Below, piece after piece: positions 1 to 35,214 of a stretch of DNA of 35,214 nucleotides; the stretch's first letter is position 1, and each line of letters begins with the position of its first letter. The notes under the pieces were generated by a model, which was not told the DNA's origin, did not search any database, and was given only the letters and a program-made list of their open reading frames with translations. This stretch comes from Bacteroidota bacterium (GTDB lineage: Bacteria > Bacteroidota > Ignavibacteria > UBA10030 > UBA6906), in assembly GCA_030835135.1 (NCBI GenBank), contig JAUQWO010000043.1, forward strand, positions 1-35,214, read 5' to 3'. The translations under genes and the position numbers were made by a program.

Positions 1-510
<510 letters not shown>

Positions 511-622
511 AAGTTTTCATTACATCGTCGAGTGATCACTTGACGTCACATTCCGCATTGCTGCGAAATGGATCGCCAAGGTCGAGCTCTCAGTATCATT
601 GACTTAGGCTATGCACACTGTT

Positions 623-634
623 TTTCAAAGAACA
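623..634 (-). promoter_or_regulatory. boxA-like antitermination element in the rRNA leader
   Basis: The minus strand reads TGTTCTTTGAAA here, about 115 nt upstream of the 16S 5' end and downstream of both predicted rRNA promoters. It resembles the boxA sequence bound by NusB/NusE in rRNA leaders (E. coli form TGCTCTTTAACA). A nusB gene is present in this window at 28772-29281. The match is by eye, and position and sequence are both as expected. Confidence 0.55.
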
Positions 635-675
635 ACAAGCTCTTGATGACGCTTCCGCATTCTGGGCGGGCTTTA

Positions 676-704
676 AATATACTGCTTTTATTTCCGGAAG
701 TCAA
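676..704 (-). promoter_or_regulatory. rRNA promoter P2 (TTGACT-17-TATATT)
   Basis: On the minus strand TTGACT (704-699) is followed after exactly 17 bp by TATATT (681-676). The bases after the -10 are TAAAGCCCGCCC, a GC-rich discriminator of the kind found at growth-rate-controlled rRNA promoters. Predicted initiation is near 669. It is the promoter nearer the 16S gene of a tandem pair. Confidence 0.7.
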
Positions 705-783
705 GTACCCGAGGGAACTTCGACAACTTTATTTTCAGCAGCCTTACTGCAGCCTACCCTGCGACCCTTTCTGAAGGGACTTT

Positions 784-812
784 AACATACGAAGTTTGAA
801 GCCGAATGTCAA
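784..812 (-). promoter_or_regulatory. rRNA promoter P1 (TTGACA-17-TATGTT)
   Basis: On the minus strand a consensus TTGACA (812-807) is followed after 17 bp by TATGTT (789-784). It lies just 30 bp past the surE stop codon, so the rRNA operon starts directly after the envelope gene cluster in the same direction. A run of eight T on the minus strand (about 821-829) lies between surE and this promoter but has no obvious hairpin in front of it. Whether transcription of surE ends there is unclear. The 513-841 interval holds nothing else that I can support. Confidence 0.65.
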
Positions 813-841
813 CCTCAACGACAAAAAAAATCGGAAAATCT

Positions 842-1597
842 TCACCACAAGCCCCACCCCTGCATCACCCCCCGCTGCACTTCATCCGTCAACTGATAAT
901 GCACGGGCGTCACCGATATGTATCCCGCCTGGATCGCCAACTGGTCCGTCTCCGGATCCGTGTCCGTCACATCCATCGTCCCCGTCAACCAGAAATACTC
1001 GCGCCCCGCAGGATCCCTCCTCCTGTCAAACGTGTCTGCCCACGAAGAAATTCCCTGCTTCGTCACCTTCACCCCCTTGATCTCTCCCTCCGGCACCGCA
1101 GGCACGTTCACGTTCAACAACGTCCCCGGCGGTAACCCCCTCTTCATCACCTCCAACGCCAACTTCTTCGCGAACCGCGCCGCTACACCAAAATCCCACT
1201 CCGCATACGTGGTCAACGACATCGCGATCGACGGGATACCCAACACCGTCCCCTCCGTCGCCGCCGACACCGTCCCCGAATAAATGATATTAATCGCGGT
1301 GTTCGACCCATGATTGATCCCCGAAACACACAGATCCACCGGCTCTTGCAACAAACACTTCACACCTAACTTCACGGCATCCGCCGGAGTCCCTTTCACC
1401 GCATACCCGAAAAACTCCCCGTCCTTCCGGAACTCCACCACCCGCAACGGCGATTGCATCGTTATCGCGTGTCCTACCGCACTCTGCTGACGGTCCGGCG
1501 CGATCACCGTGACCTTCGCAATGCTCTTCAGTTCCTGCGCCAGCGCGTAGATCCCCGGCGCATCGATCCCGTCATCATTACATACAAGTATATGCAT
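842..1597 (-). CDS. surE: 5'/3'-nucleotidase SurE
   Basis: SurE is a metal-dependent nucleotidase that dephosphorylates nucleoside 5'- and 3'-monophosphates in the cytoplasm. The 251-residue product has the family's usual length. It starts with the metal-binding N-D-D-G motif (residues 7-10, D8 and D9 being metal ligands), followed by the conserved serine in DRQQSA (S39) and the SGINHGSN motif (N95) that complete the active site. The start ATG gives the exact family N-terminus MHILVCNDDG. It is the last gene of the minus-strand envelope cluster, 56 bp after panB, and precedes the rRNA promoters. Nothing looks truncated. Confidence 0.96.
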   Translation of the reverse strand: MHILVCNDDGIDAPGIYALAQELKSIAKVTVIAPDRQQSAVGHAITMQSPLRVVEFRKDGEFFGYAVKGTPADAVKLGVKCLLQEPVDLCVSGINHGSNTAINIIYSGTVSAATEGTVLGIPSIAMSLTTYAEWDFGVAARFAKKLALEVMKRGLPPGTLLNVNVPAVPEGEIKGVKVTKQGISSWADTFDRRRDPAGREYFWLTGTMDVTDTDPETDQLAIQAGYISVTPVHYQLTDEVQRGVMQGWGLW

Positions 1598-1653
1598 GGC
1601 CTTCGTTCTTCGTTCACTCCGTCACCGGCCGCCGGCTGCCCCGGCAACCATGG

Positions 1654-2478
1654 TCAATAACTCTCCTCGCGCCGCGGGAACTCACCACCCTTCACATCCG
1701 CGATGTACCGCCGGAACGCCGCACGCATCCCCTCCGCCATCTCCCCGTACCTCCGCACAAACCGCGGCTTGAATTCCTCCGTCATCCCCAACATGTCATA
1801 CACCACCAACACCTGACCGTCACACCCCGCCCCCGCTCCGATCCCGATCGTGGGCACCGGCACCGCGGCGGTGACCCGCCGCGCCAGCTCCGAGGGGATC
1901 TTCTCCAGCACGATCGAAAAGGCCCCGGCTTCCGCAAGCACCTTCGCATCCGCAATGAGCTCAGCCGCCTCTCCCTCCTCCGTCGCCCGCACTTCGTACG
2001 TCCCGAACTTGTTGATGGCCTGCGGCGTCAACCCCAGATGCCCCATCACCGGGATCCCGATCCTCACCAGATGCCGCACGATCTCCGCAATGTGCGCGCC
2101 ACCCTCGAGCTTCACCGCCCCAACCCCGACCTCCTTCATCACCCGCCCGCAGTTCCGCACGGCATCATCCACGCTCGTCTGGTACGACATGAAGGGCATG
2201 TCCACCACGATAAGCGCATTCTTCACCGCCCGCTTCACGGCCTTGGCGTGATAGATCATGTCGTCCACGGTCACCGGCAATGTGGTCTCATGCCCCTGCA
2301 CCACGTTCCCGAGCGAATCGCCCACCAGGATGATGTCGATCCCGACCTGGTCCAGCAACCGCGCGATCAGAAAATCATACCCCGTGAGCGCGGTGATCTT
2401 CTCCCCGGTCTTTTTCATGTTCATGACCGAACGGGTCGTCACGACACGGGGACGATGGTCCGCTTGTGCTGTGCTCAT
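1654..2478 (-). CDS. panB: 3-methyl-2-oxobutanoate hydroxymethyltransferase (ketopantoate hydroxymethyltransferase)
   Basis: PanB transfers a hydroxymethyl group from 5,10-methylenetetrahydrofolate to 3-methyl-2-oxobutanoate, the first committed step of pantothenate and coenzyme A synthesis. Recognisable motifs include the TALTGYDF start of the barrel, the metal-binding GDSLG, and the VDMPF and KLEGG strands of the TIM barrel. The frame is open four codons further upstream, but those codons (ATGGAGGCTACC) contain the Shine-Dalgarno TTGGAGG for the ATG at 2478. I therefore start there, giving 274 residues. It is preceded by the lipM-like gene with a 30-bp gap. No other pantothenate gene is in the window. 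Confidence 0.95.
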   Translation of the reverse strand: MSTAQADHRPRVVTTRSVMNMKKTGEKITALTGYDFLIARLLDQVGIDIILVGDSLGNVVQGHETTLPVTVDDMIYHAKAVKRAVKNALIVVDMPFMSYQTSVDDAVRNCGRVMKEVGVGAVKLEGGAHIAEIVRHLVRIGIPVMGHLGLTPQAINKFGTYEVRATEEGEAAELIADAKVLAEAGAFSIVLEKIPSELARRVTAAVPVPTIGIGAGAGCDGQVLVVYDMLGMTEEFKPRFVRRYGEMAEGMRAAFRRYIADVKGGEFPRREESY

Positions 2479-2508
2479 GGTAGCCTCCAAGTAAAAGCAA
2501 TGCAGATA

Positions 2509-3270
2509 TCATCCCGCCTGCGGGATGAATTGAATGCCCCACGCATCTTCAAACCCCCGCCGGATACACTCTTTCAAGCGCCCCAGATCGACCGGCTTCC
2601 CCGAGATCTCCGCCAGGTCAACGGTCCTCTCCCGCATCTCACGCTCGATCCGCACCCGCACAGCATCACTCCCGATCCTCAGATACTCCGCCAGCCGCCG
2701 GTGCGCCGGTCCGCACAGGATCGATCCGTGCTGCAACACCACATCCCGCTCCCCGTCCGCATACCGCCGCTGCGCACTCCCCACCAGCTTCCGCCCCTCC
2801 CATTCGATCTCGTACCGCGCGGAACTGGTGAAGCACGGGATCGAGGACTGGTCACGGTAGGCCGCGGCAAAATCGGGCTGCGACTTCTGCAGGCTGACCT
2901 CCACGCCGTACAGCGCCAGCCCCTTCACCAGGGCTTCGCTGATCGCGTTGTATACCTGCAGGATGCTCCGGCGGCCGGACAGCATGACCACACAATAGGT
3001 GAGCTCGTCATGATGCAGGATCGCACGCCCGCCCGTCGGCCTGCGCACAAGCTCGAAGCCGTCCCGCCGCAACCGCTCCTGATCGATCGTGGAGGCATCC
3101 TGATGATGCCCCAGCGAGATCGCCGGCGGCGCCCATCCGTACACCCGCACCACCTGCCCGCCCGCATCCCCCTGGCTCTGCAGCGCGCGCGCGAGCGCTT
3201 CGTCACGCTCCATATTGAAGACTCCGGCGCGGGGGCCGGAGTCCTCGTATATCCATTTATGCCCGTCCAT
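2509..3270 (-). CDS. LipM-like octanoyltransferase / lipoate-protein ligase family protein
   Basis: This 253-residue protein belongs to the BPL/LplA/LipB superfamily, which attaches octanoyl or lipoyl groups to carrier proteins such as GcvH and the E2 subunits. The family signature RRPTGGRAILHHDELTY lies around residues 76-92, and the conserved lysine is in EGRKLVGSAQRR (K161). A cysteine in IPCFTSSARYE (C146) sits where LipM-type octanoyltransferases of the Bacillus type have their catalytic cysteine. This favours LipM over an ATP-dependent ligase. The exact role is inferred from these motifs. It starts 6 bp after the lpxA stop codon, so it is translated from the envelope transcript. Confidence 0.82.
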   Translation of the reverse strand: MDGHKWIYEDSGPRAGVFNMERDEALARALQSQGDAGGQVVRVYGWAPPAISLGHHQDASTIDQERLRRDGFELVRRPTGGRAILHHDELTYCVVMLSGRRSILQVYNAISEALVKGLALYGVEVSLQKSQPDFAAAYRDQSSIPCFTSSARYEIEWEGRKLVGSAQRRYADGERDVVLQHGSILCGPAHRRLAEYLRIGSDAVRVRIEREMRERTVDLAEISGKPVDLGRLKECIRRGFEDAWGIQFIPQAG

Positions 3271-3276
3271 GCACCA

Positions 3277-4077
3277 TCAGCTGTGGAGCCGCGGTGCACC
3301 CACGATGCCACGCTTGCTCCCTTTGATGAACGACACCATGTGCTGGACCTCCGGGAAGGCCATGAGCGCAGGATCGGCCATGATCGCCGCCACGGCCTGC
3401 GAGACGTTCATCTTCGCCCGGTACAGCATCGTGTATGCCCGGTCCAGCGCCTCCAGCGTCTCACGCGAGAACCCGCGCCGCCGCAACCCGACCGCATTGA
3501 GCCCTTCGAACACCAGCGGTGCACCGCCGACCAGCGAATACGGGGGCACATCCTTGGCGACACGCAGCCCGCCACCCACCATGCTGTGACAGCCGATGCG
3601 CGTGAACTGATGCACGGGCGTGACGCCGCCGATGATCACATTGTCCTCGACCTCGGTATGCCCGGCGAGCATCGCGGCATTGGACATGATCACATTGTCG
3701 CCGACGATACAATCGTGTGCGATATGCACATACCCCATCAGGAAACAGTTCTTCCCGATGACCGTCCTCCCGCCTTCACCGGTCCCCCGGTGCAGCGTCG
3801 CATATTCACGGACCGTGGTCCCCTCACCGACCTCACAGGTCGTGGGTTCGTCCGCATATTTGAGGTCCTGCGGCCGGTGGCCGACCACGGCCCCATGATG
3901 AATGATGCAGTTCTTCGCGATGCGCGCACCCGTAGCGATGAGGGCGTGCGGGGCAACGGACGTGCCGTCGCCGATCACCGCGCCATCCTCAACGACGGCG
4001 AAGGGACCGATGGTGACGTTCTCGCCGATCTGGGCCTTCGGGCTGACGGCGGCGCGGGGGTCAAGGGAGGTGCTCAT
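3277..4077 (-). CDS. lpxA: acyl-ACP--UDP-N-acetylglucosamine O-acyltransferase LpxA
   Basis: LpxA carries out the first step of lipid A synthesis, transferring a 3-hydroxyacyl chain from ACP to the 3-OH of UDP-GlcNAc. The 266-residue product has the typical length. Hexapeptide repeats of a left-handed beta helix fill roughly residues 10-185, for example IGENVTIGPFAVVEDGAVIG. The catalytic histidine is in YVHIAHDC (H121, matching E. coli H125). GGVTPVHQFTRIG and the DVPPYSLVGG turn that precede the helical C-terminal domain are also family hallmarks. The gene follows lpxC-fabZ by 12 bp and precedes the lipM-like gene by 6 bp. Confidence 0.97.
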   Translation of the reverse strand: MSTSLDPRAAVSPKAQIGENVTIGPFAVVEDGAVIGDGTSVAPHALIATGARIAKNCIIHHGAVVGHRPQDLKYADEPTTCEVGEGTTVREYATLHRGTGEGGRTVIGKNCFLMGYVHIAHDCIVGDNVIMSNAAMLAGHTEVEDNVIIGGVTPVHQFTRIGCHSMVGGGLRVAKDVPPYSLVGGAPLVFEGLNAVGLRRRGFSRETLEALDRAYTMLYRAKMNVSQAVAAIMADPALMAFPEVQHMVSFIKGSKRGIVGAPRLHS

Positions 4078-4089
4078 GAGACCGTCGTA

Positions 4090-5508
4090 TTATGATTGCT
4101 GGGGTTTGGCTTCCGGACGATCGATGATCGAGGCCATGAGGTCCGCTTCCGCGACGAGCTGGCCATCCACGAAGGCCTTGCCGCTCATGGTGCAGATCCT
4201 GCTCTTCCGGTTCACCATCTTGAGCTCGAACACGAGCTGGTCGCCGGGAACGACCGGCTTCCGGAACTTGGCGTTGTTGATCGACATGAAGAACACCAGC
4301 TTATCGCCCGGGTTCTCCACGCCGTTCAGCAGCATGATGCCGCCGGTCTGCGCCATGGCCTCGATGATGAGCACGCCGGGCATGACCGGCTGGCCGGGAA
4401 AATGCCCTTCGAAGAACGGTTCATTCGTCGTGACGTTCTTCACGCCGACGACGCTTTCGTCGATCTTGAAATCCGTGATCTTATCGATCAGGAGGAACGG
4501 ATACCGGTGCGGGAGGATCTTCTTGATGGCGTTGATGTCGAACACCACGCCTTCCTTCCGCTCGTGCTGGTATTTCCGGACCAGCTTCTTCTGCTGATAC
4601 AGCTTCCGGATCATCCGTGCGAACTCGATGTTGCTCGCGTGTCCCGGCCGTGCGGCAAGGATCTGGGCCTTGAGCGGCACGCCGATCAGGGCCAGATCGC
4701 CCATGAGGTCGAGCAACTTGTGGCGCGCCGGTTCGTTCCGGAAGTGCAGCGATCTGTTGTTGAGCACGCCATTGGTGCCGAGGATGACCGACCCTTTGAT
4801 GCCCAGTTTGCCGGTGATCCGGCCGAGCTCGTCATCGTTGAGGTCGCGGTCCACGATCACGATCGCGTTGTCCAGGTTCCCACCCTTGATGAGCCCCTGG
4901 TTATGGAGCATCTCCACTTCGTGGAGGAAGCAGAACGTGCGGCAGGGCGCGAACTCGGTGACGAATTCCTTCTCCAGATTGAAGAGGCCGGTGTGCTGGC
5001 TCCCGAGCGCCGGATTGAAATAGTCGACCATCACTGTGAGACGGTAATCATCGAGGGGCAGGGCGACGATGTCGACCTTCTTGTCCTCGTTGTGATACGT
5101 CACCGTCTGATCGATGATCAGATAGTCCTTGGGCGCACTCTGCTTCTCGACCCCGGCCTTCAGCAACGCTTCCACATACGGCTTGGCGCTGCCATCGCCG
5201 ACCGGGGGTTCGTTGGCGTCGATATCGATGAGCACGTTGTCGATCTGCAGTCCCACCAGGGCCGCCATGACGTGCTCCACAGTATGGACGCGCGCATCGC
5301 CGATGCCGATGGTGGTGCCGCGGGAGATATCCACCACATGATCGACATCCGCCGGGATCTCGGGCGTGCCGCCCATGTCGATCCGACGGAAGCGGATCCC
5401 GGAATTCTCCGGGGCGGGACGGAAGGTCATGGTGGCGATGCTGCCGGTATGGAGGCCGACCCCGCTCAGGGAGACGGGCTCTTTGATGGTGTGCTGTTGG
5501 ACGAGCAT
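4090..5508 (-). CDS. lpxC-fabZ: bifunctional UDP-3-O-acyl-N-acetylglucosamine deacetylase / 3-hydroxyacyl-ACP dehydratase (LpxC-FabZ fusion)
   Basis: One 472-residue chain joins two enzymes. Residues about 1-305 are LpxC, the zinc-dependent deacetylase that commits UDP-acyl-GlcNAc to lipid A. Zinc ligands are H79 in HTVEH, H263 in ARHKLLDLMGD and D267, and the GHASN histidine is H290. Residues about 320-465 are FabZ, the hot-dog-fold dehydratase of fatty acid elongation. It has LPHRYPFLLID, the catalytic histidine in EGHFPG (H369) and the glutamate in IIEAMAQ (E383). The fusion is known in Bacteroidetes/Chlorobi and places both consumers of 3-hydroxyacyl-ACP in one protein. No stop or frameshift breaks the linker. 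It sits between lpxD and lpxA. Confidence 0.97.
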   Translation of the reverse strand: MLVQQHTIKEPVSLSGVGLHTGSIATMTFRPAPENSGIRFRRIDMGGTPEIPADVDHVVDISRGTTIGIGDARVHTVEHVMAALVGLQIDNVLIDIDANEPPVGDGSAKPYVEALLKAGVEKQSAPKDYLIIDQTVTYHNEDKKVDIVALPLDDYRLTVMVDYFNPALGSQHTGLFNLEKEFVTEFAPCRTFCFLHEVEMLHNQGLIKGGNLDNAIVIVDRDLNDDELGRITGKLGIKGSVILGTNGVLNNRSLHFRNEPARHKLLDLMGDLALIGVPLKAQILAARPGHASNIEFARMIRKLYQQKKLVRKYQHERKEGVVFDINAIKKILPHRYPFLLIDKITDFKIDESVVGVKNVTTNEPFFEGHFPGQPVMPGVLIIEAMAQTGGIMLLNGVENPGDKLVFFMSINNAKFRKPVVPGDQLVFELKMVNRKSRICTMSGKAFVDGQLVAEADLMASIIDRPEAKPQQS

Positions 5509-5564
5509 AATGTCCGGAGGTGGTGAGTTGGAGTTGGAATTATACGAACAACCCGGTACCTGGA

Positions 5565-6629
5565 TCAGGCACCGGGGTCAGGGGTCGGCGGTTCCAGCTT
5601 CTCCAGACGCTTCTGGAGGTCCCGCACCGTCGCCAGCAGGTCGGGCAACTGCGGGAAGGAACCGTAGATCCGCATGGCTTCGCGCTGCGGGTAGGCAGGC
5701 GTGCCGAAATAGGTGGCGCCGGGTTTGGTCAGCGCGCGGTGGACACCGGACTGGGCGCCCACCTTCACGCCGTCCGCGATCTCGATATGGCCGGTGAACC
5801 CGACCTGCCCGGCGACCATCATATGTTTGCCGAGCTTGGTGCTGCCGGAGATGCCGCTCTGGGCAGCCATCACCGTATGTTCGCCGATGACGACGTTGTG
5901 GGCGACCTGGATGAGGTTGTCGAGCTTGACCCCCTTCTTGATCCGGGTCTCGCCGAGTGTTGCGCGGTCGACCGCGGTACACGCGCCGATCTCCACGTCA
6001 TCCTCCAGCACCACGATCCCCATCTGCGGGATCTTCTCGTACGAACCGTCCGCCTGCGGGGCGAAACCGAAGCCGTCGCTCCCGATCACCGCGCCCGGCT
6101 GCACGATACAGCGGTCGCCGATGATGCACCCTTCACGCACCGAGACATTCGCGTACAACAGACAGTCGCTCCCGATCCGCACGGCGTCGCCGAGCACGGT
6201 GCACGGTGCCACGATGCTCCTGTCGCCGATCACCACGCGTTCGCCGATCACCGCATGGGCCCCGATGCGCACATCGACACCGAGGCGCGCCGATGCGGGA
6301 ATGACCGCCGTCGGATGGATCCCGGGTGGCACCGGCGGCTGGGGCGGATTGAACCGCGCAAGAACGCGGACGAACCCGACATACGGATCGTCCACCTTCA
6401 CCAGCGTCACCGGCGGTGCATCGGCCGGACGGTCTTCCACCACGACGTTCTTCCCGACGATGACCGCGCTGGCGCGGGTGAGTCCGAGATACTTCGCATA
6501 CTTCGGGTTGGCGAGGAACGTCAGGTCGCCCGTCCCCGCCTCTTCGATCTTCGCTACCCGCCGGATCTCGACGGTGCCGTCACCTTCCACCGTTGCACCC
6601 AGCAGGGCCGCGATCTCGCTGATGGTCAT
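5565..6629 (-). CDS. lpxD: UDP-3-O-(3-hydroxyacyl)glucosamine N-acyltransferase LpxD
   Basis: LpxD adds the second, amide-linked 3-hydroxyacyl chain in lipid A synthesis, after LpxC. The 354-residue protein has the LpxD-specific N-terminal uridine-binding domain (residues about 1-95, with GDLTFLANPKY). The hexapeptide-repeat beta helix follows (about 105-315). The catalytic histidine is in LIQVAHNVVIG (H244, matching E. coli H239). A charged helix, LLATVRDLQKRLEKLE, ends the protein. A Shine-Dalgarno (GGAGG) lies just upstream of the ATG. It is 13 bp downstream of a skp-like gene and 56 bp upstream of lpxC-fabZ. Confidence 0.97.
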   Translation of the reverse strand: MTISEIAALLGATVEGDGTVEIRRVAKIEEAGTGDLTFLANPKYAKYLGLTRASAVIVGKNVVVEDRPADAPPVTLVKVDDPYVGFVRVLARFNPPQPPVPPGIHPTAVIPASARLGVDVRIGAHAVIGERVVIGDRSIVAPCTVLGDAVRIGSDCLLYANVSVREGCIIGDRCIVQPGAVIGSDGFGFAPQADGSYEKIPQMGIVVLEDDVEIGACTAVDRATLGETRIKKGVKLDNLIQVAHNVVIGEHTVMAAQSGISGSTKLGKHMMVAGQVGFTGHIEIADGVKVGAQSGVHRALTKPGATYFGTPAYPQREAMRIYGSFPQLPDLLATVRDLQKRLEKLEPPTPDPGA

Positions 6630-6642
6630 GGAGGTCCTCCGG

Positions 6643-7161
6643 TCATTTACCGAACGACTGCATCCGTGAGATCACCAGCGATGTCAGGTCTCGCTTGTCG
6701 TTCGCGTACAGCAGGAGGATCTCCCCGCTCCGGTCGAAGATGTAGTCATACCCATCGTCGCGCGCGATCTCCTCGAGCACCTTGAAGATCTTGTTCTGGA
6801 TGGGTTTCATCACTTCGTTCTGCTTCTGGAAGAGCTCGCCGTTCTGACCGAACTTCTTGGTCCGGTAGTCGGCAATGGCCTGGTCCAGGTCGCGGAGTTC
6901 CTTCTCGGCATCAGCCCGCACCTGGTCGGTGAGGATGAGCTTCTTCTTGTCGTAGTCGTCGAACTTCCGTTTCCATTCCGCCTGCATCTTCTGCAGCTCG
7001 GCCTCCCATTGCGCCACGAGCGCGTCCAGCGTCTTCTGCGCGTCGATGGCCTCCGGGAGGGCCTGCATGATGGCCTCGGAATTGATGTGGCCGATCTTGG
7101 ACTGCGCGTGCACCGCGGTGGCGGCAAGCACGAGCACGAGACCAAGGATGATCCGCTTCAT
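6643..7161 (-). CDS. OmpH/Skp-family periplasmic chaperone (second of a tandem pair)
   Basis: Skp-type chaperones hold unfolded outer-membrane proteins in the periplasm before delivery to BamA. The product has a signal peptide (MKRIILGLVLVLAATAVHAQ), the family start KIGHINSEAIMQALPEA, and a long charged coiled-coil region around residues 40-110. The globular part resumes at YDYIFDRSGEILL. The open frame extends nine codons upstream, but GGGAGATGG precedes the ATG at 7161, so I use that start (172 residues). It lies between lpxD and a paralogue. The two are clearly diverged, which argues for an old duplication. Confidence 0.9.
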   Translation of the reverse strand: MKRIILGLVLVLAATAVHAQSKIGHINSEAIMQALPEAIDAQKTLDALVAQWEAELQKMQAEWKRKFDDYDKKKLILTDQVRADAEKELRDLDQAIADYRTKKFGQNGELFQKQNEVMKPIQNKIFKVLEEIARDDGYDYIFDRSGEILLLYANDKRDLTSLVISRMQSFGK

Positions 7162-7195
7162 AATGCCATCTCCCTCTGTGGTCCGCAAGGACAGA

Positions 7196-7729
7196 TCACT
7201 TACCGCGCTTCAGCCGATCGATGACCTTGAACGTGATGTCGTGTGCCGGATCGCCATAGAGCAGGATCTGGATCGATTCCGTCTTGTCGAACACGAAGCT
7301 GTACTTCTCTTCCTTCGCGACGGTGGTGATGGCGGCCCGGATGCGGTCGCGCAGCGGCGCAAGAAGCTTCTCGGTCTCGCGGGCGAGCTCGCCGTCATTG
7401 CCCAGCTTCTGGACACGGTATTCGTTCATGCGGCGCTCGAGGTCGATGAGTTTCTGCTGCTCGGCCTTCTTCGCAGCTTCGTTGAGGAGCGCTTCGCGCT
7501 TCTGATAGTCCTCGTAGCGCGCCTGGAGGTCGCGCTGCATGGTCTCGAGCGAATCCTGGATCGGCTTGCCGAGCGCATCGATCCGGCGCTGGGCATCCTG
7601 GGCCGCCGGCAGTTCCTGGAAGATCTTGGACGAATTCACATACCCGATCCTCTGCTGCTGGGAAAATGCCGAGGGGGCAAGCATCAGGACGGAGAGCGCG
7701 ATGGTGAGAAGGAACATCCGAGTTTTCAT
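7196..7729 (-). CDS. OmpH/Skp-family periplasmic chaperone (first of a tandem pair)
   Basis: This 177-residue paralogue of the next gene has a signal peptide (MKTRMFLLTIALSVLMLAPSAFSQ), then RIGYVNSSKIFQELPAAQDAQ. A coiled-coil arm rich in Glu, Lys and Arg follows (about residues 45-125), and then the returning core strand YSFVFDKTESIQILL. This is the standard OmpH/Skp layout, a small trimeric core with helical tentacles. A GAGG Shine-Dalgarno lies upstream of the ATG. It directly follows bamA by about 60 bp, matching the frequent bamA-skp-lpxD order. The role as an outer-membrane-protein chaperone is inferred from family and context. Confidence 0.9.
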   Translation of the reverse strand: MKTRMFLLTIALSVLMLAPSAFSQQQRIGYVNSSKIFQELPAAQDAQRRIDALGKPIQDSLETMQRDLQARYEDYQKREALLNEAAKKAEQQKLIDLERRMNEYRVQKLGNDGELARETEKLLAPLRDRIRAAITTVAKEEKYSFVFDKTESIQILLYGDPAHDITFKVIDRLKRGK

Positions 7730-7790
7730 TACTGCCTCACAGTGATTGGATGAAGGGGATCAGGTGCGATACATCATGTGCGGACGCCGC

Positions 7791-10163
7791 CTAGAACCCG
7801 CGTCCGAAGACAAAATGGAACTTCCACCCGTCGGGCTTGCCGTCGCGCGGATTCACATCATCAAAGCCATAGCCATAATCAAACCCGATCATGCCGATCG
7901 GATTGATCGTGATGCGGGCGCCGACGCCGGCGGACCGCTTCAGATCGAAGAAGTCGGCACGGGCCAGACTCTCAAACACATTGCCGCCTTCCAGGAACGA
8001 GACGAGGTAGATCGGGATCGGGTTGATCGACACCGCATACCGCATCTCCAGGGTCTGCTTCGCCATCGCCCGGCCACCCACGATGTCCGTGTTCTCATTC
8101 CGCGGACCCACCGCCTGATCGTCATAGCCGCGCAACGGCGTGGTGGAGATGTACCCCAGGCCGGTGCCGCCCATGAAGAAGAGGTCCACCGGCTGTACAT
8201 AGCTGTCACCCGCGAACGACCCGATGTAACCGTAGGTCGACGAGAGATACAGCGCCAGCTTCTGCGAGCCGAACAGCGGCAGATACCACTCCGACGAGAA
8301 GAGCCACTTATGGAAATTCAGATTCCCGGGGAGCAACGGCCCGCCGGACATCTGGACGGAGAACGACACGCTGGACCCCGAGGTCGGGAAGATCGGGTTG
8401 TCGATGCTGTTCCGCGAGATCACCTGCGTGAGGCTGACCTGGGTCGATTTCCCCTCGCGATAGATGCCGAGACCGTCGCGCACATTGTTCACCTGCGCAT
8501 CGATCATCCAGTCGCCGCGGAAGTAGTCATCCGGCCATTTGAACCGGCGTCCGACACGGACAGACCCGCCCGTACGCTCGTAATCGAACGTGTAGATCTG
8601 GCGCGAATCGAACAGGGTCACGCCGAGCAGCGTCGGGGTATCGAACAACCACGGCTCGGTGAACCCGAGGGTGAACGTCCGGTACCGCGACCCTTCGCCG
8701 AACATCCACTCGAAATTCAGGATCTGTCCCGCCCCTCCCGAGAAGGGCTCGCGGATCGAGAAATTATTGATCGTGAACCCGAGCGCACCGGTCACGCCGT
8801 AATAGCCACTGTACCCGACCGACGCGTTGATGTTGTCGCTTGATTTCTCCTCGACCTCGAAGGTCAGGTCCACGCTCCGGTCGTCTGTCAGCTGATAGTC
8901 CGGCTTGATCTTCTCCGGATTGAAATAGTTGAGCTGCGAGAGCTGGCGGATGCTGCGCACGATCGCTGAACGGCTGAAATAGTCGCCCGGGCGGCTGTAG
9001 AGCTCGCGGCGGATGACCTTCTCCTGCGTCTTCGTGTTCCCCTTGATGCTCACGTGTCCGATCTTGAACTGATTCATCTCGTACACGTTGATCGCGATAT
9101 CGATGCTGTCCTCCCCGACCCGGGTCTCTTTCGGATCGAGGTTGAAGCGCAGATACCCGTTGTCCAGATAGAGCGCCGCAACGTCCGTCTGCTCCTCGTT
9201 GCCGCGGAGGTTCTGTTCGAACCGTTCGGAATTGTACACTTCGCCGGGAAGGATCTGCAGGCGCTCGTTCAGCACCCAGTCGGGATAGACCGTGTTGCCT
9301 TCCCACGTGATGGTGCGGATATGATACTGCGGCCCTTCGTGGACGCGCATCAGGATGTACATGGTCTCCTTGTCGGGCCCGTACCACATGGAGTCCGACA
9401 GGATCTGCGCATCGCGGTAGCCATGCTTCCGGTAGAACGCGATGATCCGGGTCTTGTCCTCATCATACTTCTTCTGGTCGAACTTGGCCGAGGACCAGAA
9501 CTTCCACCAGCGCCGCTCGGAGGTCTCGTCCATCGCGCCGCGGAGCTGGCCGGATTCAAAGGCCCGATTGCCATCGAAGGCGATGCTTTCGACCTGGACC
9601 TCGGAGCCTTCGACGACCTGGAGGTACACGGTCTGCCGCGACGTGTTGGTGTCGGCCGGTGCGGCCGTGACGGTGACCCGGGCGAGGAGATAGCCTTCCT
9701 TCTCGTAGAGCTTCAGGACATCCCGTTCGATCTTCTTCAGTTCATGGGGTGAGAGGACCTGTCCGCGGATGAGGGTGATGGCCTTGTTGATGTCGTCGTT
9801 GTCGAGCTCATCATTCCCTTCGATCACCAGCTTGTCGAAGCGCGGGAATTCCTTCACGCTGATGAGGAGGTACACGCCATCCCCCATGCGACGGTCGATC
9901 GCGATGTCGACCGTTTCGAACAGATGCAGCGACCACAATTTGCGGACCGCCGCACCGGCCTGATCGCCCGGCACCGCGATCTCATCGCCCACCTTCAGTC
10001 CCGAATTCGCGATGATGGCTGCGGGATCGGCAAAGGTATTCCCTTCCACGGAGATACCGAGGACCTTGAGCACTTCCCGGGAGGGGGCTTGTTGAGCAAA
10101 CACGTGGAGCGGAGCGGACAGGAGGATTCCGGCAACCAACAGCACCAGCACACGCTTCATCAT
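7791..10163 (-). CDS. bamA: outer membrane protein assembly factor BamA
   Basis: BamA is the Omp85 barrel that inserts beta-barrel proteins into the outer membrane. After a signal peptide (MMKRVLVLLVAGILLSAPLHVFAQ) come POTRA repeats (roughly residues 30-375), visible from recurring strand motifs such as LVIEGNDELDNDDI, ITWEGNTVYPDWVLNERLQI and VSIKGNTKTQEKVIRREL. A 16-strand-type barrel follows, with the conserved loop-6 LRGY motif (LRGYDDQAVGPRNE) and a C-terminal phenylalanine (FVFGRGF) typical of outer-membrane barrels. The frame is open 45 codons further upstream inside uppS. The ATG pair at 10163/10160 gives a clean signal peptide and starts 1 bp after the uppS stop. About 790 residues. 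Confidence 0.96.
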   Translation of the reverse strand: MMKRVLVLLVAGILLSAPLHVFAQQAPSREVLKVLGISVEGNTFADPAAIIANSGLKVGDEIAVPGDQAGAAVRKLWSLHLFETVDIAIDRRMGDGVYLLISVKEFPRFDKLVIEGNDELDNDDINKAITLIRGQVLSPHELKKIERDVLKLYEKEGYLLARVTVTAAPADTNTSRQTVYLQVVEGSEVQVESIAFDGNRAFESGQLRGAMDETSERRWWKFWSSAKFDQKKYDEDKTRIIAFYRKHGYRDAQILSDSMWYGPDKETMYILMRVHEGPQYHIRTITWEGNTVYPDWVLNERLQILPGEVYNSERFEQNLRGNEEQTDVAALYLDNGYLRFNLDPKETRVGEDSIDIAINVYEMNQFKIGHVSIKGNTKTQEKVIRRELYSRPGDYFSRSAIVRSIRQLSQLNYFNPEKIKPDYQLTDDRSVDLTFEVEEKSSDNINASVGYSGYYGVTGALGFTINNFSIREPFSGGAGQILNFEWMFGEGSRYRTFTLGFTEPWLFDTPTLLGVTLFDSRQIYTFDYERTGGSVRVGRRFKWPDDYFRGDWMIDAQVNNVRDGLGIYREGKSTQVSLTQVISRNSIDNPIFPTSGSSVSFSVQMSGGPLLPGNLNFHKWLFSSEWYLPLFGSQKLALYLSSTYGYIGSFAGDSYVQPVDLFFMGGTGLGYISTTPLRGYDDQAVGPRNENTDIVGGRAMAKQTLEMRYAVSINPIPIYLVSFLEGGNVFESLARADFFDLKRSAGVGARITINPIGMIGFDYGYGFDDVNPRDGKPDGWKFHFVFGRGF

Positions 10164-10164
10164 A

Positions 10165-11031
10165 TCACGGCCCTGCAACGCTCTTGAGGATTCGTTTGAT
10201 GGCCGGCTCCTTTTTTTCAGGATCCTGCACTTGTTCGCTGACCATACCGAACCGGCGTTCACGGTTCTGATAGGCATCGATCGCTGCATAAAGGTCATTT
10301 CTTCGGAAGACCGGCCAGTAACCGGGTGTTATGTAGAGTTCGGTGTACGCGAGCTGCCAGAGGAGGAAGTTGCTCAACCGCAACTCGCCGCTCGTCCGGA
10401 TCAACAGGTCCGGGTCCGGGGTGTCCGCCGTCGCAAGATGGCGGGTGATGCATTGTTCGGTGATCTCATCCGGCCGGATGGCGCCGGTCTGCACTTCGCG
10501 CGCGATGGCGCGGACCGCCTGGGTGATCTCCCACCGGCCGCTATAGCTCAGGGCCAGGGTAAGGGTTAGACCCGTATTCTCTGCCGTCCGTTGCGCGGCA
10601 TCATGCAATTCTGCCTGCACTTCACCCGGAAGCGCCGTGCTGTCGCCGATCGTCCGCAAACGTACATTATTACGGTGCAGCCGGTCGGTCTCATCCCGCA
10701 ATGCGGTCAGCAACAACCGCATGAGCAATGACACCTCGTCCTGCGGGCGTTTCCAATTCTCGGTCGAGAATGCATAGAGCGTGAGGTACTGAACCCCCAA
10801 CTGGCCGCAGGCCTCGACGCAGTCCCGGACAGACTCGACGCCTTCGCGGTGACCGGCGATGCGGGGAAGTCCCCGCTGTTTCGCCCACCGCCCATTGCCA
10901 TCCATGATGACGGCAATGTGCTTCGGGATCTCTCCCGCTGCGCGTAGTCGTTCCTGTTCACGCAGATCGGCGCCGCTTGCTTCCCGCGGACCTCGTGCCA
11001 ATGGAAATAGTTCTCCCGATAAAATGACCAA
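10165..11031 (-). CDS. uppS: isoprenyl transferase (undecaprenyl diphosphate synthase)
   Basis: UppS is the cis-prenyltransferase that extends farnesyl diphosphate to C55 undecaprenyl diphosphate, the lipid carrier for peptidoglycan and O-antigen. The signature IPKHIAVIMDGNGRWAKQRG holds the catalytic aspartate (D44 with this start). It is followed by GHREGVESV, the YAFSTENWKRP motif, and the C-terminal DLLIRTSGELRLSNFLLWQLAYTE region. The start is uncertain. Only TTG codons are available upstream of the core, one at 11031 and one at 11001, and the latter is preceded by CGGGAG at suitable distance. It is the first gene of the envelope cluster, with its promoter at 11064-11092. Confidence 0.95.
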   Translation of the reverse strand: MVILSGELFPLARGPREASGADLREQERLRAAGEIPKHIAVIMDGNGRWAKQRGLPRIAGHREGVESVRDCVEACGQLGVQYLTLYAFSTENWKRPQDEVSLLMRLLLTALRDETDRLHRNNVRLRTIGDSTALPGEVQAELHDAAQRTAENTGLTLTLALSYSGRWEITQAVRAIAREVQTGAIRPDEITEQCITRHLATADTPDPDLLIRTSGELRLSNFLLWQLAYTELYITPGYWPVFRRNDLYAAIDAYQNRERRFGMVSEQVQDPEKKEPAIKRILKSVAGP

Positions 11032-11033
11032 AC

Positions 11034-11057
11034 CCCGTCGGGAGGTACCACGACGGG
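11034..11057 (-). promoter_or_regulatory. inverted repeat (hairpin) in the uppS leader
   Basis: On the minus strand CCCGTCG and CGACGGG (7 bp each, perfect) flank a 10-nt loop, TGGTACCTCC. The element fills almost the whole predicted 5' untranslated region between the uppS promoter and the first possible TTG start at 11031. It could form a hairpin at the extreme 5' end of the envelope-cluster mRNA, affecting stability or ribosome access. No function is demonstrated by sequence alone. Confidence 0.45.
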
Positions 11058-11063
11058 AAAGAA

Positions 11064-11092
11064 AATCTAACGGTTTTTCCCCCGAAAGTCAA
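11064..11092 (-). promoter_or_regulatory. uppS / envelope-cluster promoter (TTGACT-17-TAGATT)
   Basis: On the minus strand TTGACT (11092-11087) and TAGATT (11069-11064) are separated by exactly 17 bp. The predicted start point is near 11057, about 25 nt before the uppS TTG. Its -35 element forms one arm of a 20-bp palindrome whose other arm is the -35 of the divergent ybaB promoter. Confidence 0.7.
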
Positions 11093-11103
11093 ATTTGACT
11101 TTC
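11084..11103. repeat. 20-bp perfect palindrome between divergent promoters
   Basis: The sequence GAAAGTCAAATTTGACTTTC is a perfect palindrome. Each half contains one TTGACT -35 element, and the hexamers are separated by only 2 bp and point away from each other. RNA polymerase could probably occupy only one side at a time. A dimeric regulator could also bind here. Both are inferences from the geometry. Confidence 0.75.
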
Positions 11104-11123
11104 CCCCCTGTTTCCGGTATATT
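11095..11123 (+). promoter_or_regulatory. ybaB-recR promoter (TTGACT-17-TATATT)
   Basis: TTGACT (11095-11100) is followed after 17 bp by TATATT (11118-11123). Predicted initiation is near 11130, with GAGGAG and the ybaB ATG at 11154 following. It is the plus-strand half of the divergent pair with the uppS promoter. Confidence 0.72.
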
Positions 11124-11153
11124 TTTCCACACTTTCACCTCTTGAGGAGCAGT

Positions 11154-11492
11154 ATGGCCGGCCTACCGAACATGGCAGGGATGATGAAGCAGATCCAGAA
11201 GATGCAGGAGAAGATGGCACAGGTGCAGGAGGAACTGGAGCACAAGACGGTGGTCGGCGAGGCGGGAGGCGGCATGGTCAAGGCTACGGCCAATGGCAAG
11301 CAGCGGTTGACTGCCATATCAATAGAGAAGGAAGTCGTCGTCCCCGATGACAAGGAGATGCTCGAAGACCTGGTCCTGGCAGCAGTCAATAAAGCTCTGG
11401 AGGAGTCGCAGCAACTCGCCGCCAGCGAGATGGCAAAGGTCACGAACGGGATGATGCCGAATATCCCCGGACTCAACCTCCCCGGCCTCTGA
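11154..11492 (+). CDS. ybaB: YbaB/EbfC family nucleoid-associated protein
   Basis: YbaB/EbfC proteins are small dimeric DNA-binding proteins associated with the nucleoid and usually encoded next to recR. The 112-residue product has the family layout. There is a Met/Gln-rich N-terminal helix (MMKQIQKMQEKMAQVQEELE), the VVGEAGGGMVKATANGKQ strand pair, then the VPDDKEMLEDLVLAAVNKALEES helix. The tail, MMPNIPGLNLPGL, matches many family members. The start at 11154 is preceded by GAGGAG. An in-frame TTG at 11142 would overlap that Shine-Dalgarno and is rejected. The gene is followed by recR after 146 bp. Confidence 0.95.
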   Translation: MAGLPNMAGMMKQIQKMQEKMAQVQEELEHKTVVGEAGGGMVKATANGKQRLTAISIEKEVVVPDDKEMLEDLVLAAVNKALEESQQLAASEMAKVTNGMMPNIPGLNLPGL

Positions 11493-11638
11493 GAAACCAC
11501 CGGTCCCTCTCACCAGGGCACCGTGGCACCGATCGGAGACTTCCGTTCGCCGGACCTCCCGCGCCGGCGCCTGTGCGGGAAACGTTGTACCCATAATCGT
11601 GCGCCCGAGATCCCCGGCGGAAGGTACACTCCCAGGCT

Positions 11639-12235
11639 ATGATCTATACCTCTGAAGCATTACAACAGCTCGTCGAAGAGTTCGCCGCCCTGCCGGGTAT
11701 CGGGCGAAAGACCGCTCTCCGCCTCGCCCTTCATATCCTCAAGCAACCCCGTGAGGACGTGGTGAAGATGGCCCGCGCGCTCGTGAACGTGAAGGACAAG
11801 ATCAGCTGGTGCTCCGTCTGTTCGAATATCACCGAAACCGACCCGTGCGTCATCTGCTCCAGCACCAAACGCGATCCCCGGATCATCTGCGTCGTCGAAG
11901 AGCCGAGCGATGTCCTCGCCCTCGAAAAGACCAATGATTTCAAGGGTCTCTATCACGTCCTCGGCGGCGCACTGTCCCCGCTGGATGGCATCGGACCGGA
12001 AGAACTGAAGGTCGGCGAGCTTCTGAAACGTCTGCCGGGAGAAGTGACGGAAGTGATCCTCGCACTGAACCCCAACGTGGAAGGCGAAGCCACGACGATG
12101 TACCTGACCCGGCTGCTCAAGCCTCTCGGGGTTCAGGTCTCGCGTCTCGCGCGCGGACTCCCTGTCGGGGGCAATCTGGAATTCACCGACGAAGCAACGC
12201 TGTCGCGTGCGCTCGAAGGAAGGATCACCCTGTGA
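11639..12235 (+). CDS. recR: recombination mediator protein RecR
   Basis: RecR works with RecO (and RecF) to load RecA on gapped DNA during recombinational repair. The 198-residue protein has the family's usual length. It has the helix-hairpin-helix [17 protein letters not shown] (residues 18-34) and a zinc finger with C58, C61, C70 and C73 ([16 protein letters not shown]). A Toprim domain from about residue 80 follows ([16 protein letters not shown], then [16 protein letters not shown]). The C-terminal [26 protein letters not shown] is highly conserved. Its stop overlaps the start of the downstream lipoprotein gene (GTGA), implying coupled translation. Confidence 0.97.
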
Positions 12236-12837
12236 AACACCGTCTGCCCGGTGCGCTGATGACGGGGTTCGTGCCGGTGCTGCTCCTCGCCGGTGCGGCC
12301 GGGTGCGGCCTCTTTGAACCCCGCGATCCGGAGGAACCGAGCCAGTCGTCCCTGAACTACCGCCCCCCCACCGAACCAACGGTCGTCATCGCGAACCTCC
12401 AGAGCGCCGTCGAACAGCGGAACCAGGCGAACTACATCAGTTGCTTCAGCGATGCCGCACGCGGCGCGCAGCCGTTCGTCTTCATCCCGTCCGCCGATGC
12501 GGCAGCCTCGTATGGCGGGACCCTTGCGTTCTGGACCCTCGACGACGAACGCTCGTATTTTCAGAATCTGATCGCGCGCAGCGGCCAGCAGGCGTATGCG
12601 TCACTCTCGCTGACGCTCAAGACCACCACGGTGACGTCGGATTCGGTGGTCTCGGCGTACGACTACATCCTCGTGTTCGAGCACAACGAATCGGGATTCC
12701 CCCGCACGGCGCGGGGGAGCATGCAGTTCACCTTCCGGGAGGACGCCAGCAACTTCTGGGCGATCCAGCGGTGGGTGGATTTCAAGACCACGAATGATGT
12801 GTCGTGGAGTGACTTCAAAGGGAAGTTCAGCAATTGA
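12232..12837 (+). CDS. putative lipoprotein of unknown function (possible NTF2-like fold), paralogue of the next gene
   Basis: This 201-residue protein starts with a lipoprotein signal peptide, [25 protein letters not shown], so it is probably lipid-anchored by the cysteine at about residue 25. The mature part begins with a Pro/Glu-rich stretch. A region follows with helix [20 protein letters not shown] and later strands [26 protein letters not shown] and [12 protein letters not shown]. This pattern suggests an NTF2/SnoaL-like cone fold, but I do not recognise a named family. The GTG start overlaps the recR stop. The next gene shares the same layout, so the two look like a tandem duplication. 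Function unknown. Confidence 0.75.
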
Positions 12838-12887
12838 ACCCGCTCACCGTCATGGACGGGCACACCAGGGTGCCGGGGACGCAACGC

Positions 12888-13397
12888 GTGAACCGCCTCG
12901 CGATGTCCACGATCCTTGTCGCCCTTCTTGGCCTGTCCACCGTGTCGTGCATCAATCCGTTCGCACCCGGATGGGACCTCTCGCCGTCGGAGTCCACCTG
13001 TGACCCGAACACGATCGAGGGGATCTTTCAGTGTTTCCAGGCGTCGTATACCTTCCGGGACACCACCGTGTACGGCCAGCTCCTGGCCCACGATTTCGTC
13101 TTTATCTACAGGAACTACGACCTCGGCATCGATGTGACCTGGGGACGGGACGACGAGATGCGGTCCACGTACGGGCTGTTCCGGAATGCGCAGAAGCTGG
13201 ACCTCATCTGGAACAACATCATCTCCACCTCCGCGGAATCCACGAATGTGAACGTGGTGCGGAGCTTCAACCTCACGCTCGTCTTCAATCCGAGCGACAT
13301 CGAACGCATCGATGGCATGGCGAACCTGACACTCCAGCGGAACCGGGTCACGGATCCCTGGCGGATCGTCCGGTGGCGCGATGAATCCAATTTCTGA
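12888..13397 (+). CDS. putative lipoprotein of unknown function (possible NTF2-like fold)
   Basis: With the GTG at 12888 the product is 169 residues and begins with a clean lipoprotein signal, MNRLAMSTILVALLGLSTVSC (lipobox S-T-V-S-C), after GGGGAC at a usable distance. The frame is open back to a TTG at 12834 that overlaps the previous stop, but that start would add a charged extension before the signal. The mature part, IEGIFQCFQASYTFRDTTVYGQLLAHDFVFIY, and the terminal DPWRIVRWRDESNF mirror the upstream lipoprotein. This supports an NTF2-like fold and common origin. It lies 12 bp before ftsX. Function unknown. A role at the envelope or division site is only suggested by position. Confidence 0.72.
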   Translation: MNRLAMSTILVALLGLSTVSCINPFAPGWDLSPSESTCDPNTIEGIFQCFQASYTFRDTTVYGQLLAHDFVFIYRNYDLGIDVTWGRDDEMRSTYGLFRNAQKLDLIWNNIISTSAESTNVNVVRSFNLTLVFNPSDIERIDGMANLTLQRNRVTDPWRIVRWRDESNF

Positions 13398-13409
13398 GAA
13401 GGCGCACGC

Positions 13410-14285
13410 ATGAGTCTTTCGTATACGCTTCGCGAGAGCGTGTCAGGGTTCCGCCGGACCAAACTCTCCAGCCTCCTCTCGATCATCACGATCGCGATCT
13501 CCCTTCTCCTCCTCGGCATCTTCGCCGTGCTGACCATCCACGCAACGCGGTTCCTCGATGAGATCCGCGCGCGGGTGGAACTCGAGGTCTTCCTGGAGGA
13601 ACCGGTCACGCGCCATGAGATCGACAGTCTGCGCGCCGTGATCGCCGGTCTCGACGGCGTGGGTACCGTCGTGTACGTCTCGAAGGCCGACGCAGCCGCG
13701 ATCTTCAAGAAGGAATTCGGTGAAGACATCATGAACGTCCTGGACTTCAATCCCCTCCCCCCGTCGTACAAGATCGGGCTGGCGGAGGGATACCGGACGG
13801 CCGCCCATGCCGAGCGTCTGGAGCGCCGGCTGTCGACGCTCACGGGTGTGGAAAGCGTGAAGTACCGGAAGGAGTACCTCGAGATCATCGACGAGCGTGC
13901 CCGCATCGTTCACAATATCTCGCTCGGCCTGGGCGTGCTGGTCGGACTCTCGGCGATCGTGCTCGTGTCCAACACCATCCGTCTCGCGATCTCCGCGAAA
14001 CGCCAGATCATCCGCACGATGGAGCTGGTCGGCGCCACGCGGATGTTCATCCGGATGCCCTTCCTGTTGGAAGGCATCATGCAGGGGATCCTGGGCGGCG
14101 GCATGGCGGCGGGGATCCTGTACCTCCTGCTGGCGTATGCGGTGCGGATCATCTCGCCCGATCTTCCGGGACTCCTGCGCATCGAGCCGGCGTACTATGG
14201 CGCCGTGGTCGTGGCGGGCGCGGTCCTGGGATGGGTCGGCAGCACCATCTCCGTCATGCGTTTCATCCGGCCGCAGGGCCGCTGA
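13410..14285 (+). CDS. ftsX: cell division protein FtsX (permease-like)
   Basis: FtsX is the membrane subunit of the FtsEX complex, which activates septal peptidoglycan hydrolases. The 291-residue protein has one N-terminal membrane helix (residues about 20-45, LSSLLSIITIAISLLLLGIF). An extracytoplasmic domain (about 50-165) contains the typical VELEVFLEEP and VVYVSKADAAAIFKKEFGED. Three C-terminal helices form the FtsX/MacB-type membrane domain, with RQIIRTMELVGATRMFIRMPFLLEG. No ftsE lies in the window. In this bacterial group ftsX often stands apart from ftsE. The upstream neighbours are two lipoproteins, probably on the same transcript. Confidence 0.94.
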   Translation: MSLSYTLRESVSGFRRTKLSSLLSIITIAISLLLLGIFAVLTIHATRFLDEIRARVELEVFLEEPVTRHEIDSLRAVIAGLDGVGTVVYVSKADAAAIFKKEFGEDIMNVLDFNPLPPSYKIGLAEGYRTAAHAERLERRLSTLTGVESVKYRKEYLEIIDERARIVHNISLGLGVLVGLSAIVLVSNTIRLAISAKRQIIRTMELVGATRMFIRMPFLLEGIMQGILGGGMAAGILYLLLAYAVRIISPDLPGLLRIEPAYYGAVVVAGAVLGWVGSTISVMRFIRPQGR

Positions 14286-14298
14286 GGCACGTTTCCGG

Positions 14299-14327
14299 TT
14301 GCACTAGGAACGGATGTTTCGTAGATT
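14299..14327 (+). promoter_or_regulatory. sdhCAB promoter (TTGCAC-17-TAGATT)
   Basis: TTGCAC (14299-14304) and TAGATT (14322-14327) are separated by 17 bp. The same -10 hexamer is used by the predicted uppS promoter. Predicted initiation near 14334 leaves a leader of about 120 nt before sdhC. I see no clear terminator between ftsX and this promoter. Confidence 0.6.
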
Positions 14328-14457
14328 CACGTCATGTGGCGTGAAGCCAACCCGACCGGATCGGCTGGTCCCACCGGCCCTGTATCCCTTGTGGACTTTC
14401 CCGTTCTTCACCCTCACCGTCGTTCCTTGCATTCACTCATAGCTGAGAGCAGTTTCT

Positions 14458-15111
14458 ATGAGCAAACCTGTTGCGTTCCTCTCGTCCTCCGTGGGCCGGA
14501 AAATGCTGATGGCATTGTCGGGCCTGTTCCTCTGCAGCTTCCTCCTCGTCCATCTGTACATCAACCTGTTCCTGTTCAAGCAGGACCAGGGCGCGGAGTT
14601 CGAGATGTACGGCCATTTCATGGCGACCTATCCGCTGATCCGCCCGCTGGAGATCGGCCTGTTCGCGGGCTTCCTCCTCCACGGCGTCATCGGGATCTGG
14701 CTCTGGATCATGAACCGCCGCGCACGCCCCGTGCGCTACTCGGTGTCCCGGGCAGGCGACAACAGCACACTGTCGTCCCGGATCATGTGGGCGACGGGCA
14801 CCGTCGTAGGGATCTTCCTGGTCATCCACGTCAACGGCTTCTTCGTCCAGTCACGCTTCATCACCCCGGAACGCCCGATGTTCGAGATCGTCCGCGAGGC
14901 GTTCACGAATCCCTGGCTCGTTGCATTCTATCTCATCGCCCTCGCGTTCCTCGCCTATCATCTGAAGCACGGCTTCCAGTCAGCGTTCCAGACCTTCGGT
15001 CTCCGGTACTCCCGGTATGAACGGCTGATCGAGTTCGTCGGCATGCTGTTCTGGCTGCTCGTCCCGCTCGGGTTCGCCGCCATGCCGCTGTATTTCCTCT
15101 GGGCTTACTAA
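14458..15111 (+). CDS. sdhC: succinate dehydrogenase cytochrome b subunit (b558-type, SdhC)
   Basis: This is the membrane anchor of respiratory complex II, which passes electrons from succinate to quinone (or the reverse). The 217-residue protein has five hydrophobic helices (around residues 15-40, 62-85, 108-130, 152-172 and 190-215). Histidines at 32, 75, 124 and 168 are spaced as the four axial ligands of a diheme b558-type cytochrome (compare Wolinella FrdC). The single large anchor, instead of separate SdhC and SdhD, is typical of this type. It is followed by sdhA after 12 bp. Direction in vivo (succinate oxidation or fumarate reduction) cannot be told from sequence. Confidence 0.93.
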   Translation: MSKPVAFLSSSVGRKMLMALSGLFLCSFLLVHLYINLFLFKQDQGAEFEMYGHFMATYPLIRPLEIGLFAGFLLHGVIGIWLWIMNRRARPVRYSVSRAGDNSTLSSRIMWATGTVVGIFLVIHVNGFFVQSRFITPERPMFEIVREAFTNPWLVAFYLIALAFLAYHLKHGFQSAFQTFGLRYSRYERLIEFVGMLFWLLVPLGFAAMPLYFLWAY

Positions 15112-15123
15112 GGGATCACCGCC

Positions 15124-17037
15124 ATGACACTCGATGCAAAGATTCCATCCGGTCCGATCGAAAAGAAGTGGGATGCGCACCGGTTCAACATGAAGCTGGT
15201 GAACCCGGCGAACAAACGGAAGTACACCATCATCGTGGTGGGGACCGGACTGGCCGGGGCCTCGGCCGCGGCCTCGCTTGCCGAACTCGGCTACAACGTC
15301 ATCTCGCTGTGCTACCATGAGTCCCCCCGCCGCGCCCATAGCATCGCGGCACAGGGCGGCATCAACGCGCCAAAGAACTACACGAACGATGGCGACAGCA
15401 TCTACCGCCTGTTCTATGACACCGTCAAAGGTGGGGATTACCGCGCCCGCGAAGCCAACGTCTACCGCCTGGCCCAGGTCAGCGGCAACGTCATCGATCA
15501 GTGCGTCGCCCAGGGCGTGCCCTTCGGCCGCGAGTACGGCGGGATGCTGGACAACCGCTCATTCGGCGGCGCACAGGTGTCGCGCACGTTCTATGCCCGC
15601 GGGCAGACGGGACAGCAATTGCTGCTCGGCGCCTATTCGGCCCTCTCGCGCCAGATCAATACGGGCAAGGTGAAGTACTACGCCCGGCGCGACATGCTGG
15701 ACGTGATCATTGCGGATGGCCAGGCCCGCGGCATCATCGCCCGCAACATGGTCACCGGCGAACTCGAGACCTACCTCGGTAACGCCGTGGTGCTCGCCAC
15801 GGGCGGGTACGGCAACGTATTCTATCTCTCCACCAATGCCAAAGCGAGCAACGCCACCGCGATCTGGCGCGCGTACAAACGCGGCGCGGTCTTCGCCAAC
15901 CCCTGCTTCACGCAGATCCACCCTACCTGCATCCCGCAGAGCGGCGACTTCCAGTCGAAACTCACGCTGATGAGCGAGAGCCTCCGGAACGACGGGCGCA
16001 TCTGGGTGCCGAAGAAGAAGGGGGACACGCGCAATCCCGCCGACATCCCCGAAGAGGAGCGCGACTATTACCTCGAACGCCTCTATCCTTCCTTCGGCAA
16101 CCTGGTCCCCCGTGACGTGGCCTCGCGCCGTGCGAAGGAGATGTGCGACAAGGGCTTCGGCGTAGGCAGCACGAAACTCGCGGTGTATCTCGACTTTGCC
16201 GATGCGATCAAACGGACGGGCAAGGAAACCATCGCCGAGAAGTACGGCAACCTCTTCGACATGTATCACGAGATCACTGCCGAAGACCCGTACACGACCC
16301 CGATGCGCATCTACCCCGCGGTGCACTATACCATGGGCGGCCTGTGGGTGGATTACAACCTCATGAGCAACGTTCCCGGACTCTACGTCATCGGCGAAGC
16401 GAACTTCTCGGACCACGGCGCGAACCGCCTCGGCGCGAGCGCATTGATGCAGGGACTCGCGGACGGCTATTTCATCCTCCCCTACACCATCGGCGACTAC
16501 CTGGCCACCTCGCAGTTCAAGGCAGTGGCGGATGGCCATCCGGCGGTCGCGGAGGCGAAGGGGGCCACGCAGGAACGCATCGCCCGTCTCCTGGCGGTCA
16601 AAGGGAAACGCACGCCCGACGATTTCCACAAGGCCCTGGGCCATATCATGTGGAACAAGGTCGGCATGGGCAGGAACAAGAAAGGTCTCGAAGAGGCGAT
16701 CCAGCAGATCGCCGCGCTGCGCGAGGAGTTCTGGAAGGATGTGAACGTGATCGGCGCCGCCGGCGATCTGAACGGTGAACTGGAACGGGCTGCGCGCATC
16801 GCGGACTTCCTCGAGCTCGGTGAGCTGCTCGCACGCGACGCGCATCACCGCGAGGAATCGTGCGGTGGCCATTTCCGCGAGGAATACCAGACCGACGAAG
16901 GTGAAGCGCAACGCAACGACAAGAAATTCTCGTATGTGGCAGCGTGGGAACACACCGGCGACGGCAAGGAACCGAAGCTCCACAAGGAGCCACTCGAATT
17001 CGAATACGTGAAACCTTCCCAGAGGAGCTACAAGTAA
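15124..17037 (+). CDS. sdhA: succinate dehydrogenase flavoprotein subunit
   Basis: SdhA carries the covalently bound FAD and the dicarboxylate site of complex II. The 637-residue protein has the dinucleotide-binding motif [20 protein letters not shown] (about 38-57). The flavin-linking histidine is in [13 protein letters not shown] (H72). Substrate motifs follow: [27 protein letters not shown] with the catalytic arginine, and [39 protein letters not shown] closes the FAD domain. The length is that of the non-proteobacterial, b558-linked type (about 640). Its stop codon overlaps the sdhB start (TAATG), so the two are translationally coupled. Confidence 0.97.
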
Positions 17038-17777
17038 TGAACTTCACGCTGAAGATCTGGCGCCAGAAGAACCGGACCGACAAGGGGAAGCTGGTCACGT
17101 ACGCGGTCAGCAACATCCCCCCGGATGCGTCTTTCCTGGAGGTACTCGACGTCCTGAATGGCGACCTCGTCCGCAAAGGCGAGGAACCCGTCGCGTTCGA
17201 CCACGATTGCCGCGAAGGCATCTGCGGCAGCTGCGGCATCATGATCGAAGGTCGTGCACACGGACCGAACCGGAAGGCCGCGACCTGTGAATTGCGCATG
17301 CGCAGCTTCCCGGACGGCGACACGCTCACGGTGGAGCCATGGCGCGCACGTCCCTTCCCCGTCATCAAAGACCTGGTCGTGGACCGCAGTGCCTTCGACC
17401 GCATCATGCAGGCAGGCGGATATGTCTCGGTGAAGACCGGACAGGCCCCCGATGCCAACGCCATCCCCGTCCCCAAGCACCATGCCGAGGAGGCCATGGA
17501 CGCCGCCGCGTGTATCGGGTGCGGCGCGTGCGTGGCAACGTGTCCGAATGGTTCCGCCATGCTGTTCGTCGCCGCAAAGGTCTCCCAGCTTGCATTGTTG
17601 CCGCAGGGACATGCGGAGCGGAAGGAACGCGTGGAGCGCATGCTGGCGCAGATGGACGCGGAAGGATTCGGCTCCTGCTCCAACACCTATGCATGCGAAG
17701 CCGAGTGTCCGAAGCAGGTCTCGGTGCAGCACATCGCGCGGTTGAACAGAGAATTCGTAAGGGCAACGGCCCTGTAA
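17037..17777 (+). CDS. sdhB: succinate dehydrogenase iron-sulfur subunit
   Basis: SdhB relays electrons from FAD to the quinone site through three clusters. The [2Fe-2S] ligands are C58, C63, C66 and C84 ([10 protein letters not shown] ... AATC). The ferredoxin-like domain has C159, C162, C165 and C169 ([12 protein letters not shown]), and later C214, C220 and C224 ([12 protein letters not shown]) that complete the [3Fe-4S] and [4Fe-4S] sites. The 246-residue product starts at the ATG overlapping the sdhA stop, after AGAGGAG. A longer open frame reaches back into sdhA but has no Shine-Dalgarno and no family match. Nothing is missing. Confidence 0.97.
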
Positions 17778-17878
17778 CAGCAGGGAACAAGGAAGAGGGA
17801 AAAAGGGAAAGCCCGGTTCAATCCTCCTTCCTTCGGGGCACATCGTCGTGCCTTCCTTCTTCCCTCATCCTTCTCGTT

Positions 17879-18853
17879 ATGCTTCTTCATCCAGCCGACA
17901 TACGCCTGCTCATTGAGAAGGCCCGCTCCCGGGGCTCGGCGGCATTCGCCGGGCTCCTCCGCGGCGGTACGAGCCGCACGGAAGCAGTGTGGGACCAGGC
18001 GGATACCTACCCGCGCCAGTGGACGTCCATCCCGCTGATCCAGGAGCGGCTGCGGACGTTGATCACCGGCTCGCCGTCCAAGAATGTCCCGGCGTACATC
18101 CGCGAACGGTACAGCACACCCGAAGCACGCTGGCACGCGCTCTCGCCCGGGTGCGGCACCGGCAGGAAGGAACTTGCCTGGGTCGCTGCCGGCGGCATCG
18201 CACTCCTCGAAGGATACGACATCTCGAAGAAACGGATCGCGGAGGCAGAACGGCTGGCTGCGTCAGCGGGGATGGCGACATCCGCGCGGTTCACGCCCAC
18301 CGATGTGCGAACACTGGATCTCCCGGCTGCCTCCTTCGACCTCGTGATCCTCGACGATGCGCTCCACCACATCGCACCGCTCGCACCCTTCCTCCGCAAG
18401 GTCCACGCCTGGCTCAGACCCGGCGGGCTCCTCGTCGTGAATGAATTCGTCGGACCTTCCCGGTTCCAGTGGACCGACCGGCAGGTCGAACTTGCCAACC
18501 GGCTGTTGAACGGGATGCCTGCCCGGTTCCGAACGCGCCCCGATGGCACTCCGCGACCGCCCGTGTACCGCCCCGGGACTCTCGCCATGAGGCTGTACGA
18601 CCCGTCGGAAGCCGTGGATTCCGCTTCGATCATCCCGCTGGTGCACGAACACTTTGACGTCGTGGAAGAGAAGATGTGCGGCGGCGCGCTCCTGCACCTC
18701 GTCTTCAAGGACATCGCCCACCACTTCCTTCACCCGGATGATGCTGCCCTCGGCGTGCTCACCGCCTGTCTCGCGGCCGAAGAAGAGGAAATGAAGGCCG
18801 GCCGGATCGGCAGCGACTTCGCATTCATCGTTGCGCGGTCACGCGCACGTTGA
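17879..18853 (+). CDS. class I SAM-dependent methyltransferase
   Basis: The 324-residue protein has a Rossmann methyltransferase domain. SAM motif I is LSPGCGTGRKELAWVAAGG (residues 88-106), followed by LLEGYDISKKRIAEAERLA with the acidic ribose ligand, then FDLVILDDALHHIAPLAPFLRKV and WLRPGGLLVVNEFVG. The substrate is not identifiable. The N-terminal 80 residues and the C-terminal helical region after residue 190 are not diagnostic. The frame is open well upstream inside sdhB. The ATG at 17879 is the first start outside sdhB and gives a normal N-terminus. It overlaps or abuts the downstream membrane protein gene, suggesting they act together, perhaps on a glycan or lipid. Confidence 0.85.
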   Translation: MLLHPADIRLLIEKARSRGSAAFAGLLRGGTSRTEAVWDQADTYPRQWTSIPLIQERLRTLITGSPSKNVPAYIRERYSTPEARWHALSPGCGTGRKELAWVAAGGIALLEGYDISKKRIAEAERLAASAGMATSARFTPTDVRTLDLPAASFDLVILDDALHHIAPLAPFLRKVHAWLRPGGLLVVNEFVGPSRFQWTDRQVELANRLLNGMPARFRTRPDGTPRPPVYRPGTLAMRLYDPSEAVDSASIIPLVHEHFDVVEEKMCGGALLHLVFKDIAHHFLHPDDAALGVLTACLAAEEEEMKAGRIGSDFAFIVARSRAR

Positions 18854-18863
18854 CGGGGCCCAG

Positions 18864-20249
18864 GTGAACAGGACCGGCCTCGCGCTCATTCTCTTCCTCG
18901 TCGTTCTTTCCGGCATTCCCTTTCTCACCGCAGGCTACGGTACCGATCCCGATGCATGGCGCGTGGCAGAGGTCGGCGCAAAGCTCTGGCAGACAGGCGT
19001 GTACGAGGTATCCCGCTTCCCCGGGTATCCGCTGCATGAGTGTGTGTCGGCACCGTTTGTTGTGATCGGCGGTGCACCGCTGTCCAACGCCATCACACTC
19101 CTCTGCTCCCTTTTCCTGCTGTACATCTGGAATCGCATCGCTCTGCGCGAAGCACGCCATCCGGCGGCCCTCGTGATCATCTTCGCGTTCACGCCGCTCT
19201 TCTGGAAGAACTCTGCGGTGACGATGGACTACGCCTGGTCGCTGCTCTGCCTCCTGCTCGCCTTCGCGGCCTCCCTGCAGAGGCGTGCGCTGATGGCGGG
19301 AGTGTTCCTCGGCCTGGCCGCGGGCTTCCGTCCGGCCAATGCGATCGCGGGTGCCGCACTGCTGATCCCCTTCCTCACCGCCCCCCGTCCCGTGCGCTCG
19401 GTCGTCGTCATGGGAATGGCCGCGAGCACTGTGGCCGCAACCGCCTTCGCACCCCTCTTTCTTTCCATGGGCGTGAGCGGCTGGCTCACCGCGACGTCCG
19501 CGCAACTTACCGGGGTTCGGGCGACGCAGAACACAGGGATCAGCGCGGCGCTGTACCGCGGCGTATACACTGTTGGGCCGCTGGCGGCCGCGTTCATTGC
19601 GGTGATCGGCATCCGCGCTCTGCGCGGGTTCCGCGCAGGCAGGTTCCGCCATGATGTGACGCTGGCCACCGCCGTCGCCATGGTGCTTCTGTATGGCGCC
19701 ACGTTCATTTGGCTCCCGATGGAGCGTGAGTACCTCCTCCCTGCCCTCCCCTTCCTCCTCCTGGCGGTCGACCGGATCTGCACGCGCAGGGAGATCCTCC
19801 TCGCGGGTGTCTTCCTCGTCAGTTTCGCATTCGTGAATCCGGATATCGTTGCGCATGAAGGGGTGACCGGTCACATCCACCCCGCACTACGCACCGGCAT
19901 GGTGCTCGAAGACCTGGCTCGTTCGCACGACCGTGAGGTTCGACGCTCGGCCATCCTCTCCATCTCCTCATCAGACTCTCTCCTCGTCATCACCGGCTTT
20001 CCCGAGCCGTACTGGTTCGGCGATGAGCGCGTCGAGCGCATCCCTTCCGCGTTCCACGAACAACTGTTCGGGAACCATACCGCGGGAAACGCCCGGCATA
20101 TCTACGCACTGACACGGTCCGAGCTTGCCCTTGCCAGGTCACAGGGGTACCGTCTGGCCGCGCAGCGTGGCGCAGAACGCCTGATCGAGCAGATCGGTGG
20201 CTTTTCCATCGCTGCCGAAGGCCTGGTCATCGTTCCCGCCCTGCCTTGA
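18864..20249 (+). CDS. polytopic membrane protein, possible GT-C (GT39-like) glycosyltransferase
   Basis: With the GTG at 18864 (preceded by GGGGCCCAGG) the product has 461 residues and about ten hydrophobic helices in the first 320. The first loop reads GYGTDPDAWRVAEVGAKLWQTGVYEVSRFPGYPLHE. An acidic loop after the first helix, followed by a proline/glycine motif, is reminiscent of the lipid-linked-sugar-using GT-C enzymes. The helix LGLAAGFRPANAIAG also fits such proteins. The C-terminal 130 residues are soluble and probably periplasmic. I cannot assign it to a family with certainty. It follows the methyltransferase by 10 bp, and the predicted promoter of the next operon overlaps its stop codon. 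Confidence 0.72.
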   Translation: MNRTGLALILFLVVLSGIPFLTAGYGTDPDAWRVAEVGAKLWQTGVYEVSRFPGYPLHECVSAPFVVIGGAPLSNAITLLCSLFLLYIWNRIALREARHPAALVIIFAFTPLFWKNSAVTMDYAWSLLCLLLAFAASLQRRALMAGVFLGLAAGFRPANAIAGAALLIPFLTAPRPVRSVVVMGMAASTVAATAFAPLFLSMGVSGWLTATSAQLTGVRATQNTGISAALYRGVYTVGPLAAAFIAVIGIRALRGFRAGRFRHDVTLATAVAMVLLYGATFIWLPMEREYLLPALPFLLLAVDRICTRREILLAGVFLVSFAFVNPDIVAHEGVTGHIHPALRTGMVLEDLARSHDREVRRSAILSISSSDSLLVITGFPEPYWFGDERVERIPSAFHEQLFGNHTAGNARHIYALTRSELALARSQGYRLAAQRGAERLIEQIGGFSIAAEGLVIVPALP

Positions 20250-20274
20250 ATGGGAGGGAAAATCCTCGTAGTTT
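20246..20274 (+). promoter_or_regulatory. predicted promoter of the TPR-obg gene cluster (TTGAAT-17-TAGTTT)
   Basis: TTGAAT (20246-20251, overlapping the stop codon of the preceding gene) and TAGTTT (20269-20274) are 17 bp apart, the same spacing as the other predicted promoters here. Initiation near 20281 would place both palindromes and the tandem repeats in a leader of about 260 nt. Confidence 0.45.
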
Positions 20275-20313
20275 GTATCATTGGAGTGGAGTGGATCATG
20301 GTTGCCTGATTCC

Positions 20314-20341
20314 GTAGGGGCGGTGCATGCACCGCCCCTAC
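20314..20341. repeat. 28-bp perfect GC-rich palindrome, copy 1
   Basis: Each 14-bp half reads GTAGGGGCGGTGCA on its own strand, so the whole is perfectly self-complementary. It is followed by CAACGGGCACCCGCATGAT, which recurs with two changes after copy 2. A third copy starts at the right window edge. It looks like a dispersed palindromic repeat (REP- or MITE-like) and could form a strong hairpin in RNA or single-stranded DNA. Confidence 0.85.
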
Positions 20342-20353
20342 AACGGGCACCCG

Positions 20354-20423
20354 CATGATTACCGTGGTATGATCGCCGTGGCATGATTACCGTGGCATGA
20401 TTACCGTGGTATGATTGCCGGGG
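20354..20423 (+). repeat. five tandem 14-bp units
   Basis: Five consecutive units match CATGATTACCGTGG. Units 1, 3 and 4 are identical. Units 2 and 5 differ at two and three positions. They fill the space between the two palindromes almost exactly. The unit overlaps the conserved CATGAT tail that follows each palindrome, so the array probably grew from the palindrome flank by slippage. It is not a CRISPR: the unit is too short and there are no spacers. Confidence 0.85.
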
Positions 20424-20424
20424 T

Positions 20425-20457
20425 GTTGTAGGGGCGGTGCATGCACCGCCCTACAAC
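20425..20457. repeat. 33-bp near-perfect GC-rich palindrome, copy 2
   Basis: The halves GTTGTAGGGGCGGTGCA and TGCACCGCCCTACAAC match copy 1 extended by three bases on each side. One C is missing from the right arm (GGGG against CCC). The flank ACGGTCGCCCGCATGAT resembles the flank of copy 1. It lies 85 bp upstream of the TPR gene start. Confidence 0.82.
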
Positions 20458-20541
20458 GGTCGCCCGCATGATCCGTGAAGACATGCATCTGCCGCCCCGG
20501 TTCCTCCCGTACTGGATCAATGGATGATCACAAAGGCCGTA

Positions 20542-23500
20542 ATGAGACATATCCTGTTGGCACTCGTGCTGTGCGTGATCGCCGCGCCGGCGCCCGCGCA
20601 GAACACCAAAGAGAATGCCGATTTCAAACTTGCGATCAATCTGTACAACGATAAGTTGTACGACCTCGCCCAGGAACAACTCAAACAGTTCGTCGCGGCC
20701 TACCCCACGACCTCCCAGGGTGTCGAGGCCAGGTTCTACCTCGGCCTCACCCAGCTGCAGCTGAAGGAATATGAGGATGCACGTATCACCTTCCAGACGT
20801 TCGCCCTCACCTACCAGGATAATCCCCGCGCACCCGAAGCATGGTGGAACGTGGGCGAGGCGCACGCGGCCCTCGGCTCCCTGAAGGAGGCCGCGCTCGC
20901 CTTCGAGCGCGTGAAGGTCTTCCACCCCCGGAGCAAGAATGCGCCGGATGCATTGCTGCGTGCCGCAAAACTCTTCGCACAGGCCGGGGAGCGTGACAAT
21001 GCCCGCCGCACGCTCCGTGTGATCCTGCAGGAATATCCGACGAGTGCCGCGGTGAACAGCGCCCGTACGCAGCTCGGCCAGATCTACTTCGAGGAGGGCA
21101 ATCTCGACCTCGCCGGCAATGAACTCAAACGGGTGATCGACGGCGACCCCTCCGCCGATGCCCGTGCCCAGGCATTGCTGATCCTCGCGAACATCCATCA
21201 GGAGATGGGCAGGTTCGATCAGGCGAAGACCGCCTACCAGGAGATCATCACCACCTACAAGACGCCCTCCGCCGTGCAGGGCGCACATCTGCACCTCGCG
21301 CGGTTGCTCACCGCCAGCGGTGCCTATCCCGAGGCCATCGACAATCTCAAGCGTGCGCTCGGACAGTCGAAGGGCGCCGATTCCACGCAGACGAAGGACG
21401 CGCTGTTCGCACTCGGCGAAGCCTATCTGGCTGCCGGCGATATGCAGAATGCCTCCTCGACCTTCGCACGCTTCGCCGACACGTACACGAAGGATGAGCG
21501 GATACCGGAGGCGTTGATGCAGCTCGCCTACGCCGCATCACGGACCAAAGACCATACACGCAGCAACGATGCCGCATCACGGCTGCTCAAGACCACAGCC
21601 CCGGAGCCTCTCCGGCGTGAGGCCCTCCTGCACCTTGCCCGCAATGCGCGCGAGGCGGGCCAGGCAGCGTCGGCCGTTCTGCACTACATGCGATACACCG
21701 AACTCTTCCCCGATGCCGTGAACACCCCGGCCGTGCTGTTCGAGACCGCCCGGGTGATCGAGGCCGATCAGCGGGACCTCCGCCGGGCCGCCGCGCTCTA
21801 TGAAGTGATCACGGCGCGACACGCACGCTCGGCATACGGCGACGATGCCGCGATGGGCGCAGCCCGATGCTATGAAGGACTCAAGGAATTCACCCGCGCA
21901 CTCGAACTCTACCACACGTTCATCACCATGTATCCGGCATCCGATCTCCGGGGTGATGCCGAAGAGCGGATACGCGTGGTCGAAGCCTTTGAGGCGAAGG
22001 ACAAGGACGCCGGACTCGAGAAGCTCGCGTTGCTGGTCGGCGATGTGGTGCAGGGGCAGGACCGGTCCGGACTCGCGCGGCGGCTGGCAGAGATCTCCTT
22101 CCACGAATTGAAGAACTATCAGGCCGCGGCCTCACAGTTCGGCACGGCGATCGACGGCGGGCTGCAGCCGGCCGACCTGGTGAACGCGATGTTCCTCCGT
22201 GCCCGTGCACTGGAACTCCTGAGCTGGCGCTCCCCCGAGAACCGGGCGCCGGCGATCGATGCCTACCGTGCGTATCTCACCCGGTTCCCCACGGACAGCA
22301 GGAACCAGGACGCATTGCTGTCGCTCTTTGCATTGAGCGCGACATCGGCCGCCGCGGCACAACAGGCAGAGGCACTGGTCCTGTCCATCGACCCGCAGAC
22401 GAAGCACCGTGCGGCCATGGATCTCCGCGTTGCGTCGTTGTTGGAGAAGGCGGACAGCACTGCTCAGGCCCTGACGTTGTATGACGCCATCGCACGGCAC
22501 GCGCCGGGAGACCCGGCGGCGGAGGACGCGACATACGCCCGCATGCAACTGCTGCTCACGGCAGGACTCACGGATTCCGCCGTCGCCGTCGGCACCCCAA
22601 CGCTCACGACATTCCCGAACGGCCGGCACAGTGCCGGTGTCCTGTCGGCGCTCGGTCAGCTTGCCCTGAAGCGCGGCCAGGCACCTCGCGCGGTGGAACT
22701 GCTCGACCGCCTCATCGAGGAGTTCCCGTACACCAATGCAGCGGCAGCGGCAAAGCGCGATCTTGCAGATGCCTGTCTGGCCTCCGGCAACACCGCACGC
22801 GCCATCACTCTCTATACCGCACTCCTGAACAATGAGGGCGCGCTCCCCGCACGCGGCACCGCGCCGGATCCCGGCGTCCTGCTCGCCCTCGGCAAGGCCC
22901 TGGCACAGGGTGGCGACGTGCGCGGAGCGAAAGCACGACTCTTCTCGCTCCTCGCCCGCGAACAAAAGGGCCCGCGCGCAGCCGAAGCCCTTACCACGCT
23001 CGGGATGATCTACCGGACCGAGGGTGCAACGGACCTTGCCACGTCGTACTTCCGGCAGGCCTCCGCTGCATCACCGGGCACCGCCACGTCACGCGAGATC
23101 GCCGACATCCTGTTCGATAGCGGAGAATACACCGATGCGCTGCGTCAGTACACCGCGCTCGCCGCTGCAAGCAAGGACAAGAACGAACAACGTGCCCTCG
23201 CGGCACGGATGGTCGTCACGAACCTGCGGCTCAATGCCTTCAATCCGGCGGACCGCGATATCGCTGCATTCCGCGCGGCATATCCGGATAACGATACGGA
23301 GATGGCCGAGTTCGAACTCGAACGCGGGAATGCCTTCTTCCGCCAGAAGGACTTCCCGCGCGCACTGAAGTCATTCCAGACCGTGGTCTCATCCTACGAA
23401 GAGACACCCTCCGCCCCCACGGCGATGTTCTGGATCGGAAAGGTGTACGAAGCCACCAACAAGCCACAGGAAGCTCTCTCCCAGTTCGAGCAGCTGATGA

Positions 23501-24150
23501 AAGAGCATCCCGATGCCCCCATCATGCAGAAGGTCCACTTCGCGCTCGGGAACATCCAGTATCAGGCGGAAAAGTGGGATGAGGCGATCCGGAATTACCG
23601 CATGGTCACGGACAATCCCGGTGCGGACCCGGCGCTGTTGCCCTATGCCATCAACAATCTGATCGAGACCTACGAGATCGCCGGCATCTTCGATGCGGCA
23701 CTCACGCTCACGCGCCGGTATCTCGAGCTCTATCCCAATGCCGAGGATGCATTCGACAAACGGATCAAGATCGGCATCCTGTATCAACGGCTCGGGTACT
23801 ACGACCAGTCGGTCCTGCAACTCCAGACCCTCCTCGAAGAAGCGGGCTCCGATCTCGAAGGGGAGATCCGCTACTACATCGGCGAGGCCAATTTCGGCAA
23901 GGGCGACTACCAGCAGGCGATCCTCGACTTCCTCAAGGTCCCGTATCTGGTCACCAAGAAGGGAAAAGTGGACTGGACCGCGACGTCGCTCTACATGAGC
24001 GGACAGGCGTACGAAAAGATGGGCCGGTCCGACCAGGCCCTGACGATGTACAAACAGATCATCGACCGCCCGGGCATCGACGAGACATTCAAGGCGGCGG
24101 CACGCAAGGAGATCGACAGGGTCAATGCGATCCTGAAAAAGGGGAGATGA
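20542..24150 (+). CDS. large exported TPR-repeat protein
   Basis: About 1,202 residues, starting with a signal peptide (MRHILLALVLCVIAAPAPAQ), followed almost throughout by tetratricopeptide repeats. Typical repeats are ALNIYNDKLYDLA-like AINLYNDKLYDLAQEQLKQFVAAYP near the start, and AMFWIGKVYEATNKPQEALSQFEQLMKEHP and SGQAYEKMGRSDQALTMYKQII near the end. Spacing is like that of BamD and YbgF (CpoB) repeats. The ATG at 20542 is preceded by AAAGG. An in-frame ATG at 20524 would add six residues before the signal peptide. Such proteins are usually periplasmic scaffolds in envelope assembly or gliding-type machines, but the partner is unknown. Its stop overlaps a small possible ORF. Confidence 0.88.
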   Translation: MRHILLALVLCVIAAPAPAQNTKENADFKLAINLYNDKLYDLAQEQLKQFVAAYPTTSQGVEARFYLGLTQLQLKEYEDARITFQTFALTYQDNPRAPEAWWNVGEAHAALGSLKEAALAFERVKVFHPRSKNAPDALLRAAKLFAQAGERDNARRTLRVILQEYPTSAAVNSARTQLGQIYFEEGNLDLAGNELKRVIDGDPSADARAQALLILANIHQEMGRFDQAKTAYQEIITTYKTPSAVQGAHLHLARLLTASGAYPEAIDNLKRALGQSKGADSTQTKDALFALGEAYLAAGDMQNASSTFARFADTYTKDERIPEALMQLAYAASRTKDHTRSNDAASRLLKTTAPEPLRREALLHLARNAREAGQAASAVLHYMRYTELFPDAVNTPAVLFETARVIEADQRDLRRAAALYEVITARHARSAYGDDAAMGAARCYEGLKEFTRALELYHTFITMYPASDLRGDAEERIRVVEAFEAKDKDAGLEKLALLVGDVVQGQDRSGLARRLAEISFHELKNYQAAASQFGTAIDGGLQPADLVNAMFLRARALELLSWRSPENRAPAIDAYRAYLTRFPTDSRNQDALLSLFALSATSAAAAQQAEALVLSIDPQTKHRAAMDLRVASLLEKADSTAQALTLYDAIARHAPGDPAAEDATYARMQLLLTAGLTDSAVAVGTPTLTTFPNGRHSAGVLSALGQLALKRGQAPRAVELLDRLIEEFPYTNAAAAAKRDLADACLASGNTARAITLYTALLNNEGALPARGTAPDPGVLLALGKALAQGGDVRGAKARLFSLLAREQKGPRAAEALTTLGMIYRTEGATDLATSYFRQASAASPGTATSREIADILFDSGEYTDALRQYTALAAASKDKNEQRALAARMVVTNLRLNAFNPADRDIAAFRAAYPDNDTEMAEFELERGNAFFRQKDFPRALKSFQTVVSSYEETPSAPTAMFWIGKVYEATNKPQEALSQFEQLMKEHPDAPIMQKVHFALGNIQYQAEKWDEAIRNYRMVTDNPGADPALLPYAINNLIETYEIAGIFDAALTLTRRYLELYPNAEDAFDKRIKIGILYQRLGYYDQSVLQLQTLLEEAGSDLEGEIRYYIGEANFGKGDYQQAILDFLKVPYLVTKKGKVDWTATSLYMSGQAYEKMGRSDQALTMYKQIIDRPGIDETFKAAARKEIDRVNAILKKGR

Positions 24151-24296
24151 CGGAGAAGCGTTCTGTGCGCACCGGGGGGGGGTTGCAGAACGGCGGACAA
24201 CGCGAACGCGGGAACGGGAGCACCGTCGCGTTCACGGACGATGGTCTCACGGCGGTGACGGAGGCGGTGAAACGAGACGATGACGGCGATCGATAG
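24147..24296 (+). CDS. possible small ORF (49 codons), function unknown
   Basis: An ATG overlaps the TPR gene stop (ATGA), with AAGGGGAG directly in front. The frame runs to a TAG at 24294, overlapping the next gene's start by 17 bp. The peptide starts MTEKRSVRTGGGLQNGGQ and ends EAVKRDDDGDR. It is Gly/Arg/Asp-rich, with no membrane segment and no family I recognise. The frame exactly fills the gap between two coupled genes. It could instead be a short spacer with chance coding potential. It contains a run of nine G (24174-24182), which is prone to slippage or sequencing error. Confidence 0.3.
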   Translation: MTEKRSVRTGGGLQNGGQRERGNGSTVAFTDDGLTAVTEAVKRDDDGDR

Positions 24297-25755
24297 CGAC
24301 GAGTTGTTGAAGAGGTTCCTGGAGTGCACCATCGGCGACGACGCGGACCTCCCGGCGGCGCGGCTGGCGCATGCGCCTCTCCCTGCCGGGGTGAAGGCCT
24401 ATCTGCGTGCGCACCTCCGTGAACGTCTCGCCGACGAGCTCGGCCGCGCCCCTTCCTTCAGCCGCGTGCGCACACTCTCCCCCACCGCGGCACGCCTGCA
24501 GCACATGTTCATCGAACAGGCAGTGGACTCCTACGTGTACCCGCGCGGCGAATTCCAGGCCGATCTGGAGAACGCGGTGCACTTCACCGAGAACTATGTG
24601 TGCCGCCCGCGGTGGACGCTCTCGAGTTTCCTGTTCCACACACGGGATGTCATCCCGGTCTCCGAATTGTTCGCGAAGCTGGAATATGTGACCGACTACA
24701 TCTATCTCCCCCAGCTCCTCCGCAAAACGCTTGCCGCCAGGGGGCAGGGCGAGATCGACCGCGCCACGTGCACCGAACTGATCCGCCGGATCGATGCCGC
24801 GGTCACCAAAGAACACGCACCGCGCGAACTTGCCGCGCTGGCGAAACCTCTCTTCGACTTCTTCAGCGCCGGCGAAGAGGGTGACGCACACGAGATCGCC
24901 CTCCGGCCCGTGCTCCTGTTCTTCGAGGACAAGGAGATGGTCGGGGTGAAGGAGTACATCACCGGGATCTTCCACCTTCGGAACCGTGAGACCATCACGC
25001 TCGATGACCTTGCCGCGCTGTGCGACGATTTTCTGGGCGTGAAGGACGAAGCACCCCCGGCGAATGAGGCCGAACCGGCGGTGATCGCATCCGCACCGGA
25101 CCCGGTCACCACCGTGCTGTCAGAGACGGCGCCCGCACCCGCCGTGATGCCGGAGAACACGGGCGAGCCGATCGTAACGGACTCTTCTTCGGGACCGGAG
25201 GAAGGCACGCCTCCTGTTCCTGTTTCCGATGCCGCAGCAGAACCACCGGCGGAAACTGGTGACGCGCCACCCGATCAGGACGATCCGGACGGCATGGGCG
25301 ATGCGGCCCGGGACATCCCGCCGCTGCCGGCCATTGTCACGCAGAATGGCCCCGGAGAAGCTGCACGCGAACTGTCGATCGGTGACCCCGGAATGGACAG
25401 CGAGGCTCCCGCCGCGAGGATACTTCCGTTCCCCGCGCCCGCGGTCCGGCAGGAACCCGAGGAGCAGCTGGAGTTGCCCCTGGCTCCATCATCGCCCGTC
25501 ACGCTCCCGGACCTCACGGAGGTGATCACGCCGGAACAGAGGAAGCGTTTCGTCACTGTGCTGTGCGACCGTGATGCACAGTTCTACGATCTCATGATCG
25601 CGCGGCTGAATCAGATGGGCTCGTGGCAGGAAGCCACCGGCTACGTGCGCGAGATCTTCGAGATCAACGCCATCGATCCCTTCCAGGATGAAGCGATCGC
25701 ATTCACCGATATCATCCAACAACGCTTTGCAACGGGAACAGGACCTGCCGCGTGA
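24280..25755 (+). CDS. two-domain protein of unknown function, upstream of obg
   Basis: The 491-residue protein has no signal peptide or membrane helix. Residues about 1-255 form a helix-rich domain (LLKRFLECTIGDDADLPAARL, ENYVCRPRWTLSSFLF, LEYVTDYIYLPQLLRK). Residues about 260-415 are a disordered, acidic Ala/Pro/Glu/Asp-rich linker. Residues about 418-485 form a compact C-terminal domain, ITPEQRKRFVTVLCDRDAQFYDLM then GYVREIFEINAIDPFQDEAIAFTDIIQQRF. I do not recognise either domain. The start ATG is preceded by GAGACG and overlaps the small ORF. The stop overlaps the obg GTG start (GTGA), so it is coupled to a ribosome-assembly GTPase. Confidence 0.8.
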   Translation: MTAIDSDELLKRFLECTIGDDADLPAARLAHAPLPAGVKAYLRAHLRERLADELGRAPSFSRVRTLSPTAARLQHMFIEQAVDSYVYPRGEFQADLENAVHFTENYVCRPRWTLSSFLFHTRDVIPVSELFAKLEYVTDYIYLPQLLRKTLAARGQGEIDRATCTELIRRIDAAVTKEHAPRELAALAKPLFDFFSAGEEGDAHEIALRPVLLFFEDKEMVGVKEYITGIFHLRNRETITLDDLAALCDDFLGVKDEAPPANEAEPAVIASAPDPVTTVLSETAPAPAVMPENTGEPIVTDSSSGPEEGTPPVPVSDAAAEPPAETGDAPPDQDDPDGMGDAARDIPPLPAIVTQNGPGEAARELSIGDPGMDSEAPAARILPFPAPAVRQEPEEQLELPLAPSSPVTLPDLTEVITPEQRKRFVTVLCDRDAQFYDLMIARLNQMGSWQEATGYVREIFEINAIDPFQDEAIAFTDIIQQRFATGTGPAA

Positions 25756-26834
25756 AATTCGTTGACCTCGTACAGATCCAGGTGCGTGCCGGTGACGGTG
25801 GCTCCGGGATCATCAGCTTCCGCCGGGAAAAATTCATCCCCAAGGGCGGACCGGACGGCGGCAGCGGCGGGCGCGGAGGATCGGTGATCCTTCGAGCCAA
25901 CCGGCACATGACCACCCTGCTGGATTTCCAGTACCGCCACAAGTATACCGCGCCGGAGGGTGCCCATGGCGAAGGAGCCCAGCGCACGGGGCGCAGCGGT
26001 GAAGACATTTATATCGAGGTACCCGAAGGAACCGTTGCCCGGGACACCGCCACCCAGGAGATCGTTGCCGATCTGCTGAAGCATGGCGACGAGTTCGTCG
26101 TGGCCCGCGGCGGTCGGGGCGGACGCGGCAACTGCGAGTTCGCCACGTCGGTGGATCAGGCACCGCGCCGGTACGAACAGGGCGAGCCCGGTGAAGAACG
26201 CGACCTGGAACTCGAACTGAAGCTCCTCGCTGATGTCGGGCTTGTCGGACTCCCCAATGCCGGGAAGTCCACACTCATCTCCGTGATCTCCGCCGCCCGG
26301 CCGAAGATCGCCGACTACCCGTTCACCACCCTGGTCCCGAACCTCGGCATCGTGCGTGTGGATGAAGGTAAGAGCTTCGTCGTTGCCGACATCCCCGGGC
26401 TGATCGCCGGCGCGCATCAGGGCAAAGGCCTCGGACTCCAGTTCCTCCGTCATGTGGAGCGGACGCGCGTCCTCGTGTTCCTGCTGGACGCCACGCGCGC
26501 ATCGCTCAGGGAAGATCTTGAGATCCTGACGAACGAACTGGGGCAGTACGACGCGGCCCTCCTGAAGCGCAAGTCCATGGTCGTGATCACCAAGATCGAC
26601 GCCCTGGACGATGAGACGCTCGGGCTCCTGAAAAAGGAAGCCTTCGGCAGGAAGAAGGTCGCAGCGATCTCTGCCGTGGCCGGGACCGGTGTGCGTACCC
26701 TCGTCGAGGATCTCTGGCTTGCGCTCCATCCGCGTGAGAAACGTGCGTCGCGGACGACAACGAATGTGCGTCCCGCCCGCTCGGCCCGCAAGACGCGCCA
26801 GGCAGCACTAAAGAAAACGAAGAAGCGGCGATGA
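25752..26834 (+). CDS. obg: GTPase Obg (ribosome assembly)
   Basis: Obg/CgtA is a GTPase that binds the 50S subunit and links ribosome maturation with stress signals. The 360-residue protein has the glycine-rich Obg fold (residues 1-158: VRAGDGGSGIISFRREKFIPKGGPDGGSGGRGG and GGRGGRGN). The G domain follows with G1 GLPNAGKST (166-174), the ADYPFTTLVPNLG switch I region, G3 VADIPGLI, G4 TKID and G5 SAVAGTG. The C-terminus is a short Lys/Arg-rich tail (RPARSARKTRQAALKKTKKRR) without the OCT domain of some homologues. The GTG start overlaps the previous stop, and the stop overlaps the next ATG. Confidence 0.97.
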   Translation: MKFVDLVQIQVRAGDGGSGIISFRREKFIPKGGPDGGSGGRGGSVILRANRHMTTLLDFQYRHKYTAPEGAHGEGAQRTGRSGEDIYIEVPEGTVARDTATQEIVADLLKHGDEFVVARGGRGGRGNCEFATSVDQAPRRYEQGEPGEERDLELELKLLADVGLVGLPNAGKSTLISVISAARPKIADYPFTTLVPNLGIVRVDEGKSFVVADIPGLIAGAHQGKGLGLQFLRHVERTRVLVFLLDATRASLREDLEILTNELGQYDAALLKRKSMVVITKIDALDDETLGLLKKEAFGRKKVAAISAVAGTGVRTLVEDLWLALHPREKRASRTTTNVRPARSARKTRQAALKKTKKRR

Positions 26835-27850
26835 ACCAGTTCCTTCCTGACCGGCGGTCACCTCTCACCCCTCGCCGGCTGGCGTTCATCCTCGGGGTGC
26901 TCACCGCGATCCTCGCCTCGGCTGGCCTGCTCGCACTCTCCGTCGGCAGTGTGGCGGTCCCCTTCCGCGCGGTGATCGGATCGTGTACGGGTCTCTTCCC
27001 CGTGGACAGCCTGGAACGGCTCATCGTCATCGACATTCGTCTCCCGCGCGTTCTCCTGGCATTCCTGGTCGGCGCCGGGCTCTCCGTCGCCGGTGCGGTG
27101 TTGCAGGCATTGCTGCGTAACCCGCTGGCGGAGCCGTATATCCTCGGGATCTCCAGCGGCGGCACGATGGGAACGATCCTCGCCATCGCCCTGGCATCCG
27201 GCATCGGTCACATCGTTGCACCCGCAGCATCGTTCGCAGGTTCGGCCCTGGTGATGCTCCTCGTGTACGCGCTCGCGCACCGGCGCGGACAGCTCGAGCC
27301 GTACACCCTTCTCCTGGCGGGCGTCATGGTCGGCGCATTCTTCAACGCCCTCGTTCTCCTGACCGTTGCACTGTTCAATCAGGAACTCCGCAACGCATTC
27401 CTGTGGCTTATGGGGAACCTGAGCGGGGCGAGCATGGATGCGCTGCTCATTGCCGGACCGCTCACGCTTCTCGCAACGATCCCCGCATTCGTGTTCGCCC
27501 GGCAGTACAACCTCATTGCCACCGGCGACGAGACCGCGCTGCAGCTCGGTGTGGATGTGCGTGCACTCCGCCGGCGCTCGTACGCCATCGCTTCGATCAT
27601 CACCGGCGCGGTCGTGTCGGTGAGCGGTGTCGTGGGGTTCGTGGGCCTGATCATCCCGCATGTCACGCGGATGATCTTCGGCCCGGACCACCGCCTGTTG
27701 ATCCCGGCCTCATTCCTGCTGGGCGGGACGTTCCTGATCCTGGCCGACACACTCGCACGTACGATCATTGCCCCGGCCGAGATACCGGTGGGAGCGGTCA
27801 CCGCGGTCATCGGCGCCCCGGTGTTCATCTACCTCCTCCGTCGCCGGTAG
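26831..27850 (+). CDS. iron-complex/cobalamin ABC transporter permease (BtuC/FecD family)
   Basis: The 339-residue permease belongs to the FecCD family, which imports ferric siderophores, heme or vitamin B12 with a periplasmic binding protein and an ATPase. It shows about ten hydrophobic helices and the family motifs DIRLPRVLLAFLVGAGLSVAGAVLQALLRNPLAEPYILGISSGGTMG, GVVGFVGLIIPHVTRMIFGPDHRLLIPAS and EIPVGAVTAVIGAPVFIYLLRRR. The ATG overlaps the obg stop. The ATPase gene follows after 124 bp. No binding protein or TonB receptor gene is in the window, so the substrate cannot be told. Confidence 0.93.
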   Translation: MNQFLPDRRSPLTPRRLAFILGVLTAILASAGLLALSVGSVAVPFRAVIGSCTGLFPVDSLERLIVIDIRLPRVLLAFLVGAGLSVAGAVLQALLRNPLAEPYILGISSGGTMGTILAIALASGIGHIVAPAASFAGSALVMLLVYALAHRRGQLEPYTLLLAGVMVGAFFNALVLLTVALFNQELRNAFLWLMGNLSGASMDALLIAGPLTLLATIPAFVFARQYNLIATGDETALQLGVDVRALRRRSYAIASIITGAVVSVSGVVGFVGLIIPHVTRMIFGPDHRLLIPASFLLGGTFLILADTLARTIIAPAEIPVGAVTAVIGAPVFIYLLRRR

Positions 27851-27851
27851 G

Positions 27852-27892
27852 CAATTCAGATATCAGATATCTGAATTCTGATATCTGAATTG
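27852..27892. repeat. AT-rich inverted repeat, 16-bp arms, between permease and ATPase genes
   Basis: CAATTCAGATATCAGA and its exact reverse complement flank a 9-nt loop (TATCTGAAT). The arms are perfect. The loop itself continues the GATATC/GAATTC pattern, giving alternative pairings. The element is far more AT-rich than its surroundings. A pyrimidine-rich stretch follows (TCTTCTCCCTTCCTTTTT), so it could work as a transcription attenuator or as an operator. It begins 2 bp after the permease stop codon. Confidence 0.75.
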
Positions 27893-27974
27893 TCTTCTCC
27901 CTTCCTTTTTGCCCACCTTTTGCGTATTTTCCACCCAAGAGGTTTTCGTCCAAAAGCGCTCCATCCCGGGAAGT

Positions 27975-28754
27975 ATGGCCGTTCTTACGGTTGACAACGT
28001 TTCGTTCAGCTACGTCGCAGGCATCCCGACGCTGCGCAACGTGTCCCTCGCGGTCCACCGCGGGGAATTCCTGACCCTCGTTGGTCCGAACGGGTCCGGC
28101 AAATCCACACTTCTCAAGATCCTCGACCGCATCTTCCTCCCTGACGAAGGCAACATTGCCCTCGACGGCACTCCGCTGGCGACATTCACCCGTGCAGACA
28201 TCGCGCGAAAGATGGCCTACGTGCCCCAGGACCGTGAAGGGGTCTTCCCGTTCACCGTCGAAGAGATCGTGCTGATGGGACGCGCGCCGCACACCGCGGG
28301 CATGGTGTTCGAGGGAGAAGGCGACCGGGAGGTCGCACGGAAGATGATGGGGCTGACGGATATCGGTCATCTTGCATCGCACCCCGTCACCAATCTCTCG
28401 GGAGGTGAACGCCAGCGTGCGTTCATCGCCCGTGCGCTCGCCCAGCAACCGGAGGTGCTGCTGCTCGACGAGCCGACCGCCCACCTGGATATCGCCCATC
28501 AGGTCGATATCTTCCGGCTCCTCCGGAGCCTGAGCGTGGACACCGGTCTGACCGTTGTCTCCGTGACCCACGATCTGAACCTCGCCGCGATGTACAGCGA
28601 CCGCATCGCCATGCTGCAATGCGGGACCATTGCGGCCGCCGGGACACCCTCCGAGGTGCTGACCGTGGACCGTATCCGTGATGTATTCCGCGCGGAGGTC
28701 GTTGTGGACCTGCATCCTGCAGCCACCGCGCCCCGCGTGACCGTACTGCGCTAA
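27975..28754 (+). CDS. iron-complex/cobalamin ABC transporter ATP-binding protein
   Basis: The 259-residue ATPase is of the FecE/BtuD type and most likely powers the permease encoded just upstream. It shows Walker A GPNGSGKST (residues 37-45), a Q-loop at AYVPQDREGVFPFTVEEIVLMGRAPH, the signature LSGGERQR, Walker B EVLLLDEPTAHLD and the switch histidine in VSVTHDLNLAAMYSDRIAML. The last 25 residues vary in the family. The frame is open 22 codons upstream. The ATG at 27975 gives the normal family N-terminus AVLTVDNVSFSY, and CGGGAAG lies in front of it. Confidence 0.94.
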   Translation: MAVLTVDNVSFSYVAGIPTLRNVSLAVHRGEFLTLVGPNGSGKSTLLKILDRIFLPDEGNIALDGTPLATFTRADIARKMAYVPQDREGVFPFTVEEIVLMGRAPHTAGMVFEGEGDREVARKMMGLTDIGHLASHPVTNLSGGERQRAFIARALAQQPEVLLLDEPTAHLDIAHQVDIFRLLRSLSVDTGLTVVSVTHDLNLAAMYSDRIAMLQCGTIAAAGTPSEVLTVDRIRDVFRAEVVVDLHPAATAPRVTVLR

Positions 28755-28771
28755 GAAAGGACTGTTGGAAG

Positions 28772-29281
28772 GTGAGACGTCGCATCATTCGGGAGAAAGT
28801 CGTTCAGGCACTCTATGCCCACGAGATCGCCGGAGACCCGCTGGAGCATGTGTTCGCGTGCGTCCTGACGGGCCTCGAGGACAACAAAGCCGCGCATGAG
28901 TTCGCGAAGAACCTCGTTGCTCAAACGGTGAAGCACAGTGCGGATATCGACAAGATCATCAAGGCCCGCGTGGCGAACTGGGATTTCAAGCGCATCGCGA
29001 TCCTGGACCGCCTCATCCTGCGCATGGGGATCTGTGAGCTCCTGTACTTCCGGGAGATCCCGCCCAAGGTGACCATGAACGAGGCCATCGAGCTCGCCAA
29101 GCTGTTCAGCACGGAGCGAAGCGGACAGTTCGTGAACGGCGTCCTGGATGCGGTGCTCAACGACATCAAGAACGTCGGGCCCGAGCAGTTGGGCGACGGT
29201 GCCGTCACCAAGGCCGGCCGCGGGCTCTACGAAGGCGATACCGCCGATCGTCCACCCAAGACACGGAAGCCCACGACGTGA
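28772..29281 (+). CDS. nusB: transcription antitermination factor NusB
   Basis: NusB, together with NusE (ribosomal protein S10), binds boxA in rRNA leaders and prevents premature termination. The 169-residue protein has the all-helical NusB core (RRRIIREKVVQALYAHEI, then NWDFKRIAILDRLILRMGICELLYF). The hallmark IPPKVTMNEAIELAKLFSTERSGQFVNGVLDAVL follows. It ends in a charged tail, DTADRPPKTRKPTT, beyond the usual fold. The start is a GTG preceded by GGAAG. Its stop overlaps the start of the transporter gene (GTGA). The boxA-like element at 623-634 in this window is a likely target. Confidence 0.95.
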   Translation: MRRRIIREKVVQALYAHEIAGDPLEHVFACVLTGLEDNKAAHEFAKNLVAQTVKHSADIDKIIKARVANWDFKRIAILDRLILRMGICELLYFREIPPKVTMNEAIELAKLFSTERSGQFVNGVLDAVLNDIKNVGPEQLGDGAVTKAGRGLYEGDTADRPPKTRKPTT

Positions 29282-30528
29282 GGGAGCCGGCTCTCGTGCG
29301 GTCGTTCCGGAAGCGGTCCCGCATCATCGGCTGGACCTTCTTCGACTTCGGCAACACTGCATTCTCGGTCATCATCGTCACCGTCATCTTTCCCCGGTAC
29401 TTCATCGGCCAGATCGCCGGCGGACACCGCTGGCTCTGGGGCCTCGCCGTCAGCCTGTCCATGGCGATCGCCGCACTGCTCGCTCCTCCCCTCGGCGCGG
29501 CCGCGGACTTTTCGCAGAACCGCAAACGGTTCCTCTTGATATTCACGCTCGCCTCGGTGATCTGCACGGCTCTGCTGTCCCTGACCGGCCCCGGGATGGT
29601 CGTGACCGCGATGCTCCTCTTCATCATCGCGAACGTCGGGTTCGAGGGAGGCATCGTGTTCTACGATTCCTTCCTCCCCGGCATCACGACGCGCACAAGC
29701 TACGGACGGGTCTCGGGATATGGGTATGCCATGGGCTACCTCGGCTCCCTCGCGATCCTCATCATCACCAGTCTCCTGCTCCCCGGGTCCGATGACCCGG
29801 GCTACCTGGACGCGGTGCGCTCCACGTTCCTGCTCGCCGCCGCGTTCTTCTTTGTCTTCTCCCTGCCCCTGTTCTTCGTCGTGCCGGAGCCGCCTCTGGC
29901 CGGTCCGCCGCCACCATCGCTCTATCGGGCCGGGATCCAACGGGCCGGGAAAACATTCCGGGCTCTGTTCATCGAACGTACACACCCCGCCCTCGCCCGT
30001 TTCCTCATCGCCTTCTTCATTTATAACGATGGGATCCTGACGGTCGTGGCGTTCGCGGCCGTATTCGCCCAGCAGGTCCTGGCCATGTCGGACACCGAGA
30101 TCATCGGGTTCTTCGCCGTCGTGCAGACCAGTGCGGTTATCGGATCGATCGTGTTCGGCGTGATCACCGACAAGATCGGTCCCAAACGGACGATCGCGAT
30201 CACGCTCGTTATCTGGATCGCTATTGTCGTTGGCGCGTACTTCGTTCAGACATCGGCGCAGTTCTATGCCGTCGCCCTGGCCGCCGGTGTCGCCATGGGC
30301 TCCTCGCAATCCGCCAGCAGGAGTCTGATGGCCCTGCTCACCCCCCGGACGCGCGAGGCGGAATTCTTCGGGTTCTTCGACGGACTCTGCGGCAAGGCCT
30401 CGGCGGTGATCGGTCCGCTCATGTTCGGCATCATGGCCGACCTGACCGGAGAACGGATCGCGGCCCTGTCGGTGGGTGTCTTCTTCGTCGCGGGACTGTG
30501 GCTGCTGCGCGGCGTCAACGAAGAGTAG
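29278..30528 (+). CDS. UMF1-family MFS transporter
   Basis: The 416-residue protein has about twelve hydrophobic segments and the start of the UMF1 (Atg22-like) branch of the major facilitator superfamily, IGWTFFDFGNTAFSVIIVTVIFPRYF. Other family features are GGIVFYDSFLPGI, the RVSGYGYAMGYLGSL loop, FFIYNDGILTVVAFAAVFAQQVL at the start of the second half, and SSQSASRSLMALLTPRTREAEFFGFF. The substrate of bacterial members is unknown. Amino acids are transported by the fungal relative. It is coupled to nusB by a 4-bp overlap. Confidence 0.88.
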   Translation: MREPALVRSFRKRSRIIGWTFFDFGNTAFSVIIVTVIFPRYFIGQIAGGHRWLWGLAVSLSMAIAALLAPPLGAAADFSQNRKRFLLIFTLASVICTALLSLTGPGMVVTAMLLFIIANVGFEGGIVFYDSFLPGITTRTSYGRVSGYGYAMGYLGSLAILIITSLLLPGSDDPGYLDAVRSTFLLAAAFFFVFSLPLFFVVPEPPLAGPPPPSLYRAGIQRAGKTFRALFIERTHPALARFLIAFFIYNDGILTVVAFAAVFAQQVLAMSDTEIIGFFAVVQTSAVIGSIVFGVITDKIGPKRTIAITLVIWIAIVVGAYFVQTSAQFYAVALAAGVAMGSSQSASRSLMALLTPRTREAEFFGFFDGLCGKASAVIGPLMFGIMADLTGERIAALSVGVFFVAGLWLLRGVNEE

Positions 30529-30557
30529 GGACCCGAAGCTGGAGCCTGCGTGCTGGG

Positions 30558-30579
30558 CCGGGTGCTGATTCCAGCCCGG
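30558..30579 (+). terminator. possible intrinsic terminator after the transporter gene
   Basis: CCGGG(TG)CTG pairs with CAG-CCCGG around an ATTC loop, an 8-bp stem with a 2-nt bulge. GTTTGTGCATTTT follows. The U-tract is interrupted, so efficiency may be modest. It sits 30 bp after the stop codon and before the predicted lpxH promoter, which is the right place. Confidence 0.4.
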
Positions 30580-30633
30580 GTTTGTGCATTTTCAGGCGTG
30601 CTTTCTCCGTACGCGTAGCAGGTCCGGGCGTTC

Positions 30634-30662
30634 TTGCCCCCCATGGATACTTTTCCTAAATT
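30634..30662 (+). promoter_or_regulatory. lpxH promoter (TTGCCC-17-TAAATT)
   Basis: TTGCCC (30634-30639) and TAAATT (30657-30662) are 17 bp apart. The -10 ends only 6 bp before the lpxH ATG at 30669, so the transcript would begin at or next to the start codon. No Shine-Dalgarno sequence is visible in front of that ATG. Confidence 0.5.
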
Positions 30663-30668
30663 GAAACC

Positions 30669-31394
30669 ATGTCAGTATTTTTCATTTCCGACGTACATCT
30701 GGGGCTGGGCGACCGAAAGACGGAGCGGGAAAAAGAGGACCGCCTCCTGTCGTTCCTGTATGGGGTCCTTCCGCACGCCGGGCAACTCTGCGTCCTCGGC
30801 GATCTCTTCGATTTCTGGTTCGAATACAAGACCGTGATCCCGAAGGGATTCCACCGCACGCTCACGGCCCTGCAGGCGTTCACCGATCACGGCATTCCCG
30901 TTCATTATATGGCGGGGAACCACGACTTCTGGATGGGGGATTTCTTTCCCACCGAACTCGGCGTGAAGCTGTACCTCGATCCGTGCGAACTGGTACTCGA
31001 TGGCAAAAAGGTATACCTGCATCATGGCGACGGCCTCGCAACACGCGACCTCGGCTACCGGCTCATCAAGCCGGTGCTCCGGAACCGCCTCGCGATCCGG
31101 GCATACCGATGGCTCCACCCGGATCTGGGCGTGACCCTGGCTCGCGGATCATCACGTACAAGCCGGACGTACACGTCACACAAGGACTTCGGCGAGGAAG
31201 AGGGGCTGCTCGCCTTCGCCACGGAGAGGATCGCCGCGGGGAGTGACATCGTGGTGATGGGGCACCGGCACAGGCCGCATATCGAGCAGGTCGGCACCGG
31301 CACGTATATCAACCTCGGCGACTGGATCACGTACCATACATATGCCGTCTTGCAGAACGGCACGATCACGCTTGAAACCTGGAACGGAAGCTAG
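30669..31394 (+). CDS. lpxH: UDP-2,3-diacylglucosamine diphosphatase (LpxH-type)
   Basis: LpxH hydrolyses UDP-2,3-diacylglucosamine to lipid X and UMP, the fourth step of lipid A synthesis. The 241-residue protein shows the calcineurin-like metallophosphoesterase motifs in order: ISDVHLG (D8, H10), GDLFDFW (D45), GNHDFW (N84, H85), LHHGDGL and MGHRHRP. These positions match LpxH rather than the unrelated LpxI. A helical insertion around residues 125-175 covers the active site in this family. It is separated by more than 20 kb from the lpxD-lpxC-lpxA cluster and lies 11 bp upstream of the penicillin-binding protein gene. The first ATG is used. Confidence 0.9.
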   Translation: MSVFFISDVHLGLGDRKTEREKEDRLLSFLYGVLPHAGQLCVLGDLFDFWFEYKTVIPKGFHRTLTALQAFTDHGIPVHYMAGNHDFWMGDFFPTELGVKLYLDPCELVLDGKKVYLHHGDGLATRDLGYRLIKPVLRNRLAIRAYRWLHPDLGVTLARGSSRTSRTYTSHKDFGEEEGLLAFATERIAAGSDIVVMGHRHRPHIEQVGTGTYINLGDWITYHTYAVLQNGTITLETWNGS

Positions 31395-31405
31395 GACGGC
31401 ACAGG

Positions 31406-33718
31406 ATGGGTAAGAAACGATCGGGGCCGCTGTCCCCGGAAGACATGGACCGCTACTTCAACGATCCCGAATTCCGCCGCCAGCGCGGGAACAAGAATCC
31501 GGCCGGGCCACCACGCCGCTGGCTGCGCATGCTGCTGATCGTCGGGTTGCCCACGGCGATCATCCTCGGCGTCTATACCTGGTATCTGTTCTCCGGCCTC
31601 CCGGGCCTCGAGAAGATCGAGAACCCGCGGCCGGAGCTCTCCACGCGTGTCTTCTCCTCCGACGGCGAAGTGCTGGACCAGTTCTTCATCAAGAACCGGT
31701 CGCAGGTCGCGCTGAAGGACATCCCGATCACCATTCAGAACGCGCTCATCGCCACCGAGGACAAGGATTACTACAGTCACTGGGGCGTCGACGCGATACG
31801 CTTCATCAAGGCGATGATCAAGAATGCGCTCACGCTCTTCCGCCATCCGGAAGGCGCGAGCACCATCACCCAGCAGCTCGCCCGCAACCTGTACCTGGGG
31901 CACGACGACAAGAATGCGTTCGACACCGTCACGCGCAAGATCCGCGAGTTCATCACCTCCATCCAGCTCGAGCGGAACTTCACGAAAGAAGAGATCCTCG
32001 AGTTCTATCTGAACGTCGTGTATTTCGGCCGCGGCTCCTACGGCATCGCCTCGGCATCACAGCAGTACTTCGGGAAGACCATCCAGGAGTTGACCCTGCC
32101 GGAAACGGCGATGCTCATCGCCGTGGTCAAGGGACCGGCGTACTACGATCCGATCCGCCATCCGGAGCGCGCACTGGCACGCCGGAATGTCGTCCTGGGA
32201 CAGATGCTCAAGTACGACTACATCACCGAAGAGGAAGCAGAGCGCGCAAAAGCGGTCCCGATCCAGCTCAAGGCGACCGACGAGTACGCGCGCGCGGGGA
32301 TCGCGCCGCATTTCGTGGAGTATATCCGTCAGCAACTTTCCGAAAAGGCGGAGAAGTACGGCTTCGACATCTATCGCGATGGGCTGTCCGTGTACACCAC
32401 CCTCGACAGCCGGATGCAGCGCCACGCCAACCATGCGGTGGACGAACATCTGACCATCTACCAGGCGCTCTTCGACAAGGAATGGAACTGGTCCAGAGAA
32501 CGCGAGGCGCTCAGCTTCGTCATCGACCAGGCCATCCGTACGTCGGGCATGTACCGCAATGCCGGCACGGCGCGGGCGCGCGACAGCGTGTATCAGGCGC
32601 TCAAGGCGGACCGTCCCTGGCTGGACTCGATGATGCACGTCGCCCAGCAGATCGAGATCGGGTTCGTCGCGGTCGATCCGAGTTCCGGGGGCATCATCGC
32701 GATGGTCGGTGGCGCAAACTTCAAACAGTTCAAGTATGGCCTCAACCACGTCACCCAGATCCGCCGGCAGGTCGGTTCCGCGTTCAAGCCGTTCGTGTAC
32801 ACCGTCGCCATCGACAACGGGTACCCGCCGACCTTCGAGTTGTGGAACCAGCCGGTCACGATCTTCATGCCGGACGGCAAGCGATGGACGCCATCGAATT
32901 CGGACATGACCTTCGGCGGGAAGAGTACGATCCGCGAAGCGATCCGCATGTCCATCAACCTTGTGGCCGTCCGGGCGGTCCAGTCCATTGCTCCGATCAA
33001 CAAAGTGATCGACTACGCCAAACGGATGGGGATCACCTCGCCGCTGCCGCCGTACGAATCGCTCGCACTCGGCGCGGGCGAGGTGTCGCCGCTCGAAATG
33101 GCCTCTGCGTTCGGTGTGTATCCCAATCACGGCGTCTACGTCGAACCAACCTCCATCCTCCGCATCGAGGACAAGGACGGGAACGTGATCGAAGAGAACT
33201 TCCCGATGCAACGGGAGGTGCTGAGCGAAGAGACCGCGTTCCTGATGACCTCCATGCTCGAGGGGGTGGTGAACGGCGGTACCGGCAGTCACGTCCGCGA
33301 TTTCTTCCAGCTCCCGGCAGCCGGCAAGACGGGGACAACATCGGAGTTCGCCGATGCCTGGTTCGTGGGCTTCACCCCCCAGATCAGCGCCTCGGTGTGG
33401 GTCGGCTTCGACAACAAGAGCGTGCGGTTCAAGACATGGGACGGGCAGGGCGGACGTGCCGCGGCCCCGGTGTGGGGACGGTTCATGAAATACGTCTACG
33501 AGGACCCGGATATCGCGATGCCGCTGGAATACTTCCAACGGCCGGCAGGGGTGCTGCAGGAGACGATCTGCACGGAGACCAAGAAGCTCGCGACACAGTA
33601 CTGCCCGTCAACGACGACCGAGTTCTTCACCACGAAGGTGCTTCCGGGCCGGTGCGACAAGCATACGACGTCCAAGTGGAAAGAGGGGGAAGAAGGGCAG
33701 GGGACGATCAGTTTCTGA
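31406..33718 (+). CDS. class A penicillin-binding protein 1A (transglycosylase/transpeptidase)
   Basis: This bifunctional peptidoglycan synthase is anchored by one N-terminal helix (residues about 40-62). The GT51 glycosyltransferase domain (about 75-250) has the catalytic glutamate E118 in ATEDKDYYSHWGVD, and GASTITQQLARNLYL and FYLNVVYFGRGSYGI. The transpeptidase domain (about 415-680) has the nucleophile serine in GSAFKPF (S458, K461), SIN (S516) and KTG (K641). A 60-residue tail with three cysteines ends the protein. It is 770 residues, normal for PBP1A. The gene follows lpxH closely, and a hairpin terminator follows 60 bp later. Confidence 0.95.
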   Translation: MGKKRSGPLSPEDMDRYFNDPEFRRQRGNKNPAGPPRRWLRMLLIVGLPTAIILGVYTWYLFSGLPGLEKIENPRPELSTRVFSSDGEVLDQFFIKNRSQVALKDIPITIQNALIATEDKDYYSHWGVDAIRFIKAMIKNALTLFRHPEGASTITQQLARNLYLGHDDKNAFDTVTRKIREFITSIQLERNFTKEEILEFYLNVVYFGRGSYGIASASQQYFGKTIQELTLPETAMLIAVVKGPAYYDPIRHPERALARRNVVLGQMLKYDYITEEEAERAKAVPIQLKATDEYARAGIAPHFVEYIRQQLSEKAEKYGFDIYRDGLSVYTTLDSRMQRHANHAVDEHLTIYQALFDKEWNWSREREALSFVIDQAIRTSGMYRNAGTARARDSVYQALKADRPWLDSMMHVAQQIEIGFVAVDPSSGGIIAMVGGANFKQFKYGLNHVTQIRRQVGSAFKPFVYTVAIDNGYPPTFELWNQPVTIFMPDGKRWTPSNSDMTFGGKSTIREAIRMSINLVAVRAVQSIAPINKVIDYAKRMGITSPLPPYESLALGAGEVSPLEMASAFGVYPNHGVYVEPTSILRIEDKDGNVIEENFPMQREVLSEETAFLMTSMLEGVVNGGTGSHVRDFFQLPAAGKTGTTSEFADAWFVGFTPQISASVWVGFDNKSVRFKTWDGQGGRAAAPVWGRFMKYVYEDPDIAMPLEYFQRPAGVLQETICTETKKLATQYCPSTTTEFFTTKVLPGRCDKHTTSKWKEGEEGQGTISF

Positions 33719-33777
33719 CAGCGGTTCCTCGCGACCGGGAACGGGCGCCGGACAGCGTCGTACCTCTGAAAACAGAA

Positions 33778-33821
33778 GTGCAGAGCGGAGAGGCCGGACC
33801 TGCCCTCTCTGCGCTCTGCAC
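33778..33821 (-). terminator. hairpin terminator, probably of the small minus-strand gene
   Basis: GTGCAGAGCG pairs with CGCTCTGCAC (10 bp), and inside it GAGAGG pairs with CCTCTC, with a 2-nt bulge between. On the minus strand the stem is followed by TTCTGTTTT, fitting an intrinsic terminator. On the plus strand no T-run follows. It lies between the convergent ends of the penicillin-binding protein gene and the 49-residue ORF and might slow transcription from both sides. Confidence 0.6.
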
Positions 33822-33838
33822 AGTGCTCCTGATGCTGC

Positions 33839-33988
33839 TTATTGTTCTTTCAGTTCCCATTCAAAGATATCATTCGCGTCACCGGCAACCGGCATCACCG
33901 GCTTCTTCCGGTCCGCTTTGCTGTTCGCGATGATCAGGGGGATGGTGGCAACTGCGATAAGTGCGGCGACTGTCCAGATCTTCTTCAT
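33839..33988 (-). CDS. small membrane-anchored protein, 49 residues, function unknown
   Basis: The ORF reads MKKIWTVAALIAVATIPLII, then ANSKADRKKPVMPVAGDAND and IFEWELKEQ, with a TAA stop. It has one hydrophobic segment (residues about 4-21) behind two lysines, either a signal-anchor or an uncleaved signal, then a basic stretch and an acidic, aromatic tail. The Shine-Dalgarno AGGGGAGAGAG is 8-14 nt upstream of the ATG. A TATCTT -10 candidate (34033-34028) and a CRP-like palindrome lie upstream, and a hairpin terminator lies downstream, so it has all signals of a single-gene unit. I do not recognise the family. It is short enough to be missed by length-filtered gene calling. Confidence 0.7.
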   Translation of the reverse strand: MKKIWTVAALIAVATIPLIIANSKADRKKPVMPVAGDANDIFEWELKEQ

Positions 33989-34054
33989 GTTCGTTCTCTC
34001 TCCCCTGTTCGTTCAGGTGTTTAGTCCAAGATACTCATACAGACCCCCGACTGC

Positions 34055-34070
34055 TGTGACATCGGTCACA
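34055..34070. promoter_or_regulatory. CRP/FNR-family operator, perfect TGTGA-N6-TCACA
   Basis: TGTGACATCGGTCACA is a perfect inverted repeat that matches the E. coli CRP half-site consensus at all ten positions. It lies between divergent genes. For the minus-strand small gene, a TATCTT -10 at 34033-34028 would put initiation near 34021 and the operator centre at about -41.5, the classical class II activator position. For the plus-strand gene no good promoter is evident near it. The regulator itself is not encoded in the window. Confidence 0.65.
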
Positions 34071-34133
34071 TGAATATACGAACTCAGTGAAGCCAATGTT
34101 ACTTAATAATTCTTAACCATCCACTTTGCTCTC

Positions 34134-35165
34134 ATGCGCCCGGACATCAACCAGCTGATCACCACCCTCCGTCGAGGCAAGGGTACGCACGTCCCCAACG
34201 TCGAGCTCGGCATCCATCCGGTGATCAAAGAGCGCTTCCTCGGCCGTCCGGTTGTCACGCTGGCAGATGACGTGGAGTTCTGGCACAGGGCCGGGTACGA
34301 CTACATCAAACTGCAACCTGGCGTCGATTTCAACCCGGGAAAGCTCGGAACAAGCGCCAATCTGATGGCATCGGGTGATGGGACCGTCGTTCGCAAGTGG
34401 GCGTCTGAAGGGACGGGGGTCATCACATCGATGCAGGACCTGACGGCCTACGTACTCCCACGTAGCGATGAGATCTCCTACGAGCGGTTCGAGGCGGTCC
34501 GGGCACTCCTGCCGGAAGGCATGGGAGTTTGCGGTCAGTACGGCGACATCTTCACGATGACCTGGGAGATGATGGGGTTCGAGAACTTTTCGATGGCCGT
34601 CTTCGAAGACCCCGGACTTGTCGAGGAACTCAACAACCGCATCGGCGGGATCGTCGTCGGGATGTTCGAGCGGATGGCAGCGCACCCCGCGGTGGACATC
34701 CTCTGGTACAGCGACGATATCGCGTATGCCTCCGGACTGATGGTCTCCCCCGCCCTGCTCCGGAAGTACTTCTTCCCCTGGCTGAAGAAGGTCGGTGACC
34801 TTGCCCGGGCCGCCGGCAAACCGTTCATCTACCATACGGACGGGGTGCTCTGGGATGTCATGGAGGACATCATCGCCTGCGGCGTGGATGCGCTGCACCC
34901 GATCGAACCCAAAGCCATGGCCATCGCCGAGGTGAAGGCGCGGTATGGTGACCGGCTCTGCCTGATCGGGCATGTGGATGTGGATATGTTGAGCCGCGCG
35001 ACGGAGGAAGAGGTCCGCGCGCAGGTCCGTCGCAACATCCAGGAAGCCGGATACAATGGCGGCTATTGCGCCGGGTCGGGGAACAGCATCCCCGACTACG
35101 TCAGCTACGCCAACTACATGGCGATGCTGGATGAAGTGCGACGGACCAACGACGACCCCGGTTGA
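34134..35165 (+). CDS. uroporphyrinogen decarboxylase family protein (not HemE)
   Basis: The 343-residue protein has the URO-D TIM-barrel pattern: CGQYGDIFTMTWEMMGFENF, then WYSDDIAYASGLMVSPALLRKYFFPWLKKV. Next come FIYHTDGVLWDVMEDIIACGVDALHPIEP and LIGHVDVDMLSRATEEEV, ending GGYCAGSGNSIPDYVSYANYMAMLDEV. The Arg-rich PVWFMRQAGRY-like N-terminus needed by HemE is absent, so a heme-pathway role is unlikely. Relatives include corrinoid methyltransferases (MtaA/MtbA/CmuA type) and many uncharacterised enzymes. The H-T-D and C-x-G-S-G motifs might hold a metal, but this is inference. The ATG has no clear Shine-Dalgarno. A CRP-like site lies 64 bp upstream. Confidence 0.85.
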   Translation: MRPDINQLITTLRRGKGTHVPNVELGIHPVIKERFLGRPVVTLADDVEFWHRAGYDYIKLQPGVDFNPGKLGTSANLMASGDGTVVRKWASEGTGVITSMQDLTAYVLPRSDEISYERFEAVRALLPEGMGVCGQYGDIFTMTWEMMGFENFSMAVFEDPGLVEELNNRIGGIVVGMFERMAAHPAVDILWYSDDIAYASGLMVSPALLRKYFFPWLKKVGDLARAAGKPFIYHTDGVLWDVMEDIIACGVDALHPIEPKAMAIAEVKARYGDRLCLIGHVDVDMLSRATEEEVRAQVRRNIQEAGYNGGYCAGSGNSIPDYVSYANYMAMLDEVRRTNDDPG

Positions 35166-35199
35166 CGGATCCGCCGCATCCTTCCTATGTGCCGGGATC

Positions 35200-35214
35200 G
35201 TTGTAGGGGCGGTG
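35200..35214 (+). repeat. start of a third copy of the GC-rich palindrome (cut by the window edge)
   Basis: GTTGTAGGGGCGGTG is identical to the first 15 bases of palindrome copy 2 (20425-20439). It lies 35 bp after the stop codon of the URO-D family gene, again in an intergenic position. The rest is outside the window. Confidence 0.7.

Follow-up and report, generated by a model that had tools for sequence, protein, structure and literature searches.

The window, by which we mean the whole stretch of 35,214 nucleotides analysed here, is a contig of a Bacteroidota bacterium of the Ignavibacteria. At the contig end, positions 1-510 (minus strand) carry the 5' portion of a 16S rRNA gene of bacterial type. 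Near the other end, a short open reading frame converges on a gene for a peptidoglycan synthase and is surrounded by the following features:

31406..33718, plus strand: PBP1A-type peptidoglycan synthase (Pfam Transgly and Transpeptidase domains), the convergent neighbour
33778..33821, minus strand: hairpin between the convergent genes, a probable terminator by predicted fold
33839..33988, minus strand: small membrane protein gene (49 aa), read from an ATG at 33988 to a stop codon that ends at 33839
33996..34006, minus strand: Shine-Dalgarno-like sequence AGGGGAGAGAG
34028..34033, minus strand: -10 hexamer TATCTT, separated from the Crp box by exactly 21 nt, with a predicted transcript start near 34021
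34055..34070, minus strand: Crp-type palindrome TGTGACCGATGTCACA, a putative class II activator site centred at -41.5
Parts of the 49-aa protein: a transmembrane helix at the N-terminus (about residues 4-21), basic residues next to the membrane, and the acidic motif GDANDIFEWEL at the C-terminus

The product of the small gene, MKKIWTVAALIAVATIPLIIANSKADRKKPVMPVAGDANDIFEWELKEQ, contains each of the parts described in the original prediction, which was made from the letters of the window: a two-lysine start, one helix, a run of basic residues and a tail that is acidic and aromatic. Residues 4-21 form its single hydrophobic stretch (mean Kyte-Doolittle 2.42), and in length it falls among the single-helix small membrane proteins of less than about 60 aa, with membrane insertion predicted. 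In all 29 aligned members of the family a single hydrophobic stretch lies close to the N-terminus, and the last 14 residues are strongly acidic (net -4 to -7). Among these sequences P17 and I41 are the only invariant positions and position 42 is F or Y, while the patterns of the helix and the tail persist. An AlphaFold2 prediction from nine sequences places helices at residues 2-27 and 40-48, with a mean pLDDT of 67.5 that makes it a weak, low-confidence model. We compared the family of the window genome (f1) with other families (f2 to f6). In f3 members an acidic extension precedes the helix and three to six K/R lie among the 12 residues that follow the helix, a pattern from which the positive-inside rule would place the C-terminus in the cytoplasm. 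Members from f1 are basic on both sides of the helix, more so after it, and those from f2 have few basic residues after it, so that the topology is one that we infer; the C-terminus is probably cytoplasmic, with weak charge evidence in f1 and f2.

No Pfam or NCBIfam family scored above its curated cut-off for the 49-aa protein (its orthologues give sub-threshold hits only), no relative was found in the PDB, and a literature search returned no description of this small protein. Profiles of TatA/TatE, Synerg-CTERM and LPXTG-type anchors gave weak matches below threshold (E 0.03 or worse), which involve a short helix with basic residues, and composition alone is what these have in common with the small protein.

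Homologues were searched for with a single sequence first, which gave strong matches throughout f1, and then with profiles to extend the set. The original prediction had staked itself on homologues in close relatives and on frames free of disruption, with a bias to synonymous substitution, and on both counts it holds: orthologues occur in 21/21 genomes of f1, 5/5 of f2 and 13/15 of f3, their frames are intact, and profile E-values reach 1e-24. Profile searches found no orthologue in f4 (3 genomes) or f6, and f5 gave weak hits only (E about 1e-4), at a different locus and of doubtful homology. The f5 look-alikes (L117, L118, L119) are similar small membrane ORFs that may be distant relatives of the small gene, and in two of the three the ORF is convergent with a pyruvate-kinase-like gene. 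Phylum-wide sampling yielded no convincing member outside the order, and the named relatives are Ignavibacteriae/Bacteroidetes MAGs. Matches of RmlB type in other families (E 0.3-0.9) lie within 340-aa dTDP-glucose dehydratases and were discarded as chance. A few genomes carry paralogues of the small gene (G004b, G015b, G020b; L085, L096, L101), which sit away from PBP1A and do not have the box.

Pairwise counts within genera gave a dN/dS below 0.3 in every measurable pair (G001/G002 0.23; g7 0.09-0.29; g11 0.06; g9 0.12; g15 0.17), with zero non-synonymous changes in g19; these samples are small (40-51 codons) and the results agree among themselves. Between the window gene and its two congeners synonymous sites are saturated (dN 0.19-0.28), and hence no ratio is given. 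Because many unrelated ORFs of 30-100 aa share the same stretch, length alone is not significant. What places this ORF beyond chance, as had been claimed from its signals, is the combination of intact orthologous frames, low dN/dS, fixed synteny and fixed spacing between the box and the -10 hexamer. Judged from these comparisons, 33839-33988 on the minus strand is a real protein-coding gene under purifying selection, and its product represents an uncatalogued family, new as a family, of predicted single-pass inner-membrane proteins of 43-54 aa. The earlier description of an uncatalogued, regulated small membrane protein is thus borne out by the lack of a Pfam or NCBIfam family and by the conservation of both gene and operator.

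The expression signals fared unequally. The strong Shine-Dalgarno sequence that had been reported is present as AGGGGAGAGAG, and G-rich stretches occupy the equivalent site in many orthologues. Of the claimed terminator, the 16-bp hairpin stands (-34.7 kcal/mol, z = -3.05, with 1/200 shuffles as good), but its T tail, TTCTGTTTT, is poor, and the hairpin is not listed by a consensus terminator scan. It is also only partly conserved: several f1 genomes have a hairpin of unrelated sequence, and most f2 and f3 genomes have none.

The CRP-like operator and -10 element proved stronger than first claimed. We scored the best TGTGANNNNNNTCACA match within 150 bp upstream, jointly with a -10 whose distance from it was fixed at 21 nt, against dinucleotide shuffles; the score exceeds the shuffles by 19.5 sd in f1 and by 13.4 sd in f3, where the motif and the -10 pattern were chosen on the same sequences as were scored and the statistics ignore relatedness. 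Orthologues from f2 have no recognisable box (z 1.5), and Crp control is therefore not universal. In a spacing test, the best box was picked alone and spacers of 10 to 34 nt were then scanned for TANNNT, which occurs at exactly 21 nt in 22/26 scoreable orthologues from two families and at other spacings in 0-2. The palindrome at small-gene promoters is of the TGTG-N7-TCAC type, with several box halves degenerate. Since the sequence of the spacer between the box and the -10 is not conserved between genera, shared ancestry does not simply account for the whole stretch, and the box stays whichever gene is upstream. We rejected its assignment to the divergent URO-D gene, as the box and the 21-nt spacing persist where another gene lies upstream. 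A TATATT just 5' of the box, listed by a promoter scan, was not preferred; only close relatives have the two side by side, and in G003 they lie apart.

With the -10 hexamer at -12 to -7, a gap of 21 nt puts the core of the palindrome at -49 to -34. The promoter thus apparently has canonical class II Crp geometry, centred at -41.5, with a presumed Crp-type activator; this centre is the usual class II CRP position (PMC2859248). Class II CRP promoters of E. coli share both the centre and a site of the TGTGA-N6-TCACA type; the half-sites here, in contrast, vary (TGTGC, GGTGA, AGTGA), the host is a relative of Ignavibacteria, and the activator and start are predicted.

The window genome encodes a Crp-type regulator (cNMP_binding + HTH_Crp_2, at G000:C60) that is 89-99% identical within f1 and about 78-81% identical in f2 and f3; f4-f6 have it too, and the search missed it in two draft genomes. 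Its recognition helix, TSRETISRM, presumably resembles that of E. coli CRP, and we take its GEM...RSA segment to resemble the cAMP pocket. There are three class III cyclase genes in the same genome. A second regulator, FNR-like as read from translations, adjoins nitric-oxide-related genes. A 2021 study described CRP/FNR homologues in Ignavibacteria MAGs (MalR-like and Flp-like), predicted to sense carbon availability, and, using matrices borrowed from Bacteroides MalR, found mostly hypothetical targets (PMC8510549). The regulator considered here belongs to the same CRP/FNR family; unlike theirs, the motif here comes from orthologous promoters.

To sample the regulon we used a strict pattern search, which returned 54 matches in 21 f1 genomes (reversed control, 9) and 18 in 10 f3 genomes (reversed control, 3); at least four of the f1 hits are coding sequence. 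No other box-bearing target in f1 recurred as often in these strict scans as the small gene, which was hit in 17/21 genomes and accounts for five of the f3 matches. Its f1 co-members include a DegT aminotransferase (G003, G010, G016), a polyprenyl sugar transferase and response regulators. Genes that share the promoter type are mostly surface-polysaccharide/envelope and regulator genes, not respiratory ones, which lends no support to the respiratory or stress role once suggested for the protein; the list is suggestive and does not amount to a defined regulon. Another five f3 matches, in 5/10 genomes, precede a fusion of HTH_17 with a response regulator (L186, L189, L190, L195, L199). The same promoter type was seen at L160 (f1) and L197 (f3), which are pilin-like by impression and have no Pfam match. 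Recurring TGTGAGTGAATTCACA...TGGTATGTT matches were rejected as promoters, being coding sequence in an ORF of more than 830 codons judged IleS-like.

We consider it the best explanation, with a probability of roughly 0.6, that the small gene encodes a Crp-activated, membrane-anchored adaptor, which crosses the inner membrane once and binds, through a cytoplasmic acidic tail, a partner belonging to the envelope or surface machinery. Activation of the promoter would come from a regulator of the Crp type, probably cAMP-dependent, acting at the box at -41.5, which overlaps the -35 region. The N-terminal helix would then anchor the protein in the inner membrane, the basic residues that come next would probably hold the C-terminus in the cytoplasm, and the acidic motif, D-x-x-[DN]-I-F-x-x-E-L, would dock on its partner, for which PBP1A and the polysaccharide machinery are candidates. 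The identity of the activator, the topology, the docking role and the envelope function are all what we infer from sequence. A broader version, in which the protein is a widely conserved output of an Ignavibacteria cAMP-Crp regulon and ties carbon or energy state to the envelope through binding of the tail to PBP1A or surface-polysaccharide machinery, is a tentative extension that we regard as doubtful.

Synteny makes it possible that the small protein acts on PBP1A. The two genes are convergent in all orthologues of f1, f2 and f3 whose contigs extend to PBP1A, and the PBP1A side is fixed, unlike the upstream neighbour, which is URO-D-like in g1, g2 and g9, a response regulator in f3 and something else elsewhere. 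Both products are inner-membrane proteins, and the small protein might thus be a dedicated PBP1A regulator that meets the synthase in the membrane and tunes it when Crp is active. We nevertheless find this unlikely, and action on the neighbouring synthase, one of the roles first proposed, finds little favour in the comparison. Convergent genes are not co-transcribed as an operon would be, the paralogues lie elsewhere, and f4, f5 and f6 keep PBP1A with the small gene not beside it (some contigs there are short). The adjacency may also be inherited block order, because the genes from NusB to PBP1A keep their order as well. A motif in the cytoplasmic N-terminus of PBP1A, YFNDPEYRR (like MERYFNDPEYRR), is conserved in most f1 genomes, but it also occurs in f5, f6 and G100 and is absent from f2, f3 and f4, and so does not track the small gene.

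Small accessory membrane proteins are often placed under conditional regulation, and the size and single helix of the 49-aa product would suit a subunit that, like CydX or AcrZ, assists a respiratory complex or a transporter. AcrZ itself is such a conditionally regulated protein (PMC7267776). We judge this quite unlikely for the gene described here, which matches no Pfam or NCBIfam model and has no PDB relative, has no respiratory or transporter gene as a fixed neighbour, and shares its promoter type mostly with envelope and regulator genes. The product is also small and hydrophobic and apparently under a global regulator, and YohP (PMC12719787) offers a precedent for a membrane-active stress peptide, which would alter the state of the membrane with no specific partner; the soluble tail motif, however, is conserved across families, which suggests a specific contact instead of a bulk membrane effect and makes such a peptide highly improbable. 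Finally, although chance readily produces ORFs as short as this one, the idea that it is such an ORF within regulatory or terminator sequence, or that the locus is a non-coding RNA, can practically be dismissed given the selection on intact frames described above and the absence of any Rfam match at 33839-33988.

The protein that we favour, a Crp-activated membrane protein with a docking tail, resembles AcrZ, CydX and YohP in having fewer than 60 aa, one hydrophobic helix and conditional regulation. No sequence relationship to any of the three was found, and it differs from them in its conserved acidic C-terminal motif and, in the genomes compared here, in being confined to one order. It adds a family that is uncatalogued and has no name in current models. 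With its promoter, bacteria of the Ignavibacteria type would gain a motif of their own through which to approach Crp regulation, for which the earlier study had borrowed matrices (PMC8510549). If the partner of the tail is indeed an envelope enzyme, the small protein would provide a route from a global metabolic regulator to the cell surface in a little-studied lineage.
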